NCBI GenBank assembly: GCA_002368355.1
Contig: AP018281.1
Location: 1,054,001-1,118,000 of the forward strand
Reading direction: 5' to 3'
DNA length: 64,000 nucleotides
DNA from: Chondrocystis sp. NIES-4102
GTDB lineage: Bacteria; Cyanobacteriota; Cyanobacteriia; Cyanobacteriales; Xenococcaceae
Both the position numbers and the translations under genes were made by a program. A model generated the notes under the pieces. The model was not told the DNA's origin. It saw only the letters and a program-made list of their open reading frames with translations, and searched no databases. Shown here in pieces: positions 1 to 64,000 of the stretch. How positions within the stretch are numbered: the first letter of the stretch is position 1; every line of letters starts with the position of its first letter.

Positions 1-388
1 TGATAGCTACTATACATAAACTAAAAGCGATCGCAGGTAAAATTAAACGATAAAGGCTAACTCCAATACTACGCAGTGCAATCAATTCACTATCGCTCGA
101 AAGACGACTATAAGCCATTAAAGTTGCCAGTAAAATTGACATCGGAAAAGCCAAAACAATAAATTCAGGCATTCTTAAAATTAGAATTTTAACCGCCACT
201 CCCCACAATAATCCTGAGTCGGTTACTTTGCGAATTAGATCAAAAACTGCACCGATGGATAAACCTAATGAAGTAAATATCCCCATGCCAAATAAAAATG
301 GGAAAAATAACTCTTTGATGATGTAGAGATTCATCACCGATAAGCCCATACTTTGTCGCTCAAATATTTTGAATGCGCCGATTTTCAT
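1..388 (-). CDS. LptF/LptG-family permease (YjgP/YjgQ), 3' end outside window
   Basis: The reading frame is open from the ATG at 388 to the window edge, so only about the first 129 residues are visible. The protein starts MKIGAFKIFERQSMG and has a hydrophobic segment at about residues 22-45, then an amphipathic stretch with RMPEF and a second membrane segment ending in LLATLMAYSRLSSDSEL. This 'S.DSELIALRSIGVS' type region is characteristic of LptF/LptG permeases, which with LptB form the inner-membrane ABC exporter that lifts lipopolysaccharide onto the LptA bridge. lptA, lptB and an LptD-like gene occur elsewhere in the window (39983-41160, 55346-57493). Family assignment is from sequence pattern; whether it is F- or G-like cannot be told. 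Confidence 0.8.
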   Translation of the reverse strand, partial: MKIGAFKIFERQSMGLSVMNLYIIKELFFPFLFGMGIFTSLGLSIGAVFDLIRKVTDSGLLWGVAVKILILRMPEFIVLAFPMSILLATLMAYSRLSSDSELIALRSIGVSLYRLILPAIAFSLCIVAI

Positions 389-490
389 AGCTAGTTGTCG
401 GAATTGTCAGGGGAAAACTCAAGCTGTTATAACTAGAGAAAAATAATAAATGTCATAGTGATTAAATATGCAATTGCCAGAAACAACAGC

Positions 491-883
491 TTAACTTTTA
501 TTTCGTTTCATAGAACGAGTTTGATTGCGTCTATTGGTAATTAAACGTAATTCTGTTTGATGTACCTGCGCCCAATTTGCTAATGTTTGCAATGGTTGAA
601 TTAATTTAGTGCCAAAAACAGTTAGCTGGTATTCGGTCTTAGGTGGCACAACTGCATAAACAGTGCGTTGTAAAATTTCGTCAGACTCCAACTGTCTTAA
701 GGTTTGAGTCAACATTTTCTTAGATATTCCAGGTATTTCGCGTTGTATCTCAGTGTAACGTTTTGACCCTTGCTTGAGAACGTATAAGACAGGTAAAGTC
801 CATTTATCCCCAACAATATTAATAACTTGACGGATCGGGCAATCTAAATCTAATAAAGGTTCTTGCTGTTTTTGGGAAACCAT
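491..883 (-). CDS. HxlR-family winged-helix transcriptional regulator
   Basis: 130 residues, the usual HxlR length. After a short N-terminus comes the family signature CPIRQVINIVGDKWTLPVL at residues 15-33, with the conserved Cys at its start, then the winged-helix with RYTEIQREIPGISKKMLTQTL and the wing region ending in YQLTVFGTKL. HxlR proteins often sense thiol or electrophile stress through that Cys and repress a neighbouring operon. The gene is divergent from an RND efflux pair starting at 978, with about 94 bp between start codons, so control of the efflux operon is the natural inference. The ligand is unknown. Confidence 0.88.
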   Translation of the reverse strand: MVSQKQQEPLLDLDCPIRQVINIVGDKWTLPVLYVLKQGSKRYTEIQREIPGISKKMLTQTLRQLESDEILQRTVYAVVPPKTEYQLTVFGTKLIQPLQTLANWAQVHQTELRLITNRRNQTRSMKRNKS

Positions 884-977
884 AAAGTAACTATTATACT
901 AAAAAGTTCCTACTTGCAAAAAAGATTCCATATACGTCATATTAAAAGCAATATCTTTATAATTAATTTATATTCCT
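884..977. promoter_or_regulatory. Divergent promoter/operator region, HxlR gene and RND efflux operon
   Basis: This 94-bp gap must hold promoters for both directions. It contains an imperfect dyad, AGTAACT near 886-892 against AGTTCCTACT near 905-914 with a one-base bulge, lying just upstream of the regulator's start codon. Such a site could be the HxlR operator, but this is a pattern guess with no consensus behind it. Confidence 0.35.
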
Positions 978-2321
978 ATGACATACAGCAGGGTACAGGC
1001 TGGTAAAGCTTTTAGTATATCTTTGTTGTTTTTTGTTTTAACAGGCTGTGGTTCTAAACCTGTGGCGCAAGAAACCGCTCCCCCTGCCGTGTTGGTGCAA
1101 ATTAAAGATTTAGGTAACAATAAAGTTCAATCAAGTGATCAATTTGTTGGTGAATTAAAAGCTAAACAAAGAGTTGCCTTAGCCCCTAGAGTTGACGGAA
1201 CAATTATCAATATCGCCGTGCAAGAAGGAGATACAGTTAAGCAAGGGGACTTAATTTTAGAATTACAACAAAACCGCGAACAAGGGGAAGTTGAAGCAGC
1301 AAATGCGCAGGTTAATATTCAAAGGGCTAATGTTAGTGATGCCGAAGCCCAATTGAGAGCAACCGAAGCAGAGGTAGCAAGCGCACAAGCAGAGGTAGAA
1401 CAGAGTCGGGCAGATTTAAGAGAGCAAGAAGCAGAATTAGAACTTGCCAAAACCAATTTAGAAAGAACCAAATTTCTAGTAAAACAAGGAGCGCAATCAC
1501 AACAAAACCTAGATGAGCGGACGAGGGATTTAAATGCAGCGATCGCACAAACCGAGGCATTAAAAGCAGCTTTAAATGCTAGCCAGAAAACCCTGAATGC
1601 TAGTCAAGAACGAGTCAGTGCAGCCAGATCGGCGATCGCAGGACAACAAGCAGCCCTATCTCAAGCAGGTGCAAGGGTGGGTATTGCTCAGGATAATTTA
1701 GAATTTAATCGTCTTACTGCCCCGATATCTGGCATAGTTGGTGATATTCAACCAAAAATTGGCGATTATGTAGAAACTGGAGAGCAAGTAACTAGTATTG
1801 TTCAAGATCAATCTTTAGAATTAAATATAAATGTACCAATAGAACAGCGTAATCGACTCAAATTAGGTTTACCTGTAGAAATTATCGATACCAAAGGTAA
1901 AGCGATCGCTAAAGGAGATATTAATTTTATTGCCCCCTCGGTAGACCGTACAAGTCAAGGGATTTTAGTAAAAGCAGCAGTTAATAACAATGGTCAACTC
2001 CAGGATGATACAGTTGTGGGTGTCAGAATTATCTGGGCAGAAAAAACAGGTATTCTAATTCCTACTGAAGCAGTATCTAGAATTGCAGGTAAAAACTTTG
2101 TCTTTCTCGCCCAACAAGTCAAACAAGAAGACGGCAAAACCGCTTTAATTGCCAAACAGAAACCCGTAGAATTAGGAGCAATTCAAGGACAATCCTATCA
2201 AGTAATATCAGGTTTACAAGCAGGCGATCGCTTGATTACTTCTGGAACTCTCAACCTAACCGATGGTGTTCCTATTACTACTCAAGCACCTGGTGGTCAA
2301 GCAGTAAGCAGTAAGCAGTAA
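978..2321 (+). CDS. RND efflux periplasmic adaptor (membrane fusion protein), lipoprotein
   Basis: 447 residues. The N-terminus is a lipoprotein signal peptide with lipobox LTGC (Cys24). A biotinyl-lipoyl half (about 60-95, with PRVDGTI and VQEGDTVKQGDLI) is followed by an unusually long alanine/glutamate-rich coiled-coil hairpin (about 97-240), then the second lipoyl half (LTAPISGIVGDIQPKIGDYV) and the beta-barrel and membrane-proximal domains. It would link the inner-membrane pump encoded 27 bp downstream to an outer-membrane channel; no TolC-like gene is in the window. The last residues (QAVSSKQ) are encoded by a 7-bp tandem repeat, so the C-terminus was probably remodelled by repeat expansion. 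Confidence 0.92.
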   Translation: MTYSRVQAGKAFSISLLFFVLTGCGSKPVAQETAPPAVLVQIKDLGNNKVQSSDQFVGELKAKQRVALAPRVDGTIINIAVQEGDTVKQGDLILELQQNREQGEVEAANAQVNIQRANVSDAEAQLRATEAEVASAQAEVEQSRADLREQEAELELAKTNLERTKFLVKQGAQSQQNLDERTRDLNAAIAQTEALKAALNASQKTLNASQERVSAARSAIAGQQAALSQAGARVGIAQDNLEFNRLTAPISGIVGDIQPKIGDYVETGEQVTSIVQDQSLELNINVPIEQRNRLKLGLPVEIIDTKGKAIAKGDINFIAPSVDRTSQGILVKAAVNNNGQLQDDTVVGVRIIWAEKTGILIPTEAVSRIAGKNFVFLAQQVKQEDGKTALIAKQKPVELGAIQGQSYQVISGLQAGDRLITSGTLNLTDGVPITTQAPGGQAVSSKQ

Positions 2322-2328
2322 GCAGTGA
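2301..2328 (+). repeat. 7-bp tandem repeat (GCAGTAA, 4 units) at gene 3' end
   Basis: Four consecutive heptamers (three GCAGTAA and one GCAGTGA) cover the last codons and stop of the adaptor gene and extend 7 bp past it. This is STRR-type repeat sequence that has entered coding DNA and supplies the stop codon. Confidence 0.9.
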
Positions 2329-2348
2329 TCAATTATCAGTAACTTAAA

Positions 2349-5300
2349 ATGATTCTTAGTATTGCCGACATTTTCATCAAAAGACCCATCTTAACAACAG
2401 TTTGTGCTGTAATTACGGTAATTGTGGGAGCGATTACTATCCCAACCTTGCCTATCTCTCAGTTACCACAAATTGCACCTATTCAGGTAGAAGTAACTTC
2501 TGCTTATATTGGGGCAGATGCCGAAACAGCAGAAACCAATGTAACCAGTGTAATTGAACGGGAAATTAACGGGGTGGAGAATATGAGTTATATCTCCTCT
2601 AATACTAGTAATAATGGTGTAACTAATATTGCGGTTTCCTTCCCACCAGATATAGACAGAGATATAGCCCAGGTAAATGTGCAAAACCGAGTAGCTTTAT
2701 CAGAACCTCAGCTACCAGCAATAGTACAGCAAACGGGGGTAACGGTACAAAAATCCTCGCCAGATTTATTAATGGCGCTTGCTTTCTATGCTGAAAATGG
2801 CGAATACGATGATTTATTTTTAAGTAACTATCTAGACCTCTATGTACTAGATCAGGTAAAAAGAATTGAAGGCGTAGGACGAGCGGTTATTTTTGGAGAA
2901 AGAAAATATGCCATGCGCCTATGGCTAAATCCAGATGCCTTAGCAGCCAGAAATTTAGGTGCAGAGGATGTAGTTAATGCTCTACAAGAGCAAAATATTC
3001 AAGTTGGGGCGGGAAAAATTGGTCAACAACCTGCTCCTGATGATCAAAGATTTGAATTTACGCTGCGTGCTGCTAGTAGATTAGCTAGTGTTGAAGAATT
3101 TGAGAACATAGTAATTAGTACGGGGGAAAATGGCAATTTAATCAAGCTAAAGGATGTTGGCAGGGCAGAATTAGGGGCAGAAAATTATGATACCTCAGCT
3201 AAGTTTAAAGGTAAGCCCACAGTGGGGATGGGGATATTTCAATTACCAGGGAGTAATGCTTTAGAGGTAGGGACAGCAGTTAAAGAGATGCTGGCGGACT
3301 TATCAGTGGCGTTTCCTCCTGGAATGAATTATGAAATTGCTTTAGATGCGACAGAATTTGTCAAAGTATCATTAGAAGAAGTGATTAAAACTCTAGTGGA
3401 AGCAATTTTACTGGTAGTTTTAATTCTGTTTATCTTTTTACAAGACTGGCGTACTACTCTGATTCCAGCCGTAGCCATTCCCGTATCTTTAGTTGGAGCT
3501 TTTGCCTTTCTTAAGATCTTTGGATTTCAAATCAATACCCTAACCTTGTTTGCGATGGTCTTATCCACAGGGGTTGTAGTCGATGATGCGATTGTTGTAG
3601 TAGAAGCGATCGCCACAAAAGTAGAACGGGGTATGCCAGCACGTATAGCTGCTATTGAAGCGATGAATGAGCTTACAGGGGCAGTAATTGCTACTTCTTT
3701 AGTCTTGGCTGCGGTGTTTATTCCTGTTTCTTTCTTCCCAGGGTCAACAGGAGTAATTTTTAAACAGTTTTCCCTAACAATTGTTTTTGCGATCGCTCTT
3801 TCTACTTTTAATGCTCTTTCCTTTTCCCCTGCGATGGCAGGTGTATTATTACGACCCACACAGAATACAGGTGGTATTTTAAGTAAGTTTTTCCAGAAGT
3901 TTAATCAGATATTTAGTTGGATTACCAATAAATACACCCAGGCGATTACTTTTCTAACTAAAAGGGTGGTTCGTCCTTTCGTTTTGGCGGGTTTTACTGC
4001 CTTAATTCTCTTTACCTACTTTTTATATAACTTTATTCCTACAGGTTTTATACCCGAAGAAGACCAAGGCTATTTCTTTACTATTGTTCAAGCCCCTGAT
4101 GGTGTTTCCCTCAAATATACCGAGGAAATTATGGCACAAGTGGCAGATAAAATCGCTCAGGTAGAAGACATCAGTAGCTATTTTGCTCTTAGTGGTTTTG
4201 GCTTTGAGGGTAACGGTAGTAATAGAGGTTTTGTCTTTGGTAAACTCAAACCTTGGTCAGAAAGACCTCAAGCAGAACAATCAATATATGCCCTTCTTGG
4301 TCGTTTAAATGGTTCATTCCAAACTATTACAGGAGCAAGAGCTTTTGCGGTTAATGCGCCTCCTGTTAGGGGTTTAAGTACCTTTGGGGGGTTTGAATTT
4401 CAACTGCAAGACCGACGTGGCTTACCCATTTCAGTCCTAGTCGAAAATGCCAATAAAATGATTGGTGCTGCCAACCAAAGACCAGAAATAGGTGCTGCTT
4501 TTACCCAATTTGCTGCTAATACACCCCAGATAGAAGTTGGAGTAAATCGCGATCGCGCCAAAGCTTTGGGAATTAATATTGATGATATTTTTGACACCTT
4601 ACAGTCCTATTTAGGATCTAGATACGTTAATGATTTTGTCTTGGGACAGAGACAATACCGTGTTTATATTCAGGCAGATAGTGACTTTCGGGCAAATCCT
4701 CAAGATATTAACAAACTCTATGTAACTTCCAGTAGCGGTCAGCTAGTATCATTAGGTACTCTAGTAGAGTTAAAAGAATTTACAGGGCCTCAAACCATTT
4801 CCCGTTATAACCTTTTCCGCTCCATTAAAATACAAGGATCTCCAGCCCCAGGTTATAGTACAGGACAGGCAATAAGTGCGATGGAAGAAGTTGCAGCAGC
4901 AATTTTGCCCGCCAGCCTCGGTTATGAATGGACAGGTACAGCCTTAGAAGAGAAAACCGCAGGAGGACAGTCCGTATTAATTTTTGGCTTGGGTTTATTG
5001 ATGGCATTTTTAGTATTAGCAGCCCAATACGAAAGCTACATAGATCCTTTTATTATTATCCTCACCGTACCCTTAGCAGTTTTAGGGGCAATTGTGGCTA
5101 TTTGGTTGCGGGCTAATATTTGGCAAGCTGGGAGTGTTTGGCCACTAACTAATAACGATGTTTACGTTCAAGTAGGGTTGGTGATGTTGATAGGTTTAGC
5201 CAGTAAAAACGCGATTCTAATTGTAGAATATGCCAACCAATTAAAAGAACAGGGACTAAATACCGTACAAGCAGCAATTAAGGCAGGACAAGAACGTTTT

Positions 5301-5588
5301 CGCCCAATTTTGATGACTGCCATTTCTAGTTTGATTGGTTTTTTCCCCCTAGTAGTCGCTACGGGTGCAGGGGCATCAAGTCGTTGGTCACTAGGGACAG
5401 CCGTGTTTGGTGGGATGTTGTTTGCTACAGTGTTGAGTTTATTTATCGTACCTTCCCTCTACATTATAATTAAGGGCTTAGAATCCTATATTAAAGGAGA
5501 CAGAAAGAGCGATCGCCATCCTCCTAAACAGCTTGATAGTTTTTATGAACAAGATAAAAAAATAGTGTCTACTAGAAGCGAAGAATAA
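2349..5588 (+). CDS. RND multidrug efflux transporter, AcrB/HAE1 type
   Basis: 1079 residues, slightly longer than AcrB. It starts with the family opening (SIADIFIKRPILTTV) and TM1, then has two large periplasmic loops and two bundles of membrane helices. The proton-relay residues are present: the Asp pair D412/D413 in GVVVDDAIVVVEA, and K953 in GLASKNAILIVEY. The protein uses proton motive force to expel hydrophobic compounds from the periplasm or inner leaflet. It is co-transcribed with the adaptor at 978 and probably regulated by the divergent HxlR protein. The substrate cannot be read from sequence. The C-terminal tail after the last helix is polar and somewhat extended. Confidence 0.95.
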   Translation: MILSIADIFIKRPILTTVCAVITVIVGAITIPTLPISQLPQIAPIQVEVTSAYIGADAETAETNVTSVIEREINGVENMSYISSNTSNNGVTNIAVSFPPDIDRDIAQVNVQNRVALSEPQLPAIVQQTGVTVQKSSPDLLMALAFYAENGEYDDLFLSNYLDLYVLDQVKRIEGVGRAVIFGERKYAMRLWLNPDALAARNLGAEDVVNALQEQNIQVGAGKIGQQPAPDDQRFEFTLRAASRLASVEEFENIVISTGENGNLIKLKDVGRAELGAENYDTSAKFKGKPTVGMGIFQLPGSNALEVGTAVKEMLADLSVAFPPGMNYEIALDATEFVKVSLEEVIKTLVEAILLVVLILFIFLQDWRTTLIPAVAIPVSLVGAFAFLKIFGFQINTLTLFAMVLSTGVVVDDAIVVVEAIATKVERGMPARIAAIEAMNELTGAVIATSLVLAAVFIPVSFFPGSTGVIFKQFSLTIVFAIALSTFNALSFSPAMAGVLLRPTQNTGGILSKFFQKFNQIFSWITNKYTQAITFLTKRVVRPFVLAGFTALILFTYFLYNFIPTGFIPEEDQGYFFTIVQAPDGVSLKYTEEIMAQVADKIAQVEDISSYFALSGFGFEGNGSNRGFVFGKLKPWSERPQAEQSIYALLGRLNGSFQTITGARAFAVNAPPVRGLSTFGGFEFQLQDRRGLPISVLVENANKMIGAANQRPEIGAAFTQFAANTPQIEVGVNRDRAKALGINIDDIFDTLQSYLGSRYVNDFVLGQRQYRVYIQADSDFRANPQDINKLYVTSSSGQLVSLGTLVELKEFTGPQTISRYNLFRSIKIQGSPAPGYSTGQAISAMEEVAAAILPASLGYEWTGTALEEKTAGGQSVLIFGLGLLMAFLVLAAQYESYIDPFIIILTVPLAVLGAIVAIWLRANIWQAGSVWPLTNNDVYVQVGLVMLIGLASKNAILIVEYANQLKEQGLNTVQAAIKAGQERFRPILMTAISSLIGFFPLVVATGAGASSRWSLGTAVFGGMLFATVLSLFIVPSLYIIIKGLESYIKGDRKSDRHPPKQLDSFYEQDKKIVSTRSEE

Positions 5589-5611
5589 TTAAATTAATAA
5601 CGATGTTAAAT

Positions 5612-6038
5612 CTACTCATCAACAAATTTATCCGATAGAGCAAAAGAGATGGAAATGGAAGCATAATCAGGTAAATCGAAAATGATAGACATCCTGGCAA
5701 TAGCCAAGTTGTGAATTCTTGGGTAAATTTCTACCAAATAATTCTTCAAACTAGGACTATCATTTAAAATGCTCTCAATACGAGATCTAAATTCTATAAT
5801 TTCTATTTTCCAGCCTCGCTCAAGTGCGATCGCGTTCGGTTGTCCAATATTTAAGTTTGAGAAGGTGTTCAATTAATCTCTCCAAATAGCTTTGCAAAGC
5901 ACGACGCTCACTTTTTCCCATGCCTTCAATTTCATCAATCAAATTACTCCAATCGATCGCCTTCATATCTTTATTTTTTAGATCAGATACAGTTTTTTGT
6001 ATCCAAAGATTAAAATCCTGGTTATAAAGAGCAGACAT
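5612..6038 (-). pseudogene. DUF29 family protein, frameshifted
   Basis: Two overlapping frames together make one DUF29 protein. The 5' part (6038 to about 5825) gives MSALYNQDFNLWIQKTV, WSNLIDEIEGMGKSERRAL and the EHLLKLKYW motif typical of DUF29. The 3' part (about 5825 to 5612) continues with RGWKIEIIEFRSRIESIL, NDSPSLKNYL and the C-terminus. Continuity needs a one-base shift at about 5821-5826, next to the HIP1 octamer at 5826-5833. DUF29 is a common cyanobacterial family of unknown function, often multicopy. Either this copy is inactivated or the base is a sequencing error. Confidence 0.82.
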
Positions 6039-6194
6039 TTTGCTGAGAAATTTAGATATAAAATAACTAAGTAATTAAGTAACAACCTAAGATATAAATT
6101 GCTATAAGGCAAGATCAGTTAAAATTCAACGAGGGGTTAAGATATAACAACCAACTAGTTTTTCCCTAAAACATACATATTTAGATATTTTTAA

Positions 6195-7019
6195 ATGATC
6201 TGGCCATTTAATAGAAAGAAAAAACAAATAGCACGAATTGAAATCACAGGCGCGATCGCTTCAGAAACTCGTAAACAAGTACTTAAAGCTTTTAAAATAA
6301 TTGAAGAAAAGAAATTTCCAGCCCTATTATTGCGTATAGACTCTCCTGGAGGTACAGTAGCAGATTCTCAAGAAATTTTTGCAGCCTTACAGAGATTACA
6401 ACAGGAAAAAGACGTTAAAGTAGTTGCCAGTTTTGGTAATATCTCCGCTTCTGGAGGGGTTTATATTGGTGTTGGTGCAAAACATATTGTTTCAAATCCA
6501 GGCACAATTACAGGTAGCATCGGGGTTATATTGCGAGGTAATAACCTAGAGCGTTTATTAGATAAAGTCGGCGTTTCCTTTAAAGTGGTAAAATCTGGGC
6601 CCTATAAAGATATTTTGGCATTTGATCGCGAACTGACTAAAGAAGAAGAGCAGATTCTACAGCAGTTAATTGATGTCAGTTATGGTCAATTTGTTGCTAC
6701 TGTTGCCAAAGGACGTAACCTAGACGAAGCAACTGTAAAATCCTTTGCTGATGGTCGAGTATTTACAGGGGAACAAGCCCTAGAATTGGGTTTGGTAGAT
6801 CGTTTGGGGACAGAAGAAGATGCGCGTCGTTGGGCAGCAGAATTAGCAGGTTTAGATCCCAATAAAGCGGAATGTTTTAATATTGAAGAACCTAAACCCT
6901 TTATTAACCGTTTAATTCCAGGAAGAAGTCAAACTCAATCAGTAAGCGCGATCGCCCTCAATTCAATTCAGTTTGATTTAGCTACTAGCGGTATGCCTTT
7001 ATGGTTATATCGTCCTTAA
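6195..7019 (+). CDS. sppA: Signal peptide peptidase SppA, short form
   Basis: 274 residues, matching the half-length (67K-independent) SppA type. It has the ClpP/crotonase-like fold motifs LLRIDSPGGTVADSQEI, then ASGGVYI with the nucleophile Ser86, and SGPYKDI with the general-base Lys138. The spacing of 52 residues between them equals that between S147 and K199 of the Bacillus enzyme. The family cleaves leftover signal peptides and membrane protein fragments. The N-terminus has no clear transmembrane helix (MIWPFNRKKKQIARIEI), so the protein may be peripheral to the membrane. It stands alone, with no operon partner. Confidence 0.92.
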   Translation: MIWPFNRKKKQIARIEITGAIASETRKQVLKAFKIIEEKKFPALLLRIDSPGGTVADSQEIFAALQRLQQEKDVKVVASFGNISASGGVYIGVGAKHIVSNPGTITGSIGVILRGNNLERLLDKVGVSFKVVKSGPYKDILAFDRELTKEEEQILQQLIDVSYGQFVATVAKGRNLDEATVKSFADGRVFTGEQALELGLVDRLGTEEDARRWAAELAGLDPNKAECFNIEEPKPFINRLIPGRSQTQSVSAIALNSIQFDLATSGMPLWLYRP

Positions 7020-7054
7020 TTGCTTCACAACCAATCACATCTGATACACACATT

Positions 7055-7999
7055 CTACTGTTCAACAATCCCAAGATCAGTATGAACTGCTTTATATTCT
7101 TGATAATCCAAACCCAAAAGACCTGCAAAAGTACCTGCACCACGATAAATATAAAGTAAGGCTTGTACGATCGCCGATTTACCCAAAATTAAACTAGGAA
7201 TTAGTGTTAATAATCCAATAATTATTAGCATTAATCCTTTTACTATCCTGATTAACTTTACCTGCAAAGCTGGATACAACTCCTTTTCAACTAAACTGTG
7301 CGTACCCCAAGTACGATAACCACGATTAAGAATCCATTTTATATTAGTACGAGAGCTAGCAATCCAATCATCAACAATCGCTTCATCTGCCCAAACGATT
7401 TTATAACCAGCTTTATTTAAATTTAAGAAAAAGTGAGTGTCTTCTCCACCTGTAATCGCAAAGCGATCGTCAAATACCTGGTCATAGTTACGAATAATAT
7501 CCCCCCTCACCATCACATTATTTGTAAAGGCAACATGAAGTTGTTCTCCTGTTTTAAAGCGCGGAGTATCAAAAAATCTCCCCTTTGTGATCCAATCAGG
7601 AACTTTCTCGTGAAAATAGGGTATAACAGCCCCCGTGACTACATCAGCATTATATTCTTTTTGTACTAATAACAGTTCTTCTAGCCAAGTTGCTTGAGGA
7701 ACTTCATCATCATCAATCATCACCACAAAATCTGTATCTTTTGCAGCCAAATTAAGGGACTTGTTACGAGCGTAAGTGATTCCTCTTTGAGACTGTGTAT
7801 CAGTTTTTAATAACCATTTAAAATTATTTTTGACCTCTTGACATATCTGTTGTGCTACACCAAGAGTGTCATTATCTACTACAATAACTTCAATTGCAGG
7901 AGCTTCTATTCTGGTAAAAGTTAATTCATTAATTCCTTGTAAAAGGCGTTTTAAACCTTCTGGGCGTTTATAAGTAATTACACAAATGGAAATTAGCAT
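7055..7999 (-). CDS. Glycosyltransferase family 2 (ExoM-like)
   Basis: 314 residues. The GT-A fold opens with [18 protein letters not shown], followed by VIVVDND, the DxD-type motif MIDDDEVP near residue 95, and an acceptor-region motif ([19 protein letters not shown]). Two hydrophobic segments lie at about residues 240-280. It probably adds a sugar to a lipid-linked polysaccharide intermediate at the membrane face. The donor sugar is unknown. It is the only gene on this strand between two plus-strand genes. Confidence 0.88.
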
Positions 8000-8371
8000 A
8001 GTTAGTAAAAGTTTTAATTTTAAAATTATCTATTGTTGCTCATTTAAAATATGAACCCAATGAGGCAATTGCGCTTTAGTCATCTAGATACAAAAAAAAT
8101 TTAGCTAAAATCATAACTTAACCAAACTTGATATATTCAGATTCAGCAATGCTAATTATCTTAAATTCGCTCTAAGGGAAGAAAATATAGTTGCGCCTCA
8201 ATTAAATTCGATTAACTGTTTTACTAAATTAACATTAATTTTTTTCACATACCCACTATTCATTGAAGAGAAAAAAAAGAGTTTAAAATTGGATAAGTGC
8301 TAAAGTTGCTTGGATCAGTGCTATTTTAGTGAGCATTAATAACTATTCACTAGTAGATAATTATCATCTTT
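8000..8371. other. Intergenic region, 372 bp, no gene seen
   Basis: AT-rich DNA between two divergent glycosyltransferase genes. I see A/T tracts and promoter-like AT-rich stretches but no convincing ORF, RNA hairpin or repeat. It presumably contains the two promoters. Confidence 0.5.
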
Positions 8372-9574
8372 ATGAACTTACTCAGTATAATTAATTTAAT
8401 TTTGCTATTAGGTGGATGTATAGTCATTATTCCCTGCCTAACCTTTATGATTGAATGTTTAGGGGGATTTTTTGCTACTAAATCAGAGTTTACCCTACCA
8501 GACATTCCAAGACCAAAAATTACAGTTTTAATTCCTGCCCACAACGAAGCAGAACAAATTCAAGACGTGCTAAAGGTTTTGCTGCAACAAATAACTCCAG
8601 AAGATCAGGTAATTGTCATTGCAGATAACTGTCATGATAATACTGCTCAGTTAGCAAGAGATACAGGGGTAACTGTTATAGAAAGGGAAAATAAAACTCA
8701 TCGGGGTAAAGGATACGCTCTAGACTATGCTATGCAGAAAATTAAAGATAATCCCCCAGAAGTACTAGTGATTTTAGATGGTGATTGTATTATTGCACCC
8801 AATACACTCCAAAACATTGCTTATACAGCGATCGCTACAGGTAGACCAGTACAAGCAACCTACTTAATGGATCAGCCCGAAGATCCTAGCCTTAAAGATA
8901 ATATTTCGATGTTTTCCCTCAAAGTTAAAAACTTAGTTCGTCTACTAGGACTAAATCGTTTAGGTTGGCATTGCTTACTAACAGGATCAGGAATGGCTTT
9001 TCCTTGGTCACTCATTAATCAAGTCTCTTTAGCAGGTAGCAAAACTACAGACGATACTCAACTTACTGTAGATTTAACTTTAGCCCGAACAACTCCCGTA
9101 TTCTGCGAAGATGCCTTAGTAATGGGTCGTCTGATGAAAGGCAAAGATGCTCAAAGCCAGCGATCGCGTTGGGAACATGGGCAGTTGGAAATGATTTTAA
9201 TCGAAGTTCCTCGACTACTCAAAGCTTTTGTCACAACAGGCAATTGGGCTGCTTTAGGACTGGCTTTAGATATTGCTGTACCCCCTCTATCTTTATTGGT
9301 TATGACTTGGATGCTGAGTATGACCGTAACTTTAGTTGCAGCCATCATCGGTGGTGTTTCTATTGTCCCTGCAATTATCGTGAGTGTAGCTGGATTATTT
9401 CTATTTACAGGTGTACTACTAGCTTGGGTAAAATTTGGACGCTCCGATCTACCACTACAAAATTTGCTCGCTATTCCCTTTTATATGCTCAGTAAGATTC
9501 CAATTTACCTAAATTTCCTAATCAAACCCCAAAGCAGATGGTTAAAAACCGAACGAGATTTATCTAATAATTGA
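8372..9574 (+). CDS. Membrane-bound processive-type glycosyltransferase family 2
   Basis: 400 residues. An N-terminal membrane helix (about 5-30) precedes a GT2 domain with ITVLIPAHNEAEQI, VIVIADNCHDNTA, the DGD motif in VILDGDCII, TDDTQLTVDL and the QxxRW motif (QRSRW) that marks processive or membrane-embedded GT2 enzymes. Two or more hydrophobic helices follow at about 290-350, and the tail has another at about 370-385. This is the cellulose/hyaluronan-synthase-like layout. The product polysaccharide is unknown. No partner gene lies next to it. Confidence 0.9.
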   Translation: MNLLSIINLILLLGGCIVIIPCLTFMIECLGGFFATKSEFTLPDIPRPKITVLIPAHNEAEQIQDVLKVLLQQITPEDQVIVIADNCHDNTAQLARDTGVTVIERENKTHRGKGYALDYAMQKIKDNPPEVLVILDGDCIIAPNTLQNIAYTAIATGRPVQATYLMDQPEDPSLKDNISMFSLKVKNLVRLLGLNRLGWHCLLTGSGMAFPWSLINQVSLAGSKTTDDTQLTVDLTLARTTPVFCEDALVMGRLMKGKDAQSQRSRWEHGQLEMILIEVPRLLKAFVTTGNWAALGLALDIAVPPLSLLVMTWMLSMTVTLVAAIIGGVSIVPAIIVSVAGLFLFTGVLLAWVKFGRSDLPLQNLLAIPFYMLSKIPIYLNFLIKPQSRWLKTERDLSNN

Positions 9575-9577
9575 TAG

Positions 9578-9693
9578 ACTTTTAGCTTTTAGCTATTACC
9601 TGACTACTACCCAAACCCCTACTACCTACTACCCAAACCCCCACTACCTACTACCCAAACCCCCACTACCTACTACCTACTACCTACTACCTA
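9578..9693. repeat. STRR tract: TTTAGCT heptamers and CTACTAC/ACCCAAACC units
   Basis: Just after the glycosyltransferase stop are two TTTAGCT heptamers (about 9579-9594). From 9602 there is a tract of CTACTAC heptamers broken by CCAAACCCC segments, repeated three times, ending in pure TACCTAC units near 9693. The same composite unit recurs at 28791-28813. Confidence 0.88.
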
Positions 9694-9998
9694 TTAACTT
9701 TCCACCGCTCACTGGTTAGAGGTCAATCAATTACGGATAACCGCTCACTGTTTTTCAAATTACCTAGCAAATATTTCCTGAGAAACGTTAACATAAATTA
9801 ACAAGTAAAAAACAAAATAGAGTTACAAAAACTGGTTATCGACTGTATTTAATTGAGCTTTACTGTATTTTACCCAAATTATCAAAGTCTCAGTTAGTTA
9901 ATACAGAACAACTAAGCTAGTTCTGATTAAATGAAAAGGTAACACTCGTTAAAATAACAATAAATATTCTTAATCTTCAGCTAAGGGAGGCTGTCTGA
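9694..9998 (+). promoter_or_regulatory. Long AT-rich leader of ftsH with strong RBS
   Basis: About 300 bp with no ORF. A near-repeat ACCGCTCACTG occurs twice (near 9710 and 9740). The region ends with a strong Shine-Dalgarno AAGGGAGG at 9983-9990, eight bases before the GTG start. It probably carries the ftsH promoter and a long 5' UTR. Confidence 0.55.
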
Positions 9999-11849
9999 GT
10001 GAGTAAAGATAACAATAAAAAATGGCGTAATGCAGGGCTATATGTCTTGTTAGCCATAGTGGTAGTAGCGTTAGGTACTGCCTTTTTAGATAAACAACCT
10101 CAAGCAAGAGAAACTTGGGCATATAGTAAGTTAATTGACGAAGTTCAAAGTAACAAAATAGAAACAGTTAAAATCAGTGCCGATCGCACTAAAGCTCAGG
10201 TAATCGATAGTGAAGGGACACCAGTACTGGTTAATCTACCTAATGATCCTGAATTAATTGATATTTTGAGTGATAACGGTGTAGATATTGCGGTTTTACC
10301 TCAAAGTGATGAAGGAATCTGGTTTAGAGCTTTAAGCAGCCTACTATTCCCTATCTTGCTGTTGGTAGGATTGTTTTTCTTACTTCGCAGAGCGCAAAGT
10401 GGCCCAGGTTCTCAAGCAATGAACTTTGGCAAGTCTAAAGCAAGGGTTCAAATGGAACCTAAGACTCAAGTAACCTTTGGAGATGTAGCTGGTATTGAAC
10501 AGGCAAAACTAGAGCTTACTGAGGTTGTAGACTTTCTTAAAAACGCCGATCGCTTTACTGCTATTGGAGCAAAAATTCCTAAAGGGGTATTGTTAGTCGG
10601 GCCTCCAGGGACAGGTAAAACCTTACTAGCTAAAGCAGTTGCAGGGGAAGCGGGTGTACCTTTCTTTAGTATTTCAGGTTCAGAATTCGTAGAAATGTTT
10701 GTGGGTGTGGGTGCATCCCGTGTCCGCGACCTATTTGAACAAGCAAAAGCTAATGCTCCTTGTATCGTCTTTATCGATGAGATTGATGCTGTCGGTCGTC
10801 AGCGTGGTGCTGGTTTAGGTGGTGGTAATGATGAGAGAGAACAAACTCTTAACCAATTACTGACTGAGATGGATGGTTTTGAAGGCAACACAGGTATTAT
10901 CTTGATTGCTGCTACTAACCGCCCTGATGTATTAGACTCCGCCTTAATGCGTCCTGGTCGTTTCGACCGTCAGGTAGTGGTAGATCGTCCAGACTATTCT
11001 GGTCGTCAAGAAATTCTTAATGTTCATGCTCGTGGCAAAACATTAGCTAAAGATGTAGATCTTAATAAAGTTGCTCGTAGAACTCCTGGATTTACTGGAG
11101 CAGATCTAGCTAACTTACTCAATGAAGCAGCAATTTTAGCAGCCCGTCGTAGCTTAACCGAAATTTCGATGGATGAAGTCAATGATGCGATCGATCGCGT
11201 TATGGCAGGACCTGAGAAGAAAAACCGTGTGATGAGCGAAAAACGCAAAGAGTTAGTGGCTTATCATGAAGCTGGTCACGCTCTAGTTGGGGCTTTAATG
11301 CCTGATTACGACCCAGTACAGAAAATTAGTATTATTCCCCGTGGACGCGCTGGCGGTTTAACTTGGTTTACTCCTAGCGAAGAACGCATGGAATCAGGTT
11401 TATATTCTCGTTCCTATCTACAAAACCAAATGGCAGTAGCTTTAGGCGGTCGTCTAGCAGAAGAAATCGTCTACGGTGAAGAAGAAGTAACTACTGGTGC
11501 TTCCAATGACCTACAACAGGTAACTAGAGTAGCGCGTCAAATGGTAACTCGTTTTGGCATGAGCGATCGCTTGGGGCCAGTGGCTTTAGGTCGTCAAAAT
11601 GGTAACGTCTTTATGGGTCGTGATATTGCTTCTGACCGTGATTTCTCCAATGAAACCGCAGCAGCGATCGATGAAGAAGTCCGTAATTATGTAGATCAGG
11701 CTTATAGTCGTGCTAAAAAAGTCTTGTCAGAAAACCGTCATGTTTTAGATCGTTTGGCAGAAATGTTAATCGAAAAAGAAACTGTAGAAGCGGATGAATT
11801 GCAAGAAGTATTAGCAAGTAATAATGTGAAAATGGCTTCTTTAGCTTAA
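9999..11849 (+). CDS. ftsH: ATP-dependent zinc metalloprotease FtsH
   Basis: 616 residues; GTG start chosen because AAGGGAGG sits at the right distance. TM1 at about 10-28, a lumenal/periplasmic domain, TM2 at about 107-127, then the AAA+ domain with Walker A GPPGTGKT (201-208), Walker [12 protein letters not shown] and the second region of homology. The M41 protease domain has HEAGH at 423-427. Length and N-terminus resemble the cyanobacterial FtsH3 type (slr1604-like, from memory), the common partner subunit in hetero-hexamers that degrade damaged membrane and photosystem proteins. Monocistronic, with a terminator directly behind it. Confidence 0.97.
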
Positions 11850-11890
11850 AGTCGTTTCCTGATAATTTACAAGTTTTAGGATAAGTAAGA

Positions 11891-11920
11891 CAGTACTCAT
11901 AGTTTTGGGTACTGTTTTTT
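11891..11920 (+). terminator. Rho-independent-type terminator after ftsH
   Basis: CAGTAC at 11891-11896 pairs with GTACTG at 11909-11914; two more inner pairs, one of them G-U, give an 8-bp stem. Six T residues follow at 11915-11920. It overlaps the last codons of the convergent RTX-like gene. Confidence 0.85.
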
Positions 11921-12380
11921 ATTATTTAGTGTTTCTACTTTAATTTTGCTATCAGCAAACTGAATAAATTCAATATCTAATAAAAGATCTTCGTCATCAA
12001 TATTGATTATATGATTGTTATTTAAGGTGCGAATATTAGTGTTTTTATAGCGTTTATCTTCATAAATTACTGTATCAATTCCTTCTCCACCCTGTACTTT
12101 ATCGTTGCCTTTCCCTGGAGTGATCATGTCATCTCCATCATGGGCTGCAATAGTATCGTTTCCTAAACCTCCATTGAGAATATTATCTCTTTTATTACCA
12201 ATTATTTTGTGATCACCACCATTGCCATTCGCCCCCGTCAGGAGCATATCCTAGGGTGATTTCGTTGTCATTATCATTACCTTCCATAATTACGCGCAAA
12301 GGATCAAGCTCGGCGTTAATTTTTTCTACACTAGCAAGTATTGAACAAAGCAATACAATTAGAGTTAAATATAATTTCAT
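11897..12380 (-). pseudogene. Small secreted RTX-like (hemolysin-type Ca-binding) protein, frameshifted
   Basis: A start at 12380 gives a clear signal peptide (MKLYLTLIVLLCSILASVEK, cleavage about INA-EL) and the beginning of an acidic domain (GNDNDNEITLGYAPD). The frame then breaks at a run of five C at 12232-12236. Removing one base joins it to the downstream frame, which contains RTX nonapeptide-like repeats (NGGLGNDTI, HDGDDMI, GKGNDKV, GGEGIDTV). The joined protein would be about 160 residues. RTX repeats bind calcium in secreted proteins. The break in a homopolymer may be a sequencing error or a true phase-variation-like lesion. Confidence 0.72.
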
Positions 12381-12471
12381 CTGAAAAACTGAAGCATAAA
12401 ATTTACTCTATTATGTAGAATGTTGAACTTTTTTTATTGTGATGCAAATTTCCCTGATTAATGATATGAAA

Positions 12472-13101
12472 CTAAAGGGGATAGCTACTATTAAAATCTC
12501 GACCACCATATCGAACTAAAATTGCGCCTGTGTGTCCTGTAAATAGCCAAAAAATAGCTCTTGCACCATCACGCCAACACTTTTCGATAGGTTCGGGGGG
12601 ATTATCGGAAGGGACGGCAATAGGCTTAAAATCTATTCCTCGACTACCTAAGACTATTTCGCCGATTATTTTAGCCCGTTGCATATGGTTTTCTGAAGTA
12701 ATTAGGTATACACTATCTATTCCTTGAGCTTTCAAATCATCGACTAAAGTAGTAAAGTTGGTGACAGTATCACTAGCACGATAATCAAAGTGTAAGCGAT
12801 CGCTTTCTATTCCTTGGTTGGCAAAAATTTTTTGAGCATATTCTTGAGGACTACCAGAAGAAATCCAAATAGGTAATTGCGGATACTTTTGGGCTAATTG
12901 AGCAGCAAAACGTTCTCTCTCTTCGTGTCCTCCCAAAACGAGTAGAGCTTCGGGAGTATTAGTTACGGAATTACGTATCGGTTTAAATCCCAAACATAGG
13001 GAAACAGTGACGATGGATAACAAAAATAAATTTTTCAGTTGGCTAGAAGAATTTGCCACCACTAAATTTGTTTTCTCTCTAGATTGAAAAATGAATAACA
13101 T
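12472..13101 (-). CDS. YdcF/ElyC-like (DUF218) envelope protein
   Basis: About 209 residues from the ATG at 13101; a GTG two codons upstream (13107) is possible. One hydrophobic segment (about 25-42, FLLSIVTVSLCLGF) acts as a signal anchor. The DUF218 fold follows with EALLVLGGHEERERFAA, IWISSGSPQEYAQ, ASDTVTNFTTLVD and VYLITSENHMQRAK. Family members (SanA, ElyC, YdcF) affect envelope integrity and polysaccharide metabolism, but the biochemical reaction is not settled. No operon partner. Confidence 0.82.
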   Translation of the reverse strand: MLFIFQSREKTNLVVANSSSQLKNLFLLSIVTVSLCLGFKPIRNSVTNTPEALLVLGGHEERERFAAQLAQKYPQLPIWISSGSPQEYAQKIFANQGIESDRLHFDYRASDTVTNFTTLVDDLKAQGIDSVYLITSENHMQRAKIIGEIVLGSRGIDFKPIAVPSDNPPEPIEKCWRDGARAIFWLFTGHTGAILVRYGGRDFNSSYPL

Positions 13102-13107
13102 AGGCAC

Positions 13108-13392
13108 AATACCGAAATTGGCTTTTTAGTTATAGCAGCAAAGAATGTCTAAAAATTAGCAATATTAAACTAAATTTGGGCATTTTTGAGCGTGGGAAAC
13201 GTCTGTGTTGCTCCCACAACTATATAACGCTGCTCCAGCCAAATATCTATTTTTAGTTAAAACTTAATCCATTTTAGATAGGTAAAATCAAAATGTCTCT
13301 AGAGATTACTGATAAATAATAAACAACAAGGGTGCAGATTTTGTTACTCTTGAAGACGCTGTATTTTAAATATTATTACCTAACTACCAAGC
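13108..13392. other. Leader region upstream of aspS with a hairpin
   Basis: 285 bp without a gene. A possible hairpin is formed by GTGGGA and TCCCAC around 13192-13220, with no U-run after it. It may be part of the aspS 5' UTR. I see no T-box signature. Confidence 0.35.
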
Positions 13393-15183
13393 ATGAGAAC
13401 TAACTACTGTGGCAAATTGCGAGCCGAACATATAGACCAAACCGTTACTATTTATGGCTGGGTTGATCGTCGTCGTGATCACGGAGGCGTAATTTTTATT
13501 GACTTGCGCGATCGCACTGGCACAGTCCAAATTGTTAGTGATCCTCAACGTACACCACAGTCTTATGCTGATGCGTCAACTCTTCGTAGTGAGTATGTAG
13601 TCAAAGCGGTAGGTAAGGTGAGTATACGTCCGCCAGAATCTTTAAATGATAAGTTACCAACAGGACAAATAGAAATTTACGCCCAATCAATTGAAGTCCT
13701 CAATGCAGTGAGCAAGCAATTACCATTCCAAGTTTCTACGGCGGATACGGAAAATGTGGGGGAAAAATTACGCCTCAAACATCGTTACTTGGATTTAAGA
13801 CGGGAGCGCATGGCAAAGAATCTTCAGTTACGCCATCAGGTGGTTAAAGCAATGCGCCGTTTCCTAGAAGACGAAGAAAACTTTATGGAGATTGAAACCC
13901 CAATTTTAACTCGTTCAACTCCAGAAGGAGCGCGAGACTATCTTGTACCTTCCCGTGTCAACCCAGGGGAATGGTATGCTTTACCTCAATCTCCCCAGCT
14001 ATTTAAACAATTACTGATGGTGTCGGGATGCGATCGCTATTATCAAATTGCTCGTTGTTTTCGTGATGAGGATTTGAGGGCGGATCGACAACCTGAATTT
14101 ACTCAGTTGGATATGGAAATGAGTTTTATGTCTCAAGATGAGATTATCGAACTCAATGAAGCCTTAACTTGTCATATCTTTAAAACCGTTAAAAATATCG
14201 ACATTCCTCGTCCTTTTCCCCGTATTACCTATGCGGAATCTATGGCACGTTATGGTACAGATCGACCAGATACTCGCTTTGCCTTAGAATTAGTAGATGT
14301 TTCAGATATCTTACAAGGTTCAGGGTTTAAAGTATTTGCGGATGCGATCGCCCTTGGGGGTACTGTTAAAGTTTTACCCATACCTAACGGCAATGATCAG
14401 ATATCCAATGTGCGGATCAAACCTAAAGGTGACATTTTTAATGAAGCGGTAACCGCAGGTGCTAAAGGAATTGCCTATATTAGGGTACGTGATAATAACG
14501 AAATTGATACCATTGGCGCAATCAAAGATAATCTTACTCCAGAGCAAAAAGAAGAACTATTAAGCCGTACAGGAGCAAAACCAGGGCATTTACTACTATT
14601 TGGTGCAGGAGAGACAAATATAGTCAACAAATCTTTAGATCGCTTACGCTTATATATTGCCCAAGAATTAGGGTTGATCGATAACGAGCAAATCAATCTT
14701 TTATGGGTAACGGAATTTCCCATGTTTGAATGGAATGGGGACGAAAAACGCTATGAAGCACTACACCACCCCTTTACCGCTCCCTATCCCGAAGATATAG
14801 CAGATTTAACAACAGCTAGAGCGCAGGCTTACGATCTAGTTTATAACGGTATCGAAGTTGGGGGAGGTAGTTTAAGGATTTATCAAAAGGATATCCAAGA
14901 ACAAGTATTTCAGGCGATCGGTTTATCTGTTGAGGAAGCTTACAATAAATTTGGTTTTCTCCTCGAAGCTTTTGAATACGGCACTCCACCTCACGGGGGT
15001 ATTGCTTACGGGTTGGATCGACTGGTGATGTTACTAGCCAAAGAAGAATCAATTCGCGATGTTATTGCTTTTCCCAAAACTCAACAAGCTAGTTGTTTAC
15101 TTACTGCTGCACCAGGTGCTGTAGATGCTAAACAATTAAAAGAATTAGAAATCGCTTCAACCTATAAGCCAAAAAAAGATTAA
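13393..15183 (+). CDS. aspS: Aspartyl-tRNA synthetase
   Basis: 596 residues, bacterial length. It has an N-terminal OB-fold anticodon-binding domain (about 1-110, [18 protein letters not shown]), then class II motif 1 and motif 2 ([20 protein letters not shown]), the bacterial GAD insertion (about 280-420), and motif 3 ([10 protein letters not shown]) near the C-terminus. It charges tRNA-Asp; many cyanobacterial enzymes are non-discriminating and also charge tRNA-Asn, which cannot be decided here. It stands alone ahead of the DUF3727-mltG pair. Confidence 0.97.
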
Positions 15184-15355
15184 GCAATCAACGGTGAGCA
15201 GTTAGTAGTTATCAGTGAGGAATTTCAGATTCTGCATCCTTTAAAATGGTATCCTGAAATTTACGATAAAACTGCTGCTTACCGTACGGATTAAAAGCTT
15301 AAAGTAATATTCAAACTTAATAATTTAGCCAAAAATATTTTTAAGAAAAAAAACT

Positions 15356-15916
15356 ATGTCATCATCTCAGTTTAATCGAGACGAACAATACGAAGAGGAA
15401 ACTCTGACAATTGTTGATGAAAACGGGCGATCGCTCCCCTGTTATATAGAACAATCCTTAGAGATTGATAATATGACTTATTTACTCTTAGTACCCGTGG
15501 ATATCCCTGTGGTAATCATGAGTATTAATAATGACGACGAGGAAGAATTAGAAGCAGCCATGTTAGACGACGATCAAGAGATCGCCGAAATATTTGATAA
15601 CGCTAAGGCGGTTTTGGCAGAGCAAGATTTATATCTCTACCATACAGCCTACACTCTCACGGCTACAGGAGAGTTACCCCCCATAGAAGAAGATCAGATT
15701 TTGACTTTAGATACTGATGATGAAGAAGAAGAGATAGAAGAAGAATTACAGTCTCTAGCTTACTTTTATCATGCAGATCAAAAATACGGTATTTATACAC
15801 CCCTAACACCCTTATTGTTTTTTGCGCGTTACGACGAGGAAAACCGTTTAGAATTAGTTTCTCCAGATCAGGAAAACTTGATGCCAATTTTAGAGGAATT
15901 ACTCTCAGAGGAGTAG
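15356..15916 (+). CDS. DUF3727 family protein
   Basis: 186 residues, very acidic, with a glutamate/aspartate-rich run near 120-130. The N-terminal part (ETLTIVDENGRSLPCYIEQS) resembles DUF1292-like small domains, and the rest matches the cyanobacterial and plastid-lineage DUF3727 family. The function is unknown. It lies about 106 bp ahead of mltG on the same strand, a pairing I believe is common in cyanobacteria, so a link with envelope growth is possible but unproven. Confidence 0.8.
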   Translation: MSSSQFNRDEQYEEETLTIVDENGRSLPCYIEQSLEIDNMTYLLLVPVDIPVVIMSINNDDEEELEAAMLDDDQEIAEIFDNAKAVLAEQDLYLYHTAYTLTATGELPPIEEDQILTLDTDDEEEEIEEELQSLAYFYHADQKYGIYTPLTPLLFFARYDEENRLELVSPDQENLMPILEELLSEE

Positions 15917-16022
15917 CAAATTAAGAGGTTTAGAGGCAATAAGAAAAAACCAAGGTAAAATCAAATTCAAATTCTCGAAATTGATATTTCACCTGCACTA
16001 CTTAGCTAAATATCTAGACCAA

Positions 16023-17120
16023 ATGACTACTCAAAATAAATCTAAATATAGCCGAAATACTCGTAAACCATCCCTAATTAACCTAGCGATTAAGATTGTT
16101 CCCTTAACCATCGGTACATTACTACTATTAGGTTGGGTTGGATGGAAGGGGATGACTGCCCCCGTAGAAGGAAAAGGCGAGCAAATCGATAAAAACAAGC
16201 AAGTTCAGTTTACAGTTAAGCAAGGAGTCTCAGGTAATCAATTGGGAGTAGAATTAGCCAAGGCAGGGTTAATCAAATCGAGTAACGGTTGGAAACTGTG
16301 GACGAAAATCAAACAGGCGCAGGATGATGCTGGTGGTTTTAAAGCTGGTACTTATTTAATCTCACCCCAAGAATCCCTCAGTGCGATCGCCGAAAAGATT
16401 TGGCAGGGAGAAATAATGCAGACTAACTTTACCATTCCTGAAGGTTGGTCTACAAGGCAAATGGGGGCATATTTTGAGTCTTTGGGTTATTTTAAGGCAG
16501 CAGAGTTTGAAAAAGCAGTTAGAGAGATTCCCTATGAGCAATATCCCTGGTTACCTCCAAATTTGCCAATTTTAGAAGGGTTTTTATATCCAGATACCTA
16601 TAAAATATCTAGCGATCGCATCAATAAACCCCAAGCAATTATTAAAACGATGTTGACTCAGTTTGAAAAAATTGCCCTACCAGTGTATCAAGCAAACCAG
16701 CCAACTATGAGTCTTTTAGATTGGGTAACTCTTAGTAGTATTGTGGAAAAAGAAGCCGTAGTCGGATCAGAAAGAGAATTGATTGCTGGGGTGTTTACAG
16801 CACGACTTAATCAGGGAATGAGATTAGAATCAGATCCCACCGTTGAATATGGTTTGGGTATTAGACAAACTGCTGATCAACCTTTAACCTATGCCCAAGT
16901 AGGAACACCATCTCCCTATAATACCTACATGAACGCAGGTTTAACCCCCACTCCCATCGCCTCCCCAGGAATTGCTAGTCTTAAAGCAACCTTAAATCCA
17001 GAAGATACTAGTTATTTATTCTTTGTCGCCCGTTATGATGGCACTCATATCTTTAGCAAGACTTTAAGTGAACACGAAGCAGCTACTAGAGAAATTCGTC
17101 GTCAAAGAAATCTTCAATAA
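16023..17120 (+). CDS. mltG: Endolytic transglycosylase MltG (YceG-like)
   Basis: 365 residues from the ATG at 16023 (MTTQNKSKYS); an in-frame TTG 14 codons upstream is less likely because the residues it adds resemble no known start. A basic N-terminus and one membrane anchor (about 25-45) are followed by a LysM-like domain (VSGNQLGVELAKAGLI) and the YceG catalytic domain, with the glutamate in LSSIVEKEAVVGSE and the conserved segments LESDPTVEYGLG and PSPYNTYMNAGL. It cuts nascent peptidoglycan strands and sets glycan length. Confidence 0.95.
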   Translation: MTTQNKSKYSRNTRKPSLINLAIKIVPLTIGTLLLLGWVGWKGMTAPVEGKGEQIDKNKQVQFTVKQGVSGNQLGVELAKAGLIKSSNGWKLWTKIKQAQDDAGGFKAGTYLISPQESLSAIAEKIWQGEIMQTNFTIPEGWSTRQMGAYFESLGYFKAAEFEKAVREIPYEQYPWLPPNLPILEGFLYPDTYKISSDRINKPQAIIKTMLTQFEKIALPVYQANQPTMSLLDWVTLSSIVEKEAVVGSERELIAGVFTARLNQGMRLESDPTVEYGLGIRQTADQPLTYAQVGTPSPYNTYMNAGLTPTPIASPGIASLKATLNPEDTSYLFFVARYDGTHIFSKTLSEHEAATREIRRQRNLQ

Positions 17121-17122
17121 TT

Positions 17123-17150
17123 GATAATGGATAATGGATAATTGATAATT
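17123..17150 (+). repeat. 7-bp tandem repeat (GATAATG/GATAATT, 4 units)
   Basis: Four consecutive heptamers begin one base after the mltG stop codon: two GATAATG and two GATAATT. Another STRR family with the same period of seven as the other tracts in the window. Confidence 0.88.
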
Positions 17151-17235
17151 GCCTTTCCCAAAAAGAAGATTAAAGACTTTTTTCGTTTGATTATTGTAAA
17201 TTACCCATTAATAAAACTCTGGGGTAACCAGTAAC

Positions 17236-18177
17236 ATGGATTTATTGCGATCGCTTCCTATTGGTTCATATCTCGAACAGCCTGTAACTTGGCTACATCG
17301 AATTGATCCACGAGTAAAATTAGTCTGGTTGATGACTTTTTTAATTGCTCCTCTGTTGAGTAATCCTTTATGGCGCATTACTTTAGCAGTATTCTTAATC
17401 CTGTTGACGCTATTGGCTGGAATTCCCAGGCGAGTTTGGCGACAGCAAATGGGATGGTTATTGCTGCTATGTACATTTCTATTTTTATTTAGTAGTATTG
17501 CTCCTGATAGTTTGGGGGTTAAGCATCAGCCACGATTAGCTCAAGATTGTGATAACCTAACTGTTCAGACGCAGAGTGATATTACTCCTTGTTCGTCTAA
17601 ATTACCCCAGGCTACAGATTATCGTTATGTCTTGTATGAACAGCCTCGTTTTGCTTTTCTGCCTAAGATAGTAGTTACCCGTCGATCTTTAGATGTAGCG
17701 GTGAGAGTTTCCACCTTAATTTTTACCCTGATCTATAGTACTAATTTATATCTGCTGACTACTGCGCCTGAAGAGATTACCGAAGGCTTAGATGATTTAA
17801 TGAGTCCGTTACGTCGTTTAAATTTACCTGTTTCGGAAATTACTCTTACCCTAACTCTGTCTTTGCGTTTTATTCCTCTAGTTTTAGAAGAAGTGCAGAA
17901 TTTAGTTCGTTCAGTACGTACTAGGGCGATCGATTGGAAGAAATTGGGTATACGTCGTAGTGCGCAATTGTGGTTGATTGTTTCGGAGAAATTATTAGAA
18001 AACTTATTATTGAGAGCCGAACAAATTGCTACAGCGATGGATGTGCGAGGGTTTACTAGTCCTAATGAACATCGAGTTCAATGGCATCAACTACAGTTAC
18101 GCTGGCGTGATTGGTTGGCTTTGGGTGTTTTGATTCCTTTTTGGTTTATGAGGTTGTTGATTGGGGGGATATCTTAA
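17236..18177 (+). CDS. EcfT/CbiQ-like energy-coupling-factor transmembrane protein
   Basis: 313 residues. Two or three membrane helices near 30-95, a polar insert of about 60 residues (about 95-155), then helices at about 160-185 and near the end (about 292-310). The coupling region contains LRFIPLVLEEVQNLVRSVRTRA and AMDVRGF, the two short Ala-Arg motifs with which EcfT proteins contact their ATPases. No ATPase or S-component gene is nearby, so it may work with a shared ECF ATPase or have a different role. It is followed five bases later by the PabB-like gene. Confidence 0.82.
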   Translation: MDLLRSLPIGSYLEQPVTWLHRIDPRVKLVWLMTFLIAPLLSNPLWRITLAVFLILLTLLAGIPRRVWRQQMGWLLLLCTFLFLFSSIAPDSLGVKHQPRLAQDCDNLTVQTQSDITPCSSKLPQATDYRYVLYEQPRFAFLPKIVVTRRSLDVAVRVSTLIFTLIYSTNLYLLTTAPEEITEGLDDLMSPLRRLNLPVSEITLTLTLSLRFIPLVLEEVQNLVRSVRTRAIDWKKLGIRRSAQLWLIVSEKLLENLLLRAEQIATAMDVRGFTSPNEHRVQWHQLQLRWRDWLALGVLIPFWFMRLLIGGIS

Positions 18178-18182
18178 ATCCC

Positions 18183-19583
18183 ATGAGTGAGCGAATCATT
18201 ACCCCCTCCCTTAAATCATGGCATTGGCGATCGCTTGAGTTGGAAAATCGCACGGGTTCAGAAGTATTTACTGCTTTGTTTGCTAAAGGCGCGATCGCTA
18301 GTTTATTGGAAAGCCCTGCTAAAGCTGATCCGCAATATCCCCATTTGGCTCAATATTCTATTTGTGCGGGATCTCCCCGTATAGTGGGAAATCAACCTCG
18401 ATTATGGACTCCTGTTATAGGGAAAATTTTACCTCATCTACGTTCATTACTTGCTCTGGGTAGTAATAATTATCTAGAAGATCCTCAAGTCGCCCATCTT
18501 CCTTTTACTGGTGGTTGGTTGGGTTGGTTGGGTTATGATTTGGCTTGGGAAATTGAACGTTTACCTACTTTAAATCAGGATAATTTGCCTTTTCCTGTGG
18601 CTTATTGGTATGAACCTGATTGTTTTGCTGTTTTAGATCACTTGCAACAAACCCTTTGGCTGGCTGCTACTGAAATTGAGCAACTCGATGAGTTGGAAGC
18701 TAAATTAAACGCTGCAACTTCCCCCCCGAACCTCACTCCCCCTTCCACTGGTTTAGAAATCTCTTTTCTTACCGACGAGCAACAATATCAAAATGCTGTA
18801 AAACAAGCTAAACAATATATTAAAGCAGGAGATATTTTTCAAACTAATTTATCCTTGCGCTTTCAAACCCAAACAAGCTGTGATAGTTGGCTAATTTATC
18901 GTCGCCTACAGCAAATTAACCCCTCCCCCTTTGCTAGTTATTGGCGATCGCCCTGGGGAGATGTTATTAGTTGTTCTCCTGAAAGATTGGTACAGCTACA
19001 GGGTAAGCAAGCTCAAACTCGCCCCATTGCAGGTACAAGAAGAAGAGGTACAGATCTTAAGAGCGATCGCGCTCTGGCTACGGAATTATTAACTAACACC
19101 AAAGAAAGAGCGGAACATATTATGTTAGTTGATTTAGAGCGCAATGATCTCGGTAAAGTCTGTCAGTGGGGTACGGTTAAAGTAGATGAACTATTGGTGA
19201 TTGAACGTTATAGTCATGTGATGCACTTGGTTAGTAATGTTAAAGGGATTTTAAAAAGCGATCGCCATGCTATCGATTTAATTGCTGGAGTCTTCCCTGG
19301 GGGTACAATTACAGGTTGTCCTAAAGTTCGTTGTCTGGAAATTATTGAGGAGTTAGAACCTATTCGTCGCAGTCTTTTTTATGGTTCTTGTGGTTATCTT
19401 GATCGTCGCGGTAATCTGGATTTAAATATTTTAATTCGTACTCTTTTATATGTTAAACCTCCCCACACTCCCTTAGCCCAGGTATACGGACAAGTTGGGG
19501 CTGGTATTGTTGCTGATAGTGATCCTTTGCGGGAATGGTTGGAATCTCTTAATAAGGCGGAAGCCCAAATTGCAGCCCTATAA
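18183..19583 (+). CDS. pabB: Chorismate-binding enzyme, PabB/TrpE type (aminodeoxychorismate or anthranilate synthase component I)
   Basis: 466 residues from the ATG at 18183 (MSERIITPSL); a longer frame would overlap the upstream gene by 67 bp and is unlikely. The N-terminal domain is shorter than in TrpE. The chorismate-binding domain has AGDIFQTNLSLRFQ, RPIAGTRRRG, HIMLVDLERNDLGKV, YSHVMHLVSNV, GGTITGCPKVR and GAGIVADSDP. E. coli PabB has Lys in the PIKGT motif; here it is PIAGT, as in TrpE. The short N-terminus and context favour a folate-pathway PabB, but anthranilate synthesis cannot be excluded. The stop overlaps the next start (TAATG). Confidence 0.85.
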   Translation: MSERIITPSLKSWHWRSLELENRTGSEVFTALFAKGAIASLLESPAKADPQYPHLAQYSICAGSPRIVGNQPRLWTPVIGKILPHLRSLLALGSNNYLEDPQVAHLPFTGGWLGWLGYDLAWEIERLPTLNQDNLPFPVAYWYEPDCFAVLDHLQQTLWLAATEIEQLDELEAKLNAATSPPNLTPPSTGLEISFLTDEQQYQNAVKQAKQYIKAGDIFQTNLSLRFQTQTSCDSWLIYRRLQQINPSPFASYWRSPWGDVISCSPERLVQLQGKQAQTRPIAGTRRRGTDLKSDRALATELLTNTKERAEHIMLVDLERNDLGKVCQWGTVKVDELLVIERYSHVMHLVSNVKGILKSDRHAIDLIAGVFPGGTITGCPKVRCLEIIEELEPIRRSLFYGSCGYLDRRGNLDLNILIRTLLYVKPPHTPLAQVYGQVGAGIVADSDPLREWLESLNKAEAQIAAL

Positions 19584-20512
19584 TGGAAAAGTATCTCGTA
19601 AGCGTTATTATCCCTACTTATAACCGTGCTGATTTAATCCCTAGAGCGATCGCCTCAGTTATAGGACAAGTGTATCAAAATTGGGAAATTATTGTAGTTG
19701 ATGATGCTTCAGATCAAGATATTGCTCAAGTTATTAAGTCTATTAATGATAGTCGGATCACTTATATACGCCACCAAACTAATCTCGGTGGTTCAGCCGC
19801 TAGGAATACAGGTATAAAATACGCCCAGGGGGAATATATTGCTTTTTTAGATTCTGATGATCTTTGGCTACCAGATAAGCTAAGTTTACAATTAGCAGCG
19901 ATCGCCCAACAGGAAAGTCAGGATAATTTAGTTTGCTATAGTCAGTTTCAAAAAAGCCAACAAGTATTTTATCAACCTGCGGTTTTACCTCGTCGCGGTA
20001 AGCAACAACAAGAGAGTATTGCTGATTACTTTTGGTTATCTGGAGGTGAAATGTTAACTAGTACCCTCTTGGTTTCTCGTGATTTGGCTGCTGCAACTTT
20101 ATTTCAAGCTCAATTACCCAAACATCAAGATTTAGATTTTAGTTTGCGTTTAGCTCAACAGGGCGCAAGGTTTATTTTTGTTCCTCAAGTTTTAGTCATT
20201 TGGCATAATGAATCCAGGAGCGATCGCATTTCTTTAATTGCTAATCCAGAGTTTTCTCTTGATTGGATCGAACAATATCGCCCTACTATTTCTCAGGGTG
20301 CATGGTTGGGTTTTGTAGTTAAAGAAGTTGTTCCCAAAATGATTAAAAATTCGGATAATCAAGCTCAAGTGATTAAATTGATTTTCCAAGCATGGCATAA
20401 GCAAGTCATTTCCCCTATTTATGGTTTATATTTATTGATTAAATTGGCACTACCAGATCACTATTTACAATTAATCAAAAAAATAATTAAACCTAGGGTT
20501 ATTAGTGGTTAA
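19583..20512 (+). CDS. Glycosyltransferase family 2
   Basis: 309 residues. The start overlaps the pabB stop by one base, so the two are translationally coupled although functionally unrelated. The GT-A domain has VSVIIPTYNRADLIPRAI, IIVVDDASD, the LDSDD metal motif (FLDSDDLWLP near residue 92) and KHQDLDFSLRLAQQG. There is no transmembrane segment until a weak hydrophobic stretch near the end. It probably acts on polysaccharide or glycolipid acceptors; the following gene is an EpsG-like membrane protein. Confidence 0.88.
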   Translation: MEKYLVSVIIPTYNRADLIPRAIASVIGQVYQNWEIIVVDDASDQDIAQVIKSINDSRITYIRHQTNLGGSAARNTGIKYAQGEYIAFLDSDDLWLPDKLSLQLAAIAQQESQDNLVCYSQFQKSQQVFYQPAVLPRRGKQQQESIADYFWLSGGEMLTSTLLVSRDLAAATLFQAQLPKHQDLDFSLRLAQQGARFIFVPQVLVIWHNESRSDRISLIANPEFSLDWIEQYRPTISQGAWLGFVVKEVVPKMIKNSDNQAQVIKLIFQAWHKQVISPIYGLYLLIKLALPDHYLQLIKKIIKPRVISG

Positions 20513-20658
20513 TAATTAAAGACTAGTTTAGTTATCATTAGTTAATTTCGTCTAAAACCTTTTCTTAAAGCGAGGAAAAAGATCACGAATTATATTATGA
20601 GTAAAAACAGTATTCTTGGCTTTATTCCTATTTATAAAGCGAGAGGTAATTATCAAAT

Positions 20659-22005
20659 ATGTTCGAGCAAGTGTTGGATAAAATTAAAAATATTCAGAAT
20701 GTAACGCAACTCAAATTACCATTGCTTTTTTTTGCTTTGGCGGTTTGGGTTTCCTTCCCGATTTTGGGAATTTTTCCTTTCTTATTAACTATTCAGCTAG
20801 ATTTATTAAAACCTAATAGTAGACCTAGTAGATTTTTTTCTTTCCATAGTTTAATTTTAATTTTAGTTTTGCTAACCGTAGCAATTTATCTTTCGGCTTT
20901 TGATATTTTTGCCGACACGCGCATCTATTTAAATCTTTATGAGAATCTAGATCGTCAGAGTCCTTTTGATAACTATATATCTAAACAGCGTTTTGAAGTT
21001 GTTTTATTTCTATTTTTGGCTGTTATCAACTTTTTGAGTAATGAATCGACATTTTGGTGTTTATTTAGTTTGGCTCTATTAAATAATTCTTTCGTTATTT
21101 TCTACATTAGTAAAAGGCTTTCTCCCAAATATTACCCAACTCTACTAATTATTATTTTCTCCAGTTATTTCTATTATTCCCAAGTCTTCTATATGCGTCA
21201 ATTTCTCGCCTTAGTCTTCGTACTAGCTGCGATCGTCAATATAGAATCAAATCTTATTTTATTTACTCTCTTTTCCTTGCTTGCCGTCTTTTCCCACACG
21301 GCTAGTGTTGTCTATATATTAGTCTGCCTGCTCATTCTGCTCCTCAATACTCTGATTAAAATCTGGCGTCAACTTGGCTGGAGAAAAATAGATAAAATAT
21401 TCCTCTACATCTCCTTATTTTTTCTAGTAATTTTCTTACTTTATCTTGGCATACAAATATATAATAATCCCCAAGCAATCTATCGTCTAATCAATAATTT
21501 ATTAGATTTTGTACCCCAAGAAAAAATAGCTAGATCTGTACAGGGAAGAATCGCTGAAGATCAAGGCAGAGATAGAGATCTGTTTGAATTTAGTATTTTT
21601 CTGGGTATGGCAATGTTATCTACAGGGACATTTATTATCGCTCGAAGTTATCGACAAATTAGCCTCAAAATGATTACGATGATTGCTTTATATATAGTTT
21701 CAGTTTTGCAAATCCTATTGATCATCTCTACAGGTTTTAATCAAAGAGTTGCCTATCTATTTTTGGCATTTTTTGGCTTATTCTTCTCCATAGGTTTAGA
21801 TGATCAACAGCTTAACCCAAATAATAAAATAAAAAACTTTCCTTTAGTTTCTGCTATGACTATCTTAATGGCTGTAGCTAATACTTATAATTTTCTAAAT
21901 ATTCAAGTAAATATGATTGATATTGATGGTTGGTCTTTTTTTAATAAACATCCCCTGAGTTTTTCCCTATTCGACTATATTACTTATTTCTTTCAGTCTC
22001 TATAA
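20659..22005 (+). CDS. EpsG-like polysaccharide polymerase membrane protein
   Basis: 448 residues, strongly hydrophobic, with about ten to twelve predicted membrane segments. It contains the EpsG-like pattern: an early TRIYLNLYENLD loop, YYSQVFYMRQFLALVFVLAA and FSHTASVVYILV (compare the R-Q-x-LA and H-x-S/A motifs of the family). EpsG/Wzy-type proteins polymerise exopolysaccharide repeat units in the periplasmic leaflet. The last twelve codons lie inside a 146-bp tandem duplication, and a second, promoterless copy of them follows. Confidence 0.75.
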   Translation: MFEQVLDKIKNIQNVTQLKLPLLFFALAVWVSFPILGIFPFLLTIQLDLLKPNSRPSRFFSFHSLILILVLLTVAIYLSAFDIFADTRIYLNLYENLDRQSPFDNYISKQRFEVVLFLFLAVINFLSNESTFWCLFSLALLNNSFVIFYISKRLSPKYYPTLLIIIFSSYFYYSQVFYMRQFLALVFVLAAIVNIESNLILFTLFSLLAVFSHTASVVYILVCLLILLLNTLIKIWRQLGWRKIDKIFLYISLFFLVIFLLYLGIQIYNNPQAIYRLINNLLDFVPQEKIARSVQGRIAEDQGRDRDLFEFSIFLGMAMLSTGTFIIARSYRQISLKMITMIALYIVSVLQILLIISTGFNQRVAYLFLAFFGLFFSIGLDDQQLNPNNKIKNFPLVSAMTILMAVANTYNFLNIQVNMIDIDGWSFFNKHPLSFSLFDYITYFFQSL

Positions 22006-22261
22006 TTACCCTGCAAAGTTTTCTAAATAATTAACTATAATTTCTCCTGCATCAACTAAACTATTACCAAAAGTTAAAATGCCTTCCTCGTGTCCACTCA
22101 TCACAATAATTCCTTTTCGACTATATTACTTATTTCTTTCAGTCTCTATAATTACCCTGCAAAGTTTTCTAAATAATTAACTATAATTTCTCCTGCATCA
22201 ACTAAACTATTACCAAAAGTTAAAATGCCTTCCTCGTGTCCACTCATCACAATAATTCCTT
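21970..22261. repeat. Perfect 146-bp tandem duplication across two convergent 3' ends
   Basis: 21970-22115 and 22116-22261 are identical base for base. The unit holds the last codons and stop of the EpsG-like gene and the last 36 or so codons and stop of the convergent aldolase gene. Both genes stay intact: the first uses the left copy, the second uses the right copy. Bases flanking the unit differ, so the borders are exact. Confidence 0.97.
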
Positions 22262-22763
22262 GCTGTTGAGTAGACGGTATCGAGCAAAGTCGGATAATTT
22301 CCTCTGCCATTTCTGGTGTACCATAAGCACAACTAGGATCAGTAGTAGGCACAACATCAAGTAATTTACGCCACAGTTGACGATGATGAACATGAATTAC
22401 GCCCATAACCGCAGGTTGAGCCACATAAATCGCAGCATGGGTTAAGGTTTCCGAAGAAGCTTCAATTAACCCTTGGCAAGTTACATAATTCTTATGCCAG
22501 TCGAAATCAATGACTTTGGTATAATGAGCGCAAGAAAGTTCGGCAATTCCCCCAGTTTTTGATCCTGAAATAATTAGTTGCTTATCAGACGCAGCCACAC
22601 GACAGCTAATATTACCAAACCCAATACCGTTAGGATATTGACCAATTAAACCCAGTTTATATAGCTTCGTGCGCCATTGATTTAATTCCGTAATATCTAC
22701 TTCTGCAATAGATGGTTGATTAAACCAACGACAATCATACTTGATATAACCCTCATCGATCAT
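22152..22763 (-). CDS. Class II aldolase/adducin family protein
   Basis: 203 residues, the family's usual length. It has LGLIGQYPNGIGFGNISCR, IISGSKTGG (phosphate-binding loop pattern), the zinc-binding pair in VIHVHHRQLW and a C-terminal HEEGILTFG. Members include fuculose/rhamnulose-phosphate aldolases and methylthioribulose-phosphate dehydratase; the exact substrate cannot be assigned. Its 3' end is duplicated immediately downstream. Confidence 0.83.
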   Translation of the reverse strand: MIDEGYIKYDCRWFNQPSIAEVDITELNQWRTKLYKLGLIGQYPNGIGFGNISCRVAASDKQLIISGSKTGGIAELSCAHYTKVIDFDWHKNYVTCQGLIEASSETLTHAAIYVAQPAVMGVIHVHHRQLWRKLLDVVPTTDPSCAYGTPEMAEEIIRLCSIPSTQQQGIIVMSGHEEGILTFGNSLVDAGEIIVNYLENFAG

Positions 22764-22917
22764 ATAATGTAGTTTAAGATAGTTTTGGATGTTACAAAAA
22801 GTTGCGTAAAAATGCTGGTAAAGATTACGGCTTTTACCACTACATCTTGCTAACTAAAGAAGATAAATTAATAAAGAAGATAAAGAAATATTAACAGGAA
22901 CAGGAGTTTTCTAAACT

Positions 22918-25281
22918 ATGTTTGAATACTTCAATGAAAAAGCTATAAAAAATGTTGTATTAGCCCAAGAAGAAGCCAGAAATACAGGGCATAACCTTGT
23001 AGGGACGGAGCATATTTTATTGGGAGTGATTGGGGAGGGGACATCAATAGCAGCCGAGCTATTAGCAGATTTAGGCATTGAACTAGATAAAACAAGAGAA
23101 TTTGCCATTGAAGTTATCGGCAAAGGATCAGGGTTTATACCCGCCAATATTCCCTTTACTCCTAAAGCTAAAAAGATTTTAGAGCAAGCTTTTAATGAAG
23201 CAAGACAATTAAAGAGTAATTTTATTAGTCCTGAGCATATCCTTTTGGCAATTGTAAAACAGTCAGATAACATGGCTGCCAAACTTTTGGTAAAACAGAA
23301 TGTGGATTTAAGACAGTTAAGAACAGATTTAATTAAGAAGCTAGGGGAAGCGGAAGTAGTATCTACGTCGAGTAATCGAGAAAATCCCTTTGGTTTTGGT
23401 GGAGAGAGAGAGAAACCAGCAAAACTAGCAGAATTTAGTATAAATCTAACAGAACTTGCTAGAGAAGGCAAGCTAGATCCTGTGGTGGGGAGATATCCAG
23501 AAATCGAGCGCGCAGTTCAAATTTTGGGTAGAAGAACTAAAAACAATCCTATCCTAGTAGGAGAGCCTGGAGTAGGTAAAACAGCGATCGCCGAAGGATT
23601 AGCACAAAGAATAGTTGCTGAGGATGTATCGCCTCTATTGCTAAACAAAGAAGTGATTAGCCTAGATATGGGTTCACTCTTAGCAGGAACAAAGTTTAGA
23701 GGGGAATTTGAAGAGCGACTCAAAACTATTGTCGAAGAAGTGCGTAAAGCAGGAAACATCATCTTAGTGATCGATGAAATCCATACCTTAGTAGGTGCAG
23801 GAGCAATGGGCGGTGCAATGGATGCTGCTAATATGCTCAAACCAGCTTTAGCACGGGGCGAAATTCAATGTTTGGGTAGTACCACCCTCAATGAGTATCG
23901 TCAGTATATAGAGCGCGATGCAGCTTTAGAACGTCGTTTCCAAAAAGTTCAAGTGGGTGAACCTTCAGTCTCAGAAGCGATCGACATCATTCAAGGTCTA
24001 CGTAAAACCTATGAAGATTTCCATAAGGTTAAGTATACCAATGAAGCAATTAGTGCAGCCGTAAACCTTTCAGAAAGATACATTAGCGATCGCTTTTTAC
24101 CAGACAAGGCGATAGATTTAATCGATGAAGCTGGTTCTCGTACCCATCTTAATCATTGTTTACAAAGTAAAGAAGAAAGCCGTGTTGATGTTGCTACCAT
24201 CAATCCAGAAGCCTTAACCCCTGTAGTAGACGAAGATGCGATCGCGCAAATTGTCGCTGCTTGGACAGGTATACCCGTTAGTAAAATGAGTGAAACTGAA
24301 TCTGAGGCTTTACTATATTTAGAAGATAATCTTCATGAGCGAGTAATAGGTCAGGATGAAGCAGTAAAAGCAGTTTCTAGAGCCTTACGTCGTTCTCGTT
24401 CGGGTTTAGGCGATCGCAAGCGTCCTATTGCTAGTATGTTCTTCTCAGGGCCCACTGGAGTAGGTAAAACTGAACTGGCTAAAGCTTTAGCTACCCAAAT
24501 GTTTGGTTCACAAGATGCTATTGTACGGGTGGATATGTCTGAGTATATGGAATCCCATACTGTATCTAAGCTAATAGGCTCACCTCCTGGGTTTGTTGGT
24601 TATGACGAAGGTGGACAGTTAACCGAAGCAGTACGTCGTCAACCCTATACTATTGTTCTGTTTGATGAAATTGAAAAAGCTCATCCAGATATCTTTAATT
24701 TGATGTTGCAATTACTTGATGATGGTCATCTTACTGATGCTCAAGGGCGGAAAGTAAGCTTTAAAAACACCATTATCATTATGACTTCTAATATCGGGTC
24801 TAAAGTTATCGAAAAAGGTGGTAGTGGTTTAGGTTTCGAGTTCTCTGGAGACCAAGATACAGCCCAATACAACCGTATTAAAGAGTTGGTTAATCAAGAA
24901 CTTAAAAACTATTTCCGTCCTGAATTTATTAACCGTCTAGACGAAATTATCGTTTTCCGTCAGTTAACCAAATCCGAAGTCAAACAAATCGCCGATATTC
25001 TCTTAACAGAAGTATCAGATAGACTCAAACAACAGCGAGAAATAACTCTTGGGGTAACTACCGCTTTTGCCGATAAGGTAATTGAGGAAGGCTTTGATCC
25101 TAGTTATGGTGCAAGACCATTACGTCGCGCAATTATGCGTCTATTGGAAGATAGTTTAGCAGAAGCAATTCTTTCTGGTAGAGTTAACGACGGCGACAAC
25201 GCTTTAGTTGATGTTGATGAAGCTGGTAAGACCATTGTCTCGGCTGTACAACAGCAGGTTTTAGTAGAAGCAACTCGCTAA
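22918..25281 (+). CDS. clpC: ClpC-like AAA+ chaperone lacking the middle (UVR) domain
   Basis: 787 residues. An N-terminal double Clp repeat (1-145) starts [20 protein letters not shown], like ClpC. D1 has Walker A GEPGVGKT at 215-222, and D2 has GPTGVGKT at 511-518. The ClpP-docking loop GLGF is present. In ordinary ClpC the segment after DLIDEAGSR is an M-domain coiled coil with a UVR motif. Here only about 35 residues ([20 protein letters not shown] and so on) separate it from [15 protein letters not shown]. Divergence at the N-terminus also points to a paralogue of the main ClpC. An AGGAACAGGAG-like RBS precedes the ATG, and a terminator follows. Confidence 0.92.
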
Positions 25282-25330
25282 ATATACACATTTACATTTA
25301 ATAGCTTTTGAAGTTAATCATTCATAGTCA

Positions 25331-25357
25331 AGGTGGGGTAATACCCACTTTTTTTTT
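25331..25357 (+). terminator. Rho-independent-type terminator after the clpC-like gene
   Basis: GTGGG at 25333-25337 pairs with CCCAC at 25344-25348 (a little longer with flanking A-T and G-U pairs) and is followed by nine T residues at 25349-25357. Confidence 0.8.
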
Positions 25358-25375
25358 GGGTAATGATCTGTTATA

Positions 25376-25590
25376 GGTAGGAGTCAGGAGTCAGGAGACA
25401 GGAGACAGGAGTCAGGAGACAGGAGACAGGAGTCAGGAGTCAGGAGACAGGAGGTTAGGGAGTAATCCCACAAGGGGACAATGAGAGTAATCCCACAAGG
25501 GGACAATGAGAGTAACGAGTAAAGCTAATAGCTACCCTAAAGGGTTAGCTGCGCGTCAAGGCTAAGAGCTAAAAGCTAAAAGCTAACAAA
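25376..25590. repeat. STRR tract with AGGAGTC/AGGAGAC heptamers, twin TAATCCC elements and AGCTAAA units
   Basis: From about 25380 to 25454 the heptamers AGGAGTC and AGGAGAC alternate. Then the 20-mer TAATCCCACAAGGGGACAAT occurs twice, 25463-25482 and 25488-25507, on a 25-bp spacing. A small hairpin AGCTACCCT/AGGGTTAGCT follows at about 25529-25550, then AGCTAAA heptamers to 25585. No coding sequence is seen in the whole 25282-25594 gap. Confidence 0.9.
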
Positions 25591-25594
25591 CTTA

Positions 25595-26995
25595 CTAAAG
25601 CTCTAAAACACCTCCAGAATTAACTTGAGGTAGAGTGACAGTAAAAATAGTTCCCTGTTGTAACTTACTGCTAACGGTAATTTGTCCTTGATGATTTTCT
25701 ACAATTGCTTTGGCGATCGCTAGCCCCAAACCAGCACCTGTAGGGGAATTAATCTCTCTTTGATTAGAGCGAGCAGGATCAGCACGATAGAAACGCTCAA
25801 ATATATGAGGTAAATCTGATTGTGCAATACCTTTGCCATTATCCTTTACTTTAATTTGTAGGGCTAACTGACGCTGGGATTCCCTAATAAGGGTTTTGGC
25901 GGGTAGTTTGATTAATTCTAATTCCACTTCAACCGCAGCTTCTTTAGCTTCTGCTGATTTATCTGTATGTTCGATCGCATTAGCAATTAAATTAGTAAAT
26001 AAACGGGATAAATGATCCCAGTCTCCTTTGACGGTAAAAAGATCTTCTTCGTTATGATTATTTTTAGCTAATTTGGGGTCAACAATACGTAAAGAAAGAA
26101 ATAAACCCTTTTGCGTAGCTACAATTCTTTGTTCTTCTATAACATCAATCAGTAAAGCATCCAAAGGTACAGATTGCCATTCTTGCTGCGCTATACCACT
26201 ATCCGCACGGGCTAAAAATAACAGATCATTGACTAAACGTCCCATTTTTTGGGTTAATCTTTCAATAATTTGTAATTGTCGCCTCTGTAGTTGAGGTTCA
26301 GCTTCAGGATAGGCTAATGCCATCTGTACATTAGTCTGTATTGTAGCAATAGGATTACGCAATTCATGGGAAGCATCAGCAGTAAATTGTTTTAAACTGG
26401 CATAGGAAACTTGAACAGGTTTGATAGCAATACCCGATAATAACCAGCCAATTCCGCCAACTGATAGAATCATTAAACTAATACCAATGATTAAATCTCT
26501 AGTTAACTGGTTGATCGGCTTGGTGACTTCAAACCAAGGATGACTTACCCTTAAATACCCCAAAACTCGATGTTCTAATTCCACCTGTTGGACAATTTGG
26601 CGGAAAACGCGATCGCTACCTAAAAAAACTGTTTCGCCACTACGATGAATATGAATAGGATAATCTATTGGTTGTTCAAAAGTAGACCAAAGTAATTCTT
26701 TTTTAGGATTAAACCATTCTAAATCTATATGATCGTCTTCCAGCCCATGAACATTTTTATTGAAACTAGCATCTACATTTACCCCATAAACACCTTTAGT
26801 TTCCGCTAGCGGTTGAATGACTAAAGAACGATCTACTACTTCCACCACGTGTTTAAGAGTGTCATCAATGCGATCTACTAAGGTGTTGCGTACATAAAAG
26901 TAAACCCCCACAGCAAATAGTAATAGCAAAATCGCTGTGACGGCGGTATACCATAAAGCTAGGCGACGACGAGTTGATTGGAATAGTAAATTCAT
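25595..26995 (-). CDS. Sensor histidine kinase, orphan
   Basis: 466 residues. TM1 at about 14-35, an extracytoplasmic sensor region of roughly 125 residues, and TM2 at about 168-190, followed directly by a linker and the dimerisation helix with SHELRNP (phospho-acceptor His210). The HATPase domain has the N box LTNLIANAIEH, the G1 box DNGKGIAQSDL, FERFYR and GAGLGLAIAK. The C-terminus is complete. No response regulator gene is adjacent, which is common in cyanobacteria. The signal is unknown. Confidence 0.93.
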   Translation of the reverse strand: MNLLFQSTRRRLALWYTAVTAILLLLFAVGVYFYVRNTLVDRIDDTLKHVVEVVDRSLVIQPLAETKGVYGVNVDASFNKNVHGLEDDHIDLEWFNPKKELLWSTFEQPIDYPIHIHRSGETVFLGSDRVFRQIVQQVELEHRVLGYLRVSHPWFEVTKPINQLTRDLIIGISLMILSVGGIGWLLSGIAIKPVQVSYASLKQFTADASHELRNPIATIQTNVQMALAYPEAEPQLQRRQLQIIERLTQKMGRLVNDLLFLARADSGIAQQEWQSVPLDALLIDVIEEQRIVATQKGLFLSLRIVDPKLAKNNHNEEDLFTVKGDWDHLSRLFTNLIANAIEHTDKSAEAKEAAVEVELELIKLPAKTLIRESQRQLALQIKVKDNGKGIAQSDLPHIFERFYRADPARSNQREINSPTGAGLGLAIAKAIVENHQGQITVSSKLQQGTIFTVTLPQVNSGGVLEL

Positions 26996-27076
26996 TTACC
27001 CTAGGTTGTGTGTTGAATATCCAATGTTCAATAATAAAAGCAAGTTAAAATCCAAAATTAAAATTAACCATAGATA

Positions 27077-27274
27077 ATGCAAGATTTTTTTCAAAACGTT
27101 TCTCGCTATCCTCGCTTTCTTATTACTTTCATTTTGGGGATTTTTTGGTTCTTTTTCTCACAACTTAAACCCTTTCTCAAAAATCCCGTCACCGCGATCG
27201 CTCTTGTTGGTTTTTTGGGTGGTACGTTTGCCCTACTTTATTTTACTTTAGAAGCAATGTTAGGACTTAGTTAG
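27077..27274 (+). CDS. ycf33: DUF751/Ycf33-like small membrane protein
   Basis: 65 residues. The opening MQDFFQNVSRYPRFLITFIL, a KNPVTAIALVGFLGG middle and the ending LEAMLG match the Ycf33 (DUF751) family found in cyanobacteria and plastids. Two membrane helices, at about 15-32 and 40-60. The role is unsettled; links to photosynthetic electron flow have been proposed for Ycf33, which the sequence cannot test. Confidence 0.85.
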   Translation: MQDFFQNVSRYPRFLITFILGIFWFFFSQLKPFLKNPVTAIALVGFLGGTFALLYFTLEAMLGLS

Positions 27275-27347
27275 TTATCCGCTCAACACAATTATATACA
27301 CCTATGCTCCTTGGAGTTAGCAGTTAGCAGGAATAGGTAAGTTACAA

Positions 27348-28547
27348 TTACCCAAAATCATTAAAAGTGGTTGTATGAAGATCTATTCTTGTTCCACTGT
27401 AATTAGAATCATTAAGATAGTCTGCTGAATGGGTAGAGTTATTATCTAAATCATTAATTCTATTTTCTCTATTGCGAGGATCAAAGCTACTAGGCTCGTA
27501 TAAGGGTATTTCTGGTATGGAAATATATTTAAAATTGCCAATATCTTGCACTACTAGTAACCCATTATCGAAATCATCACCTAAAGAAACATTAGTTATA
27601 TCTATTCCCTCAGATCCTTCCACTCCTTCTATGGCAAAATTCCCCAAGTAACTATTATTACCCCCACGTTCATAGACAGCAAAGGTGTCATCTCCACTAG
27701 AAGATGCAACTAAATAACCATTACCATCTTCACCATAGTAAATAGTTAAACCACTAATATCCGCTTCCAGGTTTCCCCTTGCTACTGTCTCTATTAAAGT
27801 AGGCTCATTACTATTATCTGGCTCGGCTGCATATTTCCAGATGCCAACTTCTTCTTGTGCTACATAAAGATCGCCTGTTTCACGATCAACTACCATAGCC
27901 TCAACTTGATAATCTGCCACATCCTCCCCTTCAGGCACGGGAACATCCAGCATACGAACTATTGTAGCATTAACTATCGGTTCATCAGCAGCACCAGTGG
28001 TAGGATTGATTGCTAATTGAGCAATTTGATTACCCTCACCTCCAGAGACAAAAACATAAGTAAGATCATCAACTAGGCTGTTATAAGTAGCTAAACCAGA
28101 GGCGGTAGCTTCACCATCATCCACACCAAAGATTGATTCGGGAAACTCAAACCCAGGAGCTAATTCTGTTAACTGTTGAGTTTGAGGATCGATGGTAAAT
28201 ACAGCAATAGAATCATTAGCGCGATCGCTAGTTATAGCTAAATCTACAGTCGTACCTGGTACAACAAAGCCTGTAAACGGTACGTCATAGGCAATATCAA
28301 CATTACTGTAAAATACGTTTTCGGGGGTAATGGCTTGAATTTCTTCTCCTGCTAAATCATAGACTTTTAAACCACCATCATTAAAGCTAGTTACTACAAA
28401 ACTCTCTTGGGGGTTATCAGCATCAATATAAATTGCTGGATCATCCGCATCAGGAGTAGCTGGATCTACTGGTGTTTCAGTTACAGGTGTTAAGGTTAGA
28501 TCTTTTAATTGATTCTCTTGGATATTACTGCCATTAACTAATTGCAT
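27348..28547 (-). CDS. Beta-propeller phytase-like protein
   Basis: 399 residues. Characteristic beta-propeller phytase segments are present: DADDPAIYIDADNPQESFVV, then FNDGGLKVYDLAGEEIQ, ITSDRANDSIAVF, and YQVEAMVVDRETGDLYVAQEE. The acidic residues in these blades bind the calcium ions that hold the substrate. The family removes phosphate from phytate outside the cell. No signal peptide is seen at the chosen start (MQLVNGSNIQENQL), so secretion may use another route or the activity may be intracellular. The C-terminal 50 residues are a polar tail outside the propeller. The neighbouring genes give no further clue. Confidence 0.85.
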   Translation of the reverse strand: MQLVNGSNIQENQLKDLTLTPVTETPVDPATPDADDPAIYIDADNPQESFVVTSFNDGGLKVYDLAGEEIQAITPENVFYSNVDIAYDVPFTGFVVPGTTVDLAITSDRANDSIAVFTIDPQTQQLTELAPGFEFPESIFGVDDGEATASGLATYNSLVDDLTYVFVSGGEGNQIAQLAINPTTGAADEPIVNATIVRMLDVPVPEGEDVADYQVEAMVVDRETGDLYVAQEEVGIWKYAAEPDNSNEPTLIETVARGNLEADISGLTIYYGEDGNGYLVASSSGDDTFAVYERGGNNSYLGNFAIEGVEGSEGIDITNVSLGDDFDNGLLVVQDIGNFKYISIPEIPLYEPSSFDPRNRENRINDLDNNSTHSADYLNDSNYSGTRIDLHTTTFNDFG

Positions 28548-28875
28548 AGTATTAACATCTAAAATACAGATAGAACGTAACTACCATAAGCTATCTATCA
28601 CCAAATCAGCTATAAATTATTAATTAAACAAAATAATCCTTGAGATATTGCAGGTCTAAGGGTTTCCTGATTTTCTATTTATTAGCTTTTAGCTTTTAGC
28701 TAGAAGGCGCAGCTAACCCGTGATAGGTAGATTTTAATTGCTAGCGCGATCAGTAATTATTATTACCCACTACCTACTACCTACTACCCACTACCCAAAC
28801 CCCCACTACCTACATTGTCCCCTTGTGGGATTATTTCCTCCTGACTCCTGTCTCCCCCTTCCTAACTCCTATCTC
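28548..28875. repeat. 328-bp intergenic block of STRR heptamers and one TAATCCC element
   Basis: No gene. The block contains TTTAGCT heptamers (about 28683-28700), CTACTAC/CCCACTA heptamers (about 28764-28813, sharing the CCAAACCCC unit with 9602-9693), the 20-mer element in reverse (28814-28833), and CTCCTGA/CTCCTAA heptamers from about 28838 on. The last tract runs into the stop codon of the next gene. Confidence 0.88.
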
Positions 28876-30948
28876 CTAACTCCTAACCTTAAAATCACTA
28901 AAACCACTCCCAGTATCATCACCCCATTCCCAATTAACAGCAACACCAAGACGATTAATCTTTAAAGCTTGCGTCCAAGGATAAACATCAGTAAGGGCGC
29001 GATATAACACCGTTTGATTATTAACTTGCACTGTATAATTATTGCCATCAAAAGCAACTCTGAGGGTATAAGGTTGTCCAAAAGCGATCGCTGTGCCAAT
29101 ATTAGACCAAACAGCATCATACACTTCTTCAAAACCAGCTATACGGAAAAAGCAAGAGATTGATTCTCCTTCATAAAAGTCATCCAGCCAAGTATTAATA
29201 ATGATGTAATTATCCAGATCCTGCCAAAAGATTAAACCAGCCCTTCCTTTTTCTCCTTGTCCCCTGGCTTTCCCTGGGGGTGAAATGGTAACTTCCACAT
29301 CGGCAAAACTAGGATCATGCCAAGGGATAGTATAAGCAGTGCGCCCAGGATTAGGATCTTGTACAGTTGCTTGCACTTTAGCTATTCCAGGTTGAGTAAT
29401 AGCGATCGCACCTTTACCCAGGGTTTTTGTCCACACTTGATTACCTATCGATGTGGTTTTACCGTCTAAATCTTCCTTACAAGTTTTAAAATCATCTTGA
29501 ATTTTTATCTCTTTACCCTCACGCCACCAAGGAATACCTAAATCAAGTTCTTCTATAGTAACGGTGCGCGGATGAGCCTCAAAATCTTCTAGGTATATTT
29601 GCTCATTGGGTTCTAAAACAGTAACCCCGACTCCTTTAGCACTGGCTAATCTTTTATCCCTTAAGAAATTATCCCCAATTAATTTACCATCAAGATAAAT
29701 TCTGATTTCCTCTCCATCATCTAGAAGTTGTAAATAATTAACTGTCTGGGGCGTTAAATAATCCTTAGTACTGACAAATATATCTTGTTTACTACCTGCT
29801 TCTACCAATTCCACCCAAACCCGTTGTTTATCTTGCCAACAACACCAATAATTATCCGCATCTTGCCATCGCCACACTATACCCACACCCGTCGGCGATG
29901 ATTTACACTCAATCTTTAGATGAATTAACCCTATAGGATTTTGAGGTTGAGCGATCGCCATACTATTAGATTGTGTTGCAATTAACCCTTGAGGAGTACG
30001 CCTAAAACCACCTGCTACAACTTCCCAATTTCCCCCAACTTCTGCTGCAATATCAGTTAAATTACCTGTTCCTGTTAAGCTATCTGCTACCTCTGCTGTA
30101 CCATACCAGGTTGCCAATTCTGAAACTGTTTCCACCTTAACACCATATACCCTCGTGTAGGCACGAAACCCAATTTGTCCCAACACACTTTGATACACAC
30201 CTGCATATAAAGTTGTTTGAGTATCCACAGCATCAATGGCTATTGGACGTAGGTGAGGATAAGCTGGTAAACCATACACAAGAGGTAAGGAACTAGCATA
30301 GTAAGCTGCACCCTTATCCCGTAAAATAACTACATAATATACAGGTACATTTTGTAATCCTCGAAAGACTGAAAGTAAATTACTAGCAACTTTGGTTAAT
30401 AATTCCCCATTTTCAGCCCCAGTCGCCCTCACAATCAAGTTATTGCCTGCTTGCGTCGGAAAATAAGGTATCTCACTACTAAACCAGCCCACCGCTAAGT
30501 TATCGTCAATTTTAGGCAGAGGGAAAAATTTCGTCACTTCCGCCGTCATTCTCAACCAGGCTAAAATCCTTCTAGCTATTCCCTGTTTATGTTGGCTACC
30601 TAACCACGTAACTATTCGCTTACCAATTGATTCTGTCTTACTACCTTTTAACCACTGGGGAATTCTTTTATATAGCCATTCTATAGTTTCCGCTTGCGAG
30701 GTGTTATGACCATTTAATAGTAATACCGATACCGCTAAACCTTGAGTACGTTGATACTTTCCATAGGCAATACCTTGTCTACCCCAACCTGGTTTGATTA
30801 AAGGCAGAAAACGTAGGGCTTGATGATCAATGGCGATCGCTTTTTCTTGATCTTTTCCTTTTCTTAATACCCCCTCCATAGTCTTTGTACCAATGGTTTT
30901 ACCCTTAGCACAATCTACTTGAAATTTATCAGTAAATGATTGGTTCAT
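28876..30948 (-). CDS. Unknown 690-residue protein of the polysaccharide cluster, two concanavalin-like C-terminal domains
   Basis: Not recognised as a named family. Residues 1 to about 330 form a mixed alpha/beta region with SLPLVYGLPAYPHLRPIAID and basic patches. Residues about 340-470 and 505-690 look like two LamG/concanavalin-like beta sandwiches of the DUF1080 or laminin-G kind: WRWQDADNYWCCWQDKQRVW, IRIYLDGKLIGDN, then LIFWQDLDNYIIINTW and NNYTVQVNNQTVLYRAL. No signal peptide or membrane helix. It lies six bases after the flippase gene, so it is in its operon and probably handles polysaccharide. The final residues VRS and the stop are encoded by an STRR heptamer. Confidence 0.75.
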   Translation of the reverse strand: MNQSFTDKFQVDCAKGKTIGTKTMEGVLRKGKDQEKAIAIDHQALRFLPLIKPGWGRQGIAYGKYQRTQGLAVSVLLLNGHNTSQAETIEWLYKRIPQWLKGSKTESIGKRIVTWLGSQHKQGIARRILAWLRMTAEVTKFFPLPKIDDNLAVGWFSSEIPYFPTQAGNNLIVRATGAENGELLTKVASNLLSVFRGLQNVPVYYVVILRDKGAAYYASSLPLVYGLPAYPHLRPIAIDAVDTQTTLYAGVYQSVLGQIGFRAYTRVYGVKVETVSELATWYGTAEVADSLTGTGNLTDIAAEVGGNWEVVAGGFRRTPQGLIATQSNSMAIAQPQNPIGLIHLKIECKSSPTGVGIVWRWQDADNYWCCWQDKQRVWVELVEAGSKQDIFVSTKDYLTPQTVNYLQLLDDGEEIRIYLDGKLIGDNFLRDKRLASAKGVGVTVLEPNEQIYLEDFEAHPRTVTIEELDLGIPWWREGKEIKIQDDFKTCKEDLDGKTTSIGNQVWTKTLGKGAIAITQPGIAKVQATVQDPNPGRTAYTIPWHDPSFADVEVTISPPGKARGQGEKGRAGLIFWQDLDNYIIINTWLDDFYEGESISCFFRIAGFEEVYDAVWSNIGTAIAFGQPYTLRVAFDGNNYTVQVNNQTVLYRALTDVYPWTQALKINRLGVAVNWEWGDDTGSGFSDFKVRS

Positions 30949-30954
30949 AAATTA

Positions 30955-32235
30955 CTACTTATTGGAATGTTGCTTTTGTTGATGATTATGCCAACCTACC
31001 GCGATCGCTAAACCTAAAACCCGAAAGCTATCCGATGCTATAGTAGCCCAAGCTGCCCCACGCCAAGAATAGATCGGAATTAACCACAGATTTAGCAAAA
31101 CGTTAGTACAAGCTGTTGTTACTTGAATGGCACTACGGGTTTTCTGGAAACCAGCCCCAGTTAAGGTATCTGCTAATAACAATTGAAATGAACCAATAAT
31201 TGGTATCGGTGCTAACCAACGCACTGCTGCGATCGCACTTTGGTATTCATCCCCTAAAAGCCAAGTTATCCGAGGGGCAAAAGTGATAAATCCAATTAAA
31301 GCAAATATGCCATATATCACCGCAAAGGGTAAAATCTTCTTAACTAACCCCAAACAAGCAGCGATCCCCGTCTGCCCTAGTTCAAAGAATTTCGGATAGG
31401 AAGCCGAAAGAATAGCAAAGATAGGAATGCCTACTACTTCTACTAGCCGATAAGCTGCCCCATAAATACCTGTGGCTTCTAAAGTTGCCATACTTGTCAG
31501 CATGGTTTTATCTATATTGGAATTGATATTATAGGCTGATTCTCCAATTGAAAAGTAAACTCCCTCGGCAACTATCGGTGAAATATTTTTTAGGTCAAGC
31601 TGTGGTTTTCCTAAAGTTTTGTTAACCCAAATAATCCCAATAATTGCTGTAACTACTGCACTCAATAAATATAAATAAGCCCATTGCCATAATGATGGTT
31701 GATTGAAATATACTGCTAAAACAATTGCTGCGATTAATTTATTAACTGTACTAATAATTTGTAATAGGGACGAATTCTTTAATAAGCTATAGGATACAAA
31801 GGCTTTGGCACTAGCAACAAAGATACTTAATCCTGTTAAATCTGCCAAAAGAATCGCTAGAATCGCCCTCCAATCTATTTGAGCAGGAAAAAATAATAAG
31901 GAAATACAATAGGCAACTATTGTTAATAGTAAGCTCGCTACAAATACAATTATTAAAGTATTTCCCCAGTAAGTATAAAATACTTTTTTGTCCCTCGATA
32001 CTTGTTGGATCAAAACATCAGCACTACCTAAATTGGCAAAAGGGAAAATTAAACCTGCTAGGGCAGCAATGCCAACAAAAGAACCATAGTTTTCTTTGCC
32101 TAATATTCTTACTATGATCGTAAAATAAGCAGCCTGGCAAGTGATATTTACTACTTTAGCCATTAGCTCCCAAAGGCTATTTCTGACTAAGGACTTTTGC
32201 GAAAGATTTTTGATTTTTTGTTTGATATTTTTCAA
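30955..32235 (-). CDS. Polysaccharide/oligosaccharide flippase (Wzx-like, MOP superfamily)
   Basis: 426 residues with about twelve membrane helices. The N-terminus has SLVRNSLWELMAKVVNITCQ, typical of Wzx/RfbX proteins, and later YSIGESAYNINSNIDKTML and YGAAYRLVEVV patterns. It would flip lipid-linked repeat units across the inner membrane. It is first in a two-gene unit with the unknown 690-residue protein and divergent from a glycosyltransferase-deacetylase-methyltransferase operon. Confidence 0.92.
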   Translation of the reverse strand: MKNIKQKIKNLSQKSLVRNSLWELMAKVVNITCQAAYFTIIVRILGKENYGSFVGIAALAGLIFPFANLGSADVLIQQVSRDKKVFYTYWGNTLIIVFVASLLLTIVAYCISLLFFPAQIDWRAILAILLADLTGLSIFVASAKAFVSYSLLKNSSLLQIISTVNKLIAAIVLAVYFNQPSLWQWAYLYLLSAVVTAIIGIIWVNKTLGKPQLDLKNISPIVAEGVYFSIGESAYNINSNIDKTMLTSMATLEATGIYGAAYRLVEVVGIPIFAILSASYPKFFELGQTGIAACLGLVKKILPFAVIYGIFALIGFITFAPRITWLLGDEYQSAIAAVRWLAPIPIIGSFQLLLADTLTGAGFQKTRSAIQVTTACTNVLLNLWLIPIYSWRGAAWATIASDSFRVLGLAIAVGWHNHQQKQHSNK

Positions 32236-32584
32236 AACAACAACATTAAAATTAATTGGGGTTTGTAAGCTGCATTCGCCTATTATCAGCGTTAAGACCT
32301 AGCCTTTATATCTCATTAGTATTAACCTATGATAATTAGGTCTACATATTTGAAAATATTAATAAAAGTGTAGTTTTTTATTATACCTAAATGTTAAATG
32401 ATAAAATTATGAAAAAAAATGATTTATTTATGATAACAAAATTACATATTTAACTAGTATAAAAATAACTAATGATCAGAATATTTTAGAAGTAATATAA
32501 CTAGCATTCCTATGATAAGGTTTGGTATTGTAATAAGATGAACCATTGATTCATAAGAATATCTAGATAAGGAAAAAAATCACT
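32236..32584. promoter_or_regulatory. Divergent promoter region of the polysaccharide cluster
   Basis: 349 bp, very AT-rich, between the flippase and the GT4 gene. No ORF, repeat or clear hairpin is visible. AAGGA at about 32570-32574 serves as RBS for the GTG start at 32585. Confidence 0.5.
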
Positions 32585-33892
32585 GTGAAAATATCATTTG
32601 TCAATCAACCTTGGACGGATGCCTGTCCACCAGAAGGTGGAGATTCGACAGGAATTTGGAGTTATCAGATAGCTCGTTATTTTAGTGCCAATGATCATGA
32701 TGTTATTTGTTACGGTAGACAAAAAAATAATAACAATGATCATGATAGAAAATCCTCAATAGAATATAGAGGTATTTCACCAAAGTTAGACGAAAGATTA
32801 CAAATAATCGGCAAAATTGCAACTAAATTAGATGTAAAATCTCAACTACCCTATTTTGCATCCAAATGGTTTCACTATGGTTATGGATTGCAAGTAGCTC
32901 TCGATGCTGCTAAAAATACTACTGATGTGATTCATATTCATAACTTCTCCCATTTTGTCCCAATTATCCGCAAGTATAACCCCAAGGCAAAAATAATCAT
33001 ACACCTTCATTGTGAATGGGTTAACCGCCTCAACCAAAAAGCGATCGCCCCACGTCTAGATCAAGCAGATTTAATCTTGAGTTGTAGTGACTATATCACC
33101 AATAGAATCGCCGCTCGCTTTCCCCAATACAGTTACAAATGCAAAACTGTAAATAATGGTGTTGATAGTAATTATTTCGCCCCCCCTTCTACTCCTCGCC
33201 CTCAAAGTTCTACAGATTCCCCACAATTTCTCTTTGTCGGTCGTATTTCTCCCGAAAAAGGGGTACATGACTTAATAGATGCCTTTATTCAGGTAACACA
33301 AAAGTATCCCAAAGCAACCTTAACCATAATTGGCGCGCACGTGATTGTTGCTAAAAAATTACTTTTTGATCTACAACCAGAACCAGAAGTACAGGCATTA
33401 GAACGTTATTACTATTTGGATTACTTAGAACACGTCAAAAGCCTAGTTCCTGCCCATTTAGCCAAGCAAATCATCTTTAAAGGTTCTCTACCTCAAGAGC
33501 AACTTTTACCCTACTATCAAGCAGCAGATGTGGTGATCAACCCCTCCTTAAGTGAGGCTTTCGGCATGAGTTTAGTAGAAGGAATGGCAACCCAAACCCC
33601 TGTAATAGCCACAAAAATCGGTGGGATGACAGAAATAGTCGATGATCAAGTCAACGGCTTATTAACTGATCCAGGTGATCCACAAGCATTAGCAGCAGCA
33701 ATGTTAAAGATAGTGGATAATCCCCAATTCGCATTAGGCATGGGCAAAGCTGGTAGAGAAAAAGTTTTACAATCTTATTCCTGGGAACAAATAGCCGAAA
33801 ATCTCAACTCGCATTATGCAGCAATAGAAGCAAAATTTGAATCAAATGTTTCCAAGAAAACAGTTACGCGATCGCTATTTCCAGCAAATTAA
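32585..33892 (+). CDS. Glycosyltransferase family 4
   Basis: 435 residues; GTG start with an AAGGA about ten bases upstream. GT-B fold: the N-terminal domain has GGDSTGIWSYQIARYF and DVIHIHNFSHF, and the C-terminal domain has FLFVGRISPEKGVHDLIDAF and the EX7E motif in NPSLSEAFGMSLVEGMA. It transfers an activated sugar to a polysaccharide intermediate. The 3' end overlaps the deacetylase gene by 47 bases, so the operon is tightly packed. Confidence 0.93.
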   Translation: MKISFVNQPWTDACPPEGGDSTGIWSYQIARYFSANDHDVICYGRQKNNNNDHDRKSSIEYRGISPKLDERLQIIGKIATKLDVKSQLPYFASKWFHYGYGLQVALDAAKNTTDVIHIHNFSHFVPIIRKYNPKAKIIIHLHCEWVNRLNQKAIAPRLDQADLILSCSDYITNRIAARFPQYSYKCKTVNNGVDSNYFAPPSTPRPQSSTDSPQFLFVGRISPEKGVHDLIDAFIQVTQKYPKATLTIIGAHVIVAKKLLFDLQPEPEVQALERYYYLDYLEHVKSLVPAHLAKQIIFKGSLPQEQLLPYYQAADVVINPSLSEAFGMSLVEGMATQTPVIATKIGGMTEIVDDQVNGLLTDPGDPQALAAAMLKIVDNPQFALGMGKAGREKVLQSYSWEQIAENLNSHYAAIEAKFESNVSKKTVTRSLFPAN

Positions 33893-34661
33893 CCAACTCC
33901 AACCATTATCGCCTCAAGACTTGGCAGCATCAGCCATAGTTTTTGCTCCCCATCAGGATGATGAAACTTTAGGTTGTGGTGGCACAATTATCCTTAAACA
34001 ACTTGCAGCAGCAGACACCAAAATTGTCTTTATGACTGATGGTAGTCGTTCCCACAACCATTTAATACCTCAAGCAGAATTAGTTATTAGGCGACAAAAA
34101 GAAGCACTAGATGCAGCAAAATGTTTGGGATTAAAACCAGATCAAGTAATCTTTCTGGGTTTTGGTGATGGTGAATTACAACAAGCCAAAGAACAAGCCA
34201 AAGAAAAGGTTGTACAATTGCTACTTGCCCATCAACCTCAACAGGTTTTTATTCCCTATGTTAGAGAAACCCATCGGGATCACTTAGCCACCAATCAAAT
34301 AGTTTTAGCTGCTTTAGCCCATTACCCCCAAACAATTAATATATATGAATATCCTGTGTGGTATTGGCATCATTTTCCCTGGACAAAACCCTGGGGCGAT
34401 CGCTCGTTGAAATTAGCATATCTTAAAGCTAGTATAAAGGCTAAACTGGGCAGGCAACTATTACAGGAATTTAACTATCGTGTTGATATAAATACAGTTA
34501 AAACACAAAAAAAACAGGCTTTAGCCCAGCATCAAACCCAGATGGAACGTTTGATTGATGATCCTAGTTGGGGAATACTTAAAGATGTTTCTGAGGGAGA
34601 ATGGTTAGAATGTTTTTTTCAAAATATAGAAATTTTTCGTCGTACTACTAATAAACAGTAA
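33846..34661 (+). CDS. PIG-L/LmbE-family deacetylase
   Basis: 271 residues from the ATG at 33846; a TTG three codons upstream is less likely. The zinc-binding motif reads FAPHQDDETLGCGGT, where the common form is PHPDDE. The second zinc ligand region is VRETHRDHLATNQIV, with H in HRDH. The family removes N-acetyl groups from GlcNAc-type sugars, consistent with modifying a polysaccharide unit made by its neighbours. It overlaps the upstream GT4 gene and ends three bases before the FkbM gene. Confidence 0.92.
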   Translation: MFPRKQLRDRYFQQINQLQPLSPQDLAASAIVFAPHQDDETLGCGGTIILKQLAAADTKIVFMTDGSRSHNHLIPQAELVIRRQKEALDAAKCLGLKPDQVIFLGFGDGELQQAKEQAKEKVVQLLLAHQPQQVFIPYVRETHRDHLATNQIVLAALAHYPQTINIYEYPVWYWHHFPWTKPWGDRSLKLAYLKASIKAKLGRQLLQEFNYRVDINTVKTQKKQALAQHQTQMERLIDDPSWGILKDVSEGEWLECFFQNIEIFRRTTNKQ

Positions 34662-34664
34662 ATT

Positions 34665-35501
34665 ATGATTAAGCAAGCAGTATATAGTCTTTTGCCTTTT
34701 TTACCCGTTAATATTCTCGAAAAACTAGCAGATTCCAATCCTAGTTCCCTAAAATACCGCCTGGCAACAGCAGGACTACATCAGCGAGATGTTACCGTCA
34801 GACATGGTATAGCTAAAGGATTAAAATTTAATATCGGCGAATCTTGTCCAGAATTAGGATTAGGTACTTATGAATTACCTATTCAAGAAATATTTCAGCA
34901 AAATCTCCATGCTGGGGATGTGTTTTATGATATTGGGGCAAATGTGGGTTTTTTTAGCATTATTGCAGCCAAATTAGTGGGTAATAGTGGTCAGGTTTAT
35001 TCTTTTGAACCAGGAGAAACAAATGCTAAGAGTGTTCGCCATAACGCCCAGTTAAATAATTTTACTCACATAGAAGTTATCGAAAAAGCCGTTTCCGAGA
35101 CATCAGGAGAGGGAGAACTAATACTTGCCAAATATTCAGGAGGACACGCCCTAGCTACTGCCGATGCGCCACCAGATGTAGCAGGGAGAGTAACTATAGA
35201 TTTAGTGAGTATAGACGACTTGATTGCTGAAAATAGCATTAAACCCCCCAATTTTGTCAAAATAGATATCGAAGGGGCAGAATTATCAGCCTTAAAGGGA
35301 ATGAAAGAAACTATTAGAAAATATCAACCAACCATAATTTATGAAGTAGATGATGGAGATAGTCTTGCTTATCAACGCAAATATCAAGAGTTAGAAGCCT
35401 TTTTTAAGACTTTAGACTATCAAGTAAAACCAGTTAATCAAGATTCCTATGCAACTATCGACTGGTGTGTTGGTCATGCGATCGCCACTCCTGCCCGATA
35501 A
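34665..35501 (+). CDS. FkbM-family methyltransferase
   Basis: 278 residues. SAM-binding motif I is FYDIGANVGFFSIIAAK, followed by QVYSFEPGETNAKSVRHNA (motif II acid at the end of strand 2) and the FkbM signature FVKIDIEGAELSALKGM. Family members O-methylate sugars or polyketides; in this operon a sugar hydroxyl is the likely target. The final gene of the GT4-deacetylase-methyltransferase unit. Confidence 0.93.
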   Translation: MIKQAVYSLLPFLPVNILEKLADSNPSSLKYRLATAGLHQRDVTVRHGIAKGLKFNIGESCPELGLGTYELPIQEIFQQNLHAGDVFYDIGANVGFFSIIAAKLVGNSGQVYSFEPGETNAKSVRHNAQLNNFTHIEVIEKAVSETSGEGELILAKYSGGHALATADAPPDVAGRVTIDLVSIDDLIAENSIKPPNFVKIDIEGAELSALKGMKETIRKYQPTIIYEVDDGDSLAYQRKYQELEAFFKTLDYQVKPVNQDSYATIDWCVGHAIATPAR

Positions 35502-35635
35502 GTGTTATAATTATTTTAATTGAATATATAATCTGGCGTTGGTGAGAAAAAGTGTAGAAGCCGTTGGATGAGGGTTTCTATACACCAAGTGGTCAACGCC
35601 CAAACATTTGCCCTGCGCAATTATTAAGAAATACC

Positions 35636-36313
35636 ATGATTCCCTTAAGAGATGAAAATCCTACTAGCAGTACCCCGATAGTAGTATATGGGTTAATTGC
35701 GATAAATATAATTGTTTTTATCCATCAAATATCTTTGGGTTCAGAATTAGGAAGTTTTCTACAGCTTTATGCGGTTATTCCCAAACAATTGAGTGAGAGT
35801 TTTGGTGGGATAGCAGTTAATCAGCCAGTGCCTGAAATAGCGACATTAATTACTTCTCAATTTTTACATGGTGGGTTGATGCACATTGGGGGAAATATGT
35901 TATTCCTCTGGACTTTTGGCGATAATATCGAACACGATTTAGGTCATGTTAAATTCCTGCTATTTTACTTAATCTGTGGAATTTTAGCAGGTTTAAGCCA
36001 TTGGTTGTTTGCGATGCAGTCTACTATTCCAACCCTTGGGGCTAGTGGAGCGATCGCTGGGGTGATGGGGGCATATCTAATCAAATATCCCAAAGCCAAG
36101 ATTTTAACTTTACTCCCTCTAATAATAATTTGGACGACTGTACGTATTCCTGCTATTTACTTTCTGGGTTTTTGGTTTGTACAACAGGCAATTAGTAGTG
36201 TTGCCTCTTTAGGAATGACACAATCTAGTGGGGTAGCATATTGGGCGCACGCTGGAGGTTTCATTTTCGGCGCAATACTCGCACCCATCTTCGGCTTAAT
36301 GAAACGTCGGTAA
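35636..36313 (+). CDS. Rhomboid intramembrane serine protease
   Basis: 225 residues from the ATG at 35636, which gives the classic start MIPLRDENPTSSTP; an upstream TTG at 35564 is less plausible. Six or so membrane helices. The catalytic Ser137 lies in GASGAIAGVMGAYL and the catalytic His205 in YWAHAGGFIFGAI. The HGGLMHIGGNMLFLW loop is also conserved. It cuts membrane proteins within the bilayer. The stop abuts the stop of the convergent DedA gene without a gap. Confidence 0.94.
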   Translation: MIPLRDENPTSSTPIVVYGLIAINIIVFIHQISLGSELGSFLQLYAVIPKQLSESFGGIAVNQPVPEIATLITSQFLHGGLMHIGGNMLFLWTFGDNIEHDLGHVKFLLFYLICGILAGLSHWLFAMQSTIPTLGASGAIAGVMGAYLIKYPKAKILTLLPLIIIWTTVRIPAIYFLGFWFVQQAISSVASLGMTQSSGVAYWAHAGGFIFGAILAPIFGLMKRR

Positions 36314-36943
36314 TTAATCTTTGGGTAAAAGTTTTTTCTGTCTATATTCCCAAACAAAAACAATCCCCAACAAGGCAATTAATAAAGCCAAGGCAGCTAT
36401 GCCAGCTTGAGAAAACCAAATAATAATTTGCTCTAGAGATACAACATTGCCTAAAAAATAAGCCAAAGTGACAATGGTAGTTGACCACACCGCAGCACCA
36501 CTAAAATTGTAGAATAGAAACTTTTGATAGGGCATTTTAGTAATACCTGCCAAAGGACCCGCGAAAATCCTTAAAATAGTGACAAAACGACCCAAAAAAA
36601 CCGCTTGAGCAGCATTTCTACTGTAACGATCTTTTGCTTGCTCTAATTGTTGCTCCTCAATTCTAAAAATTTTGCCAATTTTAACTAATAATTGCCACCC
36701 ACCAGATCTACCAACCCAATAACCAAAATTATCCCCCAAAGCAGCACCAGCGATCGCGCTTGCCAAAACCCACCAATAATTTAATTCCCCACTACCAGCT
36801 AAAAAACCACCAACTATAACAATAGTTTCTCCAGGTAAGGGGATACCCATATTTTCTAAGGCAATACCAAAAAATACCGCCCAATAACCGTATAGATGGG
36901 CGAACTCTTGTAAAATATCTAAGGAAAATAGATCAGTTGACAT
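36314..36943 (-). CDS. DedA-family membrane protein (VTT/SNARE-associated domain)
   Basis: 209 residues. Motifs: FFGIALENMGIPLPGETIVI, GDNFGYWVGRSGG, and FLGRFVTILRIFAGPLAGI with the conserved arginines. DedA proteins flip polyprenyl carriers or phospholipids across the inner membrane and support envelope homeostasis. Genes on either side are unrelated. Convergent with the rhomboid gene; the two stop codons are adjacent, leaving no room for a separate terminator. Confidence 0.92.
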   Translation of the reverse strand: MSTDLFSLDILQEFAHLYGYWAVFFGIALENMGIPLPGETIVIVGGFLAGSGELNYWWVLASAIAGAALGDNFGYWVGRSGGWQLLVKIGKIFRIEEQQLEQAKDRYSRNAAQAVFLGRFVTILRIFAGPLAGITKMPYQKFLFYNFSGAAVWSTTIVTLAYFLGNVVSLEQIIIWFSQAGIAALALLIALLGIVFVWEYRQKKLLPKD

Positions 36944-37067
36944 TCAAAGTCTTAACAAACATTAACGTTCTTTCATATCTTGACGTGAATTAGGTGATAG
37001 TGTCAATGATTCATAGCATCGATGCTGCTTTAGATAATTACAATATACGTTATTACCAAAACTCCAG

Positions 37068-37316
37068 TTAAGTAGGTACAGCCTCCCCAGGACGAAGTTT
37101 AGACCATTTACCCATTTCGGCGACAAAACTATTACAACCTACTACATCCCATTCCATCTCAATCGTATCTTCGTGGGTACGAATATTAACATTGATAGTA
37201 GGTTCAATCGCTTCAAAAGTTGGATTTTCGGTTAGATGGGGTTGTTGGTGTTGAGTTTCTACAGCGTTATAAGTTTGACACCGATCAACGTAATGGCAGT
37301 TTACACAGATACACAT
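37068..37316 (-). CDS. ycf34: Ycf34-family protein
   Basis: 82 residues. The N-terminal cysteine cluster MCICVNCHYVDRCQTY has Cys at 2, 4, 7 and 13, and the rest (IEMEWDVVGCNSFVAEMGKW) matches Ycf34. The family is found in cyanobacteria and red-lineage plastids, and its cysteines can bind an iron-sulfur cluster. It is probably linked to photosynthetic redox regulation; this is knowledge of the family, not seen here. Divergent from the CCA-adding enzyme. Confidence 0.9.
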   Translation of the reverse strand: MCICVNCHYVDRCQTYNAVETQHQQPHLTENPTFEAIEPTINVNIRTHEDTIEMEWDVVGCNSFVAEMGKWSKLRPGEAVPT

Positions 37317-37403
37317 AATTATTTCGACTGGGCTGAATGCTTTAATTGTTAATCTAGCTCAGACTACTACTAGTTGGAAAAATTAATTTAAATAAATATA
37401 ACA

Positions 37404-38621
37404 ATGCACAATAATATAGAAAAAATTAGATCCTATTTAAATCTGATTAATTTCCCTTGCGACTTAGAATTAGGCGATGACGCTTATTTAGTTGGGGGAT
37501 CAGTGCGCGATGCTTTACTACAACGTTACAAAGATCCTATAGATTTAGATTTTGTCGTCCCCAATAAAGCAATTCAAACAGCCCAAAAAATTGCTCATCG
37601 TTATCAAGCAGGGTTTGTCGTCTTAGATGAACAAAGAGCGATCGCTAGGGTAGTATTTAAGCAAGGAACTTTAGATTTTGCCCAGCAAGTTGGTACAAGT
37701 ATTTTTAGTGATCTTCAAAGACGAGATTTTACCATCAATGCGATCGCCTATCATCTCTCATCTCAATCGTTAATCGATCCTCATGGAGGTTTGAGGGATC
37801 TAGATCAAGGTATTCTACGCATGGTGAGCCTGACTAATTTAGAAGAAGATCCCCTAAGATTGCTAAGGGCATATCGTCAAGCAGCCCAATTAAAGTTTAC
37901 AGTCGAAGCTGATACTAGAAAAGCTATTCGCGATCGCGCTTATCTCTTAAAAACCATTGCAGCAGAAAGAGTACAAGCCGAATTAAATTATCTTTTTACC
38001 GCCCCAGAAGGTAATCGTTGGTTAGCTCACGCTACGGCGGATCAGTTATTGCAGCTATGGCTACCTAGTGTAGATTTGGCAAAAATTAACCAGTTAGATG
38101 CTGTAAAAGAGGCAGTGACAACTTGCCTTGATTTAGGATTAAAACAACCACAACTATTATTACTTACGATCTTAGCTACTTTAGTTTCTCCCCAACCCAC
38201 GATCGCCGAAACTGAGCTTACCCAACTAAAATATTCCCGCGCTCAAATCAAAGCTGTAGTTAAAACTGTACAACATTTGCCTCAATTACAGAACCTAACT
38301 ACAATGATGAGTTTGTCAGCACAATATTTATGGTTTTTAGCCACAAAAGAAACCTTTCCCCTAATAATGGCAAGAGCGATCGCCCTAAAAGTAGATAGAC
38401 AATTACTTGATACCCTACTGCAACGCTATTTAGATCCCAGCGATCCCGTCGTCTATCCTCAACCTTTAGTTACAGGTAAGGATTTGATGGATCAATTAAA
38501 CCTCACCCCCTCCCCCCTAATTGGTAAATTATTAAATCAAATCCAAATAGCCCAAATAGAAGCTAAAATATCTACCCCCAAGCAAGCTATAGACTGGGCG
38601 CAGTCTTTATTAGATAGTTAG
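37404..38621 (+). CDS. cca: CCA-adding enzyme / tRNA nucleotidyltransferase (class II, poly(A) polymerase family)
   Basis: 405 residues. The head domain has AYLVGGSVRDALL, the catalytic carboxylates in DLDFVV, and RRDFTINAIAY. The neck contains GILRMVSLTNLEEDPLRLLRAYR (the motif that binds ATP/CTP). The C-terminal tail is shorter than in some homologues. It adds or repairs the CCA end of tRNAs; some cyanobacteria use separate C- and A-adding enzymes, which is not decided here. Followed by a coiled-coil protein gene. Confidence 0.92.
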   Translation: MHNNIEKIRSYLNLINFPCDLELGDDAYLVGGSVRDALLQRYKDPIDLDFVVPNKAIQTAQKIAHRYQAGFVVLDEQRAIARVVFKQGTLDFAQQVGTSIFSDLQRRDFTINAIAYHLSSQSLIDPHGGLRDLDQGILRMVSLTNLEEDPLRLLRAYRQAAQLKFTVEADTRKAIRDRAYLLKTIAAERVQAELNYLFTAPEGNRWLAHATADQLLQLWLPSVDLAKINQLDAVKEAVTTCLDLGLKQPQLLLLTILATLVSPQPTIAETELTQLKYSRAQIKAVVKTVQHLPQLQNLTTMMSLSAQYLWFLATKETFPLIMARAIALKVDRQLLDTLLQRYLDPSDPVVYPQPLVTGKDLMDQLNLTPSPLIGKLLNQIQIAQIEAKISTPKQAIDWAQSLLDS

Positions 38622-38713
38622 AGGCAAAATTAAACTTGTTTATTTTTATAGCAGAATCTTATCTTGAGCTAAAATTTAACAAACTCTACTACAATTGTCT
38701 GAGGAGTAAAGAT

Positions 38714-39499
38714 TTGAGACTGACAAAACTTGCTAATTGGCTATCTCAAGGAGATTTAGAAAAATATAAAGATCTATCCCAGCAAGCTCAACAAGCGAGC
38801 GCGAAATTAACTAAAATGGAGTTGGAGCTTGAAAAATTACGCAGTGCCTATCAGCAAACTCAGAAAGAATTAGCCCAAGCCAAAGCTCAGTTGCAAATCA
38901 ATCAAGGTTTTCAAATAGAATTAGGTGAAACTCAATTACAACTAAAAAAAGTTGAAACCGAAGCAGCACGTTATAAAAAGGAATTGTTTGAGCTAAAGAA
39001 AGAGTTTAATTTAAATCAATCACAATTAAATCAGTTAAAGAAAACAAGAGAAAATCAAAGCTGGACTCAGCAGCTAAAAACTGCCATTAAAGTCACAGAT
39101 ATTAGTAAAACCTTAGCTAAACAAAATTTTGCTTTGCTTTGGGGGTTTGGTATTAGTACTCCTGAAGTTGGTTTAATGATAACCACAGGCGCAATATTAG
39201 TAAAAGGTTGGGTATTGAGTAAAAAAGCTCAAGCCGAAACTATTAGAGTGATTTATGAAGAAGAAATATTATTGGAAACTTCTGTCAAGCATCCTCGTCC
39301 TTTTGTAATGCAACAATATCCAGATATTCCCACCGCTAAAAATAGTGGTTTTGAATTTACTATGGCGATCGCACTTTTGACAACGACAACTAAATTAAAC
39401 CTGGAGGCGGTTCTTAGCGATGAAACTATTGTACCTTTATGTACCCTCACCCTAGAACCCCAATCAATTGATGTTGTTGAAACTTCAAGTTATCGCTAA
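38714..39499 (+). CDS. Unknown coiled-coil protein
   Basis: 261 residues if started at the TTG at 38714, which has GAGGAG at 38701-38706, seven bases upstream; a TTG at 38636 without RBS would add 26 residues. Residues about 15-125 form a long heptad coiled coil (KMELELEKLRSAYQQTQKEL). A short hydrophobic segment follows (FGISTPEVGLMITTGAILVK), then a globular C-terminal part of about 90 residues. No family recognised. It follows cca on the same strand. Function unknown. Confidence 0.65.
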   Translation: MRLTKLANWLSQGDLEKYKDLSQQAQQASAKLTKMELELEKLRSAYQQTQKELAQAKAQLQINQGFQIELGETQLQLKKVETEAARYKKELFELKKEFNLNQSQLNQLKKTRENQSWTQQLKTAIKVTDISKTLAKQNFALLWGFGISTPEVGLMITTGAILVKGWVLSKKAQAETIRVIYEEEILLETSVKHPRPFVMQQYPDIPTAKNSGFEFTMAIALLTTTTKLNLEAVLSDETIVPLCTLTLEPQSIDVVETSSYR

Positions 39500-39611
39500 A
39501 CTGATAGATAAACTTTATTTGATTAAAAGTAATAAGATCAAAAATCTTAAGAAAATATAAAAAAAGTAGTCAAAGGTTTACAATAAAATCTAAGGTGTTC
39601 GGAGGAACAAA

Positions 39612-39971
39612 GTGTTTACTAGACTTGCACAACAACATCGTCAATTCGTGAAGGATTTGGTGATGACTCTTCAAGCTTTGGCGATCGCATTAGAAAATCA
39701 AGGCTACTTAGCATCATGCTATACCTGTGGCGGTGAAATGAACAGTGCTTCATTTATGGTAAGCTTGGGCAACGATCATTTAATCCGTTTTTTAGTTTCA
39801 GATTATGGGATCACTTGGACAGAAATGAGAGATGATCGAGAATTAATGAAACTAGAAGGTGCAGAAGCAATCAACCAATTACAAGAATTAGCAGATATAA
39901 TCAAATATCAAAATAAATCCTCTACTTCACCTGTCGTAAAATCAGACACCTCATCTTTGCAACCTATATAA
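39612..39971 (+). CDS. DUF1815 family protein
   Basis: 119 residues. GTG start with GGAGG nine bases upstream. The sequence FTRLAQQHRQFVKDLVMTLQ and CYTCGGEMNSASFMVSLG matches DUF1815, a cyanobacterial family. The function is unknown. The gene is eleven bases ahead of lptA and probably in the same transcript. Confidence 0.85.
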   Translation: MFTRLAQQHRQFVKDLVMTLQALAIALENQGYLASCYTCGGEMNSASFMVSLGNDHLIRFLVSDYGITWTEMRDDRELMKLEGAEAINQLQELADIIKYQNKSSTSPVVKSDTSSLQPI

Positions 39972-39982
39972 CTGATCACAGA

Positions 39983-40399
39983 ATGTTGGCTCGATTTTTT
40001 GTTCGTAATGCCTGGGTGCAAATAGCTAAAATAAGTATATGTAGTGCGATCGCTTTGGCTAGCATACCCTTATCTATCCAAGCCCAATCAGCTTTAGGAT
40101 CAGGAGCTATTACATTAAAATCAGATATACAAGAATCCAATTCTAAAACAGGGATCATTACTGCTAGAGGTAATGTCCAAATCAACTATCCAGCCAGAAA
40201 AATCCAGGCAACCGCAGCCCAAGCACAATACTACAGTCGAGAAAGACGCTTAATCTTAACAGGGAATGTATATGTGATCCAAGAAGGGAACAGTATGCGA
40301 GCAGAAACCTTAACCTATTTAGTTGATGAAGGGCGGTTTATTGCCACTCCTCAAAGCGATCGCCAGGTAGAATCGACTTATATTATTATTGATAATTAA
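39983..40399 (+). CDS. lptA: LptA/OstA-like periplasmic lipopolysaccharide transport protein
   Basis: 138 residues. Signal peptide at about 1-35 (ALASIPLSIQAQS). The OstA/LptA beta-jellyroll follows with GIITARGNVQINYPARKIQA, AAQAQYYSRERRLILTGNVYV and MRAETLTYLVDEGRF. LptA forms the bridge across the periplasm between the LptB-F-G exporter and LptD. The next gene, 32 bases on, is lptB. In this family of short proteins the assignment rests on the repeat pattern and on context. Confidence 0.88.
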   Translation: MLARFFVRNAWVQIAKISICSAIALASIPLSIQAQSALGSGAITLKSDIQESNSKTGIITARGNVQINYPARKIQATAAQAQYYSRERRLILTGNVYVIQEGNSMRAETLTYLVDEGRFIATPQSDRQVESTYIIIDN

Positions 40400-40431
40400 T
40401 CGTTTCCTAAGCAAGAAAAACTATTTAAGCT

Positions 40432-41160
40432 GTGGCTTTAGTATTAGAAAATATTCATAAATCCTATGGTAAAAGAAATATAGTTAATCGCGTTAATCTG
40501 CGAGTTATGCCAGGGGAAATAGTAGGATTATTAGGGCCCAATGGCGCAGGCAAAACTACCACTTTTTACATAGCCACAGGTTTAATTAAGCCCAATGAGG
40601 GAGTTGTTAAGCTTAATGAGCGCAATATCACTACTCTAGCCCTCCATCAACGAGCGCGTTTAGGCATGGGTTATCTTACCCAACAAGTTAGTATTTTTCG
40701 TCACCTAAGTGTCCAGGATAATATACTACTAGTTTTAGAACAAACAGGTGTTCCCAGATCAGCAAGACCAATTCGTTTACAACAATTACTCAGAGAATTT
40801 CGTTTAGAAAAAGTAGCCAATACTTTAGGATCTTTAATTTCAGGTGGTGAAAGAAGACGTACCGAACTTGCTAGATCCTTAGCTGCAGGTTTAGATGGGC
40901 CGAAATATCTCCTATTAGATGAACCCTTTGCAGGAGTAGATCCCATTGCTGTTGCCGAAATGCAAGAAATCATTGCCCAATTACGCGATCGCGCTATAGG
41001 TATTTTAATCACTGATCATAATTTCCGTGAAACTCTAGCCATTACAGATCGCGCCTATGTGATGCGTGATGGTCAAATTCTCGCCTCTGGTACAGCAGAA
41101 GAACTATATACCAACCCTTTAGTCAAACAATACTATCTAGGAGACAACTTTCAATTATAG
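40432..41160 (+). CDS. lptB: LPS export ABC ATPase LptB
   Basis: 242 residues; GTG start at 40432 (VALVLENIHKSYGKR). Walker A GPNGAGKTT, Q-loop at GYLTQQVSIF, signature SGGERRRTELARSLA, Walker B YLLLDEPFAGVDP, and switch His in ITDHNFRETL. The motif set and the adjacent lptA identify LptB rather than another ABC ATPase. It energises lipopolysaccharide extraction by the LptF/G permease, a member of which starts at 388 on the other strand, far from here. Confidence 0.95.
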   Translation: MALVLENIHKSYGKRNIVNRVNLRVMPGEIVGLLGPNGAGKTTTFYIATGLIKPNEGVVKLNERNITTLALHQRARLGMGYLTQQVSIFRHLSVQDNILLVLEQTGVPRSARPIRLQQLLREFRLEKVANTLGSLISGGERRRTELARSLAAGLDGPKYLLLDEPFAGVDPIAVAEMQEIIAQLRDRAIGILITDHNFRETLAITDRAYVMRDGQILASGTAEELYTNPLVKQYYLGDNFQL

Positions 41161-41162
41161 AT

Positions 41163-41513
41163 ATGAACGCAGAAATACCAAGTTCTGGTCAAAAACTTCT
41201 AGTCTGTTTAGGACGTACTTGTCGTCGATATAATTCCCAACAAGTATTTAATAATTTTCAACAAAATTTACCCCCAGACACCGAATTAGTTCCTGTAGGT
41301 TGTTTAGGTCAATGTGGTAATGGGCCGATGGTATTAGTAGAATCAGACATGACCGCGGAATGCGGTTACGCGCAAGCCCTGGAATTTAAATCCAGGGAAC
41401 GTCTAACTTGGTATTGGCAAGTACATCCCCAAGAAGTCGAGATAATTATTAAGCAACATCTCATTGACAAATGCCCTGTTAAAGCTATGCTTTATCCCAA
41501 ATTTCATCATTAA
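41163..41513 (+). CDS. Thioredoxin-like [2Fe-2S] ferredoxin with an in-frame palindromic insertion
   Basis: 116 residues. The cluster ligands are C15 and C20 (VCLGRTCRR) and C47 and C51 (VGCLGQCGNGPMVLV). After MVLVESDM the usual family continues directly with the WYWQVHPQEV strand, but here about 17 extra residues (TAECGYAQALEFKSRER) intervene. They are encoded by DNA rich in inverted repeats: ACCGC/GCGGT at 41352-41366 and CCCTGGA/TCCAGGG at 41377-41397. The insertion keeps the frame. Redox partner unknown. Two bases after lptB, so probably co-transcribed. Confidence 0.82.
   Translation: MNAEIPSSGQKLLVCLGRTCRRYNSQQVFNNFQQNLPPDTELVPVGCLGQCGNGPMVLVESDMTAECGYAQALEFKSRERLTWYWQVHPQEVEIIIKQHLIDKCPVKAMLYPKFHH
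41347..41406. repeat. Palindromic element inside the 2Fe-2S gene
   Basis: Two inverted repeats: ACCGC (41352-41356) with GCGGT (41362-41366), and CCCTGGA (41377-41383) with TCCAGGG (41391-41397), spaced by ATTTAAA. The GC content and pairing are unlike the surrounding coding sequence. This looks like a small mobile palindromic repeat that entered the gene in frame. Confidence 0.65.
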
Positions 41514-41630
41514 ATATCAAATCAATAGTTGTTAAAATTAGCAAATCATTTCTTACAATTAAAACTACTAATATTTATTGATTCTATCTATTTGATTTGT
41601 TAAACGTCTTTTTAGTGAAATGACAACTTT

Positions 41631-43889
41631 ATGGCTAATAAACCCCCTTCTGGTAATCGAAATTCTGCCTCTGGCGTTACTAAAGCCGTCACCCAAGCAG
41701 TACAAAGATTTCAGGCAAAAGTAAACTTTAATCCTGCCAATTTCCAATCAGGTAGAGCGACTCCCGAATTAAGAATTAAACAAGCCAATGGACAAGAACA
41801 AACTTATCCCTTAGTTGGCGATCGCTATACCTTGGGGCGTAGTTCTCGTTGTGACATTAGTATTCGCAATCCAGTTGTTAGCCAAACTCATTTAACTATT
41901 AAACGTAATCGTAAACAACCGCGTTCATTTATCGTAGAAGATGAAAACTCTACCAACGGTATCTATCGGGGGAAACGTCGTTTTAAATCCTTTTCCCTCT
42001 TTCATGGCGAAAGTTTTACCTTGGGGCCGCCAGAATTAGCAGCAGGGATTACTATTCAATACTATAATCCTCCCCCACTATGGTTATATCTTAGTCGTTA
42101 TTCCCTTTACGGTTTAGGAGGCGTATTAGGACTACTATTAATAATATTAACTGTAGAATGGCTCAAAGTACCTGTATATCCAATACCTAAAGAATCAACC
42201 CTGCCCGTAATAGTATACGCGGGTGACGGCGAAACCCCAATCAATCCCACTGCTCAAAATAGTACCCATCGAGAATTAAAAAATCTTAGAGATTTCTCCC
42301 CCTATTTACCCCAGGCGTTAATAGCCTCAGAAGACAGTCGCTTTTACTGGCATTTTGGGGTAGATCCCATTGGTATTACTAGAGCAGTGGTAATTAATCT
42401 TACCTCATCCGAATTACGCCAAGGAGCAAGCACTCTAACTCAACAATTAGCCCGTAGTCTGTTTCCCGAAGTAGGCAGACAAAATACCGCAGGGCGCAAA
42501 ATTAGAGAGATGATTGTCGCCTTAAAGTTAGAGACTTTTTATAGCAAAGATTTTATTTTAAAAACTTATCTCAATCGTGTTTATCTAGGAATTGGTAGTT
42601 ATGGATTTGAAGATGCTGCTCAATTCTACTTTGAAAAGTCGGCAGCAGATTTAGATCTTTCAGAAGCTGCTACCTTGGTGGCAATATTACCAGCCCCCAA
42701 CCTATACAATCCTGTTAAAGATTACGAGACAGCAGTAGGACTACGCAATCGTATTATCGATCGCATGGTTAAAATGGGTATGGTAGACGAAACAGAAGCA
42801 GAAAGAGCTAGGCGATCGCGCATTGAAGTTAGCCCCGAAGCCCGTAATACTTTTTCTAATACCGTTGCTCCCTATTTCTACAGTTATGTATTAGATGAAC
42901 TACAAGCACTTTTAGGTTCGGAAGTCGCCCAGGAAGGCAATTTTATCGTCGAAACCGCTTTAAATCCCCAACTACAGCAACAAGCAGAAAACGCCTTAAA
43001 ATATTCAATTAATAACGATGGACAACGCTATGGATACAGTCAAGGAGCGATCGTTACTTTAGATAGTCGTAATGGTAATATCCTTTCTCTAGTTGGGGGA
43101 GTAAACTACGATCAAAGTCAATTCAATCGTGTAATTCAGGCAAAAAGACAACCAGGATCAACATTTAAAATCTTTACCTATGCTGCTGCTCTCGAACAAG
43201 GTATTAACCCCAATACTAAGTACTCCTGCGCCCCTGTACTTTGGAAAGGGCAACAATACCGTGGATGTGAAAGGAGTGTGGGAGATATTGATATGTATCG
43301 CGGACTAGCTCAGTCTGAAAATGTTACCGTCTTAAGAATTGCTCAAGATGTAGGATTAGATCAAGTTATTGAAACCGCTAAACGTTTAGGAGTAACATCT
43401 CCCCTAGCAGCAACCCCAGGGTTAGTAATTGGACAAAGCGAAACCAACGTTTTAGAAATGACTGGAGCTTATGCAACCATTGCTAATGATGGTATTTGGA
43501 ATAAACCCCACGCTATTAATAGAATTCTAGATGGGAGTGATTGCCAAAATCCTAGCCAGCGCGATACCTGTCGGGAAATCTATGTGTTTGAAGATGATCA
43601 GCAAACCTATCGAGATGTCATTGATCAAGATGTTACCGAGCAACTTACAGATATGTTGCGAGCCGCAGTTGAGGAGGGTACAGGTAAAGCTGCTTATTTA
43701 AACGGCGATGAAGCAGGTAAAACTGGCACAACTGATAATAATGTAGATCTGTGGTTTATTGGGTATCTGCCTAAAAAAGACTTGGTAACAGGGGTTTGGT
43801 TGGGCAACGATGATAATTCTCCCACAACGGGTAGTAGTTATCAAGCAGCTAGTCTTTGGGGTAGATATATGAAATCTGTTAGTAATTAA
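41631..43889 (+). CDS. Class A penicillin-binding protein with N-terminal FHA domain
   Basis: 752 residues. An FHA domain (about 55-125: YTLGRSSRCDISIRNPVVSQ, ENSTNGIYRGKRR) is followed by one membrane helix (about 150-172), a GT51 glycosyltransferase (catalytic E234 in SEDSRFYWHFG, then GASTLTQQLARSLF) and a transpeptidase with S510 in PGSTFKIF, the SEN motif in QSENV and KTGT at 697-700. The FHA domain would bind phosphothreonine on the cytoplasmic side, hinting at control by Ser/Thr kinases. It polymerises and cross-links peptidoglycan. Confidence 0.93.
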   Translation: MANKPPSGNRNSASGVTKAVTQAVQRFQAKVNFNPANFQSGRATPELRIKQANGQEQTYPLVGDRYTLGRSSRCDISIRNPVVSQTHLTIKRNRKQPRSFIVEDENSTNGIYRGKRRFKSFSLFHGESFTLGPPELAAGITIQYYNPPPLWLYLSRYSLYGLGGVLGLLLIILTVEWLKVPVYPIPKESTLPVIVYAGDGETPINPTAQNSTHRELKNLRDFSPYLPQALIASEDSRFYWHFGVDPIGITRAVVINLTSSELRQGASTLTQQLARSLFPEVGRQNTAGRKIREMIVALKLETFYSKDFILKTYLNRVYLGIGSYGFEDAAQFYFEKSAADLDLSEAATLVAILPAPNLYNPVKDYETAVGLRNRIIDRMVKMGMVDETEAERARRSRIEVSPEARNTFSNTVAPYFYSYVLDELQALLGSEVAQEGNFIVETALNPQLQQQAENALKYSINNDGQRYGYSQGAIVTLDSRNGNILSLVGGVNYDQSQFNRVIQAKRQPGSTFKIFTYAAALEQGINPNTKYSCAPVLWKGQQYRGCERSVGDIDMYRGLAQSENVTVLRIAQDVGLDQVIETAKRLGVTSPLAATPGLVIGQSETNVLEMTGAYATIANDGIWNKPHAINRILDGSDCQNPSQRDTCREIYVFEDDQQTYRDVIDQDVTEQLTDMLRAAVEEGTGKAAYLNGDEAGKTGTTDNNVDLWFIGYLPKKDLVTGVWLGNDDNSPTTGSSYQAASLWGRYMKSVSN

Positions 43890-44284
43890 ATAAACTTTTG
43901 TTTTAGCCAGTGAAATTATAATTACTATTGATTCCCCAGCTAAACTAAGAGTGTATTTAAATTGCATATTATTCTTTTATAAAATCAGGTTGAAACCCTT
44001 ATCCCCCCTCCCCTCTGCTGATACTAAATCCTGTTTAGATACGCTATTTAAAAATTGATGTACGCCGAAGGTAGTAGGCAGGTTTACACTACGCACGCTT
44101 GGTTTTAGACTAATTAAAATTACAGATCGATCTTATGTTTTGGTAATCGGATTCCTCCTTTCTCCTTTCTCCTTTCTCCTGACTCCTGACTCCTCCTCCT
44201 TTCTCCTGACTCCTTTCTCCTTTCTCCTGACTCCTTTCTCCTTTCTCCTTTCTCATTAAATGCCTAACAGCTTATTATTTTTAG
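43890..44284. repeat. 395-bp gap with TTTCTCC/CTGACTC heptamers
   Basis: No gene. 43890-44150 is AT-rich unassigned DNA. From 44153 to 44254 the heptamers TTTCTCC and TGACTCC alternate. The tract ends 30 bp before the in-frame stop codon (44282-44284) that bounds the open frame of the next, 5'-truncated gene. Confidence 0.85.
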
Positions 44285-45001
44285 GTAAATTCAAGTATTT
44301 GGTCAACAGATGCACCTCTATTAACTAAACCTGGTATTGATTCGGCTACTTGGGTTGAAACTCCTGCCAATAGCCCTTTTAGAATTGCTAATTCTGCTGC
44401 TAGCCAAGAAAGACAAAGCTGGTTAGAAGCTTTACCGATAAAAGAGCGATTACTCGAAGGGTACGCTTTGCGATCGCAAACTATCACGACGGATAATAAT
44501 CGCACTTATCAGCTTTCGGTAGTAGATCTTGCCCCTACTGTACAGGAATTTTGTACCGCCACACCAGGAGGCAAAGAAACCTGTTTAGTTACACCCTATC
44601 TGGGAAAATTGTTATGGTTTCCCACTCTAGTAGTAATTATCTTATTAGGAATGGGGGGTTTATGGACAAAGTATTTAATAACTCTTAATAAAAAGTGGAA
44701 ACTTAAAGTTATTTTTGAAGCAGACGAGGATAAGGAGGAACAAATATGCTATCTAAAAAACAAGCAAAAGATTGCCATTGGCGATGATAATTTAAACTCA
44801 ATTTATTGCCCTGGAAATGAAACAAGAGGATATTTACAAAGAAAAGGTAATAACCTTTATATAATTCCTTTAAAAATCCAACCTATTTTTTATCGCCAAC
44901 AACAAGTTACCAATAATTTAGCTATTAAACGTAATAGTTTCCAGATAAATTATCCTTTAGGAACTGAAAACTATCCTCTCACGATTAAAATAACTAAATA
45001 A
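44285..45001 (+). pseudogene. 5'-truncated membrane protein of the tubulin/ZorAB-like locus
   Basis: The frame is open from 44285, directly after a TAG at 44282, with no ATG until far downstream (first in-frame candidates are GTG 44285 and TTG 44468). It encodes about 238 residues: an extracytoplasmic-like part (WSTDAPLLTKPGIDSATWVE), one membrane helix (LLWFPTLVVIILLGMGGLW) and a cytoplasmic beta-rich domain of about 90 residues. It looks like the C-terminal end of a longer surface protein, possibly a von Willebrand A-type protein; that is a guess. The stop precedes the tubulin-like start by four bases. Confidence 0.6.
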
Positions 45002-45005
45002 GCAG

Positions 45006-48000
45006 ATGAATATTAAGCAAGACTTTCAAGCTCGTAAAATAAGACGCACTATATGTATTGGTCTAGGTGGTACAGGCAAAGATGTTTTAATGCGAATTCG
45101 TCGTTTAATTGTCGATAAATATGGTAGTTTAAAAGCATTACCTACAGTTAGTTTTGTTCATATAGATACAGACAAAGCTAGTAGTAATGTAACAGGATTA
45201 AGAACAGGAAATTTTTATCACGGGGTCGATTTACGTTTCAGTGATGCCGAAAAAGTTGCAGCAACCATGAGTCGAGTGGAAGTTAATAACTTTGTGCAAG
45301 AAATGAGTCGTAAATCAAGTAACTACGAAGGAAGTCCAGGGGTTTATAAAAATATTGAATGCTGGTTTCCACCACAATTATTAAAAGATTTAAAAGCAAT
45401 TGAAGAAGGCGCACAAGGAATTAGACCAGTTGGGAGATTAGCCTTTTTTCATAATTACCGTTCTATTAAAACAGCAATAGAAAAAGCAGAGGAAAGAACT
45501 AGGGGACATTAAAGCAAATTAATTCAACAAGGGTTAATTGTAGAAAATAAACTGAGCATTTTTGTAGTTGGATCATTATGTGGTGGTACGGGTAGTGGCA
45601 TCGTTTTAGATACTGCCTATTGTTTAAGAGCAATGTATGGTGATGATGACGCACAAATTAGCGGTTATTTAGTAATTAGTCCAGAACTTTATGGGGATAC
45701 TCCCAGTATGAATGCTAATGCTTATGCTGCACTTAAAGAGTTAAATTACTATGCAACTGCAGGGACTAATTTTAAAGCCTATTACGATTTACAAAATCTC
45801 CAGTATGTAGAAGAATCTCGTCCACCTTTTGAATATGTTTACTTAGTATCTAACCGTACCAAAAACGATTATAGAGTTTTAGAAAAGAGTAAACTATGTA
45901 ATATTATTGCCCATAAAATTAATTTAGATTTTGCAGGAGAATTATCTTCCGTAATTACAGCCCAACGGGATAACTTTTTGCAGCATTTAATTCAATTAGA
46001 TGAACATCCTCGTCCTAATGTACAACGTTATTTAACCTTTGGTTTAGCAGAAATATATTTCCCTCGTGATCTTGCCGTACAGGTATCTTTAAATCGCATC
46101 AAAATTAAGTCATTGGTACTCTGTTGTTAAACGGCAGAGCCTGCGATGACTGCTTTGCAGTTGGTAAAATATTGGTTACAGGGAGAAGGACAAAGCCCCG
46201 ATGCCAAAATAATACTAGAAAGATTTTTAAATCAATGGTACACAGAAGGAGATAAACAAGAAGGATTAATTAATAAATTGCGTCAAGCAACTACTGATGG
46301 TAATAAAACTTTTAGTAATGCTTTGAGTAGTTGGCGTAATAGTTTAGAAAATAGTATTGCCGAATGGGAAACCAAAGAAGATCGTGAGAATATTATTGCG
46401 CAATTAGCTAGACAAATTAAAGAACAATTTCGTAAAGTTCAACCTGGGGAAAATGATACTAGTCGTGGAGTTTGGTTAACTAATATAAAACAAGCCCGTG
46501 AGGGAATAATCCGAGAATTAACTAAAGATATCGATCGCTTTTTAAGCCAACTACTTCATCCTAGCCAACCAGACTTTTCTCTAGCTAATAGTCGCGCCTG
46601 GTTAGAAGCTTTAACCACAGAATTAAATCGTAACTATCGAGATTTGGAAGCACGGGTAAACAGCAACGACAAAATTTATACCGTAGAAGAAATTGAATTA
46701 AAATGGCAGGATGCAGCCCAAACAATCGAAGACTTGGAAGGTAAAGGTGGGTTATTAGCTTTTAATAAAAAGAAAAAGAATAGCCAGTTTCAAGAAGAAG
46801 CAAGACGTATTATTGGGGAAGTTAATAAATTAATTAAACATAACTTTGATTTCGTTTTAACTCGCGAAACATTAGAGATAATTAAAAGCTTGCAACACTA
46901 CCTTAGTGACTTAAATACTAAAGCGAGTAACTTCTATAACTTACTCAATAATATTCACCAAGCATACGAAAAAGCGGAAATCCAACTAAAGCAATTAAAC
47001 GTCGATGAAATGAGTGGCGAAGCAATTTTTGCCGAAGCAGATACTGAAGATTGCTATCAAAGTCTTTTAAGCGATCGCGATCGTCTAAGTCAACTTACTT
47101 TAGTAACAATTAAAATTACTGACAAGATAGGGTTGGGAGAATCTTTAGCCACCTGTTTAGATGCAGGTTTGATTGATGAAACCCAATTAATTGAAGAAAT
47201 AAATCTAATTGTTGATCGCTTATTTAGCTCACGCAGTCTTGATCGAGTACAGTCGGCGGTTAAACGCTTTCTAGAAAACTATTCTTTAAGCGATCGCTCA
47301 ATTCGACTAGAACAAATACTCAAAGAAGCTGAAGCCCTACTACCATTAAATACTACTGCTCCCTATTTTTATAACGATCCTGGAAAAAATGTCGAGATCA
47401 TCGGTTTCAAAGATGTCGATAACCGCGAAGTTACTCAATTTAAAGAGATCCTCTTTAATGATTTAGGTATTCCTGATAACCAACTAAAAGCAATTCAAGC
47501 AGAAGACGAAATTATCTTTGTCTGTGAATACGCTGCTTTCCCCCTAAGACTAATTCAGGGTTTAACTCAGATGCGACAACACTACCTACGCCAAAAAAGT
47601 TATAGTACAGGTTTTCTACACAATGACTATCGTGTTATCTTTCCCGATATTATTCCTCCAGACGCACAGGAAATGAAACAACTACAGGATATCTTTTATC
47701 CCTCTTTAGCATTTGGCTTACTTCCCTATAACCAGCAAACAGGTTTACATGAATTAGAATATTATGAGCGCTTGCGTGATACCCATCAAATTAATACCCT
47801 TAGTAGTGTGTGGGATGAAGCCTTAGAACAATTAGTCAATGTAAAAGATATGGCGGTGGCTAAAACATCAGAAATTAGATCAAGCTATCCAAGATATTAG
47901 TAATAATCCTGATAAATGGCAATCATACTATTTACCAAAGTTAAGAGAGTTTGTCGCTATAGTAGATGATTTACCTAAAGATCATCCTAATCATTTATAT

Positions 48001-48372
48001 AAAGAAATCGTCGTCGGTACAAGGGAAAGTCTAGATAAAAAAGCTGAAGAGGGAATTATTAATCGTTTTTGGCGACGCATGGAAGAGAAATTTAATCAGC
48101 AACAAGCACAAATTTCATCCTCTACTTATAATCAACAACAAAGATTATCAGCAACAAGTTCGACTATAAATAACACCCCAACACCTAGTAAAGTTAATGA
48201 TAATCCCATACTTACTCAATCTGATGTCATTTTAGATGCAGAAATCTCTATTGATAACCATGTACAAATCAAAGCAAAACTAGCACAATTAAGAAAATTA
48301 AGGGATGAAGGTGTAATTACAGAAGCAGGATTTCAAGCCAAGGAAAAGGAAATTCTAGACTTATATTTCTAA
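45006..48372 (+). pseudogene. Tubulin/FtsZ-like GTPase (Tubulin_2 type) with C-terminal SHOCT motif, broken
   Basis: The full frame would give about 1,120 residues. The N-terminal GTPase begins RRTICIGLGGTGKDVLM; the tubulin signature loop reads GGTGSG at 45582-45599. A long helical middle (about 380-960) and a C-terminal SHOCT-like motif (KLAQLRKLRDEGVITEAGF) follow. Lesions: in-frame TAA at 45510-45512, just before the signature loop; in-frame TAA at 46128-46130 inside a short insertion-like segment; and an extra base in an A-run at 47862-47865, after which the frame continues as KLDQAIQDISNN. The rest is well preserved, so inactivation looks recent, unless some lesions are sequencing errors. 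Confidence 0.8.
46101..46145. repeat. Insertion-like segment with inverted repeat in the tubulin-like gene
   Basis: CTCTG at 46119-46123 pairs with CAGAG at 46135-46139 around the stop at 46128-46130. The segment encodes residues (KIKSLVLCC) unlike their surroundings, and the coding character resumes at about 46146. The length is about 45 bases, a multiple of three. Borders are approximate. Confidence 0.45.
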
Positions 48373-48406
48373 AGATAATTACTAAACTTATTTAAAAATA
48401 AAGCTA

Positions 48407-50317
48407 ATGCTAAATATTTTAAATATTTTTCCACCTTCTTTAATATTACTAATGCTTACTTTAGTAATTATACCTACTGCGATCGCTATATTATTACGTA
48501 AATCTCTTTATCGCTATTTAATAGATTCAGCCAATAAAGTATCCAGGTTACTAAGCTATGAAACAAGAGGTAAACAACCACAAATTGTCGAAAATTTAGA
48601 AGCTAGATTTAAACAAGCTAGTCTAAAACTAGAACAAGTAAATACTATTGCTTTAATTGACGGTTTATATAGTCAGGAAAAATTAAACTTTTTAGGCATA
48701 TCTCTACGTTGCGAACAATGGGATTTTTTTTGTCAGACATTACCTAATTTATTATTAGCTTTTGGTTTACTGGGAACTTTTTTTGGTATTAGTGCTAACT
48801 TATATAATCTTAGTCAAACCATTAATCAAAATACTACAGATCTTGATAATTTAATAGAGCAATTACAAATACCATTACAAAATATGGGTATTGCCTTTTC
48901 TACTAGCTTGGCTGCTATATTATGTAGTTCCATTTTGATTATACTCAACTTACGATATAATACAAATTTTGCCAAATCTCTCCTAATTAGTTCTCTAGAA
49001 GACTATCTTGATAACATTTTTAAAATCAATGTTCAGGGTGACACTCGTTTAGATAAAGCTGTCGATCGCATGGTTAAACAACAGCAAGAGTTTTTAGAAA
49101 GATTTCACGTTAAAGTAGGAGAAGTGTTAGAAACTACTATAGGAAATGCTGCGAGTAAAATGGTAGCTGCTAATCAAGGTTTTCAAAATAATGTTGATAG
49201 TTTAGTTAACAGGTTTAACGATATATCTAGTTCTATAGCAACAGGTACTAATAGTTTTCAAGAATCAGCTTTTACCCTCAAAGAACAAATACAAACTGTC
49301 AATAAAATAGTACCTACATTTGAAACCGCAGCTAATAAAATTGAATCTAGTTCCCAAAAATATTTACAAGCTGCAGAAAAAATAGAAGCAAGTAAATTTT
49401 CCGCTCATTTAGAAAATCTTACTGCTGATTTAGCCAACACCCAAAAAGCTTTTTCTCAGTCTACAGCTTTCTTAGGTAATCAAGTACAAAAAATCACTGA
49501 TAACTATCAACAAGTAACTGAATTAGCCCAACAAGTTTATACACAGTTACAAACCACCTCGAATAAACTAGAATCTAGTGCGGTAGGTTTTATTGAAGCA
49601 GCCGAAATATTTAAACAAACCGACTTCGCCGATAAATTAACCACTGCAACTACAGAATTAGTAAATATTCCTCAGCAATTTAATCAATCAACTGCTATTT
49701 TACACCAATCAACTGATGCTTTAGGTAAAACGATTGACAATATTAATATCTTTACTCAACAAACCAATAGTTTAATCGAGCAGGTAAATAAACTTAATCA
49801 TAAATCTAGTCAATTACTAGAAAAAAGTGAGCATAATATTCAACAAGAAATTACTAGCTTAGAAAATATTAAATCCGAACTACATAGTGTTGTAACCAAC
49901 CTGTCCGAACATAAAAAGCAGGTAAATATCGGTCTGATGAACTTTGGAGAAAAAATATTTACAAGCTTTGAGAAGCAAACAGAAAACAATATTATAGAAC
50001 TAAAAAAAATAACATCAGGAATTAACAATAATCTCAATTCCCTGCAACAAAACTATTCCATAATAGCCAAACTCATCAAGAATCTAGAAGACTATCAAAA
50101 CAATTTCCAATCAATTAATTCCAAAATAGCCAGCAGGGCAGAACAACAAGAAAAACAAAGAAATTCAGATCAACAAGGAATTGTCATGATGAGCGAGCGA
50201 TTATTTACAAGTTTTGAACAGCGATCGCAAAATAACACTCAAGAAATAATGAAACTAACAGCCGAATTAAAACAAATAGCTAACCAAATTAATAACCTAA
50301 TCAAAGTAATTAAGTAA
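48407..50317 (+). CDS. ZorA-like MotA/TolQ/ExbB channel protein with long coiled-coil tail
   Basis: 636 residues. TM1 at about 11-31, then a cytoplasmic segment, then the MotA/TolQ core with two helices: NLLLAFGLLGTFFGI at about 114-128 and GIAFSTSLAAILCSSILII at about 161-179. The remaining 450 residues are almost wholly helical heptads projecting into the cytoplasm. This three-helix plus long tail layout is that of ZorA in Zorya systems and is far longer than MotA, TolQ or ExbB. Such proteins form a proton-driven pentamer around a dimer of OmpA-like partners. The gene is intact and starts 34 bases after the tubulin-like gene. Confidence 0.82.
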   Translation: MLNILNIFPPSLILLMLTLVIIPTAIAILLRKSLYRYLIDSANKVSRLLSYETRGKQPQIVENLEARFKQASLKLEQVNTIALIDGLYSQEKLNFLGISLRCEQWDFFCQTLPNLLLAFGLLGTFFGISANLYNLSQTINQNTTDLDNLIEQLQIPLQNMGIAFSTSLAAILCSSILIILNLRYNTNFAKSLLISSLEDYLDNIFKINVQGDTRLDKAVDRMVKQQQEFLERFHVKVGEVLETTIGNAASKMVAANQGFQNNVDSLVNRFNDISSSIATGTNSFQESAFTLKEQIQTVNKIVPTFETAANKIESSSQKYLQAAEKIEASKFSAHLENLTADLANTQKAFSQSTAFLGNQVQKITDNYQQVTELAQQVYTQLQTTSNKLESSAVGFIEAAEIFKQTDFADKLTTATTELVNIPQQFNQSTAILHQSTDALGKTIDNINIFTQQTNSLIEQVNKLNHKSSQLLEKSEHNIQQEITSLENIKSELHSVVTNLSEHKKQVNIGLMNFGEKIFTSFEKQTENNIIELKKITSGINNNLNSLQQNYSIIAKLIKNLEDYQNNFQSINSKIASRAEQQEKQRNSDQQGIVMMSERLFTSFEQRSQNNTQEIMKLTAELKQIANQINNLIKVIK

Positions 50318-50581
50318 CCTAAACTATCAAGAAATAAGGCAAATTAGGAAATATTAAATAATACCATTTCTTAAGCAGTAGCCAAGGATATTGATAATAG
50401 ACTCCCCATTCCCCTATCCTGTCTCCAGACTCCTGATTTGCGGTTGCGTAGCTGTCGTAGACATAGCTTATCCTTGCTTGACTCCCCCCTCCTGTCTCCC
50501 CCCTCCTGTCTCCCGTCTTCCCGTCTCCTGTCTCCCCCCTCCTGACTCCTGTCTCCTAACTCACAATTAATCTAAGAAAAT
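50318..50581. repeat. STRR tract between the ZorA-like and ZorB-like genes
   Basis: From about 50416 to 50562 the sequence is made of CTCCTGT, CTCCTGA and CTCCCCC-type heptamers. A 40-bp unrelated segment (GCGTAGCTGTCGTAGACATA near 50444) interrupts it, resembling small dispersed repeats known from other cyanobacteria. No coding sequence is seen. Confidence 0.82.
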
Positions 50582-51226
50582 ATGTCTAGAAAATCCTTAT
50601 ATACATCAAATCCCACCCAAGAAGCAATGGGCATTTTTCAATCCTTTACTGATTTAATGTCCAATGCTTTTATGATTTTATGTTTATTTTTATTACTAGT
50701 ACTATTGCAATCCCAAAAACTCAATCAAGACCTAAAACAAGCAAACAAGCGATTACAATCAGCCTCACCAATTGTAATAGATGAAAGTTCAGGAAACTTT
50801 AAATTTAAATCAGGAAGTGCCGAACTAAATCCACAACTAAAAAACTATATATCAACTAAAATAAGCCCAGAAATAAACAAAACATTACAAGAGCGAGAAA
50901 TAGATTTCATTCAAATAATTGGACATACAGATGGAGAAGGAACTAAACAAAATAGTAACCTCGATAAAACCTTAGAAACCGTCGCTCAAGGAACACAACC
51001 AGTTAGTAAACTATCAGCAGGTTCAAATGCAGATTTAGGACTGATGAGAGCCTTAGCAGTAGTACAAGAATTACAAAAAACAGGCTTAAAAAACGTAGAA
51101 TTTAGAGCTTATTCTGCTGCTCAACTATATTTACCTTCAGGACATTTAGCATCAATAGATCGTCAACCCGATGAAACCAGACGCAGAATAGAAATCCGTT
51201 TTATCCCTCCAGGTCAATCAAAATAG
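50582..51226 (+). CDS. ZorB-like MotB/OmpA-family protein
   Basis: 214 residues. A short cytoplasmic start is followed by one membrane helix (about 24-44) preceded by FTDLM; Asp24 corresponds in position to the proton-carrying Asp of MotB-type stators. The periplasmic part has an OmpA peptidoglycan-binding domain: FKFKSGSAELNPQLKNYI, IQIIGHTDGEG, NADLGLMRALAVVQELQ and RRRIEIRF. This is the partner expected for the channel protein encoded at 48407, anchoring it to the cell wall. An internal insert of about 30 residues after HTDGEG is unusual. Intact gene, 264 bp after its partner. Confidence 0.83.
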   Translation: MSRKSLYTSNPTQEAMGIFQSFTDLMSNAFMILCLFLLLVLLQSQKLNQDLKQANKRLQSASPIVIDESSGNFKFKSGSAELNPQLKNYISTKISPEINKTLQEREIDFIQIIGHTDGEGTKQNSNLDKTLETVAQGTQPVSKLSAGSNADLGLMRALAVVQELQKTGLKNVEFRAYSAAQLYLPSGHLASIDRQPDETRRRIEIRFIPPGQSK

Positions 51227-51287
51227 ATAAAATGCAATAAACTTGGATTGATTAAAATAATTAAATATCTATTCAAGAGTACATGAT

Positions 51288-54194
51288 ATGAACCTGACAC
51301 CAATTTGGGGGTCGTTAACTGTTTTAATTATATGTCCCTTATTGGGTGGGCTACCTCTAATAGACTGGATCACCTATACCCTAACAGGTAAAAACCTTGC
51401 TCAGTTAGGAACAGGAAACGTCTCAGTCTCCGCAGCCTTTTATCACGGTGGTAAACTAGCAGGCATTGCTGCTATAGTCTCAGAAGCAGCCAAAGGTATT
51501 ATAGCCGTATTATTAACTAGATTATTTTTCCCAATAGGTTCAGCCTGGGAAATTATAGCAATTATCGCTTTAGTAATGGGGCGTTATTGGATAGGAAAAA
51601 GTGCTGGTACGACAAATGCGGTATGGGGAATTATGACTCACGATGCGATCGCAGGTGGGTTAGTCTGGTTAACTAGTTTAATTGGTTTTACCATAATTCG
51701 AGATCGTGCTTTGGGCAAATATGGCGCATTAGTTCTCTTAGTAGTTATTGTGGGGTTACGTCATCCCAATAACCCAGAATATGCCTTTTCTATCGTGGGT
51801 TTAGCCAGTTTACTTGCCTGGATATATCAAAATATAGCAGACGATCTAGATTTAGTTGCCAACACAGGAGAAGCCAGTAGTCAGAAAATGTTTCGTTTTT
51901 TTCAGGGAGATAGAAGTATCGTTACTTTAAACAGTAAATTAAAAGCCAATCAAGTCGGTGCAAAGATAGCCAATTTATCTTTATTAAAACGACTGGGATA
52001 TCCTGTGGTGGATGGTTGGGTATTGCGCCCAGGGGAAGACTGCCAAAATCTCGTAGATGCCCTCAATCCCACTCCCCAAGACCCTTTAATTGTACGCTCT
52101 TCAGCCATAGGGGAAGATACCGCCACCGCCTCGGCAGCAGGGCAATATTTGAGTATTTTGGATGTTACAGATCGTCAACAACTAATGGCAGCGATCATCA
52201 ACTGTCAATCTTCCTATTTAGATAGTAGTGCGGTTGAATATCGTCGTCGCCATAATCAGCCAACCGCAGATATCGCCGTATTAATTCAAAAGCAAATTGC
52301 AGGAGTATATAGTGGTGTGGCTTTTAGCCGTGATCCTGTAGATCGATCTTCTAACGCCGTCTCCATTGAAGCTTTAACTGGCAAAGCAACAAAAATTGTT
52401 TCGGGTAAATTTACTCCCCAAAGATATCGTGTAATCATTCCCGAAGCCTCGGCAACAGAAACAACTATTAGTGTAATAGAAGAAAATAACACCGACGAAT
52501 CTATCCCTCATACCCTACTCGAATCAGTAGCCTTGTTAGCTAGGGAAATGGAGGAACTATTTGAAGGTCTTCCCCAAGATTTAGAATGGACTTACGACGG
52601 CGATAAACTGTGGTTATTGCAAGTACGTCCTATCACTACCCTACAACCAATTTGGACAAGGCGCATTGCAGCAGAAGTAATTCCAGGTAAAATTCGTCCT
52701 CTAACTTGGTCAATTAATCAGCCTCTTACCTGTGGCGTTTGGGGTAAATTATTTACCATTGTCTTGGGCGATCGCGCTCGTGATTTAAACTTTGAACAAA
52801 CTGCTACCCTTCACTTTGCTAGTGCTTATTTCAATGTCACCCTCTTAGGTACAATCTTTCGCCGTATGGGTTTGCCACCAGAAAGTCTGGAGTTTTTAAC
52901 TAGGGGAGAAAAGTTTAGTAAACCCCCTATAACCTCCACAATTAAAAATATTCCAGGACTCTGGAGACTCTTTAAACGTGAGTATAATCTCTGGCACGAT
53001 TTTGATCGCGATCGCACTGGGTTATTTACTCCCATCTTATCTGAGTTACAATCTCAACCTGCCATACATTTATCACCAGCAGAAATTATCACCAGAATTA
53101 ATACCATCCTCGGCTTACTTGATAAAGTAACTTATTACAATATTCTCGCCCCCCTCAGTCTGGCAATTCGCAGCGCAATTTTAAAAGTAAATTCTAATCA
53201 ATTAGACCAAAGCCAAGCCCCAGAAGTTAAGGCGGTTAAAACTTTAGCTGCTGTGGCATCAGATACGCGCAAACTGTTGGCAACTGAAAGTATTACTTTT
53301 GATTCATCTGCTTCCCTTTTTGCCCATCTTGCCGAAACTCCCGAAGGTGCAAGTATTATGGATCGATTTAATCTTTGGTTACAGGAATATGGGTATTTAA
53401 GTGAAGTTGCCACCGATATCGCTATTCCTCGTTGGCAGGATCAACCAGGTATCTCTAAGGAAATGTTTACCCGCTTTTTCTTTGATGCTCATGGTGCAAA
53501 ACAAGTCCAGTCATCCCCCACCATCTCTAACCAGTCATGGCAAGCGAAAATAGTCCAAAACCGACTTAATCTTAAGGTGCAAGTGGGAGATATTTACAAT
53601 CGTTTATTAGCTTATCTACGTTGGAGTTTTTTAGCCCTAGGGCAACAATGGTGCAAAATGGGTCTAATTACCGCTACTGAAGATATATTTTTCCTAAAAT
53701 TAGAAGAAATAGTAGCCATAACCCAGACTGTAACAGATCAACAACCTCAAAAGTTAATCACCCAAAGAAAAGAGCAATGGTTAAGGGATAAGGAATTAAC
53801 CTATATGCCAAAATTGGTTTATGGTAAACCTGAAGCTGCCTTTTGGACAACACCTGAAATTGCCGACTCCCAGTTTAAATTTAAAGGTATTGGCACTAGT
53901 GCTGGTGAAATAGAAGGAGTAATTAAAATTGTTACTAGTCTACAAGATAGTTCCAAAATTGATCGGCAAACAATTATCGTAGTTCCCTATACTGATGCTG
54001 GTTGGTCGCCTATACTCGCCCGTGCTGGGGGATTGATTTCTGAAGTTGGTGGTCGTTTATCCCACGGGGCTATTATTGCTAGAGAATATAATATGCCCGC
54101 CGTTATGGATATTGCTAATGCCACCAAATTATTCCAGGATGGTCAACGGGTCAAAATTAATGGTCAAACAGGAATTGTGGAGATGTTAAAGTAG
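51288..54194 (+). CDS. PlsY-like acyltransferase fused to PEP-synthase-like dikinase
   Basis: 968 residues. Residues 1 to about 200 form a polytopic membrane domain resembling PlsY glycerol-3-phosphate acyltransferase: LAQLGTGNVSVSAAFYHGGK aligns with motif 1, and SEAAKGIIAVL with motif 2; motif 3 is altered (GKSAGTTNAVWG for GFKGGKG). Residues about 215-455 are a PEP/pyruvate ATP-grasp domain (GAKIANLSLLKRLG, LIVRSSAIGEDTATASAAGQ, LEWTYDGDKLWLLQVRPI). After a 380-residue middle comes the swivelling phosphohistidine domain with GGRLSHGAIIAREYNMPAV at the end. Family members transfer phosphate from ATP to a small acceptor. Confidence 0.83.
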   Translation: MNLTPIWGSLTVLIICPLLGGLPLIDWITYTLTGKNLAQLGTGNVSVSAAFYHGGKLAGIAAIVSEAAKGIIAVLLTRLFFPIGSAWEIIAIIALVMGRYWIGKSAGTTNAVWGIMTHDAIAGGLVWLTSLIGFTIIRDRALGKYGALVLLVVIVGLRHPNNPEYAFSIVGLASLLAWIYQNIADDLDLVANTGEASSQKMFRFFQGDRSIVTLNSKLKANQVGAKIANLSLLKRLGYPVVDGWVLRPGEDCQNLVDALNPTPQDPLIVRSSAIGEDTATASAAGQYLSILDVTDRQQLMAAIINCQSSYLDSSAVEYRRRHNQPTADIAVLIQKQIAGVYSGVAFSRDPVDRSSNAVSIEALTGKATKIVSGKFTPQRYRVIIPEASATETTISVIEENNTDESIPHTLLESVALLAREMEELFEGLPQDLEWTYDGDKLWLLQVRPITTLQPIWTRRIAAEVIPGKIRPLTWSINQPLTCGVWGKLFTIVLGDRARDLNFEQTATLHFASAYFNVTLLGTIFRRMGLPPESLEFLTRGEKFSKPPITSTIKNIPGLWRLFKREYNLWHDFDRDRTGLFTPILSELQSQPAIHLSPAEIITRINTILGLLDKVTYYNILAPLSLAIRSAILKVNSNQLDQSQAPEVKAVKTLAAVASDTRKLLATESITFDSSASLFAHLAETPEGASIMDRFNLWLQEYGYLSEVATDIAIPRWQDQPGISKEMFTRFFFDAHGAKQVQSSPTISNQSWQAKIVQNRLNLKVQVGDIYNRLLAYLRWSFLALGQQWCKMGLITATEDIFFLKLEEIVAITQTVTDQQPQKLITQRKEQWLRDKELTYMPKLVYGKPEAAFWTTPEIADSQFKFKGIGTSAGEIEGVIKIVTSLQDSSKIDRQTIIVVPYTDAGWSPILARAGGLISEVGGRLSHGAIIAREYNMPAVMDIANATKLFQDGQRVKINGQTGIVEMLK

Positions 54195-54255
54195 ACTATC
54201 AATGTTTTCGGTCTATTCTTAGATATTATTTAAAGATTCATTACTCCTTTTTTAT

Positions 54256-55302
54256 ATGTTTGGTCTGATTTTTGCAGTACTTATTCTTCTATCAGGTTCA
54301 GCCTTTTGTTCGGGAGCAGAAGCAGCACTTCTATCTATTTCTCCTATTAAAGTTAAACAAATGGCTCAATCTAAAAAGCCTGCTGCAGTTGCTTTAGCTA
54401 ATATTAGGCGCAAAATTAATCGCCCGATCGCTACCATTGTTATTCTAAATAATATTTTTAATATTGTTGGTAGTATACTTGTTGGTAATATAGTAACAAA
54501 GGTATTAGGGGATAGGTGGTTAGGTATCTTTTCAGGAGTTTTAACCTTTTTAATTATCATCTTTGGTGAAATTGCGCCCAAAACCCTAGGTCAACGTTAT
54601 GCCGAGCCACTCAGTTTACTAGTAGCCATTCCCGTCAAATTCTTGACCTTAATTTTCACTCCCCTAGTCTTACTATTAGAAATTGCCACTTCTCCCTTCA
54701 CTAAAGGTAGCAATTTACCCACGACTGACGAAGCAGAAATCAAATTTTTAACTAATGTGGGTTTCCAAGAAGGGGTAATTGAAGATGACGAAGCAGAAAT
54801 GATTCAAAGGGTATTTCAATTAAACGATCTCAACGCTTCAGATTTAATGACTCCCAGAATCATTGTTACTTATGTGCGGGGGGACGAGACTTTAAGTGAA
54901 TGTAAACAGGATATTATTAGATCCCAACACACAAGAATTTTAGTAATCGATCAAAATATTGATAATGTTACAGGCATAGTCTTAAAAGACGAATTACTCA
55001 CAGCCATGATTGAAGGTAATAGCGATCGCCAAATTAATGAGCTTAAGCGTCCTGTACATTTTGTCCCCGAAACTAATCGCGCCGATAAACTATTAAAAGT
55101 CTTCCAAGACAACCGTGAACATTTAGCAGTGGTGTTAGATGAATATGGTGGTGTGGCTGGAGTCGTTACCCTAGAAGATGTTTTGGAAGTTTTAACAGGG
55201 GAAATTGTTGATGAAACTGATCGCAATGTGGATTTACAAGAAATTGCTCGTAAAAAGCGTTTACGTCTGTTAAAATCGCGAGGAATTAACAGTGATCAGT
55301 AA
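54256..55302 (+). CDS. CNNM/DUF21 and CBS-domain transporter (HlyC/CorC family)
   Basis: 348 residues. The DUF21 membrane domain (1 to about 160, four helices, SGSAFCSGAEAALLSISPIKV and FGEIAPKTLGQRYAEPLS) is followed by a linker (EDDEAEMIQRVFQLND) and a CBS pair (about 195-320: LMTPRIIVTYV, VVLDEYGGVAGVVTLEDVLE). The C-terminal CorC_HlyC domain found in longer members is absent. Magnesium or other divalent cation efflux is likely for the family. No operon partners; the LptD-like gene follows. Confidence 0.9.
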   Translation: MFGLIFAVLILLSGSAFCSGAEAALLSISPIKVKQMAQSKKPAAVALANIRRKINRPIATIVILNNIFNIVGSILVGNIVTKVLGDRWLGIFSGVLTFLIIIFGEIAPKTLGQRYAEPLSLLVAIPVKFLTLIFTPLVLLLEIATSPFTKGSNLPTTDEAEIKFLTNVGFQEGVIEDDEAEMIQRVFQLNDLNASDLMTPRIIVTYVRGDETLSECKQDIIRSQHTRILVIDQNIDNVTGIVLKDELLTAMIEGNSDRQINELKRPVHFVPETNRADKLLKVFQDNREHLAVVLDEYGGVAGVVTLEDVLEVLTGEIVDETDRNVDLQEIARKKRLRLLKSRGINSDQ

Positions 55303-55345
55303 TTAGGTAATAGTGAGCCTAAAAAATAAACTTCGCAAATAAGGT

Positions 55346-57493
55346 ATGGGAAATTTTTGGCGGTGTTGTATAGGAATAATTTTATGGATATGTTTACCTC
55401 AATTATCCTTATTAGCTTCAGAAATTACGCCAATTAACCGTAAAGCAAAGGATTTATTAAGCGATCGCGCCAGATCTGGTGAAGTAATAAACCCATCCCA
55501 CAGCTTGAGACAAGAATTAATTCTTAGCGAGCGCCGAGGAAAAATCAGCAAGTTTGCCATACCTATAGCAAATTCCCAATTATCAGCTATTCCCATCGAG
55601 CAGGTAGAAGTAATTGAAGTAATTGCCGATCGCCAGGAATATGATCTACCTAGTCAGGTAATTAGGGCAAACGGTAAGGTGGTGATGCGTTTTGCTCAAT
55701 CAGTGATGCAATGCGATCGCTTAGAGATTAATTTGGAAGAGCGTATAGCGGTAGCCTATGGCAATGTGGTCTTAAAACGTGGAGAACAAGTACTGCGAGG
55801 GGAAAAGTTTGAATATAATTTAATTGCCGATCGCGGAATTGTTTATAACGCAGGGGGGGAAATATATCAACCCAGTTTGGCTCAAGATATAGATTTAAGG
55901 CAAAAGTTAACACCACCAAGCATTTTAGATCAATCTTTAAGCGATCGCTTGGTTATTCAACAACCTTTAAGTAATGTTACAGGGTCAACAGGCATTGAGA
56001 CTACGTTCGGCAATACCAGGGATAATAATTTATTGCCAGCAGATAGTACCACTACTGGGACAATTAACCGTCTACGGTTTCAAGCTGCTAAAATTGATTT
56101 TGCTGGTAGTAGTTGGTCAGCCAGAGATCTACGCCTAACTAATGACCCTTTTTCTCCCCCAGAATTGGAATTACGAGCCGAAACGGCAGAATTTCAACCC
56201 ATTGACCTATTAACTAATAGGTTAACCACAACTAAATCCCGTGTAGTAATAGATGATCGTTTTACTATTCCCCTTTTAACTAGTGTTTTTGTCTTCGATG
56301 ATCGTTTTAGTCAACCAGGAATATTTAATCTAGGTTTTGATGGGGAAGAAAGAGGCGGATTATATATTGAAAGTACCTTTAAAATTATAGAGACGGAAAA
56401 CTTTAGTTGGAGAATTACCCCACAATATTTTTGGCAACGCGCCCTATTTCCAACTACTTTTGGCTTTAGTAATGAGGATCAAGGAGGAGTATTTAATTCC
56501 GCAGCCTTTGGGTTAAAAAACCGTCTACAAGCGAATTTATCTCCCAGAACTAACTTTACGGGTAATATAAGTCTTACTAGTTTTAATTTTAATCAGCTTG
56601 ACGATAACTTACGTGCCAAAGTAGCTATACAGCAAACAGTTGGGCAATTAGCTAATCCCTATACCTTCAGTTTAGAATACAATTACCGCGATCGCCTGTT
56701 TAATGGTTCACTCGGTTTTCAAACCGTAACATCTAGTGTCGGTGGTGTAATTACTTCCCCTAATATAGCGATCGCTGATACTGGCGTAACTTTAAGATAT
56801 CAAGGTTCAATTCAAAATATTAGTGCTGATACTGATCGACAAGATTTATTATCTTTAAACCGCGATAATGATCGTATTAATCTAACCCGCTATCAAGCAG
56901 CATTATTTCTGGATAAAACCTTTCCTATCTGGTCGGGGAAACCTCTACCTAGTACACGCGAGCAAGGATTACGTTATACTCCAAATCCTGTAGTTCCTTA
57001 TTGGGAATTATTTACAGGGATTTCTGGGGTAAGTAGTATTTATAGTAATAATGATACTCAATTGTCCTTAGCAGGAAATATCGGCATTAGAGGACAATTA
57101 GGTCATTTTTCCCGTTCTTGGTTGGATTATACAGGATTTGAATTGAGCTACGCCCAAAATATTCGTGGAGATGCTTCTCCTTTTCTCTTCGATCGCATAG
57201 TAGACCGTCAAACCCTTACTCTCGGTATTACTCAACAGGTTTATGGCCCAATTCGTTTAGGATTTCAAACTGCCGTTGATTTAAATGATAATAATGAGAT
57301 TAGTACTGATTATCTTTTAGAATATAGTCGCCGAACTCACAATGTTACCCTTCGTTATAATCCTATCTTGGAACTTGGATCTTTTAGTCTACGCATCAGT
57401 GATTTTAATTGGCAAGGTAATCCTCAGCCTTTTGAGTCTGAAGGTGTTACTCCTGTCATTCAAGGGGTTAAGCAGGAGTTAGGTAGTAGGTAG
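55346..57493 (+). CDS. DUF3769 LptD/OstA-like outer-membrane protein
   Basis: 715 residues, with AAGG five bases before the ATG. A signal peptide (about 1-25) is followed by an OstA-like jellyroll (about 85-180: VIRANGKVVMRFAQSVMQCD, ERIAVAYGNVVLKRGEQVL) and a long beta-rich region with alternating strands to the end, fitting a beta-barrel. In cyanobacteria this family is thought to act as LptD, inserting lipopolysaccharide into the outer leaflet. The last residues (ELGSR) and the stop are encoded by a GGTAGTA heptamer tract, which continues after the gene. Confidence 0.82.
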   Translation: MGNFWRCCIGIILWICLPQLSLLASEITPINRKAKDLLSDRARSGEVINPSHSLRQELILSERRGKISKFAIPIANSQLSAIPIEQVEVIEVIADRQEYDLPSQVIRANGKVVMRFAQSVMQCDRLEINLEERIAVAYGNVVLKRGEQVLRGEKFEYNLIADRGIVYNAGGEIYQPSLAQDIDLRQKLTPPSILDQSLSDRLVIQQPLSNVTGSTGIETTFGNTRDNNLLPADSTTTGTINRLRFQAAKIDFAGSSWSARDLRLTNDPFSPPELELRAETAEFQPIDLLTNRLTTTKSRVVIDDRFTIPLLTSVFVFDDRFSQPGIFNLGFDGEERGGLYIESTFKIIETENFSWRITPQYFWQRALFPTTFGFSNEDQGGVFNSAAFGLKNRLQANLSPRTNFTGNISLTSFNFNQLDDNLRAKVAIQQTVGQLANPYTFSLEYNYRDRLFNGSLGFQTVTSSVGGVITSPNIAIADTGVTLRYQGSIQNISADTDRQDLLSLNRDNDRINLTRYQAALFLDKTFPIWSGKPLPSTREQGLRYTPNPVVPYWELFTGISGVSSIYSNNDTQLSLAGNIGIRGQLGHFSRSWLDYTGFELSYAQNIRGDASPFLFDRIVDRQTLTLGITQQVYGPIRLGFQTAVDLNDNNEISTDYLLEYSRRTHNVTLRYNPILELGSFSLRISDFNWQGNPQPFESEGVTPVIQGVKQELGSR

Positions 57494-57770
57494 TAGGTAG
57501 TCGCGGAGTAGGTAATCCCACAAGGGGACAATGTAGGTAGTAGGTAGTAGGTAGTAGGTAGTAGGTAGTAGGTAGGAGGTAATAAGTAATAGTCTGTAGG
57601 TAGTAAATAAAGCTAAAAGCTAAAAAGTATCCCGTCAGTTATCTAATATTGCTATATAAGTAGTCAGGAGACAGGAGGGGGAGGGAAGTAATAAGTAACG
57701 AATCAGAAGCTAAAAAGTATCCCGCGAGTTATCTAATATTGCTATATAAATTGATTTTGAGCTTTTTCTA
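57478..57770. repeat. STRR block with GTAGGTA heptamers, one TAATCCC element and a 90-bp-spaced direct repeat
   Basis: GTAGGTA-type heptamers begin inside the last codons of the LptD-like gene and run to about 57605. The 20-mer element lies at 57513-57532. A 42-bp direct repeat (GCTAAAAAGTATCCCG start) occurs at 57618-57659 and 57708-57749, differing at two bases, with heptamers between the copies. No coding sequence is seen. Confidence 0.9.
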
Positions 57771-60700
57771 ATGTCCTCAACTGATAATTATGATCAAGGT
57801 AAGCCAATATCTGGGCAAGATTCTTGGATAAGCTTGGAAGTATATGTTAAAGCTAATCAACCTGATTTGTTAACGGGTTTGGATCAATGGTTGCAATTAA
57901 ATTTGATTACCCACGCTCAAGTTAAGAAGTTATGCCGTAATCATTTAAGCTGTGCTTTACCCTTAAAGGAAACAGTAATTATTGCAGCAAAAGGCGAGGC
58001 AGAGATGATCGCTGCCCAAGATATTAATCATTTTAATATTATATCCCGTTTATGGCAAGGATTTTTAGATGAATTAAGTATTCGCTGGTTATTATTTTTA
58101 GGAATATTTTTAGTTATTATCTCTTCTGGGGTTTTGGCTGCTAGTCAGTGGCAAAGTTTCCCCACAATTGGACAGTATTTAATTCTTTTAGTTTATACTC
58201 TTTGCTTTTGGGTAATTAGTTTTTGGTTGAGTAAACAGGAAAATCAAAAGCTAACCTGGCAGACATTAAACAGCATTGCCACTTTACTTGTGCCGATCAA
58301 TTTTTGGGCAATTAATCAATTTTCGTTGGGTAATAATATTATTGAACTAGGGATAGTTATAGTTGCCCTAATTATATTAACTAGTATAATTTACTGGCGA
58401 TCGCTCTTAAAATCTCGTGATAACTATCAATTAATTTTACCTTTATTTCTGCTTCTTAGTTATCTACATTTAGGATGGCATATAGCATTTTTACCTTTAA
58501 TAGCTGTTTACGGGGGCGTGCTTACTATCGGCTGGGTTTACTATCGTTTCCGCCATAATTCTTTACTATATTTTTTCTTTTTATTAGCTGCATGGTTATT
58601 ATTATTAGGTAGAGCTTTAACCAACAACTTTACTACTAATTATAGTATGGCGATCGCTCTAGGCGGTTGGCTGGTGGCTACTGTTAATTTAACTGAATTT
58701 AAAAAGCCAAGATCAACAGCACTTACTTTAGCGCAAACGCAAATAATTAAGCAAGTTTTGCAGTTTATAAGTATTGCCACCTTAATTATTGCCTGGATTA
58801 TATCTCTTCGGGGGGCAATTTTGCAGTCTACTTGGTTTTATTGGCAAACTTTAGTTATTAATATTCTAGTAATTAGCTTATTTACACAAAGATTAACTCT
58901 AAACTGGCAAAAGCGAGATTTGAGTATTATTTTTCTTTGGGGTTTACAGACTTTATATCTAACTAAAGAATTAATTCCTCTAGCTTGGCGCACCGAAGTT
59001 TTAGATCTAGTAACCAAGATTAGCAAGACAACATATTTACCAGAATCTATTTTTGGAGTAACACTTTTTCCCTACATTATCCTATATATATTAATAGCCA
59101 GTTGGTTAATTCGCCGTCAAAAAACCACCTTAGCTATTTATACAGAATATATAACCTTATTATTAGGCATTACTTTAACCTATTTAAGCTCCTATAACCC
59201 TATCTGGCTATTATTAAATTTATTTCTTTCCACTGCAACCCTTGCTTATATAACTTGGATTCGTTACCCAATTAGAGTACCTTTAATTTATATAACTCAT
59301 CTATTAGGAATAATTACTCTAACCAAAACCATCGCCTTATATTTTCCCAATTTAAATCAATCTACTTGGGGGAGTATCTTCTTAATATTAATGGTGGTGG
59401 AATGGTATATCTATCTTCAACAACCGAAAACCCATCAAAAATACAATTTTCCCTCCCTAATAAAACAAAGCTGTTGGTATTTTGGTTTATGTTTAGCTGC
59501 AACTAGTTATACTTTTCTTCTAACTTCTAACACTTTGCTTTTAAAATTAATTTGGTTAATAACACCATGTAGTTTTACCATAATTGCCCAACATAGTCGT
59601 AAACCACAACAACGTCGCATAACTACTTATCTTAGTTGTATCGCCCTGGTAGCTACACAAATACTAGTTTATGGGCGGTGGGAAACTCGCATACTAGGTT
59701 TAGCGGTGGCAGTGGGATTGATGTTTTTCAATGCCTATCATTGGCGACGTACTATAATTACCATAATTCATGTGGGTTTTTGCCTAGCTTTACTAACAAG
59801 TGTGATAAATCTTGTGGTAAGGGGTAACTATTGGGTATTAATAGGTGCAGCAATTATTTTAGGCTTATATCAGTGTCGTCAATATCTCAAATATAGCCAG
59901 GATACCCCAAAATTCGATTATATCTCCCAACGTAGGGCGCATGGAATATTAGGTGTGGGGGTAGAAACTAAAAACTATAAATTAATTGCTAAATATATTC
60001 AAGCAATAGACTATTGGGCGATCGCTTTAATAGTAGTGGAAATTGTGTTTTTAAGTATTATGGGGGTAAATAACAGGGATATACAGGGGATTTTAGGTAT
60101 TCTCCTGCTTATTACTGCCATTATCTGGCGTTACCGACAACAACCTAACAACTGGGTATTATATACTCTGGTTTGGCTGGGAGAATTATTAGCAGTCGGG
60201 ATAACTTTTAGTTTGGGAGGAAATGGTGTAGTTGCAGCAGTTAGTAATATCTGTTTGGGATTTTTAGCTTTGGGTTTGAGACGCTGGGTAAGTAGAATAT
60301 CAGCCTGGGGAAAATTAAACCTAGCCGATCCTCCTTTAATTTATGCAGTCTTAGCAATATTATGGCGACTTGCCTACTTTAATAGTTATACAGGGTGGTT
60401 AACTTTAGCGGTAGCGTTAATCTTATTTAATACTCAACACCCTAAGGGCAAGCTAAATAAAATAATTAGTTACTCAGGTTTTGCAGCCATAACTGGCGGT
60501 ATTTATGAAATTGCAGTAGCACTAATTTGGCAGTCATCGAGGGTAAATATTGCCCAGGGTTTAACTATTTTAGCTTTAATTACCGCAGCGATCGCCTTTA
60601 CCTATCGTTTGGGTGTTAGGTGGTATGGTAACTCAGACAAGCAAGTAATTTTTATTGCTCATCTCCATTGGGCAGTTGCTAGTATTTTAAAGATAATTGT

Positions 60701-61616
60701 TGCAGGAATTACCTTAAAAAGTGCTACTGTAGGTTTTACAGGAATTAATATTGCCACTAACTTTTGTCTTGGTGCTTATGCCCTAATACAAGGAAAAGAT
60801 CGTAATTCTCAAACTAATAGAATTAATGATTGGGTATATTTAGGTTTAGTAGAAATTATTGCCACTTTATTCTACAGTCGCCTAATTATCAGTCAACTAA
60901 GTGTATTTGATCCTTGGCGTGTTATCTTTACCTGCGCTATAGCTTTATTCTGTTATCAAATACCTTGGAATAATTTAGGTTGGCGAGTTACTCCCTGGCG
61001 ACGCACTGCTATAGTTATGCCGATGTTAGTGGCTATAGTTACCCTAGAAAATATTTCCTATATAAGCTTACTAGTAACAGGAATTTTTTATCTTCGTATT
61101 GCCTATGCCTATAAAAATATACGCTGGAGTTATCTTAGTCTGGGATTAATTAACTGGGCTACAATTAAATTAGTTTGGCAATTGCAGACAGAATTTATAT
61201 TTGTCGCAGCCATAATTACCCTCTCCATACTATATATTGCCCAGATAGATCCCTACCTAAAATCTCATCGGCAAAGGCGACATTATATACGTTTATTGGG
61301 TAGTAATATTTTATGCCTTACCGCTTTATCTTATCAGGAGTTTGGTATTATACCTGCGGTAATTAGCTTGAGTTTAATTTTGCTCGGCTTAGGTTTAAAA
61401 ATTCGGGCTTTCCTATTTACAGGCACAATAACAATTATTTTCACTGTTATTTATCAACTAATAATTTTAGTTCTAGCCTATCCTTTTTTTAAATGGATAA
61501 TTGGTTTAATTACAGGAATTTGTGCAATTCTTATGGCTGCCAAATTTGAGCAAAAACGCGCCCAGCTTAACAATCACCTACAAAATTATGCTAGCAAATT
61601 ACAATCTTGGCAATAA
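57771..61616 (+). CDS. Giant polytopic membrane protein (DUF2157-like N-terminus)
   Basis: 1281 residues. The first 100 residues are soluble (QWLQLNLITHAQVKKLC is typical of the DUF2157 start). The rest is almost continuous membrane helices, about thirty or more, with short loops rich in Trp and Arg. No catalytic motif was found. Related long proteins occur in many cyanobacteria; the function is unknown. The gene is free-standing, with a repeat block before it and a 520-bp gap after. Base composition matches the surroundings. Confidence 0.75.
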   Translation: MSSTDNYDQGKPISGQDSWISLEVYVKANQPDLLTGLDQWLQLNLITHAQVKKLCRNHLSCALPLKETVIIAAKGEAEMIAAQDINHFNIISRLWQGFLDELSIRWLLFLGIFLVIISSGVLAASQWQSFPTIGQYLILLVYTLCFWVISFWLSKQENQKLTWQTLNSIATLLVPINFWAINQFSLGNNIIELGIVIVALIILTSIIYWRSLLKSRDNYQLILPLFLLLSYLHLGWHIAFLPLIAVYGGVLTIGWVYYRFRHNSLLYFFFLLAAWLLLLGRALTNNFTTNYSMAIALGGWLVATVNLTEFKKPRSTALTLAQTQIIKQVLQFISIATLIIAWIISLRGAILQSTWFYWQTLVINILVISLFTQRLTLNWQKRDLSIIFLWGLQTLYLTKELIPLAWRTEVLDLVTKISKTTYLPESIFGVTLFPYIILYILIASWLIRRQKTTLAIYTEYITLLLGITLTYLSSYNPIWLLLNLFLSTATLAYITWIRYPIRVPLIYITHLLGIITLTKTIALYFPNLNQSTWGSIFLILMVVEWYIYLQQPKTHQKYNFPSLIKQSCWYFGLCLAATSYTFLLTSNTLLLKLIWLITPCSFTIIAQHSRKPQQRRITTYLSCIALVATQILVYGRWETRILGLAVAVGLMFFNAYHWRRTIITIIHVGFCLALLTSVINLVVRGNYWVLIGAAIILGLYQCRQYLKYSQDTPKFDYISQRRAHGILGVGVETKNYKLIAKYIQAIDYWAIALIVVEIVFLSIMGVNNRDIQGILGILLLITAIIWRYRQQPNNWVLYTLVWLGELLAVGITFSLGGNGVVAAVSNICLGFLALGLRRWVSRISAWGKLNLADPPLIYAVLAILWRLAYFNSYTGWLTLAVALILFNTQHPKGKLNKIISYSGFAAITGGIYEIAVALIWQSSRVNIAQGLTILALITAAIAFTYRLGVRWYGNSDKQVIFIAHLHWAVASILKIIVAGITLKSATVGFTGINIATNFCLGAYALIQGKDRNSQTNRINDWVYLGLVEIIATLFYSRLIISQLSVFDPWRVIFTCAIALFCYQIPWNNLGWRVTPWRRTAIVMPMLVAIVTLENISYISLLVTGIFYLRIAYAYKNIRWSYLSLGLINWATIKLVWQLQTEFIFVAAIITLSILYIAQIDPYLKSHRQRRHYIRLLGSNILCLTALSYQEFGIIPAVISLSLILLGLGLKIRAFLFTGTITIIFTVIYQLIILVLAYPFFKWIIGLITGICAILMAAKFEQKRAQLNNHLQNYASKLQSWQ

Positions 61617-62137
61617 AAAAAAGCTACAAATTATTAAGTCTTAATCAAATGATTTATAACTAATAACCTGTAACTATTCTATTTTAAAACTTAGCAATAA
61701 TTTACAAATTCATCCAATTAATCGAATGAATAAATCCTGGAATAATATCAGTATTCGTCTTAATAGATGGTATGCTTGCTGATTCACCACCCAAATTCAA
61801 AAACAAATAAATGCAAAAAGTAATAACCCCTGCTAACAATATTCTTTCCAACATCACAAATTCCTCATCAACCGCTCCTTGTTATTTTAGTATGTCGTAG
61901 GAACAAAAATTTCGCTATAATAAAATAAAGAAATCGCCACATCTAAATCAAAACTTTAAAATAACTTTATACAATCCTTAAAATAGACCCTTTCTATTTA
62001 GATTAATTACTAACAGGGTAAATAAATACAAAGTAATAATTACCCTTGCTTAATAAAGAGAATTTCCGCAAAAATAGTTAAATAGGTAGGAATTTATACG
62101 GAATTCCTTGTTTTAATATCTAACTATAATCAACCAA
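61617..62137. other. 521-bp gap with one small reverse-strand ORF
   Basis: AT-rich. Apart from the 50-residue ORF at 61702-61854 I see no hairpin, repeat or RNA. The right part must contain the promoter of the zinc-ribbon gene. Confidence 0.45.
61702..61854 (-). CDS. Small single-pass membrane protein, 50 residues
   Basis: ATG at 61854, stop TAA at 61702-61704. The protein begins MLERILLAGVITFCIYLFLN, a clean membrane helix with a charged start, then a soluble tail (GGESASIPSIKTNTDIIPG and so on). GAGG lies about nine bases ahead of the ATG, a good ribosome binding site. No family recognised. The RBS and the membrane pattern argue that it is real, but a chance ORF remains possible. Confidence 0.5.
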   Translation of the reverse strand: MLERILLAGVITFCIYLFLNLGGESASIPSIKTNTDIIPGFIHSINWMNL

Positions 62138-62500
62138 ATGCCTATTTGCTCCCGTTGTCAACACCCTGTAGATACTCAGGCAATTAATTGTCCCTATTGT
62201 CACAACCCCTTAAAAGCTTTTGGTCATCCTGGTATACCACTACATCAAGCTCAAGACAATAGCTGGTTATGCGATCGCTGTATTTACGATCAAGATAATT
62301 CCTGTAATTATCCCCAACGTCCCTATGCTAAAAGTTGTACCCTATTCCATGACTACGAGCAACCATTAATTCCAGCCAAAGTTACCCCCACAAGTCAAAT
62401 GGGTTGGGTAGGGGTTAAAAACTGGCTAAAACGTCATCGGGGTATAATAGCGATCGCGCTAATGATTGGTATAAGTGTTTTAATTACTTTAGCAAGTTAA
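62138..62500 (+). CDS. Zinc-ribbon protein with C-terminal membrane anchor
   Basis: 120 residues. An N-terminal zinc ribbon has two CxxC knuckles (C4/C7 and C18/C21), and a second cysteine group follows (CDRC, then two more Cys by residue 67). After a linker, one membrane helix (about 100-118) ends the protein. Tail-anchored, with the ribbon in the cytoplasm. Function unknown. The stop is two bases from the convergent TetR gene. Confidence 0.78.
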   Translation: MPICSRCQHPVDTQAINCPYCHNPLKAFGHPGIPLHQAQDNSWLCDRCIYDQDNSCNYPQRPYAKSCTLFHDYEQPLIPAKVTPTSQMGWVGVKNWLKRHRGIIAIALMIGISVLITLAS

Positions 62501-62501
62501 A

Positions 62502-63734
62502 TCAAGACTTCTTCTGATCTAAACGGGCTGCTGCTTCTAGGGCTGCTTTATTTCTGGCTCGTTGGGCATATTGCTGTAATTGCTTGATCTCCATCCCACT
62601 AATAATACTAAGATCCTCTAAAGCAATACCCCTAATGATCATCTCAATACACCATGTTTGTCTTGCTTGCTCGATGGTGGGCTGTGTGCCTTGGGGGGTT
62701 ATCAGGTTGCAAGTTAACCTGTGCCAAATAGCTGCTAATTCCTCTGGGGTTAAGGGTTTATTTCCCTCACCGATAAAGATAGCTGCTGTCGGCTCATCCT
62801 TACGACTTCTTAACCATTGAATTAAAGGATTGATCGTATTTGATCCATAACGCAACCCCATAACCCATTGGTTCAAAGGTACTTGTCGTTTAATGCCATA
62901 ATTAATCTGTAATATATGTTGGTTAGGTTCAACTACAGAATGCGATCGCTCTAAATGTAAAATCTCTTCAGGTGTCAAACCAGCCCCAAACAAAACATAA
63001 ACCAGGGCGTATTCTTGCTTTCCTGCTTTCTTAGCTATACGAAATAAGGATTTAACCAGACTTGCAGGTAAATCTGTAATAGTAGGTACTTGAGGCGCAA
63101 CATTACTAATCAAATTTAGATCTGGTGTATCAGATCCAGTTAAAGCTCCCTTAAGAAATAACTGCACCACACTAGTTAAAAAATCATCCTCCTCATCCCA
63201 AAAAGTCGCCCCTTCAGTAGTAGATTCGATAATAAAATAACCTAAAAGCAAAAAGTTCAAAAGATTAACTATCTGCTCACAAGTCAAATCAGTTTCTAAA
63301 TTTTGAGCAACAATTACTTCTTCTAAATAATTCGCTACATAACGATTTGCTTGGCTCAAACCTTTACCCAAAGCCAAACGATTCTCTTGAGGATAATTCT
63401 TGGCTTCCCCAACAATCGAACGAACTAAATCAGGTGCTTTATTAAGGGTACGTAAACATTCTTGAATATATTCCTCTAAGAAATCTGCTACATTACCGCG
63501 ACTATTAGCCTTTTCAACTAAAGAATGAACCAATTTAGCAAAAACCGCCGAATCTTCTAATACAGCTAAAAGTAGACGATATTTATTGCCAAAATTCCGA
63601 AAGAGAGTAACTTCATTTACCTGGGCGCGCTCTGCCACTGCTTTAGTAGTAGTTTCTGTTACACCTCTTTCCGCAAATAGATCTAAGGCAGCTTCAATTA
63701 AGCGAGCTTTGGTGGACTTTCGGGGATTAGACAT
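62502..63734 (-). CDS. TetR-family regulator fused to a tyrosine-recombinase-like domain
   Basis: 410 residues. Residues 1-60 form a TetR helix-turn-helix (TKARLIEAALDLFAERGVTE, VNEVTLFRNFGNKYRLL), followed by a ligand/dimer domain to about 200. Residues about 225-400 read like the catalytic fold of a phage-type integrase: YALVYVLFGAGLTPEEILHL corresponds to the box I helix, PTIEQARQTWCIEMI to box II, and LQQYAQRARNKAALE to the tyrosine helix. The box I Arg is replaced by Thr and the box II His is missing, while the box II Arg and the Tyr remain. It is probably an inactive, DNA-binding module. Target unknown. Confidence 0.78.
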   Translation of the reverse strand: MSNPRKSTKARLIEAALDLFAERGVTETTTKAVAERAQVNEVTLFRNFGNKYRLLLAVLEDSAVFAKLVHSLVEKANSRGNVADFLEEYIQECLRTLNKAPDLVRSIVGEAKNYPQENRLALGKGLSQANRYVANYLEEVIVAQNLETDLTCEQIVNLLNFLLLGYFIIESTTEGATFWDEEDDFLTSVVQLFLKGALTGSDTPDLNLISNVAPQVPTITDLPASLVKSLFRIAKKAGKQEYALVYVLFGAGLTPEEILHLERSHSVVEPNQHILQINYGIKRQVPLNQWVMGLRYGSNTINPLIQWLRSRKDEPTAAIFIGEGNKPLTPEELAAIWHRLTCNLITPQGTQPTIEQARQTWCIEMIIRGIALEDLSIISGMEIKQLQQYAQRARNKAALEAAARLDQKKS

Positions 63735-63835
63735 AACACGATAAGTTAGGCAGATTTAGGATGCTAAAGTGCAATCATAGCAATTGTTTGTCTAAATCTT
63801 GGTAAAAATCGACCCACCAAAGATAAAAAGGGTTG

Positions 63836-64000
63836 CTATTGAGATTGAGACACAGAGTCTTTCTTAGCTTTAGCTAACATCAAATTAGAAGTATTAACTT
63901 CAAATTGATACCCAATGCCAAAATTGAGCGGTTTGATTTGCTGTTTATTAGTAGTATAAATCTGTTTGAGATCGCTTTGATAACGATTACTAAATAGGGC
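63836..64000 (-). CDS. C-terminal end of an unidentified protein, 5' end outside window
   Basis: The frame is open from the window edge to the TAG at 63836-63838, giving the last 54 residues. They include RYQSDLKQIYTTNKQQIKPL, FGIGYQFEVNTSNLML and a polar tail rich in Lys, Ser and Gln. Too little to assign. It is on the same strand as the TetR-recombinase gene and about 100 bp upstream of it, so the two could be co-transcribed. Confidence 0.55.
   Translation of the reverse strand, partial: ALFSNRYQSDLKQIYTTNKQQIKPLNFGIGYQFEVNTSNLMLAKAKKDSVSQSQ

What the first reader, a model, noticed from the sequence alone, without database searches (positions are those of the whole stretch)
44285..51226. 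Tubulin-like GTPase next to a ZorA/ZorB-like motor: a possible undescribed system
Four consecutive same-strand genes: a membrane protein that has lost its 5' end, a Tubulin_2-type GTPase with SHOCT tail, a MotA/TolQ-like protein with a 450-residue coiled-coil tail, and a one-TM OmpA protein with a membrane-proximal Asp. The last two have the layout of ZorA and ZorB, whose proton-driven motor and tail trigger Zorya anti-phage defence. The usual Zorya effectors (ZorC, ZorD, ZorE) are absent; a tubulin-like GTPase stands in their place. This suggests a wall-anchored motor that signals to, or is organised by, a cytoplasmic filament. The defence role is inference; a transport or surface-assembly role is also possible.
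Basis: partly seen in the sequence, partly recalled or inferred. Interest (0 to 1): 0.85.

Follow-up and report, generated by a model that had tools for sequence, protein, structure and literature searches.

The report
Tubulin-like GTPase paired with ion motor
A conserved four-gene cluster, broken in this cyanobacterium but intact in many others, pairs a bacterial tubulin relative with an ion-powered motor fixed to the cell wall; it probably lets a cytoskeletal protein and an envelope motor work together, though nobody has tested what for.

Summary
It has a GAA-to-TAA stop, a 51-bp insertion carrying a second TAA, and a +1 frameshift. The first gene has lost the front of its vWA domain. The two motor genes are open. 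Intact relatives show a tight operon: vWA-TM-FHA protein, FtsZl1/Tubulin_2 GTPase, MotA/ZorA-like channel with coiled-coil tail, one-TM OmpA protein with an invariant TM Asp. 69 of 80 cyanobacterial loci found with the channel protein carry the vWA and tubulin genes on the same strand. Three Deinococcus plasmids repeat tubulin-channel-OmpA, so the link crosses phyla. Both motor proteins match ZorA/ZorB best among solved structures, and the tree puts them on the ZorA side, but as their own clade. They score far below ZorA cut-offs, no Zorya effector is present, and cyanobacterial flanks are housekeeping. Phage defence is therefore unsupported, though not excluded. FtsZl1-vWA-OmpA clusters were described in 2010 as a predicted membrane-remodelling system; the unrecognised part is the motor. 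Likely function: an envelope-anchored ion motor coupled to a tubulin-family polymer.

The parts
44285..45001 (+). Remnant (238 aa) of the vWA-TM-FHA membrane protein ('MEM'). The N-terminal ~150 residues with the MIDAS motif (D39-x-T41-x-S43 in relatives) are gone; the last vWA strand, the TM helix and the FHA-like domain remain.
45006..48372 (+). FtsZl1/Tubulin_2 GTPase gene ('TUB'), a pseudogene in this strain: GTPase domain 45051-46170, helical/coiled-coil middle, C-terminal part, SHOCT-like tail in a shifted frame
   Evidence: intact 1,045-1,130 aa homologues; tubulin fold
45510..45512 (+). Nonsense lesion: TAA where relatives have GAA or GAG (Glu)
46108..46158 (+). 51-bp insertion (exact edges ambiguous) absent from three relatives, carrying an in-frame TAA at 46128-46130, at the end of the Tubulin_2 domain
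47866..47866 (+). Approximate position of a one-base insertion (frameshift) against three relatives
48407..50317 (+). ZorA/MotA-like ion-channel subunit ('ZA', 636 aa): three TM helices, LPNLLLAFGLLGTF motif, invariant T124 and S167 as polar-ring candidates, then a long helical coiled-coil tail
50582..51226 (+). ZorB/MotB-like subunit ('ZB', 214 aa): one TM helix with the FTDLMSNAFM motif and an OmpA-type peptidoglycan-binding domain
50651..50653 (+). Codon of Asp24 in the ZB TM helix, invariant in 13 of 13 aligned homologues; matches the ion-carrying Asp of ZorB/MotB
   Evidence: role from PMC11890865

Best explanation
The locus is a decaying copy of a widely conserved four-gene module. Shown by sequence or model: (1) ZA and ZB have the parts of an ion-driven motor of the 5:2 (ZorA5B2/MotA5B2) superfamily: three TM helices with conserved Thr/Ser, a one-TM partner with the ion-binding Asp, an OmpA peptidoglycan anchor, and a long cytoplasmic coiled-coil tail on the channel subunit. 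(2) TUB is a tubulin-superfamily GTPase; its model fits whole tubulins, with a ~370-residue helical insertion between the GTPase/H7 part and the second tubulin domain. (3) MEM is a single-pass membrane protein with a vWA domain on one side and an FHA-like domain on the other. Inferred: ion flow through ZA5ZB2, held by the cell wall, turns or flexes the ZA tail. The tail acts on, or is governed by, a TUB assembly, perhaps through the TUB coiled-coil insertion. MEM links or regulates the two. The module thus couples the ion gradient and cell wall to a tubulin-family polymer, most likely to position or drive an envelope assembly or to report envelope state, rather than as a dedicated anti-phage system. 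In this strain MEM and TUB are broken, so the motor genes are probably orphaned remnants of recent decay.
For: Operon: 69 of 80 loci found with ZA carry MEM and TUB on the same strand, 63 of them ZB too, with median gaps of 18, 78 and 58 nt. In an even sample of 146 genomes, 22 of 32 ZA loci lie under about 4 kb downstream of TUB. The module recurs in Deinococcota as tubulin-ZA-OmpA (ZA profile E 4e-13 to 8e-11). Motor-linked TUBs form one clade, motor-free TUBs another, 100/100 support. Motor identity: of solved structures only Zorya chains are convincing matches, ZA to ZorA E 3.4e-7 and ZB to ZorB E 2.1e-6; Asp24, T124 and S167 invariant. Tubulin fold. vWA and FHA: model pLDDT 88.8 and fold matches. 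Past function: dN/dS about 0.05-0.17 for all window pieces. Against a defence island.
Against: No experiment on any member was found. Contact between the ZA tail and TUB was not modelled. The second tubulin domain sits in model regions of mixed confidence (TUB mean pLDDT 71, patches under 50). MEM topology is unsettled: the residues after the TM are positive, which puts the FHA inside and the vWA outside, but no signal peptide is visible before the vWA. Stand-alone ZA-ZB pairs without TUB are common, and one TUB clade has no motor, so each half can work without the other. Deinococcus copies lie on plasmids, which leaves defence possible there.
Confidence: 0.5

Rival explanations
1. A phage-defence system that works like Zorya: the wall-anchored motor senses infection, the ZA tail signals, and TUB with MEM act as effector in place of ZorC/D/E.
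For: ZA and ZB are closest to ZorA and ZorB. Deinococcus copies lie on plasmids, one directly after an AAA ATPase plus DUF2357 pair. A motor-free tubulin cluster in Thermales lies beside BrxL. Several cyanobacterial copies are broken, as is common for dispensable genes.
Against: Cyanobacterial flanks are mostly housekeeping, with one clear restriction enzyme among 122 proteins; 8-13 loci, nearly all Nostocales, share housekeeping flanks; ZA absent from 72,556 plasmids; no Zorya effector; the TUB tree largely follows taxonomy.
Confidence: 0.2
2. A membrane-remodelling system as Makarova and Koonin proposed: TUB deforms or scaffolds membrane, vWA and OmpA proteins are membrane partners, and no motor activity is essential.
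For: Published prediction for the FtsZl1 family with vWA and OmpA neighbours.
Against: That paper describes the OmpA partners as beta-barrel porins; ZB has no barrel, but a TM helix with an invariant Asp next to a matching channel subunit, which argues for an energised motor.
Confidence: 0.15
3. A GTPase/tubulin/vWA conflict system of the kind listed by Kaur et al. 2020, in which multimerising tubulins and vWA adaptors set a threshold for an effector.
For: That paper groups tubulin and vWA genes in GTPase-centred conflict systems.
Against: Those systems are built around a TRAFAC GTPase and variable effectors; here no fifth gene recurs widely across loci.
Confidence: 0.1

Closest known systems
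FtsZl1 (Tubulin_2)-centred predicted membrane-remodelling system, Makarova and Koonin 2010 (PMC2875224)
   Same: Same GTPase family, vWA gene next to it, OmpA-family gene in some genomes, cyanobacteria and Deinococcus included.
   Different: That main text names no MotA/ExbB/TolQ protein, and treats OmpA proteins as porin-like. Here the OmpA protein looks like the wall anchor of an ion-driven motor; the vWA protein also has an FHA-like domain; the second tubulin domain appears to be present after a long insertion.
Zorya ZorA5B2 motor (PDB 8VVN, 8VVI, 8QYD; PMC11890865)
   Same: Three-TM channel with long cytoplasmic tail, one-TM partner with the TM Asp and a peptidoglycan-binding domain; best profile matches of both proteins.
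   Different: Far below curated ZorA cut-offs, own clade, no ZorC/D/E/F/G, upstream partners are tubulin and vWA-FHA.
MotAB, TolQR, ExbBD motors
   Same: Superfamily, polar ring plus Asp.
   Different: No profile match among solved structures up to E 1; separated in the tree with 94/100 support.
vWA force transducers next to TolQ-like motors (PMC12204202)
   Same: A vWA membrane protein encoded with a 5:2-type motor.
   Different: There the TM precedes the vWA and bears a motor-binding motif or an Asp; MEM has vWA-TM-FHA order and no conserved Asp or His in the TM. No tubulin.
GTPase-tubulin-vWA conflict systems (Kaur et al. 2020, PMC7159879)
   Same: Tubulin-family protein with C-terminal coiled coil, encoded with vWA proteins.
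   Different: No TRAFAC GTPase and no variable effectors here; a motor is present.

Membership tests
Zorya | ZorA recognised above curated cut-off | tested here: not met
   Window ZA 30.5/27.5/24 bits against cut-offs 500/100/190; true cyanobacterial ZorA scores 652-776 bits in PADLOC, the window and L061 copies 44-53.
Zorya | ZorB-type partner: one TM with Asp plus OmpA peptidoglycan-binding domain | tested here: met
Zorya | Effector genes ZorC, ZorD, ZorE, ZorF or ZorG next to ZorAB | tested here: not met
   Window neighbours are PBP1A, ABC ATPase, PPDK/GPAT fusion, CNNM, DUF3769 and the four genes themselves show no ZorC-G match; no widely recurrent fifth gene.
Zorya | Channel subunit falls inside the ZorA clade | tested here: inconclusive
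   ZA forms its own clade (99/96) on the ZorA side of a 94/100 split; ZA+ZorA as one clade not rejected, p-AU 0.27. About 100 columns and long branches.
Zorya | Protection against phage | not testable with these tools
   Needs an experiment.
FtsZl1 (Tubulin_2) family | N-terminal Tubulin_2 domain, coiled-coil region, helical C-terminal part | tested here: met
   Pfam E 1.4e-93 for the intact L061 protein; window halves E 1.2e-42 and 3.6e-52; model.
FtsZl1 system of Makarova and Koonin | vWA-domain gene beside the GTPase | tested here: met
   D-x-T-x-S motif invariant; vWA and FHA structures among matches to the model. Pfam and the PDB sequence profile did not detect it.
FtsZl1 system of Makarova and Koonin | OmpA-family gene (some genomes) | tested here: met
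   Pfam OmpA above cut-off.
FtsZl1 system of Makarova and Koonin | P-loop GTPase or Ser/Thr kinase gene (frequent, not universal) | tested here: not met
   No such recurrent flanking family seen.
MotAB/TolQR/ExbBD | Phylogenetic position with these motors | tested here: not met
   Separated by a 94/100 branch; no PDB profile match up to E 1. Long branches are a caveat.
vWA force transducers (PMC12204202) | TM helix with motor-binding motif or ion-carrying Asp ahead of the vWA domain | tested here: not met
   MEM order is vWA-TM-FHA; no conserved Asp or His in the TM columns.
GTPase-tubulin conflict systems (PMC7159879) | TRAFAC GTPase gene with tubulin and vWA | tested here: not met
   No such recurrent flanking gene.

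The most novel reading that the evidence does not exclude
A tubulin-superfamily polymer in bacteria is mechanically coupled to a wall-anchored, ion-driven rotary-type motor: the motor tail drives, winds or gates a tubulin filament, a cytoskeletal principle that I know from no other cell.
Probability: 0.4. Interest if true: 0.92.

Novelty: new variant of a known kind. Interest (0 to 1): 0.7.

Why it matters
Tubulins and ion-driven 5:2 motors are two of the best-studied force systems of cells, and no held paper that I found joins them in one module. I found no experimental function for the FtsZl1 family, described in 2010. Recognising that its common cyanobacterial form (and a Deinococcus form) comes with a dedicated ion motor gives direct tests: one Asp, one GTP site, one operon. 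It corrects the reading of the OmpA partner as a porin and suggests that FtsZl1 proteins keep a complete tubulin fold, which bears on the open question of whether they polymerise.

Tried and rejected
Sequence profiles of MEM and TUB against solved structures found nothing usable, so structures were predicted. Pfam does not see the vWA domain. The curated ZorA_2 model finds no cyanobacterial protein above cut-off. A first TUB tree held wrong-strand rows and was redone. A signal peptide ahead of MEM was sought and not found. That the tubulin gene is merely read through its stops was rejected: three lesions of different kinds, each absent from relatives. The whole-genome search shows no second TUB or MEM. 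No held paper combining tubulin-like proteins with ZorA/MotA was found; the supplements of the 2010 paper could not be read, so a channel gene may be listed there as an unnamed family.
Full report
What is there. The window lies in a 5.0-Mb cyanobacterial genome (G000:C1:1054001-1118000). ORF and Pfam searches confirm the layout at 44285-51226: a membrane-protein remnant, a Tubulin_2 gene, a channel-like protein with a long helical tail and an OmpA protein. The tubulin gene is broken in three ways against three relatives: GAA to TAA at 45510, a 51-bp insertion near 46108-46158 with an in-frame TAA, and one extra base near 47866. The first gene lacks the part that encodes residues 1-149 in a relative, and that part is nowhere else in the genome. 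No other Tubulin_2 gene was found in the genome. All pieces still show strong past purifying selection, dN/dS about 0.05-0.17 against relatives, so the decay looks recent. Several relatives also have broken copies.

The intact operon. In the relatives the order is MEM (about 375 aa) - TUB (about 1,100 aa) - ZA (500-820 aa) - ZB (205-270 aa). A scan of genome contigs with the ZA core returned 80 cyanobacterial loci in at least seven orders. 69 have MEM, TUB and ZA on the same strand, 63 also ZB, and 68 have the order MEM-TUB-ZA. Median gaps are 18, 78 and 58 nt. In an even sample of 146 genomes of the phylum, 35 strong Tubulin_2 loci and 32 ZA loci were found; my reading of the two lists is that 22 pairs lie within about 4 kb on one strand. 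Outside the phylum, plasmids of Deinococcus deserti, D. radiophilus and Deinococcus sp. QL22 carry tubulin-like gene, channel, OmpA gene in the same order (an IS630 element and one further gene intervene in D. radiophilus). Their channel proteins match the cyanobacterial ZA profile at E 4e-13 to 8e-11, and in one the public record already names it MotA/TolQ/ExbB. Their OmpA proteins share the FSDL(M/T) Asp motif but match the ZB profile only weakly, and homology of their upstream membrane protein to MEM was not shown.

The motor. ZA has three TM helices, the motif LPNLLLAFGLLGTF, and invariant T124 and S167; ZB has an invariant Asp24 in the motif FTDLMSNAFM and an OmpA domain with the usual D..L...RA..V pattern. 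A profile of ZA against all solved structures gives only ZorA chains with credible scores (8VVN, E 3.4e-7; 8QYK and others near 1e-3), and ZB gives ZorB first (E 2.1e-6) (8VVN and 8VVI are Zorya structures). PADLOC ZorA and ZorB models match at 2.5e-12 and 1.1e-10. A tree of the core (102 columns) splits ExbB, TolQ and E. coli MotA from ZA, ZorA and a MotA-like group with 94/100 support; ZA with its stand-alone paralogues is one clade (99/96). Long branches limit this tree. ZA is not ZorA by curated scores.

The tubulin. Intact TUB matches Tubulin_2 at 1e-93. Two clades exist in cyanobacteria, split with 100/100 support: motor-linked TUBs with a SHOCT-like tail, and motor-free TUBs, of which the examples inspected have a zinc-ribbon tail (L077) and lie beside a periplasmic-binding protein and a vWA protein (loci L077, L078). 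Of the 31 rows in the motor-linked clade two have no motor next to them; one of these lies at a contig edge. The AlphaFold model of the motor-linked form has mean pLDDT 71. Structure alignment covers whole tubulins (gamma-tubulin Z 17.4, CetZ Z 16.8, TubZ Z 16.1) with model residues 15 to about 869 on tubulin residues 1 to about 424. Since the Pfam domain ends near residue 370, this means that the second tubulin domain is probably present after a helical insertion of about 370 residues. The 2010 paper could not find these elements. Confidence is moderate because part of that region is poorly predicted.

The membrane protein. The MEM model (pLDDT 88.8) has a vWA-like domain, one TM helix and an FHA-like domain; FHA structures match with target TM-scores of 0.6-0.7 and vWA proteins are among the best matches. 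D39, T41 and S43 of the metal site are invariant.

Function. Flanking genes do not recur widely across distant loci. 122 flanking proteins from about 32 loci are mostly housekeeping, with one BanI-type restriction enzyme as the clear defence gene. Eight to thirteen loci, nearly all Nostocales, share parts of one housekeeping neighbourhood. In the window the operon sits between PBP1A and a GPAT/PPDK fusion. The ZA core has no match in 72,556 plasmids, in which true ZorA is found. This argues against a typical mobile defence system in cyanobacteria. It does not exclude defence, least of all in Deinococcus, where copies lie on plasmids. My best explanation is an envelope-anchored ion motor coupled to a tubulin-family polymer through the ZA tail and the TUB insertion; the parts are shown, the coupling is inference.

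Prior knowledge. Makarova and Koonin 2010 (PMC2875224) described FtsZl1 with vWA, GTPase and OmpA neighbours as a predicted membrane-remodelling system; their main text has no MotA, ExbB or TolQ. Kaur et al. 2020 (PMC7159879) list tubulin-vWA-GTPase conflict systems. A 2025 paper (PMC12204202) reports vWA proteins with 5:2 motors. None of the held papers found joins a tubulin with such a motor.

Noticed in passing
L079:8696-10187 (G000:C1, about 3679414-3680178) and L191, L192: A second, stand-alone ZA-ZB-like motor pair without tubulin is present in nearly all genomes of the window's family; its function is unknown, and the own-genome channel is shorter (258-283 aa) than the 350-390 aa of most relatives.
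   Followed up: partly
L196, L197, L204 (Thermus and Meiothermus plasmids): A vWA + tubulin-like + unknown gene cluster lies directly beside BrxL, with HEPN/DUF499, AAA and exonuclease genes nearby: a motor-free tubulin cluster in a defence-like setting.
   Followed up: partly
L186:4700-8912, L188:4475-9036, L187:4284-8349: Zorya type I systems in cyanobacteria (ZorA, ZorB and, in L186 and L188, ZorC by PADLOC), distinct from the tubulin-linked motor.
   Followed up: partly
L077:6232-12182; L078:7473-13335: Second cyanobacterial FtsZl1 type: periplasmic-binding protein, vWA-like protein and a tubulin-like protein (zinc-ribbon tail in L077), no motor.
   Followed up: partly
44155-44254 and 50482-50557: CTCCTTT/CTCCTGT-like short tandem repeats stand just where the first gene lost its 5' end and in the widened gap between the two motor genes.
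   Followed up: partly
41631-43889: Class A penicillin-binding protein with an N-terminal FHA domain directly upstream of the operon.
   Followed up: no
L174-L185 (small-genome relatives in the same phylum, family code f43): About 300-aa MotA-like proteins followed by MotB/ZorB-like genes match the ZorA_2 model at up to 85 bits; they group on the ZorA side of the tree.
   Followed up: partly
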